A stretch of 64,000 nt of DNA from positions 1-64,000 of the forward strand of contig CALXLM010000048.1 in assembly GCA_944389195.1 (NCBI GenBank). Direction: 5' to 3'. The position numbers and the translations under genes were made by a program. The notes below the pieces were generated by a model, which was not told where the DNA came from, ran no database searches, and worked only from the letters and a program-made list of their open reading frames with translations. Source of the DNA: an uncultured Opitutales bacterium. GTDB lineage: Bacteria; Verrucomicrobiota; Verrucomicrobiia; Opitutales; Intestinicryptomonadaceae. Of this stretch, positions 1-64,000 are shown piece by piece (the stretch's first letter is position 1; every line of letters starts with the position of its first letter).

Positions 1-14
1 TATTTATTTTTGTT

Positions 15-49
15 GCGGGTGCGCATTATATGGGCACCCGCTTTTTTTT
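15..49 (+). terminator. Rho-independent terminator of a gene left of the window
   Basis: An 8-bp perfect stem (GCGGGTGC at 15-22, GCACCCGC at 34-41) is followed directly by eight T residues. It would end a plus-strand transcript that enters from outside the window. Confidence 0.8.
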
Positions 50-316
50 ATTTATGATTTTGCGTTTTTTGGAAAAACAAATGTTCATTTAGGATATTAT
101 TATATTCTTGACGTTTTTTTATATGCCACCGGTTTTCGAAGGGTAAGTCGGGGAATTGAAGGATTAAGGTAAATCTTGTAAAAACTTTTATTTGTTGGGA
201 TTTATTATTATTTGTTTTTTAGCAAATTGCGTTTTATAGAAAACTTGAGCAAATTAACGGTAAAATTTTAGCAAAAATTTATTTTATTGATAAATATTCT
301 GTTTTTGTAAAAAATA

Positions 317-346
317 TTGACATCGTTAATCTGATATATATTTAAA
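317..346 (+). promoter_or_regulatory. sigma70-like promoter placed directly before the start codon
   Basis: A perfect TTGACA (317-322) is followed after 18 bases by TTTAAA (341-346, 4 of 6 matches to TATAAT). Only seven bases separate this box from the ATG at 354, so transcription would begin at or next to the start codon. There is no Shine-Dalgarno sequence. The box assignment is inference. Confidence 0.5.
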
Positions 347-353
347 TATTAAT

Positions 354-2267
354 ATGAAAAGCCCTATATGTATAGTTTTCCCCCTGATTGCTTTTAGCCA
401 GGCAATAGCTCAGACTGTTTCAATAAATGGCTCTACTACTTCTTCGGATCCGGCACTGTTTAGTGATGCAGATGCTTGGGGTGGAACGGTTCCCACATTT
501 TCAAACACTACAACTGTGCAGCTTGATGGTATTGCTGGAAATGTCAATTACTATGAAGTGGACAGCCATATAACAATAAATAAGCTCAAAACTGTTGCCA
601 ACGTGGACGGAAGTTTTTATCTAAGTTCCGGCAATTATACTGTCACGTTTGATATTAATGCCACTACTCCTGGAGCAGTCAACGATGTGATAACCTTTAG
701 CAACGGATCTGTGGGAACCTTTACTCTCGGACCCGGAATTTACGACATTATTTCATCGTCTTCCGTGACGGGAACCGATGCCTATGCGCGCATATGTATG
801 GTGACAGATCCTCTGTCCGAAGACCCCCCAAAGACGTTTACATTCGCGGCGGGGTCGGTTGTTAACGCCTATACTACGCTTTCGCTTTCCGGAACTGTGG
901 GCGCATACGGCACATATAATGTTGCAGGCGCTATAAACACATGGACGACCGAAGGGGATAATCCGGGAGTTTTGACAATAGACTGGACAGCAAATCCCTA
1001 CGGAACTGGCGGCGGAACGCGCACAAAGGTGCTGGTAAACGACGGCGGTTCAATTTCTACGGGGACCTTGAATTTGAGGCCGAGAACCTACCTTACGATT
1101 GAAAGCGGCGGAAAGCTCGAAGTGCAAAACGATCTGAACTGGTCTCTTTCAGATATGAATCCCGGCGGGCAGCTGGAAGTTCAGACTGGCGCTACTGCAA
1201 ATATAGGTTCTTTAATTTTTAAGGCTACTTCTTCAACCCTTATAGGTTCGCAGAAGCTGCTTGCTACGGGAGGTAAGATTAATGTAGGTTCTGCCAATTT
1301 GCAGGGATCCCTTTCTCTTATAGAAGCTTCGGACAGCGGCCTTATAAATATAGGTGATTTTTCGGCGTCGGCCGGGACATTGTCTGCGGCAACTAACGGC
1401 GTTGTAAACGTCACGGGCATTGGCTCGCTATCCTCCGTCACTCTTAAGGCGAGCGATGGTGGCTCGGTTAATTTCAAGTCCGGTTCCTCTATAGATGTCA
1501 CTTCGGTCACTTTAAACACTTCGGGAACCGGCGCAATAAACTTTGAAAAAGGTTCGGCACTTAATGTTGCCAATAATTTTACGGTAGGCGGAACAGGTAC
1601 CATCAATATTGACGGCGATTTTGTTTCATCTTTGACCGGAACCGCTAGTTTTTATAGTATGACTATAAACCAAAATGCTTCAGTGGTATTCGGTGAAAAC
1701 GCAACTTTTACCGGCAACGAGTATAACAGATTCTCTCTTAGTGGAAAACTAATAGTAAATTCGGGTAAAAATTCTATAGTCACAAATCAGATTGTATTTT
1801 GGGGAAAAGCAAATTACTTGGAGTTAAACGGTGAAAATTCTTTTATCACCTCTTCAGGAAGCAATGAAACTATGTTAAATATAACCGAATATTCTTTAGT
1901 AAATATACTTGTAAGCGAAACGAACACATTTGGCGAACTCTTATTGCAAAAAGATTCTAAAACTTATATAGATTTGGATTTTGCTTCTGCCGACGACTAT
2001 ATATCCTTTAGCAAGGCGACATTGACGGGCGGTATAGGAGATGTGTATGTCAATAACTTTGAAAACAACCGCATAAAGTTTATGAGCGATTCAATCGGAG
2101 ATTTAAATCTTTACGATTTTAACGGCAATGTTTTGGATTATGAATTAATTCAAGACACCGTAAACGGCGGTTGGTGGTTGAATGCCGTGGTTCCCGAACC
2201 GGCGGAATGGGCGGCGATTTTCGGCGGATTGGCCTTCGCTTTCTCGCTATGGCGCCGCCGCAGGTAA
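354..2267 (+). CDS. PEP-CTERM-anchored surface or exported protein
   Basis: The 637-residue product starts with a short signal peptide (residues 1 to about 19, cleavage likely after AIA). A long Ser/Thr/Gly/Asn-rich region follows, with repeated short beta-strand-like segments typical of beta-helix or autotransporter-like passenger folds. The last 25 residues form a PEP-CTERM sorting signal: a PEP motif, a hydrophobic helix and a terminal RRRR cluster. In this family an exosortase (EpsH/XrtA type), not seen in this window, removes the tail and the protein reaches the outer membrane or extracellular matrix. No enzymatic motif is visible. The gene is monocistronic, with its own promoter and terminator, and is clearly more AT-rich than the genes that follow. 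A structural or adhesive role is inference. Confidence 0.85.
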   Translation: MKSPICIVFPLIAFSQAIAQTVSINGSTTSSDPALFSDADAWGGTVPTFSNTTTVQLDGIAGNVNYYEVDSHITINKLKTVANVDGSFYLSSGNYTVTFDINATTPGAVNDVITFSNGSVGTFTLGPGIYDIISSSSVTGTDAYARICMVTDPLSEDPPKTFTFAAGSVVNAYTTLSLSGTVGAYGTYNVAGAINTWTTEGDNPGVLTIDWTANPYGTGGGTRTKVLVNDGGSISTGTLNLRPRTYLTIESGGKLEVQNDLNWSLSDMNPGGQLEVQTGATANIGSLIFKATSSTLIGSQKLLATGGKINVGSANLQGSLSLIEASDSGLINIGDFSASAGTLSAATNGVVNVTGIGSLSSVTLKASDGGSVNFKSGSSIDVTSVTLNTSGTGAINFEKGSALNVANNFTVGGTGTINIDGDFVSSLTGTASFYSMTINQNASVVFGENATFTGNEYNRFSLSGKLIVNSGKNSIVTNQIVFWGKANYLELNGENSFITSSGSNETMLNITEYSLVNILVSETNTFGELLLQKDSKTYIDLDFASADDYISFSKATLTGGIGDVYVNNFENNRIKFMSDSIGDLNLYDFNGNVLDYELIQDTVNGGWWLNAVVPEPAEWAAIFGGLAFAFSLWRRRR

Positions 2268-2285
2268 TGTTATTATTTTAACCGT

Positions 2286-2318
2286 AAAAACGGCGCGTTT
2301 TAAGCGCCGTTTTTTTTT
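2286..2318. terminator. Bidirectional terminator between convergent genes
   Basis: CGGCGC (2291-2296) pairs with GCGCCG (2304-2309) around a 7-base loop. A runs on the left and nine T residues on the right extend the stem and give a U tract on both strands. It serves the PEP-CTERM gene and the convergent GH115-like gene. Confidence 0.8.
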
Positions 2319-2329
2319 GTTTATAAGTT

Positions 2330-4492
2330 TTATCTTTTATTCTCTATTTGCGATATGAGCTTTTGAAGGCTTTGCATGGTGCTGCCGAGTCTATTTTCAA
2401 AATCGGCCACATTCATTTTTCTGTCTCCTCTGTACCAGTTTTTCCATTTGCCCTGCGTGTTGATTTCCATGCCTTCGCGTATGTGTTTTAAAGAGTTGCG
2501 GGCCGAATTAAGCAGGCTTAGGCATTTTTCAAATTCTTCTTTGTTGAATGCGATTCTTGCCTCTACCGAAAATTTGCATATTTCTGAAAATCCGAGCATG
2601 ACGAGCGAATGCGATAACAGGTTTGCCCTCAAAAAATCGCGCTCCCGCTTAGGAAGGCTTTCCGACAGCGATCGTATTTCTTCCGACGCCTTTTTGAAAT
2701 CGCCGGCTTGTTTCGCGATATGGGCTAAGCGAAATTCATAGCTTCCCTTATCCGGATACGCGTCTCCGAGCATGACAAAGACAAAGCGCTTCATTTCGGT
2801 TTGTTTTTTGTTTTCTCCGCCGCCTTTGCGCTCGTTTTTAAGGTATGCCGCAAGCGATTTTTTCGAGGCTGACGCTTTCCTTATTTGACTGAAGTTTGCC
2901 AGCGCTTCGTTGCGGCAGTTGCCGTCGAGCCAGAACGGGACCTTTCTTGACGGGTGCATCGAAAAACACCGGTAATATTTTTCGTATGCGGCGGCCATTG
3001 CCTGTCCGTGTTCGGGGAAGTGTTCCGACATGAAATCCGACAATCCGCCGTCGGGTTTTACGGAATTGAGGTCGAACAGGGCTTTTGCGCTCGTTTCTAT
3101 GCCGACGACAAACTCGCGGACGTTTGAGACGTTCATTACTACGTAATCGGTGGAACTTTTGTCCAGCGCCTCTTTCAGCACCTTTGCGGTTTGCGACGGG
3201 GGGACCGCATGCGCCATGTGCGGCCCGCATCCCCAAAGCTGGTGGTGGTAGTATATGCCGTATTTGTACTCCGGCATGCGCTCTATTTTTTCGAAATCGT
3301 TCTGCATTTTCCAGCCGGGGCAGTTGTCCGAGAATACGATTGTCGTCCCCTGCGGAATTTTCAAAAATCCCTTTTCGTGAAGAACGGCGCCTTCGGCCCA
3401 GAGAGTGGCAGTCATGGGTGGATTTTCGCGCCTGTCGAATTCGCGAATTATGGCGCTTTGGGCGGCGATGGCCTCCGATATGATTTTGCCGCGCTGTTTG
3501 TCGGAATCTGGGATTTTATCGTCGGCGAACCACATGGGGCGGTCGCCGACGCCGCGCAGCCCTATTTGCCAGATTACGTTCGGCACGCCCGACCATTTTT
3601 TCGCGTAATGCCTCCATGTTTCCTCCATTTTTTCCTTGGCGGAAAAGTATGAGAAAGGGGTGTCGTTTTCGCCTTTTGCCCTCCAATAGTTTTGAAAGGT
3701 GTATCCGCTTACTCCGAGCGGTTCGATATGGTGCATGCTTATGTAGATCCCGCGCTTTGCGGCCTCCTTTACAAGGGCGGCTTCGGAAGGATTTTCGATA
3801 TCCAGAAAACTGGCGGGTATTATCAGGTTGAATTTCGCGCGCACGAGAGCCTCGGCTATGCGGGCCATCAGTTTGGGGTTTACCACCTGCCTGTAAAACG
3901 CATAGTCGATGTTTCTATAGCCTTCTGCCGGATAGAACTCCGAGAGCAGGTCTTCGTCGTTTATAAACCAGCCCCTGTACTTTACCGTGGGTTCGGCGGA
4001 TTTGTGCGATATGTCCCTGAGGGCGACTTTGTTTTTCTTTTTCGGTTCAAGTCCGGAGAAGAAATAGAGCGGCTGTACGCCGAGATATTTTTCGATGAAG
4101 TCGTAAACTCCGAACATTGTGCCGCGGGGATCGCTTCCGGCTATTACGAAAGAGTTGCCCCCGGCGTTTTGCATCATAAAGCATTCCCTTTTGCCTTTTA
4201 GCGATTCGGCGCTTGCGCCCAAGGCTTTTATGGCGTCCGAGAATTTTTTATTGTCGCATGTTCCTATATAGAGGGTGGGGGTATTTTTGTCGGGCGAAGC
4301 GGCAAGTTTTAATTCTGCCGGTCCGATTTTTGCCGCGTCCGACACGAGGTCTTTTACAGCAAGCCTTACGAATTCCGGCTCGCTGCGGTCGACATAAATA
4401 TCCGCCGCTTTTCCGCCGTCCCACAGCGTAAATTCTTCGGCGGACAATGCGGACGCGGCCGCCATGGCGAGTATAACAAAAGATTTTTTCAT
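2330..4492 (-). CDS. Secreted GH115-like alpha-glucuronidase
   Basis: The product, about 720 residues, starts at the MKKSF methionine, which gives a clean signal peptide ending near SALSA. A start 45 bases upstream (4537) is open but would bury the signal sequence. After an N-terminal alpha/beta domain comes a GH115-type core: a G-S-D-x-R-G-T segment, VKYRGWFINDE, an N-L-I-x-P-A-S-F segment and YISMHHIEP, matching the conserved order of that family. GH115 enzymes remove glucuronic or 4-O-methylglucuronic acid from xylan. The protein is shorter than typical members (about 800-1000 residues) and ends in a helical region. It is the last gene of the minus-strand run with the AddA-like, AddB-like and SGNH genes, beginning just after the AddA-like stop. 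Family assignment rests on motif recall and substrate is not provable from sequence. Confidence 0.7.
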   Translation of the reverse strand: MKKSFVILAMAAASALSAEEFTLWDGGKAADIYVDRSEPEFVRLAVKDLVSDAAKIGPAELKLAASPDKNTPTLYIGTCDNKKFSDAIKALGASAESLKGKRECFMMQNAGGNSFVIAGSDPRGTMFGVYDFIEKYLGVQPLYFFSGLEPKKKNKVALRDISHKSAEPTVKYRGWFINDEDLLSEFYPAEGYRNIDYAFYRQVVNPKLMARIAEALVRAKFNLIIPASFLDIENPSEAALVKEAAKRGIYISMHHIEPLGVSGYTFQNYWRAKGENDTPFSYFSAKEKMEETWRHYAKKWSGVPNVIWQIGLRGVGDRPMWFADDKIPDSDKQRGKIISEAIAAQSAIIREFDRRENPPMTATLWAEGAVLHEKGFLKIPQGTTIVFSDNCPGWKMQNDFEKIERMPEYKYGIYYHHQLWGCGPHMAHAVPPSQTAKVLKEALDKSSTDYVVMNVSNVREFVVGIETSAKALFDLNSVKPDGGLSDFMSEHFPEHGQAMAAAYEKYYRCFSMHPSRKVPFWLDGNCRNEALANFSQIRKASASKKSLAAYLKNERKGGGENKKQTEMKRFVFVMLGDAYPDKGSYEFRLAHIAKQAGDFKKASEEIRSLSESLPKRERDFLRANLLSHSLVMLGFSEICKFSVEARIAFNKEEFEKCLSLLNSARNSLKHIREGMEINTQGKWKNWYRGDRKMNVADFENRLGSTMQSLQKLISQIENKR

Positions 4493-4545
4493 ATTTTGCG
4501 CGCTTAATTGCATGTGTCTTGATTTTTCGGGCGTCATGTCGGTTT

Positions 4546-7500
4546 CTATGCCGTTTGATTGGTAAAGTCGGATATTTTTGCGTCGAGGTAGTAGATTGTC
4601 TTTACGGCGATATTTCCCTCAGGAATGCCGAATATTTTTGCAACCGCCCGTTTGTAGATTCCGAGCTGGCGCGCGGCCGCTTCGCTGTGTGCCGCGCGCG
4701 GCTTGAAATCTATGATTGTCGCCTTTCCCGGCCTTCCTTCGGCGCACTTGAGCATGAGCCTGTCTATCGAGCCGCGGGCGAATTTCCCGTCGATAAGGGC
4801 GTCGAAGGAAAATTCGTTAAAAACTTTCGCGCCGGTGTCCTTTTTAAAAAGGGGCGCAATTTCGGGGTTGTTAAGAACCTCCGCTACCGCCGCTGCCGCG
4901 CTTTTGCGGAGGCGCTCGGGAATGCCTGCCGCCGCCGCTGCCTTCGCTGCCGTTTGGGCGGCGGATTCTTCCGCAAATATTATCCGTTCGAAAGCCGCGT
5001 GCACGGCGTTTCCGAATTCCGCGTTTTTAGGATTCAAATTTGTGGTTCTGCGTTCCTGCGGGTTTGATGGAGTTAAATGTTCAAAGAACGGCGGTTGCGC
5101 CGGCGTGACGACGGGGGAAATGGGGGCGGTTTCGGCGTTTTCTTCCGGATATTTTGCGTTCTCGTACCACGCTGTGTCTCCGTCAGAAACACCTCCGCTT
5201 GAAAGAGCCTGCAAGTATGCTTCTTTTTTTTCGGAATCCGGAATTTCTCCGCGCAATACCGGTATGAACGAGTTGAGAATAAGGTTTTTTATGCCGAAAC
5301 TCTTTGCCGGCTCGAATTTTGAAAGTTCGGGCATAACCACATATACTGCGCGTTCCGCCCTCGTGAGGGCCACATACAGTTTGCATATGTTTTCAAAAGA
5401 CTCGTTTTCGTTTTCCATCTTGACGCTTTCAGACAGTATGGGACTTAGCGAGCATATTATTTTTGGGGGAAAGTACGCCACCGTCAGCCGCCGCTTTTGG
5501 CCGCTTGCCGGGTCGTCTTTTACGACGTATTTCAGCCCGCGGTCCGTGCGCATGGCTATTTTGTGCAAGTCGGGAAGTATGACCATGCCGAATCCGAGCC
5601 CCTTGGATTTGTGAATGGTCATTACCTGTATCGAATTGTCGGTTGAGGAAAGCCTGAATTTTTTAAGGCGTATAAATTGCGCGCATGCGTCTATCCCCGA
5701 CATGTCCGATTCGTCGAATTCACGGCACGTTTCTACAAGGCGCGCAAGGTTTTCCCTCCCCGCTTCGGAAAGTTCGATTTTGCTTTCCACAAGGTTTGCA
5801 AATTCGTCTGCGGCAGCTTTTGCCCCTCCGGAGGCCGTTTTTTCAAGGATTTTTTTTCTAAAGCCGCTTTCGGTTGCGATATCCGCAAAGGGCGTCATCT
5901 TCAAATATTGTTCGGCGGCGGTGTCGGAAGGGTGCGCGGCCAGTTGCAGTATTTGCAGGAACGCGGGAACCACCATGTTGTCGCGCGCGGCCGTTTTTTC
6001 GAGTTCGCCGGCGACCTCGATTTTAAGCTTTTCTTCGGATATTCTCGCCCTGAGATTTTTTACAACCGCCTTCACTGTGGCGTTGTCGTTCACAAGGATT
6101 GCGCAAGTTATTCCGCGCGCGGCCGGGTCGGCTTCTTTTATTATTTTAAATATTTCGCCGCATACGGCGTCGAATTCGCCGTCGGAGTCTTTCGGGGAGC
6201 GTTTCGTTAGGCGCAGTTGGGCAAGCGACGGCCGCGAAGGCTTTGCCCCGGCGCTTTCGGCCGAAATATGCGGCGAGAACATTGAGGAGAATTCCGCGGC
6301 CGCGGCCGGTTCGAACGCTTTTGCAAGGTCGGCTTCGCTCTCAAAAAACGAATTGACAATCCCTATTACATTTGCACCCGACCTCCAAGAGGTAGTCAGC
6401 TTTTCGCCGTCGAAAATTCTTTCCTGCCCGCGGTTGTAATATCTCTTCACTGAGTCGAAAAGCCGCCTGTCGCCGCCGCGCCAAGAGTATAGCGACTGTT
6501 TCGGATCCCCGACATAGAAGAAAGTTTTTTCGCCGCCGGGCGCGTCGACGATATTGTCAACTATGTTTTTAAAGAAGCTCCACTGCTGTTTTGAGGTGTC
6601 TTGAAATTCGTCGAAAAGCCAGTGGTTGAATTTCGCGTCGAGCCTGTATTCCATAAGCCCCTCAACGGGCCTGGATTCGGAGGCGAGTAAAACGGGTACG
6701 TCTTCGAACGTAAGCCTTCCGCTTCGGACGACGTTTTCTGTGTATTTCTTTTCGAACATGGCGGCGATTTTCCCCGCGGCTTTTGCTGCCTCGCACGCGC
6801 GTACGACATGCGCGCAGAGAAGGCGCGTAAGAAGCGATTTTAAAAGCTGCGCAGCGCGTTCAGATATCTCGCATTCCCTCCTTCCCGCGGCTATTTTAAA
6901 GGGGCCGTCCATTCTTCCGGCGGCGTAAATTTCGGCGAGGCGCGACAGCAGGGCGGTTGGCTTTTCCGCATTGTATCCGTTCGATTCGGCAAAAAAGGCC
7001 AATGTAGATGCGAAAGCGTCGGACAATCCTTCCGCCTTAAGAACCCCTGCAAGCTCGTCCGTTTCGCGCGCGTAGGCGTCGGGGTCCCATTTTAACAGGC
7101 TGCTTTTCGGAATTATCGCTTCGATGTTTCCCCACGAATCCGTATCGGGTGTTTCCATTAATTTGGCGCGGCTGTCGGCGATATTTTCGTAGAGCGTTCG
7201 GCGCACCGATTTTCCGTCCGCCCCGAAGGATGCGCGCTTTATGGTTTCGGAAAATTCGGAGAATGTTTTTTCGTCCACCGATTCGTCGCGCAGTATCTCG
7301 TCAACCGTCTTTTCCTCCGCGTTCCGTCTGGCGATGCCGTCTATTATTCTGATTTCGGAAAATATCGACAATTCGTTCGGGAACGCTTTAAGCAGCGAGG
7401 CGAAGAACGAATCTATGGTGCAGAGCCTGATTTTATCGAGATTTCGGACGCACTGGCGCAGGAGCAATGCCGCATGGTCGCACGTGAAAAGTCGCCCTCC

Positions 7501-7794
7501 CGATTTTTTCCCTACGGTAAGTCTTTCTATTTCGCCTGAGAGTTCCTCGGCGGCGCTGTCGCTCTCCGCAGCTTCTGCCAAGCGAGTCAGGATTTTTTCG
7601 AGAAATTCTCCGGCTGACTTTCTCGTAAAAGTCAGCGCGGTTATTCTCGACGGGTCGGGCAGCCCCGTTTCGGGATCGGTTTCCCTCGCGGCAAGAGCTA
7701 TGAACCTGCTTGTGAGCGCGTGCGTCTTGCCGGAGCCCGCCGATGCCGACACCCTCTCGTTTTTGAATATTTCGGGTATGTTATCCGCTTTCAT
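4546..7794 (-). CDS. addA: AddA-like UvrD-family helicase/nuclease
   Basis: This is a large (1082 residues) superfamily 1A helicase fused to a RecB-type nuclease. Visible motifs in order are Walker A SAGSGKT (residues 18-24), motif Ia LTFTRKSA, Walker B DEFQDT, motif III GDPKQSLYSWRGG, motif IV TSWRSG, motif V TIHKSKGLGF and motif VI VALTRAERAVYV. The C-terminal PD-(D/E)XK nuclease is shown by GSIDRL, then IIDFK, then the Q-x-x-x-Y motif QLGIY. With its partner it should process double-strand breaks for RecA loading, as AddAB/RecBCD complexes do. Its start overlaps the end of the AddB-like gene by 4 bases (ATGA), so the two are translationally coupled. All helicase motifs look intact. Confidence 0.85.
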   Translation of the reverse strand: MKADNIPEIFKNERVSASAGSGKTHALTSRFIALAARETDPETGLPDPSRITALTFTRKSAGEFLEKILTRLAEAAESDSAAEELSGEIERLTVGKKSGGRLFTCDHAALLLRQCVRNLDKIRLCTIDSFFASLLKAFPNELSIFSEIRIIDGIARRNAEEKTVDEILRDESVDEKTFSEFSETIKRASFGADGKSVRRTLYENIADSRAKLMETPDTDSWGNIEAIIPKSSLLKWDPDAYARETDELAGVLKAEGLSDAFASTLAFFAESNGYNAEKPTALLSRLAEIYAAGRMDGPFKIAAGRRECEISERAAQLLKSLLTRLLCAHVVRACEAAKAAGKIAAMFEKKYTENVVRSGRLTFEDVPVLLASESRPVEGLMEYRLDAKFNHWLFDEFQDTSKQQWSFFKNIVDNIVDAPGGEKTFFYVGDPKQSLYSWRGGDRRLFDSVKRYYNRGQERIFDGEKLTTSWRSGANVIGIVNSFFESEADLAKAFEPAAAAEFSSMFSPHISAESAGAKPSRPSLAQLRLTKRSPKDSDGEFDAVCGEIFKIIKEADPAARGITCAILVNDNATVKAVVKNLRARISEEKLKIEVAGELEKTAARDNMVVPAFLQILQLAAHPSDTAAEQYLKMTPFADIATESGFRKKILEKTASGGAKAAADEFANLVESKIELSEAGRENLARLVETCREFDESDMSGIDACAQFIRLKKFRLSSTDNSIQVMTIHKSKGLGFGMVILPDLHKIAMRTDRGLKYVVKDDPASGQKRRLTVAYFPPKIICSLSPILSESVKMENENESFENICKLYVALTRAERAVYVVMPELSKFEPAKSFGIKNLILNSFIPVLRGEIPDSEKKEAYLQALSSGGVSDGDTAWYENAKYPEENAETAPISPVVTPAQPPFFEHLTPSNPQERRTTNLNPKNAEFGNAVHAAFERIIFAEESAAQTAAKAAAAAGIPERLRKSAAAAVAEVLNNPEIAPLFKKDTGAKVFNEFSFDALIDGKFARGSIDRLMLKCAEGRPGKATIIDFKPRAAHSEAAARQLGIYKRAVAKIFGIPEGNIAVKTIYYLDAKISDFTNQTA

Positions 7795-10556
7795 TGCGAA
7801 AACTCCACGGCGCTCTTGAGCGTTTCAAAATCGAGTCCGAACACGCCGTCGAAAGCGTCGAATTTTGGTTCGCGGACGGGGGCGAAGCGCATTTCGCCTA
7901 TTGATTTTATTATGTCGGTTGTTTTGTCGAGGGCGGAGGATTCGTATTTTTCAATATCGTCCCAAACGTCTATTCCCGTCGACAGAGTGTCTTTCGGAGC
8001 CACAAAAAACGCCCCTATCGGGCTTTTGGCGTTTTTTATGCGGCGCAGGGCGTGGCAGTAAAGCGGAAGCTGCAGGTTTTCCCATTCGATTTCTCCGCTT
8101 CGTTTTTCCTTTAAATGTTTTGATTTTGTTATGCCCTTAAAGTTTTTTTCAAACGTCTTGTAGTCTAATACCATGAGGCGGCCGTCGTTTTCGTTCATGT
8201 CTATTCTGTCGAATACTCCCGAAAAGTCAGCCCCGCATATTTCCGTTTTGAAAGGCTCTTCGGCGGAGATTATTTTCCAGCCGCCCGCGCGGTGCCTTGC
8301 TTGGACCTCTGCGCATGCGGAAATTCTGTTGCGCAAGTTTTCAAGCTGTATTCTCACCTGGGCGCGCGGATATGCGCCGAAGGCGCCGCTTGATATGGCA
8401 TCGAACAATTCGAGCAGCGCCCGGCGTATTTTTTGCGGATTTGTAGAATCAGCCGCGTCCGATTTCGAAAAATATAAAAGCGTCTTGTGGAAAAGCGATC
8501 CGAATTGCGCGGCGTCGAGCTCGCTTTTTTGCGGATCTAAAGGCTCCATGCAAAGCACGTACCTTAGATAGAACTGCCACGGGGAATCTATATATGCGTT
8601 GAGTTTTGTCGCTGAAAACTGCATTGAGAACGGCTTTAGCGGCGCGCGCAAAATCCATTCCGGCGACTGTTTCGAAGGAGTTTTCAAAATTTTTGGTTCG
8701 GAAAATAAAAGCCTTACGCGTTTCGGAAGCTCGGAGGTTTGCAGAAGTATTCTGGACGGCGCGAGAGGCTCTCCTTCGACGTCGGCTTTTGGCACGCATA
8801 CGGAAAGGGCATTCCCCGGCGTTCCGCGCGATTTGGCGAGGGTATTTAGCATGTAAGCGTCGCGGGCTTGTCTGTTCGTGCGGCTCCTCATGCCGAGCCT
8901 GCGGCGTATGGCGTCGTTTAAAAAGATTCCGTCCGACGCGTCGAGGGGGACAACCGTCTCGTTCATATCGCAAAGCGCGACATGCGGATTGGGCGACCAA
9001 AATATCTCCATCCAGTCTTGTAGCGGTATGCGTTTTTCGTCGGCTGCGGGCTGAATGTTCGACGCTTTAAGGTGCTCCAATGCGATTTTAAAAACCTCTT
9101 TCGACAGAAGGCTCACTCCTGAAAGCTTTTCGGCGTCTCCTATTTCGTCGAGAGACTCGCGCAATATTTCAGCTGCGAGATTTTCAGCTTCCTCTCCCAC
9201 CTCGCCGGGAATTAGTTTTTCTACGGCGTTTTGTAGGCTTTTTACGGCGTCTTCCCCTCCGTTTCCGGCTATTCCCTCGGCGAAATCGAACAAATCCGAA
9301 AGGTATTCCAGCCCGGAGCAATCCTGATTGTCGCGATTCTGAGCTTTTGCCAAGCGCGCCGAGAGCATGCCGCGCGCTTGGTCGATGTCGGCGCAGGCGC
9401 TTTCATTCTGTATGAAATCGAGGTCGGTTAGAATTTTGTCAGGGTTTCTGCCGAATTTTTCCGATATCGCGCGGAGAACAAACGGATTTCTTACGAGATT
9501 CAAAAAATTGGCGTAAGAGGAATCATTGGAAAATAAAGCCGTGCTTTTAACCAGATTCCCGACGGCGGTCTGCGATAAATCGCTGCCGTCAAGCGTGACG
9601 GCGTTTATCCCCGCAACGGCCATTTCGCGTTTGAATACTTCGGCGGACGATTTTTGTTCGCAGGCGACCGACAGAACTGAATAAACTTTGTCTCCGTAGG
9701 CCTTCGCAAGCGATGCGACTGCTTTTGCCTGTTCCTTGACGTCCGGATAGACGCGTATGTCGGAATTCTTTACGGCGTCCAATATTCCGCAGAAAGTTTC
9801 GGGCGCAGGCGTCCCGCAGGCGTCGAACATTTCCGGTTGCCAATCTCCGAATATTGCAACAACCACCCGTTTGCCTAATGCGTCAAACCTTTTTGCCAGC
9901 GATTTTAATAGCGCCGAAACGTCGGGGTTGCCGACAATCGCCAGCGTTTCTGTATTGGAGTTCGCCGATAGTTCGAGCGCCCTTTCAAGCGATTCGACCC
10001 TCGGAATTTTTCCCATGTTTTCGGCCTTTTCAAAAAACAGCGCCTCCAATTCCGCCAAATCCCTCCAGCGCTCGGCATCGGGAGAATCGGAAAGGATTTC
10101 CGCCGCGCGCGATATCGTTAACAGATTGTCGGCGAGCGACTCTTGCAGAAACATCAGCTCTCCGGCCACATCGAAAAAATCGGGGCGTTTAGGCGCGCCG
10201 TTGGGAAAGAGGGCGTAGCGCGCCCGTAGTCCGCCGCGCGCGAGAACGTCCATCCATAGCGTGCGCGTCTGCGTCGCCGTCAGAACGGACTCGCGCAAAC
10301 CGCCTTGTCGCGCGGACAGTTCGTCCTCAAGAGTAGATATGCGCAGTTGGGAGTACGATTCTATCCCGCGCGATACACATTCGGCGAATATTGCCCCGCG
10401 CAAATTTTTCGCCGCCGTGCGCGTTGGAACAAGCGCAAGTATTCCGTCAAAGCTTGCCGGGCGGTTATCCAGACGGTCTGCGAAGAAATCCAAAAACCAG
10501 CCCGCCCCGCATTCAGGGAGCGGACCGCCGGGTTTTATGAAATATCTCTCAATCAC
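7791..10556 (-). CDS. addB: AddB-like nuclease subunit with PD-(D/E)XK domain
   Basis: The 921-residue product begins with a GTG codon. Its N-terminal part resembles a degenerate, helicase-derived scaffold (VPTRTAAKNLR near residue 45). The C-terminal third is a RecB-family nuclease: FSATKLNAYIDSPWQFYLRY, then GSLFHKTL, GVFDRID, VLDYKT and LQLPLY. This is the AddB architecture. In well-known AddB proteins cysteines around the nuclease bind an Fe-S cluster; here the position before PWQFYLRY is serine, so that cluster is probably absent. It overlaps the AddA-like gene by 4 bases and lies 48 bases downstream of the SGNH gene. The subunit assignment follows from domain order and pairing. Confidence 0.8.
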   Translation of the reverse strand: MIERYFIKPGGPLPECGAGWFLDFFADRLDNRPASFDGILALVPTRTAAKNLRGAIFAECVSRGIESYSQLRISTLEDELSARQGGLRESVLTATQTRTLWMDVLARGGLRARYALFPNGAPKRPDFFDVAGELMFLQESLADNLLTISRAAEILSDSPDAERWRDLAELEALFFEKAENMGKIPRVESLERALELSANSNTETLAIVGNPDVSALLKSLAKRFDALGKRVVVAIFGDWQPEMFDACGTPAPETFCGILDAVKNSDIRVYPDVKEQAKAVASLAKAYGDKVYSVLSVACEQKSSAEVFKREMAVAGINAVTLDGSDLSQTAVGNLVKSTALFSNDSSYANFLNLVRNPFVLRAISEKFGRNPDKILTDLDFIQNESACADIDQARGMLSARLAKAQNRDNQDCSGLEYLSDLFDFAEGIAGNGGEDAVKSLQNAVEKLIPGEVGEEAENLAAEILRESLDEIGDAEKLSGVSLLSKEVFKIALEHLKASNIQPAADEKRIPLQDWMEIFWSPNPHVALCDMNETVVPLDASDGIFLNDAIRRRLGMRSRTNRQARDAYMLNTLAKSRGTPGNALSVCVPKADVEGEPLAPSRILLQTSELPKRVRLLFSEPKILKTPSKQSPEWILRAPLKPFSMQFSATKLNAYIDSPWQFYLRYVLCMEPLDPQKSELDAAQFGSLFHKTLLYFSKSDAADSTNPQKIRRALLELFDAISSGAFGAYPRAQVRIQLENLRNRISACAEVQARHRAGGWKIISAEEPFKTEICGADFSGVFDRIDMNENDGRLMVLDYKTFEKNFKGITKSKHLKEKRSGEIEWENLQLPLYCHALRRIKNAKSPIGAFFVAPKDTLSTGIDVWDDIEKYESSALDKTTDIIKSIGEMRFAPVREPKFDAFDGVFGLDFETLKSAVEFSQ

Positions 10557-10604
10557 GGTATATTGCGCCGGGCACGATAATATTTTCCCATTTTATTGCG
10601 GCTT

Positions 10605-11945
10605 TCACCGCCCGAACGGAGTTATTTTACCCGTATACATTATATAGGCGGGCTCAAATATGAACTTTTCGAATTTTTCCCTGTTGGCGTCGAAATATTT
10701 CCGGTTCCGCTCAAAGAGCATTGCGCGCTTGTCGAAGCCCTTTTGTGAGACCTTTATTTCAATATTGCGTTTTTTTACATCTTTGAAATCGGCAAGCCTT
10801 ATTATTTGCAGGCGCGGATACGTGCAATACCCGTCAAACATTTTCCGCTCGCCGATTTTTTCGCCGTCGGCAAAAATTTCAATTAATCCGCCTTGGGGGC
10901 CGATAAGGGAGAATGCGTTCAGCGCCTTTCCCTCAAAAACAAATTTCGCCGACGCCGGTGGATTCATCTTTGCAATGGCGCTTATCGCCCTGCGGCCCCC
11001 CGTGTTTGAAGATACTTGCGCGTCGCCTTCCAGCTTTATTAGAGGCGAGCTTATCTCGAGCGATTTTGCGTTTTCAAGATTGTTTGGCGTTATCGGGGGC
11101 GGAAGCGCGCCGCGCCGTTTTGCGCCAGGCATTTTTTCGATCTTTTCAAGAGAGCGTTTTAGCGCCTTCGTATAGAGTACGTGCCCGGTGTTAGGATACG
11201 GGTGCACTCCGTCTTTCGAAAACACTATTTGTCCCGAGGCGTTTTTGGGAATCGACGTTTCGGCGTCGAGCGTTGAACCGGAAACGGCTGACATGCTGCC
11301 TCCTGGTTCGGCCATTACGAGCTTTCCGTCCTTTTGAAGGCGGGCAACTTCAATGCACATGTTTATAGATGGTATCCCGTAGCGGTCAGCTACGTCTTCC
11401 ATCGCCAGTTCCGACGCAAACATCGCGCCGTCGCGGACGGTGTTTAGCTGCTTTACGGTGAATGTATATACAAAGCATATGTCGGTTTCGGGGAGGGCGG
11501 CTCTAATTTGACGGACTATTCCCTCCATGGATTCAATAACGTTTTGGGGAGGGGTTGAAGAATCGTTTACGGCGAATTCCACGAACACCAAATCGGGAGA
11601 ATGTTCTATTACGTCGCGCTTTGCTCTGAACGCCCCGAGATAGGAGCCCGTTCCGCCAATGGCCGAATTGACGGCTTTGATTTTGGATTTCGGGAATTTT
11701 TCTTTAAAATATTTCTCGCTTTGTATTCTCCATCCGGGCTGTTCAGTTATGCTGCCGCCGAAATAAACTATGGTCGCAGGCTTGCCGCTTTTTAATTTTT
11801 TGTAAAAATACGGCAGGCCGTCGCGCGCGCGCAGTTCCGCGGCAGGCCTTTGCGCGGGGGTGTATGCTGGGCTGGCTTCCGGCGCTGCGCAAAGAACGCC
11901 GCAATATATGGCCAATAGCAATGCGAAGCATAAATTCGTTTTCAT
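10605..11945 (-). CDS. Secreted SGNH/GDSL hydrolase (carbohydrate esterase-like)
   Basis: The product of 446 residues has a signal peptide (about residues 1-20). The SGNH blocks are clear: block I GGSITE with the likely nucleophile Ser65, block II glycine in IGGTGS, block III asparagine in FAVNDSS, and block V DGVHPYPNTGH carrying the Asp/His pair. After the hydrolase core (to about residue 260) comes a C-terminal beta-rich region that may be a carbohydrate-binding or jelly-roll module. Family members deacetylate polysaccharides or cleave other esters. It leads a probable operon with the AddAB-like pair and the GH115-like gene. A xylan acetylesterase role alongside a glucuronidase is plausible but is inference from context. 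Confidence 0.75.
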   Translation of the reverse strand: MKTNLCFALLLAIYCGVLCAAPEASPAYTPAQRPAAELRARDGLPYFYKKLKSGKPATIVYFGGSITEQPGWRIQSEKYFKEKFPKSKIKAVNSAIGGTGSYLGAFRAKRDVIEHSPDLVFVEFAVNDSSTPPQNVIESMEGIVRQIRAALPETDICFVYTFTVKQLNTVRDGAMFASELAMEDVADRYGIPSINMCIEVARLQKDGKLVMAEPGGSMSAVSGSTLDAETSIPKNASGQIVFSKDGVHPYPNTGHVLYTKALKRSLEKIEKMPGAKRRGALPPPITPNNLENAKSLEISSPLIKLEGDAQVSSNTGGRRAISAIAKMNPPASAKFVFEGKALNAFSLIGPQGGLIEIFADGEKIGERKMFDGYCTYPRLQIIRLADFKDVKKRNIEIKVSQKGFDKRAMLFERNRKYFDANREKFEKFIFEPAYIMYTGKITPFGR

Positions 11946-11953
11946 GGCTTATG

Positions 11954-11982
11954 TTAATAATGCTTTACACAATAAAAGACAA
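11954..11982 (-). promoter_or_regulatory. sigma70-like promoter flush with the SGNH gene start
   Basis: On the minus strand TTGTCT (11982-11977) and TATTAA (11959-11954) are separated by exactly 17 bases. Only eight bases remain before the ATG at 11945, predicting a leaderless or near-leaderless transcript for the SGNH-AddB-AddA-GH115 run. Confidence 0.55.
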
Positions 11983-12024
11983 GTCTCGTATGCTTTTTTT
12001 CAATTTGCATGGATTTAAAGGCTT

Positions 12025-12062
12025 AAAAAAAATGCCGCAAAGGGATAAAACCCTGCGGCATT
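12025..12062 (-). terminator. Rho-independent terminator of the porin gene
   Basis: An imperfect GC-rich hairpin (AATGCCGCA at 12031-12039 against TGCGGCATT at 12054-12062, with inner AGGG/CCCT pairing) is flanked by an A run on the left, which is a U tract on the minus strand. Confidence 0.75.
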
Positions 12063-12084
12063 TTTTAATCTTTAACCTTCTAAA

Positions 12085-13341
12085 TTAGAAGAGAACCTGA
12101 ACCTGGGCACGAACGCTGTTGCTGTACAGACGGTCGCACAATGCACCCGCAGATATCGATTCCTGGTCGAAATAACCGAACTCGTAGCCGAGAGACGTCT
12201 TAACCGACGGAGTCGCATACCAGTTTACGCCGATATAGCCGGTTGTAGCCTGGTTGAAGCCCAGTCCGGAGAATTCCGAATAAACCGCGCCGCCGTTGGC
12301 ATAAACATAGGACCAGCGAGCAACCGGCTCGATCGCGCCCCATTCGCCGATATCCATCTTGTACGCAACCGTGAGGTTGGAGCCGAGCGGAGTGCGGCAG
12401 ATGCCGTTGTTGAACTGGTAATCTTCGTACTGCTGGAGGAAGAATTCGGCGATGAATGTCAAACCTCTCCAATTAAACGTCGCATAGGGGTTGATTCCCC
12501 AGATGCTGCCGCGCGAATCGCCGACAACAGTATTATACATTCCCTGGGGAGCATAGCCGAAGTTGACTCCGAAGTCGTAAGCGAGAGCTTCGCCGTTGAT
12601 TTCGGCAACATTCTTATACCCCATAGATGCATAGAAGCTCAAAGCGCTGCTGTTCTGGGCGCTCGTGAGGAAGTCATCCGTCGATTCCGTCAAACCGGAA
12701 GTGACTGCGAGGCTGTAGTAAAGGCCTTCAACCTGGGTGATGTTTCCGTCCCAGAAGACACCTACAGTACGGCTTCCGAAATTCCTCGATTCGTTTAAGC
12801 CTTCGCCGCGCGTAAAGAAGTTTGTCGCTATTGAACGCTCGATAGCCAGCTGTCCGAAGTCGCACATGTTCTGTTCATAGCCCATGTTGACCTTGCGGAG
12901 ACCGAGTTGGAGCGTGCCGTTGATATAGTCGAGGTCGATTTTCTTCGAAGCTACGACCTTGTCGAGGTAGTTGCGTCCGGCGCCTTCCGTGCCGAAATCC
13001 GTGACGACCGTCGCGCTCCAACCAGCACCTACGTCGGCTTCAACTCCGAGCTTTACATAACGGAGAGTAAAACCGCTTTCCTGCTGGGGATTTTGGGCAT
13101 TATTGCCAGATTTTACGCTGTCTTCGGCCCATGTGTACCAGCCCTGGGCTCCGCCGAAGATTTTTATCGACTTAGTGCTCTTCGTGGCGGGTGTGACCGC
13201 TACCGATTCTTTCGCAATTTGAGCCGCCTCCTGCTGGGTAAGCATGCCCTTCTTTACGAGAGTTTCGAGGAGAGCTTTATCTTGCGCGTTTGCCGCAATT
13301 GCTGCACCCGCGACGAGTAAGCTTATAATTACTTTTTTCAT
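12085..13341 (-). CDS. Outer-membrane porin, OprO/OprP-like
   Basis: The 418-residue product has a typical signal peptide (MKKVIISLLVAGAAIAANA). A short helical segment with a KGMLTQQEA motif follows, then an aromatic-rich beta-barrel pattern (for example FGGAQGWYTWAED and YVKLGVEADVG), ending in a C-terminal phenylalanine (VQVLF), the usual BAM recognition signal. The organization fits the phosphate-selective porin O/P superfamily used by many Verrucomicrobia as major porins; the substrate cannot be inferred. A possible -10 TACAAA lies six bases before the ATG, without a good -35. It is probably monocistronic, with its own terminator downstream. The orientation is the same as transketolase but the gap of 210 bases argues for separate transcription. 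Confidence 0.85.
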   Translation of the reverse strand: MKKVIISLLVAGAAIAANAQDKALLETLVKKGMLTQQEAAQIAKESVAVTPATKSTKSIKIFGGAQGWYTWAEDSVKSGNNAQNPQQESGFTLRYVKLGVEADVGAGWSATVVTDFGTEGAGRNYLDKVVASKKIDLDYINGTLQLGLRKVNMGYEQNMCDFGQLAIERSIATNFFTRGEGLNESRNFGSRTVGVFWDGNITQVEGLYYSLAVTSGLTESTDDFLTSAQNSSALSFYASMGYKNVAEINGEALAYDFGVNFGYAPQGMYNTVVGDSRGSIWGINPYATFNWRGLTFIAEFFLQQYEDYQFNNGICRTPLGSNLTVAYKMDIGEWGAIEPVARWSYVYANGGAVYSEFSGLGFNQATTGYIGVNWYATPSVKTSLGYEFGYFDQESISAGALCDRLYSNSVRAQVQVLF

Positions 13342-13551
13342 ATCTTATTTGTAGTTTGTTTGGTTTTAGCCGGAAATTGCGCGCATATTAATGCGGAAAC
13401 AATTAACCGATTCTTATAGCATCCTTTCAGAATTCTTACAGAAATCAAGCATTTTTTTAACAATGCGTATTTACAAGAGCGCGGTTGCGCGCGCCGATGC
13501 GGCGCTTTATTTCAGCCCGCTGCCCGCGCAAAAAAAATATGCGCGGCATAT

Positions 13552-15534
13552 TTAAACCGGCAAAGGGGGGGGGTATCCCAACAGCGGCTTTTCGCCGATA
13601 TTAAAGGCCTCGAAAAGGCTTGCCGCGTCGGCGGAAAAGCCGAAGTCGTCCGTGCCGACCACTTTCGCCGCATACTTGTACCACGGCTGGGATATCCCTG
13701 CCTCTATCGCTATCCTGTTTTTGCATGAAGAAGGCAGAACGCCTTCGCGGTATTCCTCCTCCTGCCTTTCGAAAAGTTCCATTGACGGCATGGACACGAC
13801 GCGCGTGGACGGTTCAGACTCTCCCGCCTTCAAAGCCCATTGCAGCTCCGATCCAGATGCGATTATTATCTTCTTAAGCGGTTCGGATTCTTTTTTTGCG
13901 ACGTATGCGCCCTTGAGTGTCCCGTTCCTTTTTGTCCGGGCGTCAACAGACTTCAGCAGGGGAAGGTCCTGCCTGGAAAGAACTAGCGCCGTCGGGCCGT
14001 CGCGCCTGGCAAGCGCCGCCGCCCACGCTCCGGCGCATTCTTCCGAATCCGCCGGACGAATTACGTCGAGGCGCGGTATGCACCGCAAAATTGCCGCCAT
14101 CTCCACCGGCTGGTGCGTAGGGCCGTCCATGCCCACGCCTATCGAATCGTGCGTGAATATGTATTGCATCCGAAGGCGCGACAGCGCCGATACGCGGACT
14201 GAACCCAGCATGTATCCGGCAAATGTCAGAAAAGTCGCGCAGGAGGGTTCGAAAATTCCGCAGTAGGCGATGCCGTTCGATATCGCGCCCATCGCGTGTT
14301 CCCTGATGCCAAACCAGATGTTTCGCCCCGCGCGTGAAGAAGGCGAAAAGTCTCCGCAGCCTTTGAGATAGTTTTTTGTAGAGCCGAAAAGGTCGGCGGC
14401 GCCGGTGACCATAAACGGCAATTTTTCGGCAAGAATATTCATTATTTTGCCGCTTGACGAACGCGTCGCGCTTTTGTCGTCTTCGGGAAATTCTGGTATG
14501 AGCTTTAGAATCTCTCCGGCCGATTCGCTTCCCTTTTTGCAAATGCAGGCATCGAGTTTCTTTGCCAGATTGGGCTCTTTCAAAGCCCATTCCGAGAACG
14601 ACGCCTCCCATGCTCCGCGCTCCGCGCTTCTGCGTTTTTGCGCTTCGGCAAAGTATGCGTATGTTTGTCCGCTTACGTAAAATTTTTGTTCGGGCAATCC
14701 GAGCGCTTTGCGCGCCGAATCGGCGAATTTTGCGCCGCCCTCTCCGTGGCCCTTCGCCGAATTTTCAACTTCGGGTATTCCCTTGGCAATGGTCGTCTTG
14801 AAAATAACGAGCCTTGGCTTGCCCGATTGTGAGTCTCTCGCTGCCGTCAGTGCCGCGCGTATGGCGTCGATGTCGTGCCCGTCGGATTTAAAGACTTCCC
14901 AGCCGTACGATTCGAAGCGCGCGGCAGTGTCTTCGGCCATTGTCCTTTCGGCCATCGCGTCGAGAGTGACGTCGTTGGAGTCGTACATTAAAACGAGATT
15001 GTCGAGCTTTTGCAGGCCGGCGATTGCGGCGGCTTCGGCGGAGACGCCCTCCTGTATGCACCCGTCGCCGGCAAGACACCATACCTTATGCCCGAATATC
15101 TTGCGGCCAGGGGTGTTGAAGGCCGCTTCCGCCATCTTTTCGGAAATCGCCATGCCGACTGCATTGCCGATTCCCTGCCCGAGTGGCCCGCTTGTGGCTT
15201 CCACGCCGGGCGTCTCTCCGAATTCGGGGTGGCCGGGGGTTTTGGAACCCTTCTTGCGAAAGTTTTTTATGTCGTCAATCGAAACGTCGTATCCGGATAT
15301 GTGGAGCCATGAATATAGAAACATGCTGCCGTGTCCGGCGCTAAGCACGAATTTGTCGCGGTCGAGCCAATCGGGGCATTTCGGATCGACTTTTAAAATT
15401 TCCCCGAAAAGGACGGTTCCGATTTCGGCGCATCCCAGAGGAAGGCCGAGGTGCCCGGAGGAACATTCATGTATTGCGTCTATTGCCAGACCTCTGGCTT
15501 CGTTGGCGGCATTTTGAAGAATTTCGTTGCTCAT
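13552..15534 (-). CDS. tkt: Transketolase
   Basis: This is a full-length (660 residues) transketolase of the non-oxidative pentose phosphate pathway. It transfers two-carbon ketol units between sugar phosphates with thiamine diphosphate and Mg2+. Visible features are SGHLGLPLG near residue 26, LSAGHGSMFLYSWLH, the GVEATSGPLGQG loop, the ThDP motif beginning GDGCIQEG and ending near YDSNDVTLD, and the pyrimidine-domain segment WFGIREHAMGAI with the catalytic glutamate. The final residues are encoded across a run of nine C on the coding strand (plus positions 13565-13573). The start ATG has no Shine-Dalgarno sequence. Confidence 0.93.
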   Translation of the reverse strand: MSNEILQNAANEARGLAIDAIHECSSGHLGLPLGCAEIGTVLFGEILKVDPKCPDWLDRDKFVLSAGHGSMFLYSWLHISGYDVSIDDIKNFRKKGSKTPGHPEFGETPGVEATSGPLGQGIGNAVGMAISEKMAEAAFNTPGRKIFGHKVWCLAGDGCIQEGVSAEAAAIAGLQKLDNLVLMYDSNDVTLDAMAERTMAEDTAARFESYGWEVFKSDGHDIDAIRAALTAARDSQSGKPRLVIFKTTIAKGIPEVENSAKGHGEGGAKFADSARKALGLPEQKFYVSGQTYAYFAEAQKRRSAERGAWEASFSEWALKEPNLAKKLDACICKKGSESAGEILKLIPEFPEDDKSATRSSSGKIMNILAEKLPFMVTGAADLFGSTKNYLKGCGDFSPSSRAGRNIWFGIREHAMGAISNGIAYCGIFEPSCATFLTFAGYMLGSVRVSALSRLRMQYIFTHDSIGVGMDGPTHQPVEMAAILRCIPRLDVIRPADSEECAGAWAAALARRDGPTALVLSRQDLPLLKSVDARTKRNGTLKGAYVAKKESEPLKKIIIASGSELQWALKAGESEPSTRVVSMPSMELFERQEEEYREGVLPSSCKNRIAIEAGISQPWYKYAAKVVGTDDFGFSADAASLFEAFNIGEKPLLGYPPPLPV

Positions 15535-15711
15535 TTTGCGGTTTCGGTGGGTTTTTAAATTTTATGTTATCGTCTATAGTTTCCCGCGCGGATTTCAACC
15601 CTTTTGTGTGAAACCTGCGTTCGGCTTTTTTTTGAAATATTACTTTCCCATTCCAAAGCGAGGAAATTGCTTTTTTATTTTTCAGCAAGGTCGCATGCTG
15701 TAAAAATAATA

Positions 15712-15741
15712 TTGAAATATGGAAACGCTTTGTGATAGAAA
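15712..15741 (+). promoter_or_regulatory. Candidate promoter of the exopolysaccharide pair
   Basis: TTGAAA (15712-15717) and TAGAAA (15736-15741) are 18 bases apart. Eight bases then lead to the ATG at 15750. Each box has 4 or more matches to consensus. The position again predicts a leaderless message. Confidence 0.4.
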
Positions 15742-15749
15742 ATACGGAT

Positions 15750-16346
15750 ATGATTAAATTTGCCAGATTTCAGCTTTTCTTTGCGGGATTGCTATTTGCG
15801 GCGTTTTCGGTTTTTGCGGCCAACGCAAACTATACGAAAAACTCCCTTTATAAATTGCGCCCCCTCGATGTTTTAACGATAAAAGTTTTTCAGGAGCCCG
15901 ATTTGGATACCGTTTACAAGGTAAGCCAAAACGGCATGATAGTGCTACCGCTCATAAATGCTGTGAAGGTTTCGGGTTTAACCGTTCAGGAGGCTCAAAA
16001 GCTTATTAAGGAACTTTATGAAAAAGATTATCTTGTAAATGCGGACGTCTCCATATTCATTTCCGAATACTCTCCGCAGCGCGTGTATGTCATCGGACAG
16101 GTAAACAGGCCGGGAGAGGTTGTTTTCCCGCCGGAGGAGACGATGACGCTTTCAAAGGCGATTGCCGGCGCTTCCGGAACCACGCGCCTTGCCAATTTGC
16201 GCTCCATAAACGTCAAGCGTTTGCTCTCGAACGGCGAAGTGAAGGTTTTTGAGGTGGATTTCCGTGCCATATTAAACAACGACCAGGCAAAGGATTTTCC
16301 AATCTACGAAGGCGACACTATCGAGGTTCCGGAGGCCATGTTTTAA
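15750..16346 (+). CDS. Polysaccharide export protein (Wza/GumB family)
   Basis: The product is about 198 residues from the ATG at 15750; an in-frame GTG at 15732 would add six residues before the signal peptide and is less likely. After the signal peptide comes the poly-export domain (YKLRPLDVLTIKVFQEPDL, then VSQNGMIVLPLINAVKVSGLT) and an SLBB-type domain (VYVIGQVNRPGEV). These proteins form the outer-membrane channel for capsule or exopolysaccharide. There is no lipobox cysteine, so this is a shorter, non-lipoprotein form than E. coli Wza. The Wzc-like kinase follows 85 bases downstream. No glycosyltransferases accompany the pair, so the biosynthesis genes must lie elsewhere. Confidence 0.88.
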   Translation: MIKFARFQLFFAGLLFAAFSVFAANANYTKNSLYKLRPLDVLTIKVFQEPDLDTVYKVSQNGMIVLPLINAVKVSGLTVQEAQKLIKELYEKDYLVNADVSIFISEYSPQRVYVIGQVNRPGEVVFPPEETMTLSKAIAGASGTTRLANLRSINVKRLLSNGEVKVFEVDFRAILNNDQAKDFPIYEGDTIEVPEAMF

Positions 16347-16365
16347 TCCAGCGTTGCGCGTTTAA

Positions 16366-16387
16366 TGCCCCGCGTTTTTCTGGGGCA
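16366..16387 (+). other. Small hairpin between export protein and kinase genes
   Basis: TGCCCC (16366-16371) and GGGGCA (16382-16387) form a 6-bp stem with a T-rich loop but no following U tract. It may reduce read-through or protect the upstream message. A terminator function is doubtful. Confidence 0.3.
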
Positions 16388-16431
16388 GGCGTTTGCATAA
16401 TTTAAAATTTTAAATCGAATTCTTTTGCATT

Positions 16432-18822
16432 ATGGAAAGCGACGAAAACAACGAACAAAAACCGCACATTCAGCCGGATCCGCAAGGCCAGCCCAAGACG
16501 GTGAAGAAAAAGAAAGTCATTGTCGGCGGAGGCGGATATGGATACGGCGGCGCTTACGGCGGCGGATACGGTAGTTATGGCAATTACGGCGGTTATGGCA
16601 ATTACGGCGGTTATTACGGCAATTACGGCGCGAGGGTTCCAGAGATGGGCGCCGGCAGCGGAATACCGAACCGCACATTCCGCGATTATATGATGATTTT
16701 GAGGGAAAGGATATGGTATATAATCGTAACCTTTTTCGTTATTTTCGCCGGCATATTGCTTTATACTTTTAGAATGACCCCCATTTATACGTCGGTTGCC
16801 ACCGTGCAGATTTTGAGGGATTCCGATGTCCCGATCGACGGTCCAGGCGGCGTGCAAAGGAGCCGAAACGAAATGATTGCTTCCACCGAGGACTTCAATA
16901 CGCAGGTAAAACTGATGGAGAGTTTGGAAGTTGTCAGCGCCGTCAGGGCAAGGCTTAAGGACGAAGACATTAAGCGTCTGATGAATCCTTACAATGATAT
17001 GATAACTTTCGGACCCAAGCGTACCGAAATGGAAATTCTTCAGGAAAACAGGTCGATTGTCCCCGAAAGGCTGGCGCTTATAGTAAGGGTGGTGTTCAGC
17101 CATCCAGACGCCCAGTTGGCGGCAAAAATAGCCAATCTTTTCGCCAGCGAATACATATCGTACACCCATCAGGTGAGGGTCCAAAAGTTGATGAACTCAA
17201 TAGACGAACTTCGCACAAAAGTTTCCCAACAGGAAGCGAAGGTCAAGGAGCTCGACAAGAAGTTGGTGGAATACAGGAAGGAGCACGGCGCGGTGTCTCT
17301 CGACCAGATCGACGACGTTGACCGCAACGAGTTGCGCGATATCAACGCGATCTTGACGAACGATAAGAGGGTGTTTGATTCGATGTCCACACAATGGGAT
17401 CTCGTTCAGGAATACAAGCGAGAGAATAAGGACTTGTGTACTCTGCCTTTTATAGCCGAAATATATTCTGTTTCGAAGCTTGTCACCGATAAATCCACCC
17501 AGCAAGTCGCTGTAGCTACGCTTGAAAAGCGGTACAAGGAAAAACATCCGCGCATGATAGAGGCCCGCAAGACGCTCGACCAGCTGGAGAAGGAGCTTTC
17601 GATGGCTGTCGAGGCGGCCTGCGCAAAGGTCCAGGCAGGGTATGAAAACGCGAAGCAGAATTACGAGCAGACCCAGAAGCGCCTAAGCGTGAAAAAGGAA
17701 GAGATCCTTCAGCTCGGACAGAAGGCTATTGTGTATAAGTCGATAGAGCGCGAACGTCAGGTTGCTGAAGGCATGCACCAGTCTTTAATTTCTTCTTTAA
17801 ATGTCCGCACAGCCCAGGTAAGTCTTATAAACGAAGGCGCGAACATTGTTGACAGGGCGGGAATATCTCCGCGCCCGTCCAGTCCGAATTATGTTTTGAA
17901 TATAATATTTGGAATTTTTGCCGGCATAGCCGGAGGCATCTGCATGGCCTTGCTTGTGGCATTCTTTGACGACCGCGCAAAGAGCGCCTACGACGTCGAA
18001 TCTGTGATAGGCCTTCCGCTTTTGGGCGTCATACCGAGAATCAAAAGGTTGAATTCGTCGGAGAAGGCGCAGGTTGCAGCATCGAACGCCGACAGGGCCA
18101 CAACGGAGGCGTTCCGCTCGCTTTATTCCACGCTCAAGGTCAATTCTCTAAGCAAGAGCGCCAAGGCGATATTGTTTACAAGCACGACTCCTTCCGAGGG
18201 GAAATCTTTTGTGGTGACAAATCTTGCCTTTACATGCGCGCTTAATGGCGAGAAGGTAATAATAATAGACGCCGACTTGCGCTTGCCTGCCCTTGCGAAA
18301 ATACTCGGGATTAATGTAAAGGAGGGGCTGGTAAGTTGCATAGAGGAGGGCAAGCCTCTCGAGGACGCAATAATACGCGATTATTTCCCGAATCTCGACG
18401 TGCTTGTATGCGAAAAGCGCGCGGCGAATCCCACGCAGATGCTGAATTCGGACGAGTTTATATCCCTCATATCGTCTTTGCGCGACAAATACGACAAAAT
18501 ATTTGTCGATTCCCCGCCGATAGGGGCCGTAAGCGACGCAATATCGCTATTGCCGAATATGGACGGCATAATTTACATAATCAAGTTTAACGTGGCAAAG
18601 AGGAAGGTCGTAAGAAATTATGTCCGTAGAATGATGGAGGCCAACGTTCCGGTGTTCGGTGCGGTTATGAATATGGTGAACTCGAGCGTGTCGTCCACAT
18701 ACAGCCTAAATTATTACGATAAGAATTACCAGAGCTACTATTCCGCTCCGCCGGATACTGAGCCGCGCGGCGACGAACACGGCGGAGAGGGGCTTGACGA
18801 GGAGGCTCCCAAACATTCATAA
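16432..18822 (+). CDS. Wzc-type bacterial tyrosine kinase / chain-length regulator
   Basis: The 796-residue protein combines a Wzz/GumC periplasmic domain with a cytoplasmic BY-kinase. Transmembrane helices lie near residues 95-113 and 490-515, with the periplasmic coiled coil between them and a proline-rich segment (PRPSSPNY) before the second helix. The kinase shows Walker A TPSEGKS (about 583-592), Walker A' IIIDADLR (about 610) and Walker B FVDSPP (about 690). The C-terminal tail has the expected tyrosine cluster (YSLNYYDKNYQSYY, about 760-775) for autophosphorylation. Unusually, the cytoplasmic N-terminus before the first helix is a low-complexity Gly/Tyr/Asn segment (residues 31-66, 11 tyrosines) preceded by a lysine cluster. 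It works with the upstream export protein to control polysaccharide polymerization and export. It starts without a Shine-Dalgarno sequence. Confidence 0.9.
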   Translation: MESDENNEQKPHIQPDPQGQPKTVKKKKVIVGGGGYGYGGAYGGGYGSYGNYGGYGNYGGYYGNYGARVPEMGAGSGIPNRTFRDYMMILRERIWYIIVTFFVIFAGILLYTFRMTPIYTSVATVQILRDSDVPIDGPGGVQRSRNEMIASTEDFNTQVKLMESLEVVSAVRARLKDEDIKRLMNPYNDMITFGPKRTEMEILQENRSIVPERLALIVRVVFSHPDAQLAAKIANLFASEYISYTHQVRVQKLMNSIDELRTKVSQQEAKVKELDKKLVEYRKEHGAVSLDQIDDVDRNELRDINAILTNDKRVFDSMSTQWDLVQEYKRENKDLCTLPFIAEIYSVSKLVTDKSTQQVAVATLEKRYKEKHPRMIEARKTLDQLEKELSMAVEAACAKVQAGYENAKQNYEQTQKRLSVKKEEILQLGQKAIVYKSIERERQVAEGMHQSLISSLNVRTAQVSLINEGANIVDRAGISPRPSSPNYVLNIIFGIFAGIAGGICMALLVAFFDDRAKSAYDVESVIGLPLLGVIPRIKRLNSSEKAQVAASNADRATTEAFRSLYSTLKVNSLSKSAKAILFTSTTPSEGKSFVVTNLAFTCALNGEKVIIIDADLRLPALAKILGINVKEGLVSCIEEGKPLEDAIIRDYFPNLDVLVCEKRAANPTQMLNSDEFISLISSLRDKYDKIFVDSPPIGAVSDAISLLPNMDGIIYIIKFNVAKRKVVRNYVRRMMEANVPVFGAVMNMVNSSVSSTYSLNYYDKNYQSYYSAPPDTEPRGDEHGGEGLDEEAPKHS
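16579..16614 (+). repeat. Two exact 18-bp in-frame tandem repeats in the kinase gene
   Basis: GGCAATTACGGCGGTTAT occurs at 16579-16596 and again at 16597-16614, each encoding GNYGGY. Degenerate copies flank it. Because the unit is a multiple of three, slippage would lengthen or shorten the Gly/Tyr segment without a frameshift. Confidence 0.8.
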
Positions 18823-18850
18823 GGCTTTGTCGGTTATTTTGCCAGATGAC

Positions 18851-18886
18851 AAAAGATCCGCCGATTTTGGCGGATCTTTTTGCGTT
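18851..18886 (+). terminator. Rho-independent terminator of the export protein/kinase unit
   Basis: A 12-base stem (AAAAGATCCGCC at 18851-18862, GGCGGATCTTTT at 18869-18880) with a 6-base loop and a T tract lies just after the kinase stop codon. Confidence 0.88.
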
Positions 18887-18958
18887 TTTCCGCGGCGCGG
18901 CGACATCGCGTATGGCCTTTCGGTTTGTCCGTGTTTTGGAAGTATTCTGCGTAAACGG

Positions 18959-18987
18959 TTGACAGGCTGCATGCGCGCGTTATAGAT
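18959..18987 (+). promoter_or_regulatory. Strong promoter just before the EF-hand protein gene
   Basis: A perfect TTGACA (18959-18964) is followed by TATAGA (18981-18986, spacing 16) or ATAGAT (spacing 17). The ATG at 18999 is 12 bases beyond the -10 box, leaving an untranslated leader of about six bases and no room for a Shine-Dalgarno sequence. Confidence 0.6.
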
Positions 18988-18998
18988 GCGTTTGCGTT

Positions 18999-20981
18999 AT
19001 GAGTGGAGAATTTATGCATCGTTGGAAATTTTTTAAGGCTGGAAGTTCCTACCAGGTTTCGATAGACGCCGCCGACGACATTAAAAACATAAGATTTTTA
19101 GACAAAAAGCTGTGGTCGGCGCTTGCGTGCCCGACCTCGGGTTTGGCGTTTGACACCAAGCTTCTTAAAGCTTTGGACTCGGACGGCGACGGAAGAATAC
19201 GACATGCTGACATAGTAGGGGCAGCAGAGAGGCTCTGTTCGTCTTTGAAGGACGTCTCAGCGTTGTTTGAGGAGTCGCCTTCGCTGCCGCTTTCAAACAT
19301 AAACGACGAAACGGACGAAGGCAGGACTCTTTTGGCGAGCGCACGCACGGTTTTGGAAAACATAGGAAAAGCCGGCGCGAACGAAATATCCGTCAATGAT
19401 TTTTCCGACACGGCAAAAATTTTTGCCGACAGCGCATTTAACGCCGACGGCGTTATCACGGAGCTTTCATGCGGAGGCGACGATTCCTTAAAGGCGCTTT
19501 TTTGCGATATTTTGTCGGTATCGGAACCGAAAATCGACAGATCTGGGAGGGCGGGAATTGACGCCGGCGACATCGTGAGCTTTTTCGAACAGGCCTCGTC
19601 CTATATTTCGTGGCTGGATAAAAAGGCCGAAAATCCGGGGATTTCGCCTTTCGGCGACGAAACAGCCGGCGCTTACGGGATTTATATTTCGGTAAAAGGC
19701 AAGATAGAAGATTATTTTATCCGTTCTGAGGCGGCGCGTTTCGATCCCGATGCTGCTGCTGCAGTCAATGCCGGTGCGGAACGCATTTCAAAGGTGTTTG
19801 AAGGGCTGGTAAGCCGGTCGGACGAGAATCTTAAAAGCCTTCCGGCTGCGCGGATTTCGGCGGACGGAACGCTCGATCTTCTCGGGGCGGTAAACCCGGC
19901 ATGGGAGGGGCTTTTTACCGAGGCATGCGGACGTTTTATCGTTCCGGTTTGCGGAACATCGAAGATAACGGCTGCCTTGTGGAGTCGCGTGGTTGAGGCA
20001 TTTGCCCCATATGAGAAATGGGCGGCTGCCCGTCCAGAATGCCGAGCGGCGAAGATTCCGGAGGAGCGTCTGCGCCTGATTCTTTCGGAAAACAAGATGG
20101 ACGCCCTGTTGTCCGCCGTGGCTGCCGACGCCGCGGTGGCGGCGGAGGTTGAGGACATTGAAGACGTGGAGGAGCTCGTCAGGCTGAATAAGAGTTTTTG
20201 CTCGCTTCTTCGCAATTTTGTGAGCTTTCAGGATTTCTACCGCAACAGCGCCGGGGCCATATTTCAATTTGGCAGCCTTTACATAGACAGCCGCAAATGT
20301 TCCCTTTGCATGAAAGTCGGCGACGTATCCAAACATTCGGCTATGGCGGCCCTTTCATACGGTTATTTGCTTTATTGCGCTTGCAAGCGGAAGGGCGAAT
20401 CCGACATGAATATCGTAGCTGTTGTCACGGCGGGCGATTCCGACAATCTCATAGTCGGGAAAAACGGAATATTCTACGACCGGGCAGGGCGCGATTGGGA
20501 CGCTACTGTCGTTAAAATAGTTGACAACCCCATAGGGATAGCTCAAGCGTTCTTTTCGCCGTACAAGCGGCTTGTAAAGTGGGCGAGCGAGCAGATTGCC
20601 AAACGGGCCCTTTCTGCCGACCGTGATATAGTTTCGGACATTCAAAAGGGGGCAGTTGTTGACGATAAAACAAAGAAAATAGATATCGGAACCGTTGCGG
20701 CTTTGGGCGTAGCGGTGGGGGGGATTACCACGGCGTTCGGTATAATATTCGGGGCGTTTGTAAAGCTTGGGGTTTGGATGCCTCTGGGCGTAGCCGGGAT
20801 AATTTTGGCTATATCGCTCCCTTCGGTGGCCATTGCGGCGATGAAGCTCGGTCTTAGAAACATTTCCCCGATTCTCGACGCCAACGGTTGGGCGGTTAAC
20901 AGCAAGGCAGGCGTCAATATGGTGTTCGGCGCGCGCCTGACGCAAACCGCGCGCCGGCTTGTCGAAGGCGGAAAAGACTGA
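18999..20981 (+). CDS. Uncharacterized EF-hand protein with C-terminal membrane helices
   Basis: I do not recognise a named family for this 660-residue protein. Near residues 62-74 it carries a canonical EF-hand calcium loop, DSDGDGRIRHAD, with Asp at positions 1, 3 and 5, Gly at 6 and Ile at 8. A second, looser candidate is FNADGVITEL near 150. The long middle is acidic and mostly helical, with cysteines near 430-435 (SRKCSLCMKVG). Two hydrophobic helices lie near residues 567-590 and 595-620, followed by a short basic tail. There is no signal peptide, so the bulk is probably cytoplasmic and membrane-tethered, but the topology is inferred. It stands alone between a terminator and a convergent HAD gene. 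Confidence 0.75.
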   Translation: MSGEFMHRWKFFKAGSSYQVSIDAADDIKNIRFLDKKLWSALACPTSGLAFDTKLLKALDSDGDGRIRHADIVGAAERLCSSLKDVSALFEESPSLPLSNINDETDEGRTLLASARTVLENIGKAGANEISVNDFSDTAKIFADSAFNADGVITELSCGGDDSLKALFCDILSVSEPKIDRSGRAGIDAGDIVSFFEQASSYISWLDKKAENPGISPFGDETAGAYGIYISVKGKIEDYFIRSEAARFDPDAAAAVNAGAERISKVFEGLVSRSDENLKSLPAARISADGTLDLLGAVNPAWEGLFTEACGRFIVPVCGTSKITAALWSRVVEAFAPYEKWAAARPECRAAKIPEERLRLILSENKMDALLSAVAADAAVAAEVEDIEDVEELVRLNKSFCSLLRNFVSFQDFYRNSAGAIFQFGSLYIDSRKCSLCMKVGDVSKHSAMAALSYGYLLYCACKRKGESDMNIVAVVTAGDSDNLIVGKNGIFYDRAGRDWDATVVKIVDNPIGIAQAFFSPYKRLVKWASEQIAKRALSADRDIVSDIQKGAVVDDKTKKIDIGTVAALGVAVGGITTAFGIIFGAFVKLGVWMPLGVAGIILAISLPSVAIAAMKLGLRNISPILDANGWAVNSKAGVNMVFGARLTQTARRLVEGGKD

Positions 20982-21226
20982 CGCCGCCGCGGGTGTGGAG
21001 GGGCGCCTTGTTTGGCGGTTTTGCGCGCAAATTCGCGCGCGTCGGCACTTGCGGGGCAGTCACTTTCTGCTGCGGATTAGGGCGTTTGGTGCGCGGGTGA
21101 TCGGCGAACGGGCGGCGCGTATAAAACATTGGGCATTTTAGGTGCGAACACCTGCAGGCAGACGGCGCGTATGGAAGTGTTTGGCCAATCAAGGCGCGCG
21201 GTAAAACTGTTTCGCCATGGCGGCGC

Positions 21227-22261
21227 TTAGAATTGAAACTCCCTGTTTATGGGCGGTTCTGGGGGGAAATTGTCGCCCGGCTTGGGGTTGTGAATGTGGC
21301 GCGGAGCCTTGCCGAGCCTTGTTTCCACGGCTTCGTCTATTTCGCGTATTATGCGTTCGCATATTTTTTTTACGTGCATTTGAAGCCATACGGCGGTAGA
21401 AGTCTCGAGAGTATATTTGTTCGGGCCGTAGGCGTCTATCCTGCCGTTTTCCAGAAGCATGTCGTTTTGGGCGAATTCAGCTTCGCTGCCCTCGCTGTAA
21501 ACGGCGAAAGTTTTGCCTCCGCCTTTTCTGACAACCGAAAACACCGGGACATCGCTCGGGCCGTCGGCAATGTATATCATGTTCCGGATAGGCACGCGCC
21601 TGTCTTCCGGGGCTATGTGCGAATTTACATCTATTGCCGGATTTTTGTTGGTTCCCTTGTTTATTTCGAAAACAAAGCGCGTTTTTATGGTATTATCGAC
21701 AATCATACCTATTTGGTTTATCTGCGTCGAGAGGGACGACAGGTCGAACTCCGGCTGTTTTGAAAAATACGGGGGAAGTGGCTCCTCGACAAATTCGCAC
21801 CCGAATATTCCGTCAACATGGCGCGCTATTTTGCTTCCCCTTATCATTTCCGCAAGTCCCGTACTGATGATGTAGTGTTCGAGCGAGATATCTGCGTTTC
21901 TGGCTTTTGCCGCGCTTTTTACGGTGTTTCTAAGAACCCCGAAGAATTCGGGTATGCCTTCGCAAAATTCGAGCTTTTCCCCAAGTTTCCGGAGCTTTGC
22001 ATTGCTCAACCCTCCCATATAGCCGCTTTTTACAAAACTCAAAAGGTGGTTTAGATAGACGGTTTCGGGAGACACCCTTATGCCGCGCTCGGCGTATATG
22101 GACGGCAGCATGTTTACCTCCCGCCAAAAGAGCTTTTCGTCCACGCCGTATTCCCGAAAAATCGGGGTTTGCATATATCCAGGAATAAGCGTTTTGTCAA
22201 AATCCCAAATGCACGCTATTATATTGCTTGAACGCATGGTGGTGTCGTTTCTCTTGTCCAT
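21227..22261 (-). CDS. HAD-superfamily phosphatase
   Basis: The 344-residue product has the HAD motif I DFDKTL (catalytic aspartates in the IWDFDKT segment near residue 20), a threonine/serine motif II near IISTGLAEM, and motif [11 protein letters not shown] near residue 230. These support a phosphohydrolase with an alpha-helical cap. The substrate is unknown. The C-terminus is proline-rich ([12 protein letters not shown]). A second methionine at residue 9 (MRSSN, 22237) is an alternative start. It is transcribed divergently from the NifA-like regulator, the 72-base gap being shared by both promoters, and its 3' side is an unannotated 245-base gap. Confidence 0.75.
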
Positions 22262-22333
22262 TTCTTTTTAGAGCAAAACAGAATATTTTTTTCTTTGCAA
22301 GTATCTTTGGATTTCTAAAAATACTTTGGAGAA

Positions 22334-23905
22334 ATGGCGCGTGCAAGGGAAGATGCGGAGGCTTCCGGAGGCTCCGGAAGCGGTGGATCCGAAAAGGGGC
22401 TTGTGGTGTCGGTATTGCACGACATCAGCAGGGCGGCCGTGCGCATGAAGGACGTTTCAGTTCTTCTCGGGGAAGTTCTCGACATACTTTCGCGTAGAAT
22501 GAGCCTCTCGCGCGGAACGGTGACCCTCAGAAACGGAGACATTCTTACGATTTGCGCTTCGCACGGGCTCAGCGACGAGGAGCGCAAGAGGGGTGTTTAC
22601 AGAATGGGCGAAGGTGTCACCGGAGACGTCGCTGCGCGCGGAGTTTCAAGGGTGGTTCCCGACATATCGGCAAGCCCCGATTTTCTCAACAGGACAATGA
22701 GCCGTTCGCCGTCGGCCAAAACGGCGTTTCTATGCGTTCCCATTTTCAATCGCGGCAACGTTATAGGGACACTTAGCATAGACAGGATAAACCCGTCGGA
22801 AAACGTCCTAAAACGCGATTTAAAGCTTTTGGAGACCATTGCCAACATAATCACCGACGCCGTCACGGTGCTGTTTCTCGAGCGCGAGGAAACCGAAAAA
22901 CTAAACTCCGAAAACCGCGAACTCCGAAAAAAAATAGATCTTCAGTTGCGCCCGAAAAACGCCATAGGAAACACCGCCGCCATGATAAAAACCTACGAGC
23001 TTATAGCCAAGGCGGGAGAGGGAACGGCGCATGTGCTTATACGTGGGGAGGTCGGCGCCGGCAAGGATTTTGCCATGAGGGCGATTGCAAATTGCGCGCG
23101 CTGGAGGGATAAGCCTTTGGAAATTCTCGATTGCTCCACCATGCGCGATTCGCTCATAGACGCCGAGCTTTTCGGATCGGAAAATCCCCGCCGTGCTGGG
23201 CTTTTGGAAAGGGCCGACGGTGGCATCGTTTATTTGGATTCCATAGGGCTGATAGGCAAGCCTCTGCAGATAAAGCTGCTGAAATATCTGGCGTCAGGGG
23301 AGTTTTCGCGTTTCGGCGGAAGCGATGTTCTGAAATCCTCCGCGCGGATAATCGCATCGACTTCCGGGGACCTCGAAGGCAGAATGCGCGACGGCATTAT
23401 CAGGCCGGACTTCTACTATCAGATGTCGATATTCACGATTTTCATACCGCCTCTCAGGCAAAGGCGGAGGGATATTCCCGCGCTTGCGAAATTCTTTCTC
23501 CAGAAACACGCCCGCCTGCGCGAAAAAAAAGTGACGTCGATAAGCGCGGGCGCAATGAATATGCTATGCGCGTACCATTGGCCAAGCAACGTCCGGGAGC
23601 TTGAAAACTGCATAGAGCGCGCAGTTATAATCGCGGCGGGGCAGTCGGTTGTGGAGTCCGACTTGCCTCCTTCGCTTCAAACCCCCCAGTCAACAAACAC
23701 TTCAAAGCTTAAGACTGAAAAAAACATAGACTTTTCAAAGATGGTAGCCGAGTTTGAAAGGGAGATAATAGTGGAGGTTTTGGCTTCAAACGGCGGAAAC
23801 GCATCAGCGGCTGCGCGCCAGCTTTCGGTGTCGCGCCGGATACTAAACTATAAGATAAAGCAGCTTTCAATAGCGCCAAAGACTTTTAAGGCGCTAAAGA
23901 AATAG
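22334..23905 (+). CDS. NifA-like GAF/AAA+/Fis regulator lacking the GAFTGA loop
   Basis: This 523-residue protein has the domain order of a bacterial enhancer-binding protein: GAF sensor (about 25-185), short coiled linker, AAA+ domain (about 213-440) and a Fis-type helix-turn-helix at the C-terminus (NASAAARQLSVSRRILNYKI). The AAA+ domain keeps Walker A GEVGAGKD (about 238), an arginine-finger region RPDFYYQM and sensor II WPSNVRELEN. Two hallmarks are missing. After AELFG the sequence runs SENPRRAGLLERA, about seven residues shorter than usual and without GAFTGA, the sigma54-contacting loop. Walker B reads YLDSIG, with Ser in place of the catalytic Glu. It may therefore regulate without activating sigma54 RNA polymerase, as TyrR does; that is inference. 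A candidate TTGCAA -35 lies at 22295. Confidence 0.8.
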   Translation: MARAREDAEASGGSGSGGSEKGLVVSVLHDISRAAVRMKDVSVLLGEVLDILSRRMSLSRGTVTLRNGDILTICASHGLSDEERKRGVYRMGEGVTGDVAARGVSRVVPDISASPDFLNRTMSRSPSAKTAFLCVPIFNRGNVIGTLSIDRINPSENVLKRDLKLLETIANIITDAVTVLFLEREETEKLNSENRELRKKIDLQLRPKNAIGNTAAMIKTYELIAKAGEGTAHVLIRGEVGAGKDFAMRAIANCARWRDKPLEILDCSTMRDSLIDAELFGSENPRRAGLLERADGGIVYLDSIGLIGKPLQIKLLKYLASGEFSRFGGSDVLKSSARIIASTSGDLEGRMRDGIIRPDFYYQMSIFTIFIPPLRQRRRDIPALAKFFLQKHARLREKKVTSISAGAMNMLCAYHWPSNVRELENCIERAVIIAAGQSVVESDLPPSLQTPQSTNTSKLKTEKNIDFSKMVAEFEREIIVEVLASNGGNASAAARQLSVSRRILNYKIKQLSIAPKTFKALKK

Positions 23906-23920
23906 GGCGCTTCCTGCGGT

Positions 23921-25177
23921 TTAGCCCCCGTCTTGCTGCCGTTTGGCCGCGCGGCGTTTAGCGTCAGCCCAATATGCGGCATAGTGGAAAATGACGCCGC
24001 AGCTTGCGCATTTTTTGTAGTCGATTTTCGCCGCCGACTTTTCAAACAGTGACGCGATGCTGGAAGGGGTCTGGGCATGAGGAGCCATCGCAGCAACGAG
24101 AGCTATTTCTCCGGTTTCGCGTATTGTCCGCCAGACGTTCCGCGTTTTGCCGAGTTTGGGTATCATGTATCCATTGCGGTTCTCCCATTTTTCGGGCCGG
24201 CGCCAGTCTCCATACAGCATTTCGGTGTCTGCATTGTCGAAACGCCTCTCTATGGCGGGCACAAACTTTAAGCACAGGGTGGGTATTTTATCCATAATCC
24301 GGCCTATTCGAGACTTGATGTTTTCATCTTTTTCAAGCGCGAATAAAACTTCGAGAGATGCCTGCATTTGCAAAAATGAATAAACCGGCGTGCGGGAATT
24401 TACTTTTATTTGTTCAGACACCGACACAGATTCTTCTATCAGCGAGCGGTAAAGCCCGAAATACTCGGCATCTTTCGAGACGTCCCATGCGGCCGCGTAC
24501 GCCATTGCCAGCCTTGCGGCGACGTGCGGGCTTTCGCATGTAAAGCGGCTTATGCGGAGGGCGCATGGCTTTCCATCGAGGCGTAGGGAGTCGAAGTCGT
24601 TTTTGCTTGCGACGTTTCGGCGGAGCCTTGCCGCTATCCGGAGGAGTGCGCCCTTGATTTTCACTTTGTCGGCGGCGTCGCACATGGGGCTTTTATAGTA
24701 GCGCCACATGCCGTGTATGCAATGGGTGTATTGGTCCACGGACGAGTTTATGTAAACGCTTTTGCCGTCTTCGGGGCATATTCCGCGCGCAACGAATCCG
24801 TCGGGAAGCACGAGGCTGTCGAGCCCGTTCAACACGAGCTTCGCGCGAGCGGCGATAGCCGAGTTTTTTGTAGCATCGAATTCGTCGGTCAGAGCCGCCA
24901 GAACTACTCCCCCGAGTATTGCGCAATCCTCCATGCCCGTGGCGTATCCGCACGGGTTGGGGTATTGGCGTTTCACCTCATCGGCTGTCGGAAGGTGCGA
25001 TTGGCAGGTTTCAGGGTTGTAGGAGGTCAGACATTCGTAAAAAAGGTTTGTTTTCGGGATAAAGAATCTCGACCACATGACATTTTCTGCTACGGTTATC
25101 TTTTCGGGATTAATGCCGGCGAATGCGGCGGATATCGCGAAAAATGCAAGTATTGCAGCGGAGCGTTTAGGAATCAT
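23921..25177 (-). CDS. Secreted protein of unknown function, helical-barrel enzyme-like
   Basis: I do not recognise this 418-residue protein. It has a signal peptide (about residues 1-20). The mature part is mostly helical with conserved-looking aromatic and acidic segments (GYATGMEDCAILGG near 76, NSSVDQYTHCIHGMWRYY near 143-160, ESPHVAARLAMAYAAAWD near 215). This pattern resembles (alpha/alpha)6-barrel glycoside hydrolases or lyases, which are common among secreted enzymes in this group. Several cysteines, including CASC near the end, suggest disulfides. It is convergent with the NifA-like gene (15 bases apart) and divergent from the decarboxylase. A glycan-active role is only a guess from fold-like pattern and context. 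Confidence 0.6.
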   Translation of the reverse strand: MIPKRSAAILAFFAISAAFAGINPEKITVAENVMWSRFFIPKTNLFYECLTSYNPETCQSHLPTADEVKRQYPNPCGYATGMEDCAILGGVVLAALTDEFDATKNSAIAARAKLVLNGLDSLVLPDGFVARGICPEDGKSVYINSSVDQYTHCIHGMWRYYKSPMCDAADKVKIKGALLRIAARLRRNVASKNDFDSLRLDGKPCALRISRFTCESPHVAARLAMAYAAAWDVSKDAEYFGLYRSLIEESVSVSEQIKVNSRTPVYSFLQMQASLEVLFALEKDENIKSRIGRIMDKIPTLCLKFVPAIERRFDNADTEMLYGDWRRPEKWENRNGYMIPKLGKTRNVWRTIRETGEIALVAAMAPHAQTPSSIASLFEKSAAKIDYKKCASCGVIFHYAAYWADAKRRAAKRQQDGG

Positions 25178-25305
25178 GCCGTTAAAGTCTCAAAAAACCG
25201 TCGGAAAATCAAAAATATTTTTTATAACGTTTCCGGCGGGGTATTCTTTAAAGTCCTTGACTCGCGCCGTCCGAAGTAAATCATAACCCGAAAAGATATA
25301 TTCAA

Positions 25306-26487
25306 ATGGACAGATATATAAAGCCCGATTCCGAAATTATGAAAAAGCTCGACGCGTTCGCCGCCGGGTTACGTTCGCGCCGTTTCAACCAATTAGGTTA
25401 TCCCTTCGACCAGGAGACATCTATGGCTGGCTTTTACCGGTGGCTTGCCGGCACGGGGCTTTGCGACCTTACCCTTATAAACGTGGGAGACCCGTTCAAG
25501 AGGGATTGGGATATGCTGAATACCGACGCGTTCGAGCGCGAGTGCGTGAATTTTATAGCCAGCTCGCTCGGATTTAAAGGCGGGCATTGGGGCGTCATAT
25601 CGAACGGCGGAACCGACGGCAATATGCACGGGCTTTATTTCGGGCGGCGGGTTTTGGAGGCGCGTTCAAATGTGCCTTCCGTGCTTTACGTTTCGGACGA
25701 GGCGCATTATTCGGTTAAAAAACTCGGAGATATTCTGGGTATGGAAACGCGGACGATACGCGCTCTTGAAGCCGGTTCCATGGACGTCGAGGATTTTGAA
25801 ATGAAACTCGACCCGAACCGTCCGGCGCTTGTGGCCATAGCCGTCGGGGGAACTTTCAAAGGGGCCATAGACGACCAGCTGGCTATATCCGAAGCGCTAA
25901 AAAAAGCAAATCCTCCCGCCGTGTACAGGCATCTCGACGCCGCGCTATTCGGCGGCTATCTCCCGTTTCTCGACGATCCGCAGGCGAGGGGAATCCTCGA
26001 TGCTGAAGCTATGGGTTTCGATTCCGTTGCGGTTTCAGGCCACAAGTTTTACGGCCTAAACGAGCCTGCTGGAATATTTGTGTGCCGCGGGGAGATTTTA
26101 GAGCATGTACAGAACAGCCCGGTGCCGTATTTAAACGGGCTTATCCCTACGATAAGCTGTTCGAGAAGTGGATTCGACGCGCTTAAGCTTTTTTGGCGCA
26201 TTTCGATTTTCGGGAAGGAAGGCCTGCGCAGGCAGGCTGAGCGCGTTCTTGAAAACGCCGAATATTTTTATCGCGCGCTCGAAAAAAGGGGCGTGCCGGT
26301 ATGGCGCAACCCCTATTCAAATACGGTCGTCTTCCGGCGCCCTCCCGACGAAATAATCCACAAGTACGCGCTGGCTTGCTCCGACGACCTCCATTGGGGG
26401 AGGCTTTCGCATGCGGTCGTCATGCAGTACTTTACGAAGGAGCTTTGCGATTCCGTAGCCGACGACATCGCGGGAATGCGCGCGTAA
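25306..26487 (+). CDS. PLP-dependent group II decarboxylase, histidine decarboxylase-like
   Basis: The product (393 residues) matches bacterial PLP histidine decarboxylases in length and motif order. GGTDGNMHGLY (about 105-115) contacts the cofactor phosphate, DEAHYS carries the histidine that stacks on the PLP ring, HLDAALFGG carries the aspartate to the pyridine nitrogen, and SGHKFYG near 247 supplies the Schiff-base lysine. Such enzymes make an amine (histamine, if histidine) and CO2. No amino acid/amine antiporter is adjacent, unlike acid-resistance decarboxylase loci. Related enzymes decarboxylate serine or aromatic amino acids, so substrate is open. A hairpin terminator follows directly. 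Confidence 0.75.
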   Translation: MDRYIKPDSEIMKKLDAFAAGLRSRRFNQLGYPFDQETSMAGFYRWLAGTGLCDLTLINVGDPFKRDWDMLNTDAFERECVNFIASSLGFKGGHWGVISNGGTDGNMHGLYFGRRVLEARSNVPSVLYVSDEAHYSVKKLGDILGMETRTIRALEAGSMDVEDFEMKLDPNRPALVAIAVGGTFKGAIDDQLAISEALKKANPPAVYRHLDAALFGGYLPFLDDPQARGILDAEAMGFDSVAVSGHKFYGLNEPAGIFVCRGEILEHVQNSPVPYLNGLIPTISCSRSGFDALKLFWRISIFGKEGLRRQAERVLENAEYFYRALEKRGVPVWRNPYSNTVVFRRPPDEIIHKYALACSDDLHWGRLSHAVVMQYFTKELCDSVADDIAGMRA

Positions 26488-26495
26488 ACCACTTT

Positions 26496-26526
26496 GCGCG
26501 CCATGGAATCCGCATGGCGCGTTTTA
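26496..26526 (+). terminator. Probable terminator of the decarboxylase gene
   Basis: CGCGCCATG (26497-26505) pairs with CATGGCGCG (26513-26521), followed by TTTTA. The stem is strong and the U tract short. Confidence 0.6.
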
Positions 26527-26656
26527 GGCGCCGGATTTCGGTTCGTTAATTTCCGCTTCGGAGATAGTTTTGCCCGTTCCGAAACGGCGCATTTGGCCGC
26601 CTAATCTGCTCAGGAGCCTTTTGGTGAAAGGGCAAAAAGGCCGATGGCCGCATGTT

Positions 26657-27394
26657 TCATTTTTGGCGTCCAGCCCCCGACATGGATACCGCCGAAAGCG
26701 CGGATATTGCGGCGGTGTCGGTGCGAAGCACGCGCCTGCCGAGCGATACCAGAAGGTATCCCGCTTTTCTTAGCGTGTCGCGGTCGCTGCGGTCGAAGCC
26801 GCGTTCGCCGCCGATGGCAAGGCATACGCGCGTTCCTCCGCAGCGGGCGAGCGCGTCGGACGCGGTCGATTCGGCTTCGTAAACGTCCGGCGCAATTTTA
26901 AGGCGGGGTTCGCCGCCTTCGGCTTCGAGCATTGCGAGTGCTTCGGCGAGCGATTCTGCGGTTTCGAAATCCGGAATATGCGTGGAGCACGCCTGTTCCG
27001 CGCCTTTTTCCAGCCATTCCCCATATTCTCCTTTGGAGTACAGCCCGCTTTTGAGATAGCCGCGCTCCCCTTTTGATGCGGCGTAAAAAACAAGCTTCTT
27101 TACGCCGAAACACGCCGCTTCAAAGAGAATTCTTTGCGCTATTTGGGGGCGGGCAAACGCCGCCGCAAAGAAAACATTCATAGGCGGAGGATTCGGCGCG
27201 GAAGACAATGGATAAAGCAGCGCCCCGCCGCCTTCCGTGCGGGAAAAGCGGCAGACAAACAGCCCGGAATTTGCAAGTCCTGCAAATATCTTTCCGCCGT
27301 CGGGGGTTTTTAGGACGTTTTCAATATGGGTTAATTTGGGGTCGCCGGCGCGCAACTTAAAAGGCGGGGGAGTTTTAAATATCAGGCAGTTCAT
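26657..27394 (-). CDS. rsmE: 16S rRNA m3U1498 methyltransferase RsmE
   Basis: The 245-residue product fits the RsmE family (SPOUT/trefoil-knot methyltransferases that N3-methylate U1498 of 16S rRNA). The knot signature is present near the C-terminus: AIGGERGFDRSD (about 198-207) and LGRRVLRTDTAAISAL (about 223-238). The N-terminal PUA-like region (KLTHIENVLKTPDGG) also fits. It uses S-adenosylmethionine in the cytoplasm. It is a single gene, divergent from the acyl carrier protein gene. A possible -10 CATAAA lies three bases before its ATG. Confidence 0.85.
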   Translation of the reverse strand: MNCLIFKTPPPFKLRAGDPKLTHIENVLKTPDGGKIFAGLANSGLFVCRFSRTEGGGALLYPLSSAPNPPPMNVFFAAAFARPQIAQRILFEAACFGVKKLVFYAASKGERGYLKSGLYSKGEYGEWLEKGAEQACSTHIPDFETAESLAEALAMLEAEGGEPRLKIAPDVYEAESTASDALARCGGTRVCLAIGGERGFDRSDRDTLRKAGYLLVSLGRRVLRTDTAAISALSAVSMSGAGRQK

Positions 27395-27582
27395 AATTTT
27401 ATGTGGTACAATACATCTTCGGTCACCTTTTTAAAGAAAGATTTTTCCGCGCGGGAAAGCGCGAAATTGCGGCGGGAAGGCCTGCCGCCCCGCATGCAGC
27501 CGCTCGGTTTGGGGAATATTCCGCTTTCATGCAGGTAAATTTATATGTTGAAATTGTTGTGGCAATATGTTGATATGAAGAA

Positions 27583-27942
27583 ATGAACCCTCAGTTTACA
27601 TCAGAAGACGAAGCGGCTCTGCGGGAGACGCTCAAGCGTTGTTCGCCATCCACCATAGAAAAGGCGGTGGAATTTAGGAAGACGGGGAATCCCGAACTTG
27701 TGGGCGACGTCGTAATAGGAATAATAGAGCGGTTTGTCGAGCCCGACAAGCGAGATTTGCTTAAAAACCCCCCGGATTCTTTGGTGATAATAGAAGATCT
27801 GTCGCTGGATTCGCTAACCATGGTCGAAATAGTTTTGGCCGTGGAGGACGCCATAGGGACGACGATAGCCGAAGACGAAGTTCAAAAATTGAAAACTCTC
27901 GGGGACATTAAAAACTTTATAAGGGAAAAGGTGTCCCAATAG
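27583..27942 (+). CDS. Acyl carrier protein-like protein
   Basis: The 119-residue protein has a C-terminal acyl-carrier fold with the phosphopantetheine site DLSLDSLTMVEIV (Ser near residue 77) and a conserved helix (VLAVEDAIGTTI). About 35 extra residues at the N-terminus (TIEKAVEFRKTGN) are unusual for housekeeping AcpP, suggesting a specialised carrier. It precedes the Gld-type ABC transporter by 70 bases on the same strand, and LpxB, whose substrates come from acyl-ACP chemistry, is further downstream. A role in envelope lipid synthesis is plausible but unproven. A TTGAAA box at 27548 with TGATAT 17 bases later ends six bases before the ATG. Confidence 0.8.
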   Translation: MNPQFTSEDEAALRETLKRCSPSTIEKAVEFRKTGNPELVGDVVIGIIERFVEPDKRDLLKNPPDSLVIIEDLSLDSLTMVEIVLAVEDAIGTTIAEDEVQKLKTLGDIKNFIREKVSQ

Positions 27943-28012
27943 TAGAAGCGGCGTTTCGCGCGCTCGGCCGCGCGCGGACGGCTTTCAACTTAGAATATTT
28001 CGTCTTTTCGGC

Positions 28013-29083
28013 GTGCCGAAAGGCATGGATGCCTGTCAAATGGAAGATATTTCCGAAATACCAAATTCAGTAATAGTAAGACGCCTCACCAAGTGCTACG
28101 GCTCGGTCAAGGCGGTCGAAAACGTGTCGTTTAGAATAGGCAAGGGCGAGGTTGTGGGATTTCTCGGCCCGAACGGCGCCGGCAAGAGCACCACGATGAA
28201 AATCATCGCGGGCCTGATGCCTGCGACGTCGGGTAGCGTGCATATTTGCGGGATAAGCGTTGCAAACAATCCCGACATAGCCAGAAGGCACATCGCTTTT
28301 ATGCCGGAAAACAATCCGCTTCCGGAGGATTTGCGCGTGGGCGAGTATCTCAGGTTCCGCGCGCGCGTGAAAGACGTTCCCGAGGCCGACGTTAAAAAGC
28401 GCGTGGACGAGGCCATGGAAATATGCCAGCTCAAAAGGTCGGCGTCCAAGAAAATCATAGGCAATCTGTCGAAGGGCTTCAGGCAGAGGGTCGGAATAGC
28501 CGACGCAATACTTTCCCGCCCCGACGTGATCATTCTCGACGAGCCCACCATCGGTTTGGACCCGCACCAGATTATCGCCATACGCGAGCTGATTTGCTCG
28601 CTGCGCGGCAAAATGAGCGTAATCATAAGCAGCCACATATTGCCGGAGATTGAACTCGTATGCGACCGCGTTATAATAATCAACCAGGGAACGGTGGTGG
28701 CGAGCGGGTCTCCGGAAAGCCTGAGAAAAGACTTTATCCCCTACGACAAATACGAAGTGTCGCTGCGGGCGTCTCCCGAAAGGTTTGTAGATGTGCTCGC
28801 AAACATGCAACTCGACTTGTCAGTGGTGTCTCATTCTGAGCCCGACGAAAACGGATACGTAGATTATGTGTTGCAGGCTCCGCAAAATTCGAGGCTCGGG
28901 GCGGCAATAATAGGGGAGCTGTCGAAGGACACCGTTCTGATGCCGAGTCTGGTCGCATACAGAAAGCCGTCTCTGGAGGAGATATTCATGGCCGCGACGC
29001 GCCGCAGCTGGGAACAGCTGCGCGATTTGCCGGAGACTTCCAAAATGGTTGACGAAATCGACAAGGAGGCTACTGAAAAATGA
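28013..29083 (+). CDS. ABC transporter ATP-binding protein, GldA-like
   Basis: The product is 356 residues from a GTG start; ATG codons at 28025 and 28040 are equally possible, since the ABC domain only begins near SVIVRRLTKCYG. Walker A GPNGAGKST, Q-loop PENNPL, signature LSKGFRQR, Walker B VIILDEP and the switch histidine in SSHILPEI are all present, so ATPase activity is expected. After the ABC domain (about residue 240) there is a C-terminal extension of about 110 residues like those in GldA/Nos-type exporters. It overlaps the permease start by 4 bases. With the permease and GldG-like protein it forms a membrane complex. Gliding itself is not implied; similar sets occur in non-motile bacteria. 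Confidence 0.88.
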   Translation: MPKGMDACQMEDISEIPNSVIVRRLTKCYGSVKAVENVSFRIGKGEVVGFLGPNGAGKSTTMKIIAGLMPATSGSVHICGISVANNPDIARRHIAFMPENNPLPEDLRVGEYLRFRARVKDVPEADVKKRVDEAMEICQLKRSASKKIIGNLSKGFRQRVGIADAILSRPDVIILDEPTIGLDPHQIIAIRELICSLRGKMSVIISSHILPEIELVCDRVIIINQGTVVASGSPESLRKDFIPYDKYEVSLRASPERFVDVLANMQLDLSVVSHSEPDENGYVDYVLQAPQNSRLGAAIIGELSKDTVLMPSLVAYRKPSLEEIFMAATRRSWEQLRDLPETSKMVDEIDKEATEK

Positions 29084-29841
29084 GAAGGTTTCGAATACTC
29101 GTCCGCCAGCAGATATGGCAGATGTTCATATCGCCGTCAACCTACATAGCGGCGTTTCTGTTTTTAAGCTTCATGGGGCTGATGTATTTGCTGGCGTTGG
29201 TTGAGGTGGGCCGCGCGGCCAGCGAAAATTCTCCGATATCGAATTTTTTGTCGGTTTTTTGGGTGCCCGTGCTTTTTATGGTCCCGCTGCTTACGATGCG
29301 CTCTTTGGCCGACGAGCGCCGCTCTGGGACGCTTGAGGCTCTAATGACAACCCCTGTGACGGCATGGCAGATAGTATTGGCTAAATTCTTGGCTTGTTAT
29401 TTTCTTTACGCGCTGCTTTGGTTTTCCACGCTTCTGTTCCCCTTGATATCGCGTTTTTGGCTTCCGCAGATTGCGGCAGATCCGCGCTTTTTCGACATTC
29501 CGCAGATATTGACGGGGTACCTTTTCATACTCGTAAGCGGGGCGATGTATGTGGCGGTGGGGGTTTTTGCGAGTTCGTTGACGCGCACAACTCTCGTGGC
29601 TGGAATGTTATCGTTTTGCATATTGTTTCTCGTAATAGTGGGTGCAGGCATGTTGTCGAAGTTTCCCCTTCCTGACTCGGTGTCGTGGCTTTCTCCCACA
29701 AGCGAGTATTTGCAAACTTTCAGGCATTTCGACGATTTTATCTCTTCGGTGATGGACACGCGCCCGTTTTTCTTTTATGCGAGCACAACGCTTGTCCTCT
29801 TATCCATAACGTCTTTGGTCACGGAGTCTAAGAATACATGA
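29080..29841 (+). CDS. ABC transporter permease, GldF-like
   Basis: The 253-residue integral membrane protein has about six hydrophobic helices, starting near IAAFLFLSFMGLMYLLAL. It carries the ABC-2/GldF signature region between helices (TMRSLADERRSGTLEALMTTPVTAW), with the conserved E-x-R-x-G-T-L-E element. It pairs with the preceding ATPase (ATGA overlap) and the following GldG-like protein (ATGA overlap). One of the few clear Shine-Dalgarno sequences in the window, AAGGAGG, lies about ten bases before its ATG inside the ATPase gene, fitting translation in the middle of an operon. Confidence 0.88.
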   Translation: MRRFRILVRQQIWQMFISPSTYIAAFLFLSFMGLMYLLALVEVGRAASENSPISNFLSVFWVPVLFMVPLLTMRSLADERRSGTLEALMTTPVTAWQIVLAKFLACYFLYALLWFSTLLFPLISRFWLPQIAADPRFFDIPQILTGYLFILVSGAMYVAVGVFASSLTRTTLVAGMLSFCILFLVIVGAGMLSKFPLPDSVSWLSPTSEYLQTFRHFDDFISSVMDTRPFFFYASTTLVLLSITSLVTESKNT

Positions 29842-31316
29842 ACCCGAGGTTTGAAGATTTCAAAGTCACCACGCGCGTGCGCAGGCTTAATTTGTGGCTG
29901 CAGATTTTGCTTGGGATACTGCTTTACGCCGGGCTTAACTTTTTGGCTGCGCGCCATTATTCAAGGTGGGACGTATCTGAGAACCGCCGGAATTCGCTGT
30001 CTCCGGAAAGCGTAGCGTACGTCAAGAATCTGCGCGAACCCGTGGAGATATACGCGGTTGTCTCAATGGGCAGAAACGACGCCGAAAGCGCGGCCATCGT
30101 GCGCGACTTCAACACCCTTTTTAGGCAGTACGAGTACGCGTCGAACAAATCGGCTCCCATAACCGCAAGATTTATAAACGCGCACATAGAAAATAAGCGC
30201 GCCGAGGAGCTGGCGGCGCGTTTCGGGAACGATCTCGAAGAGTGCGTGATAGTGGCGTCCGGAAACCGTTTCAAGCGCATTCCCATACTCGAATTTTACA
30301 GCGTGGAGGACGGCGCACGCAAGGATTTCAAGGGTGAAAGCCTCATAAGTTCTGCAATTCTCAACGTCTCCACCGGCAAGGACACAAAAATATATTTTCT
30401 GAAGGGGCACGGTGAGATGAGCATAAAGAGCCCGAACGGCTCGCGCGGTCTGTCGGAATACGCCTCGGCCTTGGCGGCCCGCAATTACAAGGTGGAGGAG
30501 CTTGACCTCAGCGAGACGAAAGACGTTCCCGAAGACGCCGACATGCTCGTCATAGCCGGGGCGAAATCCACGTTTCTTCCGCGCGAAATCGACGCGCTGA
30601 GAAAGTACCTTTTAAAGGAGAACGGGCGGGGCGTCGTCTTTTTGGAGATGGGCTCGCTGCTCGGGCTTGAGGATATCTTTTACGAATGGGGTATCATGAG
30701 CGACGACATGCTTATTCTCGATTCGGGAGGCGACTACGAGAGCGCTTCCGGCGACCTTATCGCGCGCAGTTTTCCGCGCAAGCCGCATCCGATAGTAAAG
30801 TATCTGATAGATTCCGGGACTCCGGTGCAGTTCGGCTCTGCGCGTCCGGTGCGTCCCGACATGGGGTCGCCCATCGACGAAACCCTCAAGATATTTCCGA
30901 TAATTTTAAGCAGCCCCACAAGCTGGGCGGAAAGGTCTTACGTTCGCGGAGGGCTTCAAAAGTACGACGAATCCTCAGACCTCATAGGGCCGCTGCCGCT
31001 TGCCATGGTTGCCACGCGCTCTGCTGGCGGAGACCTCGGGCTAAACATACCCGGCGGCAAGCTTGCCGTTTTCGGAGACGAAAATTTTATAGCTAACAAA
31101 TGGTTCAACCGGCTCGGCAATTCGAAACTTGCGCTCAATGTAGTCGATTGGATGTTTGAGGAAAACAACATGCTAAACATACCTCCGAGGCCTCTCAAGA
31201 CGTTTTCATTGACGCTTTCGCAGGGCGACACCATATCTTTGGCGTGGCGCTTCCTCTTGGTTCCGGCTGTGGCGCTATTGTTGTGCATTGCCGTTTTTGT
31301 CGCGCGCCGCCGATGA
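29838..31316 (+). CDS. GldG-like ABC transporter auxiliary protein
   Basis: The product of 492 residues has one transmembrane helix near residues 22-42, a large extracytoplasmic domain of the GldG/ABC_transp_aux type (RWDVSENRRNSLSPESVAYVKNL, GHGEMSIKS, DMLVIAGAKSTFLPREIDALRKYL), and a second helix at the C-terminus (LLVPAVALLLCIAVFVARRR). The family partners GldF-type permeases. It overlaps the permease by 4 bases and is followed 15 bases later by a DUF4340 gene, the usual neighbour in such clusters. Molecular cargo is unknown. Confidence 0.85.
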   Translation: MNPRFEDFKVTTRVRRLNLWLQILLGILLYAGLNFLAARHYSRWDVSENRRNSLSPESVAYVKNLREPVEIYAVVSMGRNDAESAAIVRDFNTLFRQYEYASNKSAPITARFINAHIENKRAEELAARFGNDLEECVIVASGNRFKRIPILEFYSVEDGARKDFKGESLISSAILNVSTGKDTKIYFLKGHGEMSIKSPNGSRGLSEYASALAARNYKVEELDLSETKDVPEDADMLVIAGAKSTFLPREIDALRKYLLKENGRGVVFLEMGSLLGLEDIFYEWGIMSDDMLILDSGGDYESASGDLIARSFPRKPHPIVKYLIDSGTPVQFGSARPVRPDMGSPIDETLKIFPIILSSPTSWAERSYVRGGLQKYDESSDLIGPLPLAMVATRSAGGDLGLNIPGGKLAVFGDENFIANKWFNRLGNSKLALNVVDWMFEENNMLNIPPRPLKTFSLTLSQGDTISLAWRFLLVPAVALLLCIAVFVARRR

Positions 31317-31331
31317 GAGAAAGGGGTTTTT

Positions 31332-33221
31332 ATGCGGTTTAGACTTACGATTCTTCTCCTGTTTGCAAACATCGCCTTGTTTGTTTCGCTTTGGTTTCTC
31401 GAAAGGGACGATTCCGACGCCCTCGCGCCGGCCGCCGACACCGTTCCTTTCACCGTGCTTGAAATATCTGGCAAAGGCATAGACAAGCCGCGCGTGCTTA
31501 AGTTTGAGAACAACAGATGGCGGATAACTGCGCCGATAAACTGGCCGGCGAACCTGTTCGCCGTAAACCGCATAAGAAACCAGATAGAGTTTCTCGACAG
31601 GGAGGCGAGCTTTTCCCTTTCCGAAGTTAAACAGCACGGGCATACCCTTGCCGAATACGGGCTGGACGATCCGGCGTACACTTTCCGGTACGGCGACGGC
31701 AAAAAAATGTACACGCTCAAAATCGGCAAAAGCGCGCCCGTCGGAGACCGTATTTACATGCTCGACCAAAGCGGCGACAAAATCATCGTTGTCGACAAGG
31801 AGTTTGTCGACAGCCTTGTAGTCGATACCGAGCGTCTCCGCAACCAGAACGTTTTCGACATACCCCGCTTTGAGGTTTCGGCGTTTTCCATAAGAATGCC
31901 GTCGGACGAGTCTGCAAATTCCATAAAAGGGAATTTCCGGCGCATAGGGCTTGTAAGGGACGGTAGTAAATGGAAATTTGAGACGCCGATTGTAGCCTCG
32001 GCAGATTCTAACGAGGTTGACGCGTTTCTCGGCGAAATATGCCAGATTTCTGCAAAAAGTTTTCCGAATATAACCGCGGCTGAGGCGGGTTTCGATATTT
32101 CGGCGCTTCCCACTACCGTCACTATTGAAGGCACAAACCGCCGCCAAGTTTTGCTCATAGGCGGAAAAACGAAGGACGGAACGCAGGTTTACGCGCGCTT
32201 GGAGGACAACCCTACGATTTTCACGCTTGATGCTTCGGCTTTTAGGAACCTTTCCGATATTCAGACAACCCTGCGCGACAAGTCGCTTATGCGTTTCGAC
32301 ATTGAAAAGATAACGAGCCTCGATATTTCGAAAGGCGGCAGGGTGGTGCGTTTCAGCCGCCTGAAAAGCGGGGTTTGGGACGTCACCGGAGAGGACTCCA
32401 AGGGCGCGGTGGTCACTTATAAGGCCGATGCGCAGGCTCTCGCGGCGCTTTTGCTAAAGCTTTCGAAAATGAGGGTCAGGCAGTTTGTGAGCGACGCTCC
32501 GGGTGAAAACGTCGCCCCTTACGGCATTGTGCCGTCGTCGTTGAAGATAACGGTGACGCAGTCCGACCAGTCCGCGTCGGGCCTTTCGATAGGGAAAGCG
32601 TACGAAAACGGCGGCGAGAAGCTCGTTTACGCCAGACTCGACGGCTCAGACGCCATTTTCGGGATATCTGGCGACATTGCGGAACTGTCGGATACTGACA
32701 TTTTAAGGTACCGCTCAAAGATAGTTGAGTTCCTTCCCGAAAAGGCGACTATAACGTCGATAAAAATTTCCGAAAAGGATACTGGAATAGCGCTCTTTGA
32801 GATGTCGTCGAAAAACGGGGATTTTCCCGCGCAGCTTGCTAAAATGGACGAGCGCAAAAAGGTTGCCGCCCGTAGGATATTGGATTCAGCCAAAATATTC
32901 GTAGTGAAAAATTATGCGGACTATCCTTTTTCCGATAAAGGTTTGACGGTCGGAGGAAAGCTTGTGCCGTGGCATTATACAATGCGCGTAAATTACGACG
33001 TTAAGGGAACGGGATCGAGCGTGCCGGAGTCGAAAAGTTGGATGTTCAGCAGGCGGATAGGCGGCCTTACGCAGTACGGAAGCTGCGAAAAGTCGAACGT
33101 TCCGTTTCTTTTGCCGGAGGATTTCATAGACGCCTTGTTTGAGTTTACGCGCGATTCAGTAGTATCGGGCGAACTCGAGAAAACGCTTCCCGCCGCTCCG
33201 CTGAAGAAAACCTCAAAGTGA
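31332..33221 (+). CDS. DUF4340 domain protein
   Basis: The 629-residue protein has an N-terminal membrane anchor (LTILLLFANIALFVSLWFL) and at least two DUF4340-type repeats marked by N-R-W-x-I-x-x-P (about 60), AEYGLDDPAYTF (about 108) and later VAPYGIVPSSLKI (about 393). DUF4340 proteins accompany GldF/GldG-type transporters in many Gram-negative genomes and are thought to act outside the cytoplasmic membrane; no biochemical role is established. A purine-rich AAAGGGG precedes the ATG by five bases. It overlaps the next gene (GTGA). Confidence 0.8.
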   Translation: MRFRLTILLLFANIALFVSLWFLERDDSDALAPAADTVPFTVLEISGKGIDKPRVLKFENNRWRITAPINWPANLFAVNRIRNQIEFLDREASFSLSEVKQHGHTLAEYGLDDPAYTFRYGDGKKMYTLKIGKSAPVGDRIYMLDQSGDKIIVVDKEFVDSLVVDTERLRNQNVFDIPRFEVSAFSIRMPSDESANSIKGNFRRIGLVRDGSKWKFETPIVASADSNEVDAFLGEICQISAKSFPNITAAEAGFDISALPTTVTIEGTNRRQVLLIGGKTKDGTQVYARLEDNPTIFTLDASAFRNLSDIQTTLRDKSLMRFDIEKITSLDISKGGRVVRFSRLKSGVWDVTGEDSKGAVVTYKADAQALAALLLKLSKMRVRQFVSDAPGENVAPYGIVPSSLKITVTQSDQSASGLSIGKAYENGGEKLVYARLDGSDAIFGISGDIAELSDTDILRYRSKIVEFLPEKATITSIKISEKDTGIALFEMSSKNGDFPAQLAKMDERKKVAARRILDSAKIFVVKNYADYPFSDKGLTVGGKLVPWHYTMRVNYDVKGTGSSVPESKSWMFSRRIGGLTQYGSCEKSNVPFLLPEDFIDALFEFTRDSVVSGELEKTLPAAPLKKTSK

Positions 33222-36082
33222 AATTTAACAAGACAGGATTGCGCATATCGACGTTTGTTTTAAACGCGTTTTGGCGTTCCCTTTTTGTGTTAAATGCTTT
33301 TCTCGCGGCGCTTTTTGTTTTTCAGGCCGCAGTCTTGTCCGTCGTGTTTTGGAATTTTAGAATGTCGCTTCCCGATTGGCTTTCCGACAGGGTTCAGGAC
33401 GAAATAGAAAAGATGGGGCTGGTTGTAGGCTTCGCCTCTGCAACAATTGACTTTAAGGGGAATTTGTCGCTGGATTCCGTCGAAGCGCGGTTTAACGGAA
33501 CTCCGGAGAATTTTTTTAAGGCCCGCAGGGTGTGCGCGTCATTTCGGCTGGCTCCGCTGCTGTTCGGCGAAGTCTCGTTAAAATCGCTGCGCGTGCTCGA
33601 CGGGCGGCTCGGCCCGACTTACGAGGATATCGACAAGAAACCAATAGTAAAATCGCTTTATCTCGACATAGACAGGCGGGGGCAGTGGTGGCGCGTGAAC
33701 GCATTGAACATGAGGTTGGGAAAACTGTCGGTGGATTCGTCGGGATTTGTAAATTCAAATTTTGACCCAGACGAAATTTTCGGAGTCACTCCGCCCGAAT
33801 CGGCTGCCGTAGAGCCTCAGGCGCGGGCTTCCGGAAAAATCGAGGACAAAATGGCTTTTGCGGCGAGAAAATTCGACGCAGTCATGTCGAGATACCCCGA
33901 GCTGAAGCGGCGCGTCGATATGCTTAAAGACCCCATGTTGGATTTGAGCTTCTCCCTTTTCGGGGGCGGGGAGAACTTTGCGTCGATAAACCTTGCTTCC
34001 GGCGGCGTCGTTTTCGATTTGGGCGGCGCGGAGACGGAGATTAAAAATTTTAGGATACGCGCCGATTACGACGGCACCTCCGACGGCGGTAAAGCAGTGG
34101 TGCAGGTTTGGGCGGAGAATTTTTTGCGCAGGGATTTCCCGTCATTCCAAAACGTCGACGCGCGCGCGGACGTTTTTTTGGACGGGAATTATTGGCATCT
34201 TGAGGACGTCGACTTGGCGGTGAAAAGCATTTCGTACGACGGCACGGAGATAGGCAACGTGTGGCTTCGCAAGAAATTTCTCGACGTTTCCAACTGGCGC
34301 GACAACTGGAGGGTGTTCGCGTCTCTCGACATACACAGATTCGGCGGGGAGTTTTCCGTCGGGGACGATATGTGCATAGATTTCAGCTTCGACGGGAGGA
34401 TAGACCCGGTGATTTTGCTTTCAAGGCCGGAGTTGGCCGGCATAGAGGAGCTGCGCCATTTTAAATTTCCGGACGGCGTTGAGCTTGTAGGCGGCGGAAA
34501 AATAATGCCGCGGTCGGGAAGCGCCGATTTGCGGCTCGGTGTGAGGGCGGTGAACTGTCTTATAATGGACATTCCCGTCGCTTCGGCGTCGGGCAGGGTT
34601 TCGTTTGCGACTTCCGAGGGCGTTTTAAGGGCAGAAAACCTCAAAGTGGAGTCCGCGGAGGGCTGGGGCGTCAGGGGGGCGTACATTCAAAACATGGGCA
34701 CGGCGGAGTACCGCGTGCGCGTGGAAGGCGACATAAGGCCGATGGCGATTTCCCACTTTATGGAAAAATGGTGGGAACGCATCATGAAGAATTTTTGTTT
34801 TGAAGGAAAGTCCAACTTCCCGACGGCGGACGTTTCGGTTGAGGGGAAATGGGGAAATCCGGAGCGCATATGGTGTTTTGCGAGGGCATCCGGCCGCGAC
34901 GCCGAATACGGCGGCGAAAAATTCGGGGGCTTTTCGCTCAACGTGCTTGTCAGCCCGGAAAGGATAGCCCTTTACGACGTAGAAATAACCGCGGAATCGC
35001 GTTCGGCGTCTGGGTCCATAGAATGGACGTATCCGGGGGGCGGGATAACGTCGTTCTCCGAGCAGCGCATTTTTCTTCGGTCTGATTTGAATCCGCGCGA
35101 ACTTGTGGCTCTCGGGGGCGACGATGTTTCCGAGGTTCTCGAAATTGTAAAGTTCGGGGAGGCTCCGCGGATTTCTTTCGGAGGGATCTTGCGCAATCCG
35201 CGCAACAATCCGGGCGGGCTGCACGACGTTTTCAACGCTACGGTTGATGCTCCGGGGGAGACGGACGTTTGCGGGGCGAAGTTTTACGACTCGAAATTCA
35301 AGGCGCGTAGCGACAAAATAGACACGCAGATAGACGATGCGTCTTTCACTTTTTGCGGGGGAAGCGGCGGGGGTTTTATAAACCTCCATAAGTCAGGACA
35401 GATTATGGAGTTTGACGGAAGCTTTCACGCCGATAAAATGAACCAGGCCTCATTTACCGATTTTCTCTATTCGCTCGGTTCGGTCGAAAAAGATTCGAAA
35501 AACGCTTCGTCCGGCGATATGGAAAATGTAGAAAAACGAAAAGAACATTCTAAAAAATCGTTTGTTGACGGCGGCGAAAACGGGTTTATAACCATGTCGA
35601 TTTCGCTCAAGGGCGATACGTCCGACATCGCCCAGTCCGTTGGCGGGGGATATGCGAATGTGGAGAATGCCGAGCTGATAAAGCTGAACTTGTTCGGGGC
35701 GGTTTCGAGGGCCCTTTCGGCGATGCGCCTTCCGTTTGGGTCGTTCGACATCACATACGCCTACAGCCCGTTTGAAATATCGGACGGCACGGTGAAGTTT
35801 ACCAAGCTTGAAATGGGCGGACCCGTCATGAGGATAAAGGGCGCGGCCGCGTACAATTTTGTCGAGGACGACATCGACGCATCGCTGACCATCAGGCCGT
35901 TCGGCGGTTTGACGACGCCGATTGTATCGAGCGTGGTGTCGATAATAAATCCGCTGACAAACGCTGTGCAGGTTTCGCTGGACGGTAGCCTTTCAGATCC
36001 CGAGGTAGGGGTGAACGTAAATCCCATTAAAATGTTGAAGAGCGAAAAATCCCTGCTTAAGGACATACGGGATTCGCTGTGA
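33218..36082 (+). CDS. AsmA/TamB-like envelope protein
   Basis: The 954-residue protein begins with a GTG overlapping the DUF4340 stop. It has an N-terminal hydrophobic helix (about residues 22-48) and a long beta-rich extracytoplasmic region. Its C-terminal segment (VGGGYANVENAELIKLNL, FEISDGTVKF, GAAAYNFVEDDIDASLTIRPFGG) resembles the AsmA-like C-terminal domain. AsmA-family proteins (AsmA, TamB, YhdP) are thought to bridge the periplasm and move phospholipids to the outer membrane. Placed between a Gld-type ABC system and lpxB, it supports an envelope-lipid role for the cluster. The family call rests on architecture and C-terminal pattern. Confidence 0.75.
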   Translation: MKFNKTGLRISTFVLNAFWRSLFVLNAFLAALFVFQAAVLSVVFWNFRMSLPDWLSDRVQDEIEKMGLVVGFASATIDFKGNLSLDSVEARFNGTPENFFKARRVCASFRLAPLLFGEVSLKSLRVLDGRLGPTYEDIDKKPIVKSLYLDIDRRGQWWRVNALNMRLGKLSVDSSGFVNSNFDPDEIFGVTPPESAAVEPQARASGKIEDKMAFAARKFDAVMSRYPELKRRVDMLKDPMLDLSFSLFGGGENFASINLASGGVVFDLGGAETEIKNFRIRADYDGTSDGGKAVVQVWAENFLRRDFPSFQNVDARADVFLDGNYWHLEDVDLAVKSISYDGTEIGNVWLRKKFLDVSNWRDNWRVFASLDIHRFGGEFSVGDDMCIDFSFDGRIDPVILLSRPELAGIEELRHFKFPDGVELVGGGKIMPRSGSADLRLGVRAVNCLIMDIPVASASGRVSFATSEGVLRAENLKVESAEGWGVRGAYIQNMGTAEYRVRVEGDIRPMAISHFMEKWWERIMKNFCFEGKSNFPTADVSVEGKWGNPERIWCFARASGRDAEYGGEKFGGFSLNVLVSPERIALYDVEITAESRSASGSIEWTYPGGGITSFSEQRIFLRSDLNPRELVALGGDDVSEVLEIVKFGEAPRISFGGILRNPRNNPGGLHDVFNATVDAPGETDVCGAKFYDSKFKARSDKIDTQIDDASFTFCGGSGGGFINLHKSGQIMEFDGSFHADKMNQASFTDFLYSLGSVEKDSKNASSGDMENVEKRKEHSKKSFVDGGENGFITMSISLKGDTSDIAQSVGGGYANVENAELIKLNLFGAVSRALSAMRLPFGSFDITYAYSPFEISDGTVKFTKLEMGGPVMRIKGAAAYNFVEDDIDASLTIRPFGGLTTPIVSSVVSIINPLTNAVQVSLDGSLSDPEVGVNVNPIKMLKSEKSLLKDIRDSL

Positions 36083-36091
36083 CGTATTTTC

Positions 36092-36120
36092 TTGTAATGA
36101 ATGCGGCGGTAGCGTAGCTT
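36092..36120 (+). promoter_or_regulatory. Candidate internal promoter before the Gfo/Idh-lpxB pair
   Basis: TTGTAA (36092-36097) and TAGCTT (36115-36120) are 17 bases apart, and the ATG at 36127 is six bases later. The -10 box is weak (3 of 6), so it is only a candidate. Confidence 0.35.
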
Positions 36121-36126
36121 TAAGGC

Positions 36127-37083
36127 ATGAGCAATGATGGAAAACTCCGTTGCGGCGTTGTGGGCGTCGGATATCTCGGCCAACACCATGCGCGCATATA
36201 TTCCGAATTGGAATCCACCGAACTGGTCGGCGTTTGCGACAGCGATCCGGCACGTGCGGCGGAGATAGCTTCTAAGTACGGGTGCAGGGTGTTTGGCTCT
36301 GCTGCGGAACTCGGCGCAGCATGCGAGGCGGTAAGTGTTGTCGTACCCACGGACCGGCACACGGAAATCGCAATGCCGCTTCTCGACCAGGGGTGCGACC
36401 TTCTTATCGAAAAGCCTATATGTACTTCTGTGGAGGACGCCGAGGCGATAGTTGAAAAGGCCCGCCGGAACAATCTCATAGTCCAAGTGGGCCACATAGA
36501 GCACTTTAATCCGGTAATGGAGTTTATGGAGTCGAGGGTTGACAATCCGCGTTTCATAACCGCCGACAGGCTCGCGCCGTTCAATCCGCGCGGAACTGAA
36601 GTGGGGGTGGTCCTCGACCTTATGATTCACGACATAGGCGTCGTCTTAAAACTCGCCAATTCGCATGTCGAAAAAATCGAGGCCGTCGGCGTAAACGTTT
36701 TGAGCAAAAGCGAAGACATAGCCAACGCTCGCATTCAGTTTTCAAACAAGTGCGTTGCGAACCTTAACGTGAGCCGCGTAAGCCTCAAAAAGCTGAGGGA
36801 AATAAGGATATTTCAGCCCGGGACATATATGTCTTTGGACTATATGAACCAAAAAGGGCATGTGATACGCATAAAGGGCGCCACGGAAATTATTCCGGAG
36901 GAGGTCCCGATAGAAAAGCACGAACCGCTGAAAACGGAGCTTGCAAGCTTTGCCGACTGCGTCGTAAACAAAAAGAACCCGAAAGTCGACGCTAAGCTCG
37001 GCCTGAGCGCGCTCGAGGTGGCGTTGGAAATCACCCGCCAGATCCGCGTGCAAATGGGCGAAGAAGTCGGCCGCTGCTCGTGA
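36127..37083 (+). CDS. Gfo/Idh/MocA-family oxidoreductase next to lpxB
   Basis: The 318-residue NAD(P)-dependent oxidoreductase has the Rossmann motif GVVGVGYLGQHHAR (about residues 10-23), the family EKP motif (LLIEKPICTS, about 97-106) carrying the catalytic lysine, and DLMIHDIGVVL with the conserved histidine near 178. In Verrucomicrobia and relatives such a gene sits by lpxB. GnnA-type members oxidise UDP-GlcNAc C3 to make 3-amino lipid A, but the partner aminotransferase GnnB is not here, so the substrate is open. It overlaps lpxB by one base (TGATG). Confidence 0.82.
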   Translation: MSNDGKLRCGVVGVGYLGQHHARIYSELESTELVGVCDSDPARAAEIASKYGCRVFGSAAELGAACEAVSVVVPTDRHTEIAMPLLDQGCDLLIEKPICTSVEDAEAIVEKARRNNLIVQVGHIEHFNPVMEFMESRVDNPRFITADRLAPFNPRGTEVGVVLDLMIHDIGVVLKLANSHVEKIEAVGVNVLSKSEDIANARIQFSNKCVANLNVSRVSLKKLREIRIFQPGTYMSLDYMNQKGHVIRIKGATEIIPEEVPIEKHEPLKTELASFADCVVNKKNPKVDAKLGLSALEVALEITRQIRVQMGEEVGRCS

Positions 37084-38252
37084 TGAACGGGGTCTTGTCC
37101 AGGCGCTCGTTTTCCTTCGACGCCCCTGCGGGCGGGCATTGCGATTTGCTTGTTGTTGCCGGAGAGCATTCGGGCGACGAACAGGCCGCGCGCATGGTTT
37201 CCTCTGCGCTTGAGGTGAATCCCGGCTTGAGGATATGCGCCTTCGGGGGCGAAGGCCTGAAAAATGCGGGCGCGCAGCTGCTGTTCGATATGACCAGTTT
37301 TTCTGTCGTTGGGCTTGTGGAGGTGCTGAAAAATTACGGCTTTTTCAAAAGCCTTTCGGAGGCGGTAGCCGAATGGGTTGCGCAGCACAGGCCGAAAGCG
37401 GTTTGTTTCGTTGACTATCCGGGTTTTAATCTGCATTTGGCGGGCATCTTAAAGAAGCGCGGAGTCAGCGTGAAGGGGGGCGGAAACGTAAAACTGCTGT
37501 ATTATATCAGCCCGCAAATATGGGCATGGAAGGCGTCCCGCAGATTCAAAATGGCGGCTTTGCTCGACGCGCTCGCCGTCATTTTCCCGTTCGAGGAGGA
37601 TTGCTATTCCGACACGGATTTGGAGACGGCATTTGTGGGGCATCCGTTTCTTTCGCCTGCTTACGAGTCTCCAGTGCGGTACGATGTGTCTGGTGAAATA
37701 CTTCTTTTGGCGGGTAGCAGGGCGATAGCTGTGTCGAGAATATTTCCGATAATGGTGGAGGCCTTGGAGAAACTGCCCGGTGAAAGGGCGGTTGCGGTTT
37801 ATCCGACAGACGCCATAAGGGACACCATAATGGGCGTTTTGGCAAAAAAAACCGGCGTTGCGCCGCGCGTCCGCGTAATACCGAGCTCTTCCGAAACCGT
37901 TGCGGCGAAAGCCGTCATGATGAGCTCGGGGACGATGTCGCTGGCGTGCTCGCTCGAGGGCATTCCAGGAGCGGTGGTTTACAAGGCCAATCCGATTACC
38001 TATTTCGTGGGGCGGTCGCTTGTAAAAATAAAATATTTGAGCATAGCAAACATTCTTTTAGACGCCCCCGCATGGCCCGAATTTATTCAGTTTGATGCCT
38101 CGCCTAAAAAGCTTGCGGAGCATATTTACAAGTGCATTCACGACCCTTCGGAGAGAGCAAAATTTGCGCGTTTTGCCGCAGAGTTGAAATCGCTTTTGCG
38201 CGCGCCGGCAAAAATGTCGGCCTCGGAATGGATTTTAAAAAACATCTCATAG
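37083..38252 (+). CDS. lpxB: Lipid-A-disaccharide synthase
   Basis: LpxB condenses UDP-2,3-diacylglucosamine with lipid X to form the lipid A disaccharide at the inner face of the cytoplasmic membrane. The 389-residue product shows the family N-terminus LLVVAGEHSGDEQAA, FSVVGLVEVLKN, VDYPGFNLHLA, the signature YYISPQIWAWK and FVGHPF. A GTG three bases upstream (37080) is an alternative start, but the ATG overlapping the preceding stop is preferred. Length is normal. The gene shows that the organism makes lipid A and so has an LPS-type outer membrane. Confidence 0.92.
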   Translation: MNGVLSRRSFSFDAPAGGHCDLLVVAGEHSGDEQAARMVSSALEVNPGLRICAFGGEGLKNAGAQLLFDMTSFSVVGLVEVLKNYGFFKSLSEAVAEWVAQHRPKAVCFVDYPGFNLHLAGILKKRGVSVKGGGNVKLLYYISPQIWAWKASRRFKMAALLDALAVIFPFEEDCYSDTDLETAFVGHPFLSPAYESPVRYDVSGEILLLAGSRAIAVSRIFPIMVEALEKLPGERAVAVYPTDAIRDTIMGVLAKKTGVAPRVRVIPSSSETVAAKAVMMSSGTMSLACSLEGIPGAVVYKANPITYFVGRSLVKIKYLSIANILLDAPAWPEFIQFDASPKKLAEHIYKCIHDPSERAKFARFAAELKSLLRAPAKMSASEWILKNIS

Positions 38253-38314
38253 GCCGCGCCGCAGGTCGGCCGTTCGGTATGCCGCGCGCGTTTTTCCCGC
38301 TAAATGCGGAACGC

Positions 38315-38356
38315 AAAACGGCGGGGATCTCTCTCGCGCCTTCCCCGCCGTTTGCC
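38315..38356. terminator. Terminator-like hairpin between lpxB and the GH5 gene
   Basis: AAACGGCGGGG (38316-38326) pairs with CCCCGCCGTTT (38343-38353) around a 16-base loop. Flanking A and T bases are short. It lies between convergent genes and could serve both. Confidence 0.55.
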
Positions 38357-38375
38357 ATTTGAGGGATTGTTTTTG

Positions 38376-39497
38376 TCAGCCCTGCTTTAGTATTTCAAGA
38401 AGTTCCCTGTCGAGTTTTGCCCCGCGGAAGTTTTCCATTTTTGCGCCGACGCGTTCGGAGTCGATAACCCCGAAGCTGCCGCGCAAGCGCCATAAGGCCC
38501 AACCCCATTCGCGCTCCTTCATGACGTCGAGAATGTCCCTAAACCATGCGTAGGCCACGGGAGCCGGCGTCTGGTTGTGGCAGCCGAATTCCCCAACGTG
38601 TACCTTTCCGCCGAGCCTTTCCCATTCGCCCCACTGCTTTTCGTAATATGCGCGGAAGAAGTTTTTATCGTAGGTGACGCCCTTGTAATGGAGGGGCCAC
38701 TTCAACTGGTCTTCGGGGAAATTCTTGAGGTGCGGCATCCATACTGCCCTGAAGTGGGTCACGGGCGAGGGCTTGTATCCGCGCGCGCTCTGATAGAAAT
38801 TTTTGATGTCTGAGAATTCCTTTAGCGGTTCGTTTCCATAGTCGAATCCGTCGACGCAGATGAGCCTGTCTTTATCGACAGACCGTATCGCGCTGATTGC
38901 CGCGCGCATTACCCTTACATAGCCCTCGCGGTCGCGTTTGGGCGGCTCGTTGAGAAGGTCGAAGCTAAGCTGTGAGCTTGGAATGCCTTTGTAGCGTTCG
39001 GCGAATTTTGACCACTGGTAGCAAAACGCCTCGCACGGTGCCTCGTCTTTTAGAAGGTCTGTTTTTAGCTTTATTACCGGATCTTTGTTTACGCAGTAGC
39101 CCGGCGCGCGATGGAAATTTATATTGACATGCACACCGTATTGCCTTCCCCATTCGACGGCCTGGTCTATCTGTTTAAGGGGTTTTTCGTCCATTCTAAA
39201 CCAGTCGTCCTCCGAACTCCAGCACCAGTAGCATAGAGGCAGGCGCACGAAGTCGAATCCCCATTCCTTTATTATTGCAAAATCCTCCTCATGGAAGGGG
39301 CCGAGATCGTAGTTGCCCGACCCCTTGAAAGTGTTTCCTATGGGGAGGAACATGTTTAACAGGTTGAATCCCCGCCTTCGCGGAAGCGTCAAATCCTTTG
39401 AAGCCACCGAAGCGCCTTGCGCGCGCGAAACGGTAGATATGAAGGGTGTAAATGCCGACACCGCGGCTGCCGTCTTTAAAAACTGTCTCCTTTTCAT
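38376..39497 (-). CDS. Tat-exported glycoside hydrolase family 5 enzyme
   Basis: The product of 373 residues carries a twin-arginine signal (RRQFLK at residues 3-8, hydrophobic stretch, SRA cleavage region). The catalytic part follows GH5 (cellulase superfamily) order: RRRGFNLLNMF, WGFDFVRLPLCYWCW (first strands), NINFHRAPGYC, the acid/base glutamate in FDLLNEPP (about 192), and the nucleophile glutamate in VHVGEFGCHN (about 310). GH5 enzymes cleave beta-glucans, mannans or xylans; specificity cannot be told. Export by Tat implies folding before secretion. It is monocistronic or leads into nothing obvious on its 3' side. Confidence 0.85.
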   Translation of the reverse strand: MKRRQFLKTAAAVSAFTPFISTVSRAQGASVASKDLTLPRRRGFNLLNMFLPIGNTFKGSGNYDLGPFHEEDFAIIKEWGFDFVRLPLCYWCWSSEDDWFRMDEKPLKQIDQAVEWGRQYGVHVNINFHRAPGYCVNKDPVIKLKTDLLKDEAPCEAFCYQWSKFAERYKGIPSSQLSFDLLNEPPKRDREGYVRVMRAAISAIRSVDKDRLICVDGFDYGNEPLKEFSDIKNFYQSARGYKPSPVTHFRAVWMPHLKNFPEDQLKWPLHYKGVTYDKNFFRAYYEKQWGEWERLGGKVHVGEFGCHNQTPAPVAYAWFRDILDVMKEREWGWALWRLRGSFGVIDSERVGAKMENFRGAKLDRELLEILKQG

Positions 39498-39505
39498 GGG
39501 AAATG

Positions 39506-39533
39506 ATATTAAGTGTTTTCATTCCGCGGTCAA
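39506..39533 (-). promoter_or_regulatory. Promoter directly before the GH5 gene
   Basis: On the minus strand TTGACC (39533-39528) and TAATAT (39511-39506) are separated by 16 bases. Eight bases remain to the ATG at 39497, again predicting a near-leaderless transcript. Confidence 0.5.
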
Positions 39534-39574
39534 CACCTTGATTGCGGAAATAAATTTAACTGCCAAACTGCTCA

Positions 39575-40552
39575 CTAATTCCTGACAGCCGATATTATGC
39601 GAAACGCGGCGCCCATGTGCGCCGGATTTATAATTTGGACAAGCTCCCGTTTACGGACATCCATGGGGTCCGGAAGTTCCGCAATTGAACGTATTTTATT
39701 TTCGGCGTTCTTTACGAAGAACGATTCCTGGCTTTCTTCGCCGAAGTCGGAAAAGCCGCATTCTTCGGCTATGTCTTTGAACATGTCGGAGCACGGGGAG
39801 AATGTGATGTCGGTGTCTCCGGGATATAGCGTAAGGTCTGAAAAATCCGAATGTTTTCTGTATGCCCTTGCCGTTCCGTTCGGCAGCTCCAAAAGTTCGG
39901 CGGCCGATCTAAAATAGTCGGCAAAGACGATAACGCCCGACCATTTTTTTTCGCATATGCTGCGGAACAGTTCGAGAGCGTCGAACGAGACGTCGATTCT
40001 GAACCCCTCGACTTTTGCGCGCGGAAAATATTTTTCCAAAACGTCCAGTTCGCGCGCTTCGGCGTCCCCGAACGTTTCTCCGAAGGAGAATCCGCCGCCG
40101 CTTTTCTCGATGGCGACGTATCCTTTGCTCCACTTCCCTCCCGTAAATTTAAAGCGGGAAAACGGGCGGGCGTCGAGAAGTTCGTTTGAAATAAGCGCGG
40201 CGTTTTTCGGAATGGATATTTCGTCTCCGAGCCTTATTACATCCGAATTTTTTACCAGCTGCCCGCCGGGTTCGGCGCCGATTTCAACAAACCTGAAAAT
40301 TTCCGGGTTTCCCCACCGTTTTTTTATAAGTGTGCGCGCCGATTCTGCGAGCAGTTCAGAAAAAATCCCTCCTTTTAAGCTCGCCGACGTATAGAAATCC
40401 GCTCCTTCGCCCCCGACGCGTTTTTTATCCGGACGCGCGTAGTACCCGAATTCCCCGTCGTATAGGCACGCACCAATAAATTCTTCCCAGGGCACTGTCG
40501 CTTTGGAGCCCTCGGCGCGCTTGCGGAAAAGTTTGTGTATAACCCCGTCCAT
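39575..40552 (-). CDS. MidA-like SAM-dependent methyltransferase
   Basis: The product, about 325 residues, starts at the ATG that overlaps the recF stop by one base (TAATG); an open frame extends upstream but only inside recF. Conserved elements include YDGEFGYYARPDKKRVGGEGADFYTS, the SAM-site segment FVEIGAEPGGQL (about 88-99) and LISNELLDARPFSRF, all typical of the MidA/NDUFAF7 family of SAM-dependent protein arginine methyltransferases. The bacterial function is not established. It is co-transcribed with recF. Confidence 0.78.
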   Translation of the reverse strand: MDGVIHKLFRKRAEGSKATVPWEEFIGACLYDGEFGYYARPDKKRVGGEGADFYTSASLKGGIFSELLAESARTLIKKRWGNPEIFRFVEIGAEPGGQLVKNSDVIRLGDEISIPKNAALISNELLDARPFSRFKFTGGKWSKGYVAIEKSGGGFSFGETFGDAEARELDVLEKYFPRAKVEGFRIDVSFDALELFRSICEKKWSGVIVFADYFRSAAELLELPNGTARAYRKHSDFSDLTLYPGDTDITFSPCSDMFKDIAEECGFSDFGEESQESFFVKNAENKIRSIAELPDPMDVRKRELVQIINPAHMGAAFRIISAVRN

Positions 40553-41628
40553 TACGCCTTGAAACTTCCCGACTGCGCAAAAATCGCCTTCCATTCTCCC
40601 CTCGCGGAGTTTTCGGGAGGCTCAAGCGTTGACGTGGCCACAACCTGGGCGGAAGGTTCGACGCACGACCAGAACGCCTCGCGCCGCGCGCGGTCCAGTT
40701 CCCCGAGCATGTCGTCGCACAGTATGACAGGCATCACTGAACGCGCTTTTTTAAACATTTCAAATTGCGCCAGCTTTAATGCTATAACCGCCGAGCGCTG
40801 CTGCCCTTCGGAGGCGTACATTTTCGCGTCCCTTCCGCCGATCTCGATTTTAAAGTCGTCGCGGTGGGGGCCGCGCGAAGTGGTTCTGCGTTCGGCGTCT
40901 TTTTGCCTGTCTGAACGCAGCATTTTCAGAAAGTCGTCCGGTGAGGGAATGTCGCAGCTCGGCTTTATTTTTATCGAAGCTCCGCCTCCGCCTTCGCGCG
41001 CGATGGTTCCGTATTTTTCGGTTGCCAGCCTGCCGAGTTCGCCGAGAGCCTTTTCCCTTGCATCGAATATTTTTTTCGCGGATTCCGCCATCTGAAGCTC
41101 AAATGGCGCAAAGGAGGGGTCGTCGGCGTTTCCCAAGCGCAAAAGGGCGTTTCTTTGGGCGAGGGCCGCGTAATAGTTTTTCAGCTCGGCAAAGTATTCC
41201 CCGTCTATCGACGATATGAACATGTCGGCGTCTTTTCTTCGCACGTCGGGAGAGCCGCGCAGGAGTTTTATGTCGTCGTTTCCCATTGCAAGGGCGGGAA
41301 AGCGGCCTATAAAGTCGGAAAATTTGACTTCCTCATCTTCTACGAAAACCCTGCGCCTGTCCGAGATGCTGATAAGAACCTGGCATTCGCCGAACGTTTC
41401 GTGCGCGACTCCCGCAAGTATCCGCGCTTCGTTTTTGCCGCATGATACCATTGCGGACATGTCGGAGGTTCTGAACGAGCGCAAGGCGCACAGCAGGCCG
41501 AGCGCTTCAAGCAAATTTGTCTTTCCCTGTGCGTTGTTTCCGAAGATCCATACGTTAGGCGAGTCGAGCGGCACGTCGGCGAACTCGATGTTTCTGAAAT
41601 TTTCAAGCCTGGCGAATTTTATCTTCAC
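40552..41628 (-). CDS. recF: DNA recombination and repair protein RecF
   Basis: RecF loads RecA at single-stranded gaps and belongs to the SMC-like ATPases. The 358-residue product begins with GTG and shows LENFRNI, Walker A GNNAQGKTNLLEAL (about 30-43), the signature region (TSRGPHRDDF, SEGQQRSAVIALKLA) and Walker B PVILCDDMLGELD. Length is normal. It is not next to dnaA/dnaN, so this is not an origin region. It is divergent from ruvB across 58 bases, pairing two recombination genes in one intergenic control region. Confidence 0.93.
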   Translation of the reverse strand: MKIKFARLENFRNIEFADVPLDSPNVWIFGNNAQGKTNLLEALGLLCALRSFRTSDMSAMVSCGKNEARILAGVAHETFGECQVLISISDRRRVFVEDEEVKFSDFIGRFPALAMGNDDIKLLRGSPDVRRKDADMFISSIDGEYFAELKNYYAALAQRNALLRLGNADDPSFAPFELQMAESAKKIFDAREKALGELGRLATEKYGTIAREGGGGASIKIKPSCDIPSPDDFLKMLRSDRQKDAERRTTSRGPHRDDFKIEIGGRDAKMYASEGQQRSAVIALKLAQFEMFKKARSVMPVILCDDMLGELDRARREAFWSCVEPSAQVVATSTLEPPENSARGEWKAIFAQSGSFKA

Positions 41629-41686
41629 AAAAATCGAAAGAAGTGTAGGGTGGTGTGGAAATTCATCAACGCAAAACTTTACTAAA

Positions 41687-42709
41687 ATGGAAAAGGGAAC
41701 CGACTATCTGCAAAACGCCCTTGAGCGCAGGGAGGAGGATTTTGAAGCCTCGCTTCGCCCCTCCGGCTTCGACGCTTTTGCCGGACAGCCGAAAACTGTC
41801 GAGAGGCTCAGGGTTATGGTCGGGGCGGCCCGCAAGCGCGGCGATGTCCTAAACCACATACTTTTGCACGGCCCTCCCGGGCTCGGCAAGACGACCCTTG
41901 CATTCATACTCGGGAACGAGATGGGCGCCCAAGTGCGCGTGACATCCGGCCCGGTCATCGAGAAGGCCTCAGACCTCGCAGGCCTCCTGACAAATTTGCA
42001 GGAGGGCGACATACTCTTTATCGACGAAATACACAGGATATCCCGAGCCGTCGAGGAATTCTTGTACAGCGCCATGGAGGATTTTAGAATCGATATCATG
42101 ATCGACCAGGGGCCCAATGCCCGCAGCGTGCGCCTGAACGTTCCGAGATTCACTCTTATCGGCGCAACAACGCGCACCGGACTGCTCACATCTCCGCTCA
42201 GAAGCCGTTTTACACTTCAAACACGGCTCGACTATTATTCTCGCGCGGACCTTATTTCAATTGTCAGGCGCTCGTGCGACCTTCTCGGAGTGGCGATAGA
42301 TAAAAGCGGCGCCGACGAAATAGCGCGCAGGTCGCGGGGAACTCCGCGCATAGCCAACAATCTCATAAGGTTTGTGCGCGATTTCGCTGAGGAGCGCGCC
42401 GGCGGAAAGATTACTCGGGACGCGGCAGTGTCGGCGCTCGAGCTTCTCGAGATAGACGAAAACGGGCTTGACGAAATGGACAAGCGAATGCTCCGCGTCA
42501 TGGCGCAAAACTACGGCGGTGGGCCGGTCGGCATAGGTACGATAGCCGTCGCCGTAAACGAGGAGGCCGACACCCTCGAGGAGGTTCACGAACCGTATTT
42601 GATTCAGGAGGGCTTTGTAAAACGCACGCCGCAAGGACGCGTTCTTACAGATAAGGCGTGGAAGGTTCTCGGCTTGGACGGCATATCCCGCCAGGATTCC
42701 CTGTTTTAA
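41687..42709 (+). CDS. ruvB: Holliday junction DNA helicase RuvB
   Basis: RuvB is the AAA+ motor that drives branch migration with RuvA. From the ATG at 41687 the protein has 340 residues, the normal length. The open frame extends far upstream through the antisense of recF, which is not coding. Motifs are LRPSGFDAFAGQ, Walker A HGPPGLGKTT, Walker B ILFIDEIHR, GATTRTGLLTSPLRSRF (sensor 1 and arginine finger) and the winged-helix C-terminus LQ-type segment IQEGFVKRTPQGR. It overlaps the next gene by one base (TAATG). No ruvA or ruvC is present nearby. A TTTACT box lies three bases before the ATG. Confidence 0.95.
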   Translation: MEKGTDYLQNALERREEDFEASLRPSGFDAFAGQPKTVERLRVMVGAARKRGDVLNHILLHGPPGLGKTTLAFILGNEMGAQVRVTSGPVIEKASDLAGLLTNLQEGDILFIDEIHRISRAVEEFLYSAMEDFRIDIMIDQGPNARSVRLNVPRFTLIGATTRTGLLTSPLRSRFTLQTRLDYYSRADLISIVRRSCDLLGVAIDKSGADEIARRSRGTPRIANNLIRFVRDFAEERAGGKITRDAAVSALELLEIDENGLDEMDKRMLRVMAQNYGGGPVGIGTIAVAVNEEADTLEEVHEPYLIQEGFVKRTPQGRVLTDKAWKVLGLDGISRQDSLF

Positions 42710-43785
42710 TGGAAACGCTCGATTATATCGTAGTGGGACAGGGCATTGCTGGGTCGTGCCTTGCCCTCGAACTTCTCGACCGCGGCGCAAAGCTTAGAAT
42801 ATTCGACGAATCGTGGAGGGACGCCGCATGCCTTGTCGCCGCGGGCGTGATAAACCCCATAACGGGCAAGCGCCTTGTCAAAAGTTGGCGCAGCGGCGCG
42901 GCTCATCCCTATGCGAAAAAATATTACGGTGCATTGGAAGGGCGTTTTCGGGCGAAGTTTTACAGCGACAAAAGAATACTTCAACTTTGCAGGTCGGAAG
43001 AGGAAAGGGAACTTTGGCTTTCAAGAGCGGCTCTGCCGGATTACGCCGCCTTTGCGGAAGGCCCCAACAGGGCCGGCGCTTTCCCGCTTCTGAACGATTC
43101 GGAAGGCTCGTATTTTATAACACATTCGGCTTGGGTCAACGCTGCGGAACTTATGTCGTCTTTTAAAAGATTCTTTTTGTCCGCTGGGGCGCTTGCGGAG
43201 GGGGCGTTCGACTTTTCGAAATTGTCGCTGTCGGGAAGCCTGCTCGAGTATTCGGGGGTTCGCGCGCGGCGGATAGTTTTTTGCGACGGTTGGCGGGCCG
43301 TTAAAAATCCGTTTTTTTCGTGGCTGCCGTACAGGCCTGCAAAAGGCGAAATCATAACGGTTAAATCCGACGCCGAAATTCCGCCGTACATAATCCACAG
43401 GGGAAACTGGCTTATGAAATGCGGGCATGATACCTTCAGGGCCGGCTCTACATGGGATAGGGAAAACTTGAATGCCGATACGAGCCGGAAGGCATGCTGC
43501 GAACTTCTGAAGGCCGCCGAGAATATGTTTAGAGAAAAGCATTCTTTTGAGGTCGTAGGGCAAAGCGCAGGAATAAGGCCGTGCACCGCAACCACGCGCC
43601 CTCATCTGGGAGCGCATCCCGCCGACTCCAGAGTGTTGTCGTTTAACGGATTCGGCTCTAAGGGGTACGCTCTAAGTCCGTATTTTGCGCGCCATTTTTG
43701 CGATTGGCTTTGCGGCATTGCGGAACTCGATGCGGAGGCAGATTTGTCGAGGCATGTAAAAAAGTTCTACCGGCGCGGCGTTTAG
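42709..43785 (+). CDS. FAD-dependent oxidoreductase of the DAO family
   Basis: The product of 358 residues starts with a dinucleotide-binding fold, DYIVVGQGIAGSCLALELL, an ADP-binding GxGxxG. It follows the D-amino-acid oxidase/glycine oxidase pattern, with AGVINPITGKRLVKSW (about 43-58) and a C-terminal FAD segment GFGSKGYALSPYFA. The substrate is unknown; the GVINPITGKRLVKSW region is seen in uncharacterized members often near DNA or tRNA genes. It is translationally coupled to ruvB by a one-base overlap, but no functional link to recombination is known. Confidence 0.75.
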   Translation: METLDYIVVGQGIAGSCLALELLDRGAKLRIFDESWRDAACLVAAGVINPITGKRLVKSWRSGAAHPYAKKYYGALEGRFRAKFYSDKRILQLCRSEEERELWLSRAALPDYAAFAEGPNRAGAFPLLNDSEGSYFITHSAWVNAAELMSSFKRFFLSAGALAEGAFDFSKLSLSGSLLEYSGVRARRIVFCDGWRAVKNPFFSWLPYRPAKGEIITVKSDAEIPPYIIHRGNWLMKCGHDTFRAGSTWDRENLNADTSRKACCELLKAAENMFREKHSFEVVGQSAGIRPCTATTRPHLGAHPADSRVLSFNGFGSKGYALSPYFARHFCDWLCGIAELDAEADLSRHVKKFYRRGV

Positions 43786-44102
43786 GAAAAATATTTCCCA
43801 CAAAAAAAGAGGGGAAAGGTTTGTCAGTAAGCGCAGCGTGCGCAACAGGCGCGCGTGTTGGCGCTGCTTTCGGCGCCTCATTTCCGCGCCCACAGAGGAA
43901 AGGTTCCGCCGCAAATACGTCAGGACTTTCGCTTAAAAATTCTAACGCAGCAAAGCGCTTTTAAAATATTTTTGCTGCTTAAAAAGATGAATTTTCTATA
44001 AATTGCAGCGCAAATTTTTGCGGGGATTTGCCCCGCCACCTTATTGCTCGCCGTTATTGGCGGGCGGCGCGCGGCAAACGCCGCGCGCGGATGCTTTTGC
44101 CG
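43786..44102. other. Convergent intergenic region with GC-rich hairpins
   Basis: No credible gene is seen in these 317 bases. There is a 9-bp GC-only hairpin (GGCGCGCGG family stem at 44067-44075 and 44080-44088, loop of four) and a smaller one around 44019-44036 (GCGGGG/CCCCGC). Neither is followed by a good U tract on the expected strand. A small RNA cannot be excluded. Confidence 0.4.
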
Positions 44103-45326
44103 CTATGCAAGAAGGTCGATTGCGTGTTTGAGCGTTTCCGCAAAAAAATCTATCTCGTCAAGTGTGTTGTAAAAAGCCAGGGACGCGCGCGCCGTTCCCT
44201 CGATTCCGAGTGAATTCATCAGGGGCTCGGCGCAATGGTGGCCCGTCCTAACGGCTATTCCGGCGGCGTCGAGCATTACGGATATGTCGTTCGGGTGCAC
44301 CCCGGGGCGGCAAAACGATGCGAGGGCCACTTTGTCTTTTGCATTGCCGAAGATCTTTATCCCGCCAATTTCCAAAAGCCTTTCGGTCAGCCGCTCGCGC
44401 AGGGCGTGTTCGTGGCGCCGCAATCCGTCGATGTCGAGGCTTGAAAGATAGTCTATTGCCGCGCCAAACCCGATTGCTCCCGCTATGTTGGGCGTTCCGG
44501 CCTCAAAGCGTTCGGGAGCCGGGCGGAAAGTGGTTCTTTCCCACGATACGTTTTCAATCATGTCTCCTCCGCATTGGTATGGAGGCATTGAATCCAATAT
44601 GCTCTGCTTCGAAACCAAAACGCCGCATCCCGTAGGGCCGAAACATTTATGCGCCGACAGCGATATGAAGTCGCAATCGAGTTTCGACATGTCGTCCAAC
44701 ATGTGGGGCGCCGACTGCGCGGCGTCTATTGAAACCTTTGCCCCGAACTTTTTGGCAGTTTTCGATATTGCCGAAATATCGTTCACTGTTCCGAGGACGT
44801 TCGAGGCGTGCGCAACCGAAACTATCTTAGTTTTTTCGGATATTTTCCGCTCGAAGTCGTCCATGTCGAGCGATCCGTCGGGAAGAATCTTTACAATTCT
44901 GATTTTTGCCCCGGTTTTTTGCGCCGCTATCTGCCACGGAACAATGTTTGCATGGTGCTCCATTTCCGTAAGCAGAATTTCGTCGCCCTCGGCGAGGTTT
45001 GACTGCCCCCACGACTGCGCCACAATGTTCAGCGATTCGGTCGCGCCGCGGGTAAACACGGCGCAGTATTCTTTTGGCGCGTTTAGAAATTTAAGCGCTT
45101 TTTTGCGGGCGTTTTCATATTGTTCGGTCGCCCTTGCGCTCAGTTCGTGCGCGCTTCTGTGTATGTTTGCGTTGTCGCAGGCATAGAAATTCCCGATAGC
45201 CTCTATGACGCTTCTGGGCTTTTGCGATGTTGCGGCATTGTCGAAATAAACGAGTTTTTTGCCGCCGCGCACCGTTTGCGACAGCGCCGGAAAATCTTCC
45301 CTTATTTTTTGTACGTCAAATTTCAT
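44103..45326 (-). CDS. sufS: SufS-type cysteine desulfurase
   Basis: This PLP enzyme removes sulfur from cysteine for Fe-S cluster assembly. The 407-residue product has YFDNAATSQKP (about 27-37), TEMEHHANIVPW (about 122), SIDAAQSAPH, the Schiff-base lysine in SAHKCFGPTG (about 226) and the active-site cysteine in RTGHHCAEP (about 361). This arrangement is the group II (SufS/CsdA) type with a short cysteine loop. No sufBCD or sufU is adjacent in the window. It is transcribed alone, the large hairpin at 45395 separating it from the opp operon. Confidence 0.9.
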   Translation of the reverse strand: MKFDVQKIREDFPALSQTVRGGKKLVYFDNAATSQKPRSVIEAIGNFYACDNANIHRSAHELSARATEQYENARKKALKFLNAPKEYCAVFTRGATESLNIVAQSWGQSNLAEGDEILLTEMEHHANIVPWQIAAQKTGAKIRIVKILPDGSLDMDDFERKISEKTKIVSVAHASNVLGTVNDISAISKTAKKFGAKVSIDAAQSAPHMLDDMSKLDCDFISLSAHKCFGPTGCGVLVSKQSILDSMPPYQCGGDMIENVSWERTTFRPAPERFEAGTPNIAGAIGFGAAIDYLSSLDIDGLRRHEHALRERLTERLLEIGGIKIFGNAKDKVALASFCRPGVHPNDISVMLDAAGIAVRTGHHCAEPLMNSLGIEGTARASLAFYNTLDEIDFFAETLKHAIDLLA

Positions 45327-45394
45327 TCTTACATGCTTGCCAAAGACGCCATTATTGACAAATCAATATTTATATTGTGCCGTTTTAAAACAGA

Positions 45395-45425
45395 CACCGC
45401 TTGAAGATTCAATCTTCAAGCGGTG
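45395..45425 (-). terminator. 31-base near-perfect palindrome, probable terminator of the opp operon
   Basis: CACCGCTTGAAGATT (45395-45409) and its exact reverse complement (45411-45425) are separated by one base. On the minus strand it is followed by TCTGTTTT, a moderate U tract. It lies 100 bases past the end of the flavoprotein gene. A protein-binding palindrome for sufS control is an alternative. Confidence 0.6.
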
Positions 45426-45525
45426 CTATCTATATATGATGGGGGGAGGAAATTCTTTATGTTGTTATATTCGTAAAAAAAACGGCTGAATTCAAGTTTT
45501 TTTTAAAAAAATATTTCTATGATTA

Positions 45526-46791
45526 TCAACATGTTAAATTTTGAGATGCGATTTTGTTGATAGATTCGGCGCAAATTTTAGCGGTTGTCCAGGCCGCCTG
45601 AAGGTTGAATCCGCCGGTGACTGCGTCGATGTCTATGCATTCCCCTGCAAAAAAAAGGTTTTCAGTTTTTTTGCTCATCATGGAGCGGAAATCTATCTCT
45701 TCACGGCAAATTCCTCCGCATGTGACAAATTCCGCCTTGTGGGCCGATTTCCCTACGCAATTTAGGCGCATTGAAAATATGTTTTCCGCAAGCGCGTTTT
45801 CGCGGCTTTTGGGCAGATTGGAAAATGTGGTGTCGGGGTTTATCCCGGCGCGGTTTGCCGCATAAGTCCAGAATCTTTGCGGAAGCCCGAATAGGGGAAG
45901 GTTGGAGACTTTTTTCTTCGGAAAATTCCGGCGCGCAATTAGAAACGCCTCATTGCGTTCCGCACCGCCGTATGCTGGCGCGAAATTGGCGCTGAAGGCG
46001 AAATTGTAGCCTTCCCTTTGAAATTCCCGCGCCCCGAATGACGAAAATTTAAGTGCGGCGGGCCCTCCTATTCCGAAATGTGTAAAGAGGAGGGCGCCTC
46101 TGGCGGAGACGCTTGCCGGCTTGCTGCGGCCGATTGAAAATTCTGCGTCGAGTTTTGCGTCGGGAATCGACACTCCCGCCATGCCGCGCCACGCCTGCTC
46201 GGAGGCGGTGTCCGTTTTGACTGAGAAAAGCGACGGCGCCGGAGGATTGGCGGATATTCCGAGATTTTCGAGGCTTTTTTTCAGGCCGTCGCATATGTTT
46301 CCGCCTACTGCCAAAACGACGGCGTCGAAAGGCCCCCGCGGAGCGCCTTTTTCAAAAAGCGAAAAGGTTCCGTCGGCGTTTTTCGACAAGCCGGTTATGC
46401 GCGCTGACAATTCTATTTTCGCGCCGTTTTGGAGGGATTTTTTTTCAAGGGCCGCAATTATTGCCTGCGAATCGTCGCATGCGGGAAAGACGCGCCCCGA
46501 GTCCTCCGTTTTCGATTCCACCCCGAGAGATCTGAAAAACGTGCGGGTGTCTTTTGCCCCGAAGCGTTTCATGGGTTTTTTAAGGCTGCCTGCCCCGCGC
46601 GGATAAAATTCTCCGATGTTTTTAGAGTCTATAAATTCGTTTGTGAAATTGCAGCGCCCCCCGCCGCTGACTTTCACTTTTCCAAGCGGGTTTTTGGCGG
46701 ATTCAAACACTACGGTTTCGACTTTCCCGCTTACGTTCGCCGCGCAGAACATGCCTGCCGCCCCGCCTCCTATTATCGCCAGACGCGTCAT
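45526..46791 (-). CDS. HI0933-family flavoprotein
   Basis: The protein (421 residues) starts at the ATG overlapping the OppC stop (ATGA). The longer open frame upstream runs inside oppC and is not used. It shows the FAD-binding motif LAIIGGGAAGMFCA (residues 4-17), VSGGGRCNFTNE, AVVLAVGGN, and the C-terminal LFFAGECIDIDAVTGGFNLQAAWTTA. This is the HI0933/YhiN/BaiN-type family of NAD(P)/FAD oxidoreductases, whose physiological substrates are mostly unknown. It ends the opp operon. Confidence 0.85.
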   Translation of the reverse strand: MTRLAIIGGGAAGMFCAANVSGKVETVVFESAKNPLGKVKVSGGGRCNFTNEFIDSKNIGEFYPRGAGSLKKPMKRFGAKDTRTFFRSLGVESKTEDSGRVFPACDDSQAIIAALEKKSLQNGAKIELSARITGLSKNADGTFSLFEKGAPRGPFDAVVLAVGGNICDGLKKSLENLGISANPPAPSLFSVKTDTASEQAWRGMAGVSIPDAKLDAEFSIGRSKPASVSARGALLFTHFGIGGPAALKFSSFGAREFQREGYNFAFSANFAPAYGGAERNEAFLIARRNFPKKKVSNLPLFGLPQRFWTYAANRAGINPDTTFSNLPKSRENALAENIFSMRLNCVGKSAHKAEFVTCGGICREEIDFRSMMSKKTENLFFAGECIDIDAVTGGFNLQAAWTTAKICAESINKIASQNLTC

Positions 46792-47636
46792 TTCAAGCTC
46801 CCCGAAAGCGCCTCTCCGATGCGGTTTAGCGCGTATAGCGTAAGGCTGAAAAAGAAAGCCGGGAACACCAGCATCCACGGGGCATCCTCCATGTATTCCG
46901 CGCCGTCCTTTACGAGGCTTCCCCACGACGGCAACGGCGCCTGCACCCCAAGCCCAAGAAAACTTAGAAACGCCTCAAGCAGCATCACGCTCGGCACCGT
47001 CAGCGCCGCGCATACGAGTATTGGGCCGGCGGCGTTCGGAAGAATATGCCTTAACATTATATTTGTTTTCGATTGGCCGAGCGCGACAGCGGCCTCCACA
47101 AACTGCCTCGATTTCAAATCGAGCGTCGCCCCGCGCACGATACGCGCCATTGTCAGCCATTCGACGGCTCCGATTGCCACGAATATCAGCCAAATGGAGC
47201 GCCCGAACGCCAACATGAGCAATATGACGAATATTGTAAACGGCAAGGAATAGACCGTATCCACAAACCGCATCATAAGCGCGTCGATTCTGCCGCCGGC
47301 CATTCCGGAAACCAAGCCGTAGGAGACTCCTATGAGCATAGCGACTCCCGTCGCAAGCAATCCCACTGCAAAGGATATTCTGCCGCCGTACAATATGCGG
47401 CTTAGTATATCGCGGCCCAGCATGTCTGTTCCGAATAGGTGTTCTGCGCTCGGAGCGGCGCAGCCCATGGCGAGGTTTTGCTCGTCGTACGGATAGGGCG
47501 CCAAGACGGGCGCGCAAAAGCAGATCGCTACCGACAGCACAAGAAAAGCGGCGCACGCAAACGTAGTTTTGTCTCGCGATATGTTTCTTAACGCGCTTGA
47601 AAATGCCGTTTCCGCGCTTTTGCACCACGTTTTCAT
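46788..47636 (-). CDS. oppC: Oligopeptide ABC transporter permease OppC-like
   Basis: The 282-residue inner-membrane permease has an N-terminal OppC segment (HLFGTDMLGRDILSRILYGGRIS, about 86-108) and the binding-protein-dependent transport EAA loop (EAAVALGQSKTNIMLRHILPNAAGPI, about 201-226). About six transmembrane helices are visible. It overlaps oppB by 4 bases and the flavoprotein by 4 bases. Confidence 0.9.
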   Translation of the reverse strand: MKTWCKSAETAFSSALRNISRDKTTFACAAFLVLSVAICFCAPVLAPYPYDEQNLAMGCAAPSAEHLFGTDMLGRDILSRILYGGRISFAVGLLATGVAMLIGVSYGLVSGMAGGRIDALMMRFVDTVYSLPFTIFVILLMLAFGRSIWLIFVAIGAVEWLTMARIVRGATLDLKSRQFVEAAVALGQSKTNIMLRHILPNAAGPILVCAALTVPSVMLLEAFLSFLGLGVQAPLPSWGSLVKDGAEYMEDAPWMLVFPAFFFSLTLYALNRIGEALSGSLK

Positions 47637-48559
47637 TTTGACATTTCCGAAGCTATGCGCGGATTTACCGCCGCAAGCAGCAGATCCGACACAAGGTTAA
47701 ATATTATTATGAAGGCCGAATATATCATTACGCACCCCATGATCATTGTGTAGTCGCTGTCAAGAGCGCTCGATATGAAAAAGCGCCCGAGACCAGGAAT
47801 CTGGAAGATTGTTTCCACAACAAACGATCCTGTAAGCAGAGCCGCCGCAGCGGGCCCCAGATATGATACGACGGGCTGTATTGCGTTTCTTGCAATGTGC
47901 ACCAAATAAACCCGTCCGCGCGACGCCCCTTTAGCGTAAGCAGTCCGGACATACCCGCGCGAGGTTTCGGCAATGGCGCCGTTTCTGGCGAGCCTTGCAA
48001 TCCACGCCGCGTAGAACATCGCGAGCGTAAGCGACGGCAATACCGCATCCGACGGCGCGTTCCAGCCCATCGCGTTGAACGCATTCAGCTTTAGGGCGAA
48101 CACGAGTATGAGAAGCGGCCCGAGCACAAACGACGGCAAACAAATTCCCAAAAGGGAAAATCCGGACAGTGCCCCGCCGATTTTAGACTTGGACAGAACC
48201 GCCGACGCGAATCCTGCCGAAAGCCCGAGCGCGAGCGCTATCAAAAGGGCGCAAATACCGAGCTGAAGCGATACCGCCGCCTTTTCGGCCAGTATTTCGT
48301 TTACGCTCCAGCCTCCGTATTTGTACGACGGCCCGAGCTCGCCGCGGGAGAGGTTTTTTAGAAACGAAAAATACTGTTCGCATAGGGATTTGTCGAGGCC
48401 ATAGTATTTGTTGAGCGCCTCGAGCGTTTCCGGAGACACCGGCCGCTCCCTGTCAAAAGGCCCTCCGGGAACAAAGCGCACCATGAAAAACACCGCTGTA
48501 ACTATCGCGATAAACACGGGCACTGCTTCAAGCAGCCGCCTTATGAAATAGCGGATCAT
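47633..48559 (-). CDS. oppB: Oligopeptide ABC transporter permease OppB-like
   Basis: The product of 308 residues begins at MIRYFIRRLLEAVP, whose ATG overlaps the oppA stop by 4 bases; the upstream open frame lies inside oppA. The typical OppB features are FFMVRFVPGGPFDRER near the start, a Y-G-L-D segment (NKYYGLDKSLCEQY), and the EAA-type loop (RTAYAKGASRGRVYLVHIARNAIQPV). Six transmembrane helices are predicted by eye. It forms the channel with OppC. Confidence 0.9.
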   Translation of the reverse strand: MIRYFIRRLLEAVPVFIAIVTAVFFMVRFVPGGPFDRERPVSPETLEALNKYYGLDKSLCEQYFSFLKNLSRGELGPSYKYGGWSVNEILAEKAAVSLQLGICALLIALALGLSAGFASAVLSKSKIGGALSGFSLLGICLPSFVLGPLLILVFALKLNAFNAMGWNAPSDAVLPSLTLAMFYAAWIARLARNGAIAETSRGYVRTAYAKGASRGRVYLVHIARNAIQPVVSYLGPAAAALLTGSFVVETIFQIPGLGRFFISSALDSDYTMIMGCVMIYSAFIIIFNLVSDLLLAAVNPRIASEMSK

Positions 48560-50217
48560 CTCGAATTCCCTTCCCCCCTTACGGGCGCTTCGAGCCTGAC
48601 CCCGAGATAGTTGTGGTAGTCCAGCAGGTTTGCGTGCCAACCGCGCACCATTGGCGATATCCTATATACTTTTGTATAGAAATATATCGGTATCACTGGG
48701 GCGTCCGATATCATTGCGGCTTCCGCTTCCGCCAGATAAGCCAGCCTGCTGGCGTTGTCACCGGCGTTTTTTGCAAGGTCCATCAGCCCGTCGAATTTTG
48801 CGTTTTTGTATCCGCTGTGGTTTAGGCCGTTCCCCGAAATGAAGAGTTCCAGAAAGCTTTCCGGGGCGTTGTAGTCGCCCACCCAGCTTGCGCGCGCCAC
48901 CTCGAAATCGCCGTCCCTCCTTGCCGCGAGATACGCAGGCCACGACACGTTGTAGAGTTCGGCGTTTATGCCCAGATTTTTTTTCCACATCTGTTGTACG
49001 GCCTCGGCTATGGGCTTGTGCTGCTCGGAGGTGTTATAGGTTATTTTCAGCGTGGGAAAGTTTTTCCCGCCAGGGTATCCGGCGTCGGCAAGAAGCCTTC
49101 TTGCTTCCGATACGTCTTCGGAGATTTTCCTGCCTTGGGGAAAGCGGTATCCGCCGCATCCTTCGGGGACAAAGTTCAAGGCGGCCTCTTGGCCCGCCCT
49201 GAGAAACGTGTCTATTATCGCCCGCCTGTCGAGCGATTTTGCGAGCGCCATTCGGACGCGTGCGTCGTTTAGCGGGGGTTTTGAGGTGTTTATAAGGTAG
49301 TAGTATACCCCCAGCCATTTGTCGCGCCGCACGGTTTCCGGCGCCTGCGACAGCGCGGAATCGAGCCTCGAAGGGGCGACGGAATCGGTGATGTGGAGCT
49401 GGCCCGCCCTAAACGCCCTGTCTTCAGTATTGATGTTCGATATGGGCAGGAATACGACGCCGTTTAGAAAGAGTTCGCCTTTGGCACGGTAGTGAGGGTT
49501 TCTCTTAAGAACTATTTTGTCGTTTATGCTCCATTTTTCCAGCTTGAAAGGCCCGTTGCATACGATGTTTCCCGGGCGCGTCCACAGGGTGTCGCGCGCG
49601 GCCCGGGCTCCGAATTTTTCCAGCGTTTTGCGCGGCAGCGGCGAATACGCGTTGTGGTAGAGCATTGATAAAAAATAAGGCGTTGGGCGTTCGAGCTCGA
49701 CCTCCAAAACGCCGTCGCCAAGAGCCTTCACGCCCAGTTTTTGCGGATCGCTGATGGTCCCCGAATTGTATGCCGAGGCGTTTTTTATCGGGAAAAGCAT
49801 GGACGCATATTCCGCTCCCAGCGCCGGATTCAGTATCCGCTGCCATGCATATTCAAAATCCTTCGCCGATACGCGAGATCCGTCCGACCAGCGCGCGTTT
49901 TCGTCGATATAAAACGTGTATTTCAGCCCGTCATTCGAGATTTTCCAGCTTTTTGCCGCCGCGGGACGCACCGCAAGCGTTTCGGTGTCGGCGCATACGA
50001 GCCCTTCGAACAGGCCGCAAAGTATTTTGTATTCCCCGCTGCCGGTTGACAGCGACGGATCGAGCGTCGAGGGGTCGGCCGCGTTGCCTATGATGAGCGT
50101 GCCATCTCTTGCCGCGGCTTCCGCCGGGGTCTCGCGTTTCTGGCAGCCGGAGACCGCAAACGCGCATGCCGCCGCGGCCAACAAAACCAGAAGTCTGCCT
50201 GTCGATGCGGCGGCCAT
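48556..50217 (-). CDS. oppA: Oligopeptide-binding lipoprotein OppA-like
   Basis: The 553-residue substrate-binding protein carries a lipoprotein signal with lipobox AVSGC, so Cys25 is the expected lipid anchor. The mature region has the family-5 extracellular solute-binding pattern: DPSTLDPSLSTGSGEYKIL, GLKYTFYIDENARWSDGSRVSAKDFEYAWQRILNP (about 94-128) and FVPEGCGGY. Such proteins capture peptides in the periplasm and deliver them to OppBC. The gene lies between oppF and oppB, with 1-4 base junctions. Confidence 0.9.
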   Translation of the reverse strand: MAAASTGRLLVLLAAAACAFAVSGCQKRETPAEAAARDGTLIIGNAADPSTLDPSLSTGSGEYKILCGLFEGLVCADTETLAVRPAAAKSWKISNDGLKYTFYIDENARWSDGSRVSAKDFEYAWQRILNPALGAEYASMLFPIKNASAYNSGTISDPQKLGVKALGDGVLEVELERPTPYFLSMLYHNAYSPLPRKTLEKFGARAARDTLWTRPGNIVCNGPFKLEKWSINDKIVLKRNPHYRAKGELFLNGVVFLPISNINTEDRAFRAGQLHITDSVAPSRLDSALSQAPETVRRDKWLGVYYYLINTSKPPLNDARVRMALAKSLDRRAIIDTFLRAGQEAALNFVPEGCGGYRFPQGRKISEDVSEARRLLADAGYPGGKNFPTLKITYNTSEQHKPIAEAVQQMWKKNLGINAELYNVSWPAYLAARRDGDFEVARASWVGDYNAPESFLELFISGNGLNHSGYKNAKFDGLMDLAKNAGDNASRLAYLAEAEAAMISDAPVIPIYFYTKVYRISPMVRGWHANLLDYHNYLGVRLEAPVRGEGNSR

Positions 50218-50218
50218 T

Positions 50219-51028
50219 TCAGAATTTGGGAACGGAGGCGATCAGGTTTTTTGTGTACGGGTGTTTAGGGTGTTCGCACACCTCCGATGCCGGCCCCTGC
50301 TCCACTATTTTCCCGCGCGTCATGACCATTATCCTGTCGCTTAGATATTCGACGACGGCAATGTCATGGGCCACGAAAAGCAGCGTTAGGTTGAAGTCCT
50401 TCCTCAGTTTTTCGAGGAGGTTTATTATTTGGGCCTGAACGGACACGTCGAGCGCGCTTACCGGTTCGTCGCATATTATAAATTCCGGTTCCACCGCCAA
50501 CGCCCGCGCGATGCCGATTCTCTGCCTCTGCCCGCCCGAAAATTCGTGGGGGAAGCGGTTCATGTGGGATTTGTCGAGCCCAACCGTTTCAAGAAGCTCT
50601 CCGACCCTCTCCCTTTTCTGTTCTTTGGTCATGCCCCTGAAATGTATGTCGAGCGGCTCGGATACGATTTTGAAGATGTCCATGCGCGGGTTCAGCGAAT
50701 TGAACGGATCCTGAAATATCATTTGTATTTTTTTTCGATACGGCATGAATTCGCGCTCGCCCATTGACGATATTTCCGTTCCGCGGTAGAATATTTTTCC
50801 GCCCGATACGGGCGCGAGCTTTATTATGGCGCGGCCCGTTGTGGTCTTTCCCGACCCGCTTTCGCCGACAAGCCCTACGATTTCACCGCGCGATATTTCA
50901 AAGCTCACGCCGTCAACGGCGTTGAATTTTTCCTTTGATGATGCGAAAAGCCCCGCGCCGATTGAATACGACACCTTTAGATTTTCCACTTTTATAAGGG
51001 GGGCAGGGGGTGTTTCAGAGTTTGTCAT
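50219..51028 (-). CDS. oppF: Oligopeptide ABC transporter ATPase OppF-like
   Basis: The ATPase of 269 residues shows Walker A GESGSGKTTTGRA, Q-loop FQDPFNSLNPRM, signature SGGQRQRIGIARAL, Walker B FIICDEPVSALD and switch histidine VAHDIAVVE. The FNSLNPR segment and GRAIIKL fit the OppF/DppF subfamily. Its start lies inside the end of oppD (14-base overlap). Confidence 0.9.
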   Translation of the reverse strand: MTNSETPPAPLIKVENLKVSYSIGAGLFASSKEKFNAVDGVSFEISRGEIVGLVGESGSGKTTTGRAIIKLAPVSGGKIFYRGTEISSMGEREFMPYRKKIQMIFQDPFNSLNPRMDIFKIVSEPLDIHFRGMTKEQKRERVGELLETVGLDKSHMNRFPHEFSGGQRQRIGIARALAVEPEFIICDEPVSALDVSVQAQIINLLEKLRKDFNLTLLFVAHDIAVVEYLSDRIMVMTRGKIVEQGPASEVCEHPKHPYTKNLIASVPKF

Positions 51029-51842
51029 AATCGATGGGTTCCAATTTTCTTCCGCGGGCTCCGAGTCTGGGTATGCAGTTTATAAGCGCGCGGGTGTATG
51101 GGTGGCGCGGGTTGTGCAACACGTCCCGGCACGCCCCCTCCTCGACAATGTTCCCGCGGAACATCACGATTACGCGTTCGCAAAGTTCTGATATGATTCC
51201 GAAATTGTGTGTTATCAGCAGAAGCGACATCCTGCGCTTTTGCCGCACCGATTTTAAAAGGTCTATTATTTGCTTTTGAATCGTCACGTCCAGGGCCGTT
51301 GTGGGTTCGTCGGCCACAAGAAGGCGGGGCTTGCATGCGAGCGCCATTGCAATCATCGCGCGCTGCTGCATGCCCCCTGAAAGCTCGTACGGATAGGAGT
51401 CGCAGCGCTTTTGGGGCTCGAGTATGCCGACTTCGCGCAGCGATTCCACTACTTTCTCGCGCACATTTTTTTCTTCCGGAAAGTGTAGCCTTATTGCCTC
51501 GGCTATTTGGTAGCCAACCGTGAATACCGGATTCAGCGACGTAGAAGGCTCCTGGAATATGTACGCAATTTGCCTTCCGCGTATTTTCCGCAGGTCTTTC
51601 TCCGACATGCTCCCGATATTCGTTCCGTCGAAGCTTATTTCTCCGGAAACTTTGCACGCCGGCGGCGGCGGAAGAAGCCTGGTAAGGCTCATAGCGGTGA
51701 CGGTCTTCCCCGAGCCGCTCTCGCCGACAATAGCGACGGATTCGTTTTCGCCGAGCCGGAAACTTATTCCCTTTACCGCTTCGGTGGAAGTGTCGCGCGC
51801 CGAAAACGTTATCTTCAGGTTTTTGACTTCAAGAAGACTCAT
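51015..51842 (-). CDS. oppD: Oligopeptide ABC transporter ATPase OppD-like
   Basis: The 275-residue ATPase shows Walker A GESGSGKTVTAMSL, Q-loop FQEPSTSLNPVF, signature LSGGMQQRAMIAMAL, Walker B LLVADEPTTALD and switch histidine ITHNFGII. The MSLTRLLP segment fits OppD. It begins three bases after the RsbW-like gene ends, tying the transporter to the regulatory pair upstream. Confidence 0.9.
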   Translation of the reverse strand: MSLLEVKNLKITFSARDTSTEAVKGISFRLGENESVAIVGESGSGKTVTAMSLTRLLPPPPACKVSGEISFDGTNIGSMSEKDLRKIRGRQIAYIFQEPSTSLNPVFTVGYQIAEAIRLHFPEEKNVREKVVESLREVGILEPQKRCDSYPYELSGGMQQRAMIAMALACKPRLLVADEPTTALDVTIQKQIIDLLKSVRQKRRMSLLLITHNFGIISELCERVIVMFRGNIVEEGACRDVLHNPRHPYTRALINCIPRLGARGRKLEPIDYDKL

Positions 51843-51845
51843 AGC

Positions 51846-52256
51846 TCATTTCCCGATTTTTTTTGTCATTGAGATTTCGTTGCGCCCGTTGCGGCGGCGG
51901 TACGACACGGAGTCCATCGTCTTTAGTATGAAAAATATGCCGAGCCCCCCGACTTCTCGGCTTTCGACGCTTGAGGCGGTGTCGGGTTTTGAAGCGTCGG
52001 TAAGCGGGTTAAAGGCGGGGGCTTCGTCGCAGACAGTGGCGGCGACAAAGCCTCCGGACATTTTCAGCTCGATTTCAATGTTTTTTGACGGGTCGCATTT
52101 ATATCCGTGCATTACGGCGTTCGTGAAAATCTCGTCTATGCATAGGTTTAACGCGTAGGCCGACGCCCCGTCGACGCCGTTTTCACGGCAGAAGTTTCCG
52201 ATGTCGGAATAGACTTCGTCGAGGTTAGCCAATGTTGCCGCGTAGGTTTTTTTCAT
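51846..52256 (-). CDS. RsbW-like anti-sigma or signalling serine kinase
   Basis: The product is about 136 residues from the ATG at 52256, two bases after the preceding stop; an in-frame ATG at 52280 inside the upstream gene is an alternative. It is a small GHKL ATPase with N box LCIDEIFTNAVMHGY, G1-like VCDEAPAFNPL and G2-like GGLGIFFILKTMD. These are marks of RsbW/SpoIIAB-type kinases, which bind sigma factors or phosphorylate STAS-domain antagonists. No STAS protein or sigma factor is encoded in the window, so its partner is elsewhere. It is paired with a PP2C phosphatase upstream. Confidence 0.82.
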   Translation of the reverse strand: MKKTYAATLANLDEVYSDIGNFCRENGVDGASAYALNLCIDEIFTNAVMHGYKCDPSKNIEIELKMSGGFVAATVCDEAPAFNPLTDASKPDTASSVESREVGGLGIFFILKTMDSVSYRRRNGRNEISMTKKIGK

Positions 52257-52258
52257 GG

Positions 52259-53434
52259 CTATTTCAGTACTATTTCGCACAGCGAGAAATCGTCTTCAAA
52301 TTGTTCGCTTTGCTGGGCGTTTTGGGAGAATCTTACCATGGAGTCGACTTTGCTCTCCCCGGCGGGCGGAGAATCCACCAGGGCTTTTGCAAATTCGTCA
52401 ACGCTCATCATTCCCGATTTGTCGGCATATTCCACTTCATAGACGCCGTCGCTGAAGACGTACAGTTTCGATCCGCGGGGGACTTCCACGCTGAGGCTTG
52501 AAAATTTTGCGTCGGGCATTCCACCTATTACGATTCCTCCTGTCATCAACTTGCTGTATTTGCCCCCCGATACGAGTATGGCTGGGGGATGACCGCCGGA
52601 CGCGAACGACAGCTTTCTTGAGAGCGTGTCGTAAACCCCGTACCACAGCGTGAAATACATTCCGTTTTGCTTTTCCATGTCGAAGGCGTTGTTTAGGCCG
52701 GAAAGAACCTGTCCGGGCATAGAAAAATCGACCCCCGCCAAACTCTGCGAGCGGAGAACGTTCATGGCCGACACCGACAGCAGGGCGGCGCCCACCCCGT
52801 GGCCGCATACGTCGAGCAGATACACGGCAAAGCGGTTTTCATCGAGCCACCCGTATCCGAAACAATCTCCGCCGAGCGCTGTGGAGCTTTTGAACACCCA
52901 ATCGGTGGCGACCTTGCCGTCAGAGAATTTTTTGGGGAGAAGGCTTTTTACATAGTGTTCGGCTTCGTCGAGTTCGTTCTTGAGAGCGTTTTGGCTCTCC
53001 TGAAGCTTCCGCATGGCTTCGTTCCTTTCAAGCAGGGCCGTATAGGCGCCGGAATGGTATCGCACGCGCGCCACAACTTCGAGCTTGTCGGGAAATTTAA
53101 CCATATAATCGTTCGCTCCGCTTTCGAATGCCCTGTATTTTGTGTCGGGCTCCTCTTTTGACGACAGCACTATTAGGGGAATGTCGCGCGTTTTCGGATT
53201 TGCGCGGAAAAATTTCACCAGCGTCAGTCCGTCAACGTCAGGCATTACGAGATCCTGAAGTATGACCGTGGGGGAAACGTCGTCCGCGGTTTGGAGCGCC
53301 TCAGTAGGGTTGCGGCAGAAGTGGAACTCTATGTCGCCTTGGTCCGAAAGCATTCTGCGCACGGCTTCTCCTATTATGGGTTGGTCGTCCACAAGCAGCA
53401 CTACAATCGGTTTGTGCGATGAGTTTTTAAACAT
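52259..53434 (-). CDS. Response regulator fused to a SpoIIE/RsbU-type PP2C phosphatase
   Basis: The protein (391 residues) joins a receiver domain (9-125; acidic pocket LVDDQP, phosphoacceptor Asp61 in ILQDLVMPD, lysine in VKFPDK) through a coiled-coil (about 130-160) to a PP2C-SpoIIE domain (175-390; metal-binding LGGDCFGY, LLDVCGHGVGAALLS, FASGGHPP and FSDGVYE). Phosphorylation by a sensor kinase would switch the phosphatase, which typically dephosphorylates an anti-anti-sigma protein opposed by an RsbW kinase, here encoded next in the operon. No sensor kinase is in the window. A TTGCGT box and GAAACT, 17 bases apart, end six bases before the ATG. Confidence 0.88.
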   Translation of the reverse strand: MFKNSSHKPIVVLLVDDQPIIGEAVRRMLSDQGDIEFHFCRNPTEALQTADDVSPTVILQDLVMPDVDGLTLVKFFRANPKTRDIPLIVLSSKEEPDTKYRAFESGANDYMVKFPDKLEVVARVRYHSGAYTALLERNEAMRKLQESQNALKNELDEAEHYVKSLLPKKFSDGKVATDWVFKSSTALGGDCFGYGWLDENRFAVYLLDVCGHGVGAALLSVSAMNVLRSQSLAGVDFSMPGQVLSGLNNAFDMEKQNGMYFTLWYGVYDTLSRKLSFASGGHPPAILVSGGKYSKLMTGGIVIGGMPDAKFSSLSVEVPRGSKLYVFSDGVYEVEYADKSGMMSVDEFAKALVDSPPAGESKVDSMVRFSQNAQQSEQFEDDFSLCEIVLK

Positions 53435-54432
53435 TTCCTTAGTTTCAAAAATAGCTCAAAAAAACGCAATTCTAATTTTGGGAAAAGGCAAGCCGCCGGA
53501 ATCGGGCTTTTGCTCGATGGTTTTCGTTTCGTAGCGGTGAAACTGATATTTTTCGGATTTACAGTTTCGTTGTATTTATCGGCATGGACGGCGCATAAGC
53601 CAAAAAAGCGTGAAAGAACGTTCTCGCGTGGCGGCAGCGCCGGTAAAACAATTCGTTATTTCTGGGTTTTTTTATATGCAGCAACCAGCGCTTTCGGGCG
53701 GAAAACAACCGCGATGATAAACGGAGAACCGGCAATATTTTCTTTTGCAAAGCTTTTTATTGAAGGCGGAATTTTATTAATTGTTTTTATTTTATGCTTT
53801 GGGGAGAGTTGGATATGCGTTTTTTAAGAGAACATGTATTGTAAAAGAAAAAGCGCGCTTTGCAGGGATACGCTTCCGCCAAATCCTAAAACGTCGAATG
53901 CCTTGCGCACGCGCTTCGGGCGCTTAAAAAAGTAGAATTAGAAGCGGCCATAGCAAGCGCGTCGGCGACAGGGCTAATATGCAAAATTATCGGATACAGC
54001 AAAGCACTGTTGAAATGGCGATATACAAACACCGCTAAAACAAATTGAAATTTATGCCGTATCGGAAAAATATAAATGATATGGGAGAAGTTATCGTAAA
54101 TATATTTTATTTAATATCGTGATAGGCGAACACGCGATGCATAAACAGTACAAGTTTACTGCAACCATAGCTAACTTAATGCATTATAGGATATGCGATA
54201 TCATTAATAAGAAAAAAGCGATATGGGAAACGCTATAATGTTTTACAGAGGACGGGAAAACGCGAAGGCAACATGCCGTTGACTTAAACAGATGATACAT
54301 CGGCGTTGCCAAAAGAATTAAATTTAGAAAAATCCGCCAGCATGAAAACTATTTGTCCGCCAGTTGCCTTTCAATCCGCTCCGCCGTGTGGAAGAATCTT
54401 TTGAGGCGAGGCAAAATAGCAATATTTAAGTA
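53435..54432. other. One-kilobase region without an intact gene, possible eroded genes
   Basis: No frame here has a recognisable product, and base composition is clearly more AT-rich than in the flanking operons. On the plus strand two short frames look protein-like but are broken. One at about 53895-54047 reads HALRALKKVELEAAIA and on to KTN before a stop, with no start codon. Another at 54138-54237 starts MHKQYKFTATIANL and stops after 32 residues, the same frame continuing past stops toward 54400. I could not identify a family for either. A 105-codon open frame at 53510-53827 has no credible domain. The best reading is remnant DNA, perhaps of a mobile element, but this is inference. Confidence 0.45.
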
Positions 54433-54750
54433 TCAATGAGCCAGTTTCAGGATTACAACGCCGGAAAGAATAAGCGCAATGGCAAAGGCGCGCCAAAGTG
54501 TCAAGGGATCCGAAAAAAACGCGACTCCCAATACAAAAGTTCCAATAGCGCCGATGGAAGTCCATACGACGTAGGCGGTTCCTATTGAAATTTCGCGTTG
54601 GGCCAAGTATAGCAAATATCCGCTGAGCGCCATAGCAAACGCCGAAAATATAATCCAGAAAAACTTATATTGAGAATTATGCGCGAGTTTAAAACCCAAG
54701 GGCCAGCCTATCTCGGAAATTCCCGCTAAAATTAAATATAGCCAAGCCAT
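54433..54750 (-). CDS. SMR-family exporter, SugE/Gdx type
   Basis: The 105-residue protein has four transmembrane helices and the small multidrug resistance pattern: the central glutamate in AGISEIGW (Glu13), GTAYVVWTSIGAIGT (about 57-71) and a C-terminal LKLAH. The W-x-x-G-F-K segment after the glutamate and the C-terminus resemble SugE/Gdx guanidinium exporters more than EmrE-type multidrug pumps. It probably works as an antiparallel dimer driven by protons. I looked for a guanidine riboswitch upstream and saw none. It is AT-rich compared with its neighbours and stands alone between an eroded region and a tRNA gene, suggesting acquisition. Confidence 0.82.
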   Translation of the reverse strand: MAWLYLILAGISEIGWPLGFKLAHNSQYKFFWIIFSAFAMALSGYLLYLAQREISIGTAYVVWTSIGAIGTFVLGVAFFSDPLTLWRAFAIALILSGVVILKLAH

Positions 54751-55106
54751 ATCAATATCGAAATAATAAATTAATATAGAGCCTAAATGGAGAGTGGAAA
54801 TTCAAAATTGTTGCATGATGTTTTCAAGCGCTTTGTTTCGCATATTCAAACTTTTTACAATATGCAGTATCCATCATAAAAATTGAACAGCTTTGGCATT
54901 TGGCAAAACTTTTATAACTACCGTCGTTAAGGAGTTCGCGCAATGGGGTAAACTATGAAAAATCTATACCCCAATAACCGCTATCCCCCAATTTATGGCG
55001 TTACCTCCGAAATATTGGCTTCCTCAAAATTCCTATTCCGCAACTTTTGGCATTGCCAAAAAAGAGCAGCCGCAAATTGCCGCATATATTTTTCTGCCAT
55101 TCAAAG
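54751..55106. other. AT-rich intergenic region between the SMR gene and tRNA-Gln
   Basis: No gene is supported. The segment is AT-rich, with a hairpin-capable pair GGGGTA (54946) and TACCCC near 54978 separated by about 20 bases. No tRNA-end duplication was found by eye, though that was only a visual check. Confidence 0.4.
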
Positions 55107-55180
55107 TGGTTGACCGATAGGGACTCGAACCCCAACAAAAGGTGCCAGAAACCTTTGTGCTACCATTACACCATCGGTCA
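55107..55180 (-). tRNA. tRNA-Gln (anticodon CUG)
   Basis: On the minus strand the acceptor stem TGACCGA (55180-55174) pairs with TCGGTCA (55117-55111). A D arm (GTGT/GCAC), an anticodon stem AAGGT/ACCTT with loop TTCTGGC (anticodon CTG), and a T arm with TTCGAGT are all present. Discriminator A and an encoded CCA (55109-55107) end the gene. The CTG anticodon reads CAG, glutamine. Confidence 0.93.
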
Positions 55181-55315
55181 ATTTTTAAAGCTATACAAGT
55201 ATCCGCCTTTCAAAGCGTTTGTCAAGGCGTTTTTTCCGCTTAACATGAGCCGTTTCCCGATCTTTTACCCAGATAACGTGCGGAAAACCGGAATGTTTCG
55301 AAAATATTAATATAT

Positions 55316-55343
55316 TTGACAACCCTTCACTAACAAAGTTGTC
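55316..55343 (+). promoter_or_regulatory. Promoter and inverted repeat before the DtxR-FeoA gene
   Basis: A perfect TTGACA (55316-55321) overlaps the inverted repeat GACAAC (55318-55323) / GTTGTC (55338-55343), 14 bases between arms. A CTAAC half-site at 55330-55334 matches the half-site before feoB. The region could be an autoregulatory operator. The -10 box is unclear. Confidence 0.4.
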
Positions 55344-55354
55344 TTGTTTGAATA

Positions 55355-56029
55355 ATGGAAGAAAGGCAGCATAAATTGTCGGAGAATCTCGAGGACTACC
55401 TTGAGACGATTTCTTCGCTTGAAGCCAAGCACGGCATGGCGAGGCCCACCGACATCGCGAATGCCATGAACGTTAAAAAACCCTCCGTGACGGCGGCTCT
55501 CAATGCCCTCGCGGAACGCGGGCTTGTGGAATACGAAAAATATAGGCCCGTGACCCTCACAAAGGACGGAAAGACCGTTGCGGATTCGGTCCGCCGCAAA
55601 CACGAGCTTCTGAGCAGCTTTTTTACGGACGTTCTCGGCGTCAACGCCTCGTCCGCCGATTTGGCCGCTTGCAAGATGGAGCACGCTTTGGAGGACGGCA
55701 TAATGAAAAAGCTCGTCAAGTTTTTAAAGGGACTGGGCGGCGGAATGTGCTGCGGTTGCCCCAATAAAAACAACAAGCTTGCATGCGGAAACTGCCCGCA
55801 TTCGATAGCGCTTTCCGATTTGCCGGTGGGCGACAGGGCGCTCGTCCTTTCCATAGATTCGAAAATAGGAAACATAGGAACTTACGCCGGAATGGGACTG
55901 ACAATAGGATCCATCGTCGAGATTGTGCGCATCGCGCCGCTTGGGGATCCGGTTCTCATAAAAGTCCACGGTTCTGAAATATCAATGCGCAAAGACCAAC
56001 TCAAATATATAAAAGTAAAGCGTATCTGA
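55355..56029 (+). CDS. DtxR-family metalloregulator fused to a FeoA domain
   Basis: The product of 224 residues has a winged helix-turn-helix N-terminus (LEDYLETISSL, DIANAMNVKKPSVTAAL) and a DtxR dimerization/metal domain with ACKMEHALED (Cys106, Glu109, His110, equivalent to the DtxR metal ligands). A cysteine-rich linker (Cys132, 133, 135, 144, 147; MCCGCP and ACGNCP) leads to a C-terminal FeoA/SH3-like domain (151-224). DtxR proteins sense Fe2+ or Mn2+ and repress uptake genes; here the FeoA-like domain stands in for the usual SH3 domain. It is 43 bases upstream of feoB with an operator between, so local iron control is likely. Confidence 0.85.
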   Translation: MEERQHKLSENLEDYLETISSLEAKHGMARPTDIANAMNVKKPSVTAALNALAERGLVEYEKYRPVTLTKDGKTVADSVRRKHELLSSFFTDVLGVNASSADLAACKMEHALEDGIMKKLVKFLKGLGGGMCCGCPNKNNKLACGNCPHSIALSDLPVGDRALVLSIDSKIGNIGTYAGMGLTIGSIVEIVRIAPLGDPVLIKVHGSEISMRKDQLKYIKVKRI

Positions 56030-56051
56030 GGTTGATTTTTTTTAAATACAA

Positions 56052-56067
56052 GTTAGACACACCTAAC
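56052..56067 (+). promoter_or_regulatory. DtxR-like operator before feoB
   Basis: GTTAG (56052-56056) and CTAAC (56063-56067) form a perfect inverted repeat with a 6-base spacer, five bases before the feoB ATG. The half-sites recall the TTAGG/CCTAA core of DtxR and MntR operators. Binding here would block both transcription and initiation. Assignment is inference from site shape and the adjacent DtxR gene. Confidence 0.6.
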
Positions 56068-56072
56068 AGAAT

Positions 56073-58208
56073 ATGAAAAAAACACCGTTTAAAATTCTTC
56101 TTGTCGGAAACCCGAATTGCGGAAAAACGACGATATTCAATTCGCTTTGTTCCATGAACGCAAAGGTTGGGAATTATTCCGGTGTGACCGTTGACTGCAA
56201 GTGCGGGGTTTTTGAGACGCCGTCCGTTTCGGTTCAGGTTGACGATCTTCCCGGCGTTTATACGCTTTCCGCATCGACGGCCGAGGAGCGCGTGGCGCGC
56301 GACGCCGTTAGCGACGGAGATTTCGACCTAATTTTAAATATAGTGGACGCCTCGAATTTCGAGAGAAATTTGTATCTCACCGTGCAGTTGGCCGAGATGA
56401 AACTTCCGATGGCGGTGGTCCTAAACATGACCGACGAGTTGGAAAAAAACGGGAAATACATAGATGTAAACGGGCTTTCCGCGGCATTGGGCGTTCCGGT
56501 TTCGACATGTGTCGGATACGACGCAAAATCGATAGAAGCGCTGAAGGTGTTTATAGAAAAAAATCTCGGAGCCTGCACTTTGGCGCACTTTCCTTGGGAG
56601 AATCTGCCCGACAACATACTGTCCGAAAGGATCGCGTCGCTTTCCCGCCTTTTGCGCGACGCCCTTCCCGAGGACATGCAGCAGTGGGCTGGGTGGTTTG
56701 CGGTGCGCGTCCTCGAAAACGACTCCCTTGTTTTAAAGTCGATAGACGAGAAGACGCCGCATATCGCAGATCTCGTGCGCAAGGCCCGTTCGGATTTTGA
56801 AAGTCAGACCGGCGAGCTGCCCGAAACCCTCGTGGCTGCCGCGCGCTACGGGCTTATTGACAAGCTTTGCATGCCGTTTCTGAAGACCCGCGAAAGCCGC
56901 CGCGCCGATTTTACCCGCATTCTCGATTCCGTCTTTTTGAACAGGTACGCAGGCATACCTATTTTTTTCGCGCTCATGTTTTGCGTGTTTGAATTTGTAT
57001 TTGCCGTGGGGGACCCTCTGATGGGGCTTCTCGAAGACTTCTTTTCTTGGGCGGGTTCGGCGCTTTCGGAAACATGGAAGGGCGGGGGAATCGTCAAGGA
57101 TTTTGTAATAAACGGAGCCATAGGCGGTGTAGGCGGGGTTTTTGTATTTCTGCCGAACATAGTTCTTTTATTTTTTGCTCTGTCGATTTTGGAGGACAGC
57201 GGATACATGGCGCGGGCGGCTTTCCTTTGCGACCGTTTCATGAAGCGTTTCGGCCTGAGCGGATCGAGCGTAATCCCGATGCTTATCGGGTTCGGGTGTT
57301 CTGTGCCCGCGATAATCGGTGCCCGCACGCTCAAGTCGAGGACGGAAAGGCTGGCGACGATAATGGTTATACCGCTTTTTAGCTGCGGTGCGAGATTTCC
57401 CGTGTATGTTTTGCTGATACCGGCGTTTTTCGCCCCGGAATACTGCGCGTTGGTCATGTTCGGCCTGTATCTGACCGGGATAATTGCGGCGATGCTGTTT
57501 GCGCGTATTCTAAGATCTACCGTTTTGCGCGGGGGGGCGTCGGCGTTTTTGATAGAACTGCCGCCGTACCGGCTGCCTCGGCTGAAAAACATTTGGATTC
57601 AAGTGGAATCGCGCGCGGGGGATTTTATAAAAAAGGCCGGCACGGTGATTTTTTCGATGTCGCTCGTTTTATGGGCGCTTTCAACTTTTCCGAAAAGTGA
57701 AAAAATCGAGGGGGCGTACGAAACGGCGCTGGCCGCCGTTTCTTCCGACGCTTCGCTTTCCGATGCGGAAAAATCCGTTAAGATCTCGGCGCTCGATTCG
57801 GGCTATGTTAGGGAAAGGTTCGACTATACCGTAATGGGGCGCTTGGGAAATTTTCTCGAACCGGCCTTCAAGCCGCTCGGTTTCGACAATAAAATCGTGA
57901 GCGCGCTGTTGGCGTCGCTGGCGGCGAAGGAGGTTTTTATAACCCAAATGGGCATAATATACGGGTTCTCAGACAGCTCCGACGAGGAGTCGCCCGCTTT
58001 GCGCGAAAGGATTTCGGCGGACTACTCGCCCGTCAGGGGAGCCAGCATATTGCTCTTTATTTTGCTTACCGCCCCGTGCATAGCCACGATAGGCACGTCG
58101 TATTCCGAAACGAAGTCCGTTTTGTTCGCTGCTGCGCAATTTTTCGGGCTGGCGGCTTTGGCGTATTCCGTGTCGCTGGTATTTTACCAGATTGCGTCAC
58201 AATTTTGA
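56073..58208 (+). CDS. feoB: Ferrous iron transporter FeoB
   Basis: The 711-residue protein has an N-terminal G domain with G1 GNPNCGKTT (12-20), G2 around NYSGVTVD, G3 DLPG and G4 NMTD, then a helical GDI-like region. A membrane part with two gate domains includes GFGCSVPAIIGARTL (conserved cysteine) and FSCGARFPVYVLLIPAFF. It moves Fe2+ across the inner membrane. It is in an operon-like arrangement with the DtxR-FeoA gene, whose FeoA domain may serve as or replace free FeoA. A second FeoB is encoded 3.8 kb away on the other strand. Confidence 0.95.
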   Translation: MKKTPFKILLVGNPNCGKTTIFNSLCSMNAKVGNYSGVTVDCKCGVFETPSVSVQVDDLPGVYTLSASTAEERVARDAVSDGDFDLILNIVDASNFERNLYLTVQLAEMKLPMAVVLNMTDELEKNGKYIDVNGLSAALGVPVSTCVGYDAKSIEALKVFIEKNLGACTLAHFPWENLPDNILSERIASLSRLLRDALPEDMQQWAGWFAVRVLENDSLVLKSIDEKTPHIADLVRKARSDFESQTGELPETLVAAARYGLIDKLCMPFLKTRESRRADFTRILDSVFLNRYAGIPIFFALMFCVFEFVFAVGDPLMGLLEDFFSWAGSALSETWKGGGIVKDFVINGAIGGVGGVFVFLPNIVLLFFALSILEDSGYMARAAFLCDRFMKRFGLSGSSVIPMLIGFGCSVPAIIGARTLKSRTERLATIMVIPLFSCGARFPVYVLLIPAFFAPEYCALVMFGLYLTGIIAAMLFARILRSTVLRGGASAFLIELPPYRLPRLKNIWIQVESRAGDFIKKAGTVIFSMSLVLWALSTFPKSEKIEGAYETALAAVSSDASLSDAEKSVKISALDSGYVRERFDYTVMGRLGNFLEPAFKPLGFDNKIVSALLASLAAKEVFITQMGIIYGFSDSSDEESPALRERISADYSPVRGASILLFILLTAPCIATIGTSYSETKSVLFAAAQFFGLAALAYSVSLVFYQIASQF

Positions 58209-58357
58209 GGTTTTGCCTCCGGCGCGTTTCATATTTTAATAACGGTTTTAAAGTGTTGACAGCGCTCCCCGTTTTGATTTTGATTATAGTGCAGGAGGGG
58301 GCGGTGTTCGGATAATATATTGTTTTTTTTGATTTTTCCGCCGTTCGCATTGCCGTT

Positions 58358-59416
58358 ATGAAAGAGATATTTTTAAGCGACGATATAAGGGAAATCCATA
58401 TTCCGCTGATATTTTCCACGTCCGGTGGGGCGCGGGCCGAATTAGACAAAGCCGAAAAGCTTTTGAAAGCTTCAGGCGCTGAAATAGTTTCGTTTGAGGC
58501 GAGCGCCGGAAGTTTTGCCGACGACGCGTTGTCTGAGTTTACTCGCGGGGCGCGGTATCCGGTAAACAGAATTGTTCCCCTCGACGAACATGCCGTTCCT
58601 GTTTTGGGCGGAGCGCACATAACGGCTGTGGCGGGCGCGAAGCCGCGTTTTGCAAAGACGGAAGACGGCATGGCGGCGTCGGAGTATTCCGACGGTGCGT
58701 TCGAATACTGCCGCACTTTCGGAATTGTGTCCGACGTTGAAAATTCAAGACCCTACGAGCATACAATGGACAATCTCGAGAGGATAGAGCGGGCGCTAAA
58801 CCTTTTCGGCTTTACCTACAACGACATTGTAAGGACTTGGTTTTACAACGACGACATACTTTCGTGGTATTCCGATTTTAACAGGGCCCGCACGGATTTT
58901 TATTCGCGAAGGGGGATTTTCGACGGACTTTTGCCAGCCAGCACCGGAATCGGCGCGCCGAACAAACGAAAACGCAGGATAACGAGCGGGGCGATCGCCC
59001 TTAAAAAAATCGGCGATGGTTCCGTTTGCGAGGTATTGTCTCCGTTGCAGTGCGGCGCGCCGGAGTACGGCAGCTCGTTTTCGAGGGCTGTTGAAATATC
59101 CACCCCGAGGTCGCGGCGCGTTATGGTTTCTGGGACTGCAAGCATAGAGAAGGGCGGCAAGACTGCATTTGTGGGGGATATAGAAAAGCAGGTTGATTTG
59201 ACGATGCGCGTGATAGGCGCTATTTTGGAATCGCGCGGAATGTCTTTTAAGGATACCGTAAGGAGCGTGGTTTATTGCCTTAAGCCTGAATATTTTGAAT
59301 ATTTTAAGGATTGGGAGCGCGCCAACACGCCGATTGCGCATGTGCCGTCGTACAGCATAGTCTGCCGCTCGGACCTTCTGTTCGAGGTCGAGCTGGAGGC
59401 GGCGGTTTCGCGTTAG
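58358..59416 (+). CDS. Tandem YjgF/Rid-fold protein, FkbO/Hyg5-like chorismatase candidate
   Basis: The product of 352 residues looks like two joined Rid (YjgF) domains, the architecture of chorismatases of the FkbO/Hyg5/XanB2 family, which convert chorismate to dihydroxycyclohexadiene or hydroxybenzoate. Supporting segments are [16 protein letters not shown] with a following FNRARTDFY (about 172-195), [10 protein letters not shown] (about 197-206), [11 protein letters not shown] (about 255), VVYCLK (about 308) and the C-terminal [13 protein letters not shown], where family members keep a catalytic glutamate. No chorismate-pathway gene is adjacent; neighbours are iron transport and hisH. The identification rests on recalled motif order and should be treated as a candidate. 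Confidence 0.6.
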
Positions 59417-59440
59417 GCCGCGTTTGCGCTTTCATGTAAA

Positions 59441-59491
59441 GCCGCCGAGCATGCTCATTGCGTCCGCCGGCGGCGTGCGGTTTTTTTTCTC
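59441..59491 (+). terminator. Terminator-like structure between the Rid-like gene and hisH
   Basis: GCCGCCG (59441-59447) pairs with CGGCGGC (59468-59474) and encloses a smaller palindrome GAGCATGCTC. Eight T residues follow at 59481-59488. It could end the Rid-like transcript or act as an attenuator ahead of hisH. Confidence 0.45.
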
Positions 59492-59525
59492 GCAATTTTT
59501 TCTTTCCGGATATTTTTTGTGCGGT

Positions 59526-60152
59526 ATGAAAAATGTTGCTGTCATCGATTACGGGATGGGCAATTTAATGAGCGTTCTAAAGGCGTGGCAACACGTCGGG
59601 GCGGCGTCCCGAATCATATCGTCACCGTCGGAGATTGCCGGTTCGGACATTTTAGTGTTTCCCGGGCAGGGCTGCATCGTGGACGCAATGAGGCTTTTAA
59701 AATCGACCGGCTTCGATTCGGCAATACGGGATTGGATAGCCGCCGACAAGCCGTTTTTCGGGATATGCCTCGGATTGCAGGCGCTTTTCGAATATTCCGA
59801 AGAGGGAGATGTGGAGTGTTTGGGGGTATTTAAGGGGTGCGTGAGGCGTTTCCGCCTCGGAAAAGAATTCAAGGTTCCACACATGGGCTGGAACAGCGTA
59901 AAATTCAACCGGACACCGCGCGGGCGGGCGCTCCTCGACGGCATATCCGACTCCGACCAGTTCTATTTCGTGCACAGCTATTATGTCGAGGCTTCCCAAC
60001 CCGAGATTGTTCTGGGCTCCACTGATTACGGCGGCTGCGTTTTTGCAAGCGCGGTGTTGTCCGGCAACCTTGCGGCCACGCAGTTTCACCCCGAAAAAAG
60101 CCAGTCGATGGGTTTGCGTTTGTATTCCAATTTTCTGTCGGCGGCGCGTTAG
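59526..60152 (+). CDS. hisH: Imidazole glycerol phosphate synthase subunit HisH
   Basis: HisH is the glutaminase subunit that supplies ammonia to HisF in histidine synthesis. From [13 protein letters not shown] the protein has 208 residues, the usual length; the longer upstream frame has no family similarity. The class I amidotransferase triad is visible: the cysteine in [12 protein letters not shown] (about 82-86) and the His/Glu pair in TQFHPEKSQ (about 188). Other his genes, including hisF, are absent from the window, so the pathway is scattered in this genome. Confidence 0.92.
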
Positions 60153-60225
60153 GGATTTTTTTGTTGCAAACCGCGCAAAATCTAAAACATTAGGGAACAT
60201 CGAAGATCCCGATCTAACTACGAAT

Positions 60226-61608
60226 ATGAGCAACCCCGAATCAGCAAAAATAATTTTAGACGAAAAGACCTACGAGTTTCCCGTTGTCGAGGGAACGGAG
60301 GGCGAAAAGGCCATAGACATATCAAAGCTTCGAGAAAAGACGGGGTACATCACTCTTGACGAAGGCTTTGCCAATACGGGAGCGTGCGTAAGCGATATTA
60401 CCTATATCGACGGCGAAAAGGGCAAACTTTGCTACAGGGGGATACCGATAGAGGTTCTTGCCGAAAATTCCACTTTTATAGAAACCGCATACCTTATAAT
60501 TTACGGCGATCTTCCGACACGCAAGCAAATGAGCGCGTTTTCCCAAAAGGTGTTGCGCAACGCGAGCCTGCACGAGGGCATGATGCACTTTTTTGACGGT
60601 GGATTCCCGTTTACGGCGCATCCGATGGCCATATTGTCGTCGCTGTTGAATTCCGTCGGGTGTTATTATCCCAACATGGTGACAAACCATCGGGAGCAGG
60701 ACCTTGAGCATTTTGACGACGCCGCGGCCCTGTTGTTGAGCAAGGTGAGGACGATTGCGGCGATGGCTTATCGAATGAAGAACGGTCTGCCGCTGATTTA
60801 TCCAAAGCGCGATTTGGGATACAGCCAGAATTTCTTGCACATGATGTTTACCGAGCCCTACCACGAATATTATCCGCACGACGATATAACCAAGGCGCTC
60901 GACCTCATTCTGCTTTTGCACGCCGACCACGAGCAAAACTGTTCTACGTCCACCGTTAGAATGGTCGCCAGTTCAGGAGCAAATTTGTTTGCGTCGGTTT
61001 CGGCTGGAGTGTGCGCTCTGTGGGGGCCGCTTCACGGAGGGGCCAACCAGCAGGTTATTCAAATGCTCGAAGAGATTCACAGAAGCGGGGACGACGGAAG
61101 CAAGTTTATAGAATTGGCAAAGCAGGGCAAGGCCAGGCTCATGGGTTTCGGGCACCGCCTTTACAAAACCTACGATCCTCGCGCGAAGATATTGCGCCAG
61201 GCCGCCGAAAAAGTTTTGAAAATAGTCAAATTGAAGGATCCACTTTTGGATATCGCACAGCATCTTGAGGAGAAGGCAAGAAGCGACGAATATTTCGTTT
61301 CGCGCAACCTTTATCCGAACGTGGATTTTTATAGCGGCATTATTTTGAAGGCAATCGGAATGCCGACGGACATGTTTACGGTGATGTTTGCGATAGGCAG
61401 AATGCCGGGGTGGATTGCGCATTGGCGCGAAGTCGCATCTAAAATAAAGGGGAAAATAAACAGGCCTCGGCAGGTGTATTGCGGGTCTCCGATGCGCGAC
61501 TATATAAAGATGCGCTATCGCGAGGGCGAAATCCCTTCCGATTGGGAGTCGGACGAACATAAGTCTTTCGGCGGCGGGTCTTCTGAAAATGCGTCCGCAA
61601 AGGCGTAG
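60226..61608 (+). CDS. gltA: Citrate synthase
   Basis: This TCA-cycle enzyme condenses oxaloacetate and acetyl-CoA. The protein of about 460 residues starts at [13 protein letters not shown]; the upstream frame crosses hisH and is not coding. Family features are [33 protein letters not shown] (N-terminal type II segment), [31 protein letters not shown] (active-site histidine), [24 protein letters not shown] and the aspartate-containing [11 protein letters not shown]. It belongs to the longer type II, hexameric, NADH-sensitive branch. It is monocistronic. Confidence 0.94.
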
Positions 61609-61705
61609 CGGTTTTTTGCGGTTTTGCGGCCTCGGGCGGCTCCGATTTTTTGCCGGCATTTGCGCGTATTGCGGCGCCGGATTGTGAGTCGCGCGGTTTC
61701 TGTCA

Positions 61706-61740
61706 TAAAAAAAGCCCGCGGACATTTTAGTCCGCGGACT
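61706..61740 (-). terminator. Rho-independent terminator of the second feo operon
   Basis: On the minus strand AGTCCGCGGA and TCCGCGGGCT pair around a 7-base loop and run into seven T residues (plus-strand A run 61707-61713). Confidence 0.85.
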
Positions 61741-61791
61741 TGCAGCGTAATTATGATTAGAAGAAAGTATGGGGAGGGTGCGCGTTCGGCG

Positions 61792-61977
61792 TCAATTACC
61801 GCGTTTGTCGGTATTGCGCTCCCAATGCTTTTTATGCGCGCAGCCGCACGAGTTCGGTTTGCATCCTCCGCAGCATGAACATTCGCCGCTGGCGACTTTT
61901 TTTATTGTCCGCGATATCGCAACGATAGCCGCATAGGCGAGGATAACACCGAATATTACCGATAATACAGTTTCCAT
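61792..61977 (-). CDS. FeoB-associated Cys-rich membrane protein
   Basis: The 61-residue protein has one N-terminal transmembrane helix (VLSVIFGVILAYAAIVAIS) and a basic linker, then CSCCGGCKPNSCGC, the hallmark of FeoB-associated Cys-rich proteins. These small proteins lie beside feoB in many genomes and are thought to handle ferrous iron at the membrane, though their role is not proven. It begins 14 bases after the second feoB and ends at a strong terminator. Confidence 0.88.
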   Translation of the reverse strand: METVLSVIFGVILAYAAIVAISRTIKKVASGECSCCGGCKPNSCGCAHKKHWERNTDKRGN

Positions 61978-61991
61978 CGTTTTCCTTTGTT

Positions 61992-64000
61992 TTATGGGAT
62001 AAGCTTAGTTCCGATGCCAAAAAGCAAGCATGTTTGGTAAACTGCGGCAGTTGCCGCGTAGGCTACTGCAAACAAAGCCAAAGCTTCAACCAGCATCAGT
62101 TTCCATGAATTGAGCTCGCGTTTCATGACAGCCAGAGTTGCAAGGCACGGAATCGACATTAGCGAAAACAGCATTATGCAAAATCCCTGTGCCGGAGTGT
62201 AATTTTTAGCCAAGCGCTCGCGCAGTGTATCCGAATTTTCGTCGGTTTCGCCCTCCGCATAGAGTATTCCGAGTTGCGAGACGAAAACTTCCTTTGCGGC
62301 GAGCGCGCCTATGCTTGCCGTGGTAAGTTTCCAGTCGAATCCTATCGGGGAAAACATTGGTTCCAAAAACTTTCCGATGCGGCCTGACGCCGTGTATTCC
62401 AGCATTTCAGAGCTTTTTTCATTTTCGAGTGCGGCGATGATTCCGTTGATTTTTTCCTCAGGCTCCCCTTTTTCTTTTCCCGTTTTCATCGCTTGTTCGG
62501 CGATGGCGTCGTAGTCTTTTGAAAAAACGGTTTTTTGGGGATAAGTGTTTGCGATGAAGAGTAAAACAGATGTCGCAAGAATTATGGTTCCTGCCTTATG
62601 GAGGTATATTTTCCCCCTGTCCCACATGTGCAGGAGAAGGCTTCTTACGGTCGGGATTCTATAAGGTGGAAGCTCCATCAGATAGATTTCTCCGTCTCCC
62701 TTAAATAGCGTGTTCCGCATTATTTTTGCCGCCAGCAGCGCGACTGCAACACCTATTATATAAATTATCCACATCATTGCAGCCTGATATTCCGCGGCGA
62801 AGAAGGCGGGGATCACAAGCGCATAAATGGGAAGACGCGCGCCGCAACTCATGAGTGGAAGGACCATTATCGTCACGGTTCTGTCGCGCTCAGACTCTAT
62901 GCAGCGCGTGGCCATAATTGCCGGAACATTGCAGCCGAAACCGAGAACGAGCGGTACAAACGAGCGTCCCTGAAGCCCGAACTTTCTCATTATTCCGTCC
63001 ATTATGAACGCGGCGCGCGCCATGTAACCTGAATCTTCGAGAATTGCTATCGCAAAAAACAAAAACAGGATATTGGGCAGAAATACAATCACGCCGCCTA
63101 CGCCGCCTATTATTCCGTCTGTTAACAGCGACCTCCAAAATGGGAGGGTATTTTCGTCCCACGCCGCCTTTACGGAGTCCGACATGAAGCCGAAGGCGGC
63201 TTCTATCCAGTCCATGAACGGCTGGGCGCAGGTGAATGTGAAAAAGAAAGTCAGATAAATTATGATTAAAAAAAGCGGGAATCCGAAAAATTTGTTCGCC
63301 ATTACGGCGTCGATTTTATCGGATATTTCGCGGCGGCGTTCGCGCGAGGCGGATACGGCGCCGGCACAAGCGCCGGCGATCATTGCATAGCGCCTGTCGG
63401 CCATGTAGCTTTCCGGGTCTATGGCGTGTTTTTCGCGCAGGTGGCGCATCTGGTTTAAAGCTTCCGGTTTTGCCTGGTTTAACTCCGGTATTGCCGCAAC
63501 ACACGAGTCGTTTTCAAGCAGTTTGATTGCAAAGAAACGCACCGGTATGTGGCTTATGTTTTTTCCGCCGTATTTTTCCACGGCTTCGGACACTGCCCGG
63601 ATTGCGTCGTCTGTATCCGTGCCGTAAGCCGGCATAGGCCGCGCGCTTCTCGTCTGAAGCTTCAGCGTTTTTGCGATTTTAGACGCAAGCTCCTCGATGC
63701 CGGATCCGGTGCGCCCTATAGTTTGGACAATCGGCGCGCCGAAATATTTTTCAAGTTTGGGCATGTCGAAGGAGAGGCCTTTTTTCTTTGCGTCGTCGCT
63801 CATGTTGAAAGCCAAAACCATCGGTATGCCAAGCTCCGCCAGCTGCGTTGTCAGGTACAGGTTTCTGCGCGGTATTGACGAATCGACTACGTTTATTATC
63901 AGATCGACGCCTTTTTTTGTGAGCTCCGCGAAGGCGATTTTCTCCTCGGGAGATCCCGACGAAAGCGAATATATTCCGGGAAGATCCACGATTTCCACGG
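61992..64000 (-). CDS. feoB: Second ferrous iron transporter FeoB, truncated by the window edge
   Basis: At least 669 residues are visible; the start lies beyond position 64000, so the G1 region is missing from view. G3 VDLPGIYSL, G4 NMSDD, the membrane gate segments (FGCNVPAIMATRCIESERD with the conserved cysteine, MSCGARLPIYALVIPAFF) and a long C-terminal membrane part (LMSIPCLATLAVMK) show a FeoB. It differs clearly from the first FeoB and is paired with the Cys-rich partner, so it represents a separate feo locus rather than a recent duplication. Confidence 0.93.
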   Translation of the reverse strand, partial: VEIVDLPGIYSLSSGSPEEKIAFAELTKKGVDLIINVVDSSIPRRNLYLTTQLAELGIPMVLAFNMSDDAKKKGLSFDMPKLEKYFGAPIVQTIGRTGSGIEELASKIAKTLKLQTRSARPMPAYGTDTDDAIRAVSEAVEKYGGKNISHIPVRFFAIKLLENDSCVAAIPELNQAKPEALNQMRHLREKHAIDPESYMADRRYAMIAGACAGAVSASRERRREISDKIDAVMANKFFGFPLFLIIIYLTFFFTFTCAQPFMDWIEAAFGFMSDSVKAAWDENTLPFWRSLLTDGIIGGVGGVIVFLPNILFLFFAIAILEDSGYMARAAFIMDGIMRKFGLQGRSFVPLVLGFGCNVPAIMATRCIESERDRTVTIMVLPLMSCGARLPIYALVIPAFFAAEYQAAMMWIIYIIGVAVALLAAKIMRNTLFKGDGEIYLMELPPYRIPTVRSLLLHMWDRGKIYLHKAGTIILATSVLLFIANTYPQKTVFSKDYDAIAEQAMKTGKEKGEPEEKINGIIAALENEKSSEMLEYTASGRIGKFLEPMFSPIGFDWKLTTASIGALAAKEVFVSQLGILYAEGETDENSDTLRERLAKNYTPAQGFCIMLFSLMSIPCLATLAVMKRELNSWKLMLVEALALFAVAYAATAAVYQTCLLFGIGTKLIP

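Follow-up and report, generated by a model that had tools for sequence, protein, structure and literature searches.

A conserved Gly/Tyr-rich N-terminal arm on Wzc-type tyrosine kinases of Opitutales and its possible role as a second tyrosine array

The window, a 64,000-nucleotide stretch of DNA from an uncultured Opitutales bacterium, encodes a Wzc-type polysaccharide co-polymerase with a tyrosine kinase domain, in which a Gly/Tyr-rich segment precedes the first membrane helix (Table 1). A preliminary description of the DNA had pointed out this segment as an addition to the C-terminal tyrosine cluster, and both are indeed present, with 11 Tyr in residues 31-66 and six in residues 757-770. Comparison with relatives indicates that the tract is a conserved module, ruling out a local repeat accident. 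We tentatively propose that the arm is a selected, disordered N-terminal segment whose tyrosines act both as stickers and as phosphate acceptors that tune assembly of the kinase ring, a reading that we hold with slightly less than even confidence.

Table 1 Features of the kinase locus in the window.
Feature	Position	Strand	Basis
Gene directly upstream, for a 204-aa wza-like short OPX protein with Poly_export and SLBB domains	15732..16346	+	PF02563, E 5e-21
Wzc-type polysaccharide co-polymerase with BY-kinase domain, 796 aa	16432..18822	+	Pfam Wzz, TIGR01007, PDB fold matches
Basic cluster VKKKKVI preceding the tract	16501..16521	+	lineage-specific K/R triplet
Gly/Tyr-rich arm with 11 Tyr in aa 31-66, predicted to be disordered	16522..16629	+	composition, pLDDT, orthologue conservation
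18-bp tandem repeat within the tract	16574..16630	+	Tandem Repeats Finder: 3 copies, 92% matches
Predicted helices: alpha1-like (aa 83-92), first membrane-spanning (aa 94-114)	16678..16773	+	AlphaFold2; Pfam Wzz from aa 85
Kinase motifs: Walker A K591, D613/D615/R617, D693-P696	18196..18519	+	invariant or nearly so in 108/108 orthologues
C-terminal tyrosine cluster, aa 757-770	18700..18741	+	6 Tyr: Y757, 761, 762, 766, 769, 770

Profile searches identified a Wzz-type chain-length domain beginning at residue 85 of the kinase (PF02706, 33.4 bits against a Pfam cut-off of 25.5) and a match to TIGR01007 (128.8 bits against an NCBIfam cut-off of 108.05). The AlphaFold2 model, built with 33 sequences in the alignment, had a mean pLDDT of 76.5 and a pTM of 0.39. 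A fold search of the PDB returned E. coli Wzc chains as the top solved structures (E 7e-26), and the model and these matches together place membrane helices around a periplasmic domain, as expected of the Wzc type. Walker motifs A, A' and B are all present, and the corresponding alignment columns are intact in all 108 orthologues, while Y761, Y766 and Y769 of the C-terminal tail are invariant among the 33 sequences. Searching the bacterium's own genome with the full-length kinase gave a single match, and an antisense open frame at 16402-17184 was rejected as a mere shadow of the kinase coding frame. The protein is of a known kind (PCP-2/BY-kinase), with a real and conserved extra module whose function we infer.

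Like E. coli Wzc (7NHR, 9R62), which supplied the top fold matches, the window's protein has a Wzz domain, two membrane helices, periplasmic helices, a BY-kinase domain with Walker motifs and a C-terminal Tyr tail. Whole Wzc chains superpose with a query-normalised TM-score of only ~0.3, the periplasmic part or domain arrangement being either different or poorly modelled. In the E. coli protein the N-terminus is short, with alpha1 at residues 17-30 (excerpts of PMC8285477), whereas in the window's protein about 80 residues, including the Gly/Tyr arm, precede that helix. S. aureus CapA/CapB shows the same kinase fold and motifs (4jmp and 4jlv, TMt 0.92), but the CapB kinase lies on a separate chain, according to the same excerpts (PMC8285477). 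The kinase domain of V. cholerae VpsO, the best match by sequence, likewise shares the fold and motifs. CapA/CapB and VpsO differ from the kinase described here at the third Arg of the EX2RX2R motif, which is conserved at the ring interface of Wzc/CapB (excerpts of PMC3795738). In the window's kinase (18106-18126, residues 559-565), E559 and R562 are present and the third position is Y565. Of the 108 orthologues, 99 have His or Tyr at this position, and the 17 same-order paralogues compared all have Tyr; as read from the alignment, the ring interface of the kinase has changed throughout the order. The idea that the arm compensates for the degenerate motif was rejected, since these 17 paralogues share the change and have no tract.

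The arm contains 19 Gly and 3 Asn besides its 11 Tyr in 36 residues, and few Lys or Arg lie within it. At the Tyr frequency of the rest of the protein (3.6%), the binomial chance of finding at least 11 Tyr is 3e-8 per stretch of this length. Residues 1-80 were predicted to be unfolded (pLDDT <50), in line with the disorder that the preliminary description had suggested looking for, and are directly followed by a helix at residues 83-92. The predicted disorder and the evenly spaced aromatic residues are features shared with phase-separating low-complexity domains. Nothing comparable was found among 8,529 stop-to-stop frames of at least 60 aa in 1.07 of the 2.37 Mb of the genome, window included: the kinase tract peaks at 21 Gly+Tyr per 24 residues with 7 Tyr, the runner-up frame reaches 16 with 2 Tyr, and the next reaches 11. 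A 46-aa segment of the tract, searched against the whole genome, matched only itself. A DNA pattern for G-Y-G-G-Y-G found no match in the genome because the window's tract does not itself contain that exact series. No relatives were found among viral contigs.

Relatives were collected from 54 genomes (44 with a match), from a scan of named genomes (best 80 of 349) and from two wider sets, 141 genomes at class level and 240 at phylum level; loci in these wider sets are best matches only, with 40 further places picked by hand, mostly non-orthologues. Retrieval used a profile that included the tract, while classification and tree building used the core only. Fragments and matches cut at contig ends (G053, G018) were left out. 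In all, 155 non-redundant core domains were compared, with locus L134 (G139, broken frames) dropped from the tree, and a tract was called where any 24-residue segment before the core held at least 9 Gly+Tyr and at least 3 Tyr.

By this rule 106 of the 108 non-redundant orthologues carry the tract, versus 4 of the 47 other proteins, which answers the call in the preliminary description for conservation among Opitutae homologues. Raising the cut-offs to 11/4 and 12/4 left 106 and 104 of the 108 orthologues, and the 4 of 47 unchanged. Orthologues form a clade with SH-aLRT support of 100 in the core tree, on which the tract label changes 4 times, compared with a mean of 39 for shuffled labels. Five orthologue-range proteins from the 54-genome set, fetched later and outside the tree, all carry the arm. 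Where both an orthologue and a paralogue had been fetched from the same genome (13 genomes), 12 of 13 orthologues and 0 of 13 paralogues have the tract, a contrast that controls for genome-wide composition. Named members of the clade, among the best 80 of 349, are Coraliomargarita, three Cerasicoccus species, Opitutus, Lacunisphaera and strain Marseille-Q1082. Retention in nearly all relatives suggests that the arm probably does a job.

The N-terminus ranges from 30 to 103 aa across orthologues and from 81 to 103 aa within the genus, with its last Tyr 2-17 residues (median 11) ahead of the core; many orthologues have short, minimal arms with 5-6 Tyr. Close homologues thus keep the arm and vary in its length, as the preliminary description had anticipated, armless close relatives and a constant length being what it had named as evidence against its proposal. 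The orthologue at locus L128 is reduced to 3 Tyr, and L105 (1065-3239) is the only one without any Gly/Tyr arm, although a wza-like gene still lies directly upstream. A frameshift hiding the L105 arm was rejected: none of the three upstream frames encodes a Gly/Tyr stretch and the wza-like gene ends just before the kinase, so the loss looks real. Taken together, L105 and L128 indicate that the arm is not indispensable. The KKKK cluster noted next to the tract does exist, as VKKKKV, but it lies outside the conserved feature: only 16 of the 108 orthologues have a K/R triplet in the N-terminus, and 15 of these belong to the window's family (L001-L017), making it lineage-specific.

Some loci in the set were unusual in themselves. 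At L134 (G139:C6:286312-290238) the kinase frame is split in two, with part of its Gly/Tyr tract translated out of frame as an Ala/Val/Thr-rich stretch between Gly/Tyr ends, which suggests indel errors or a decaying gene. L090 and L109, on contigs labelled Cryomorphaceae and Sulfuritalea, encode Opitutales-type kinases nested within the orthologue clade, and these contigs are probably misbinned. An apparent 200,335-aa open frame after the kinase of L004 (G010:C1) is an artefact of a run of N (masked or gap sequence).

Outside the orthologue clade, Gly/Tyr-rich N-termini were found at L171, L172 and, more weakly, L173, from other families of the phylum, and at L132, from another order of the same class. 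L171 and L172 (G319, G291) carry their tracts on deeply diverged BY-kinases beyond the window's class. Common ancestry of the L171-L173 arms with those of the orthologues was neither demonstrated nor rejected (AU test, p 0.086, 47-row subset); a single origin of all arms has to be read against the 4 label changes that the 155-row tree needs.

Directly upstream of the kinase, on the same strand, a wza-like homologue was found at all 106 loci with enough sequence (2 of the 108 were too short), in 103 cases by the gap rule and in 3 as an overlap of 28-48 bases between stop-to-stop frames. At the three loci examined with Pfam (L048, L051 and L102), a BBP2_2 outer-membrane barrel gene lies just upstream of the wza-like gene, an arrangement that would fit a composite OPX/barrel exporter (excerpts of PMC9601211). 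At the window's locus a short OPX protein adjoins the kinase, with no adjacent beta-barrel; the one BBP2_2 match lies on contig C42. The excerpts of PMC9601211 on composite OPX/beta-barrel systems contained no mention of the arm. Further along the window, 18999-20981 (+) encodes a 660-aa protein that had no Pfam or NCBIfam match at E 0.01 and contains, by eye, a calcium-loop-like DSDGDGRI stretch. It occurs in 12 of the 28 genomes searched (its own included), all from the window's family and at other genomic places. The kinase loci of the relatives showed no homologue of it, the relatives' copies being far away or on other contigs, which by gene order puts 18999-20981 outside the kinase unit.

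No fixed motif is kept in the N-termini of the orthologues; what is kept is composition (Gly 31%, Tyr 17%, Phe 0.3%, Trp 0), the 108 N-termini containing 998 Tyr against 19 Phe and 1 Trp. The same bias marks the acceptor tail at the C-terminus, recognised in 104 of 108 orthologues, with 17.7% Tyr and 0.6% Phe, in contrast to the Tyr-majority columns of the core, where 240 Phe stand beside 2121 Tyr. This exclusion of Phe, common to the arm and the phospho-acceptor tail, favours a Tyr-specific role for the arm, short of proof. Kinship being ignored, Tyr residues are spaced more evenly than in shuffled tracts (mean z -1.6 over 104 tracts, 46% of which fall under the 5th percentile) and adjacent YY pairs number 69 versus 253 expected. 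Gly directly follows Tyr 728 times in the tracts, and the median net charge of the N-termini is 0. Tail Tyr counts have a median of 8 in both orthologues and paralogues, so the arm does not appear to replace the tail acceptors.

The cytoplasmic helix alpha1 of E. coli Wzc rests against alpha23, where the Tyr tail has its base; the tail tyrosines reach the active site of the neighbouring subunit, and the octamer is disassembled by successive phosphorylation (excerpts of PMC8285477 and PMC11986026). The helix at residues 83-92 was equated with alpha1 by its order in the chain and the Wzz match from residue 85, the profile alignment starting just after the helix. By analogy, the arm would lie in the cytoplasm immediately before alpha1, whose packing at the tail base would tether it near the active sites, and an eight-membered ring would bring tens of extra Tyr beside the kinase sites; octamer formation and a cytoplasmic N-terminus are taken here from homology. 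The arm tyrosines could then serve as a second set, open to phosphorylation and making weak Tyr-Gly contacts, at once sticker and acceptor. In the unphosphorylated state the tyrosines would help keep the ring, or clusters of rings, together; phosphorylation by the same kinase would loosen these contacts and so overlay a graded control on the assembly cycle known for polysaccharide export. Conservation, predicted disorder, chain position, Tyr specificity, even spacing and intact kinase motifs were all computed here; phosphorylation of the arm and its effect on rings or clusters are inferred. A single low-molecular-weight Tyr-phosphatase gene in the bacterium's own genome counts in favour of this reading. 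Against it, regular spacing can also arise from slippage, and the sequences compared, being related, lack independence.

That the tract is low-complexity sequence without function, tolerated and maintained by replication slippage, would account for the exact 18-bp repeats of the window's tract (16579-16596 and 16597-16614, which are identical, as first described), for its variation in length and for the complete natural loss at L105. Nevertheless, comparison indicates that the tract, at first described as built from tandem repeats, did not arise mainly by tandem slippage: just 12% of 106 orthologues contain an exact 18-mer repeat, and third codon positions are at equilibrium with each genome. 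Four-fold core sites are only 21-58% identical across eight genus members, all of which keep the tract with 11-19 Tyr, and the tract persists across the order although synonymous sites saturate. Gly-codon GC3 averages 0.567 in the N-terminus versus 0.569 in the core (Spearman 0.67, n=106 orthologues). Near-randomised four-fold sites and codon usage that follows the genome suggest that amino-acid composition is under selection and that slippage merely adjusts length: the composition appears old and held by selection, while the length is mobile. Together with paralogues that lack the tract and the lack of anything similar in 1.07 Mb of the same genome, these observations rule out a slippage artefact and make a functionless expansion very improbable.

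Other functional readings share the selected arm. Its Tyr-Gly-Ser-Asn low complexity could act purely through stickers, driving self-association or membrane clustering of export machines with the arm unphosphorylated, as the even Tyr spacing with mostly Gly flanks, the zero median charge, the predicted disorder and a grammar recalling Tyr-based low-complexity domains such as FUS would allow. The likeness to FUS-like domains, a matter of resemblance, extends to Tyr as nearly the sole aromatic residue and to Gly/Ser/Asn spacers, but the arm is bacterial, short and tethered to a membrane kinase. The 5-6 Tyr of minimal arms would provide few valences, and a generic aromatic sticker should admit some Phe, which is nearly absent; Tyr-only stickers, for their part, are known to exist. 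We regard this reading as rather unlikely. Alternatively, the tyrosines could bind a partner (a phosphatase, a flippase or polymerase, or a glycosyltransferase that starts synthesis) and so bring it to the kinase ring. The position beside the ring and the strict neighbourhood with the wza-like gene agree with docking, and an arm conserved in one orthologue group and missing from the paralogues possibly has its own partner. Defined docking usually involves a conserved linear motif, however, and no aligned motif beyond Gly-Tyr composition was found in N-termini of 30-103 aa; docking seems quite improbable. The phospho-switchable arm, an order-wide second N-terminal Tyr array setting ring assembly or export-machine clustering, with a similar arm having arisen or persisted elsewhere in the phylum, remains our working proposal, at odds that we put a little short of even.

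To our knowledge, BY-kinases have been described with a single C-terminal Tyr tail as the regulatory acceptor. Searches of open-licence papers listed none that describes a Gly/Tyr arm at the N-terminus of Wzc-type kinases, and within the literature searched the arm was previously unremarked. The natural variants, with one loss, one reduction and arms of 3 to 19 Tyr, render its role directly testable. If the proposal is true, a second, ancient Tyr array at the anchor of the tail would change the view of how assembly of the export machine is controlled, and the arm would provide a clean bacterial example of selection acting on a Tyr-only low-complexity segment that has its own built-in kinase as a switch.
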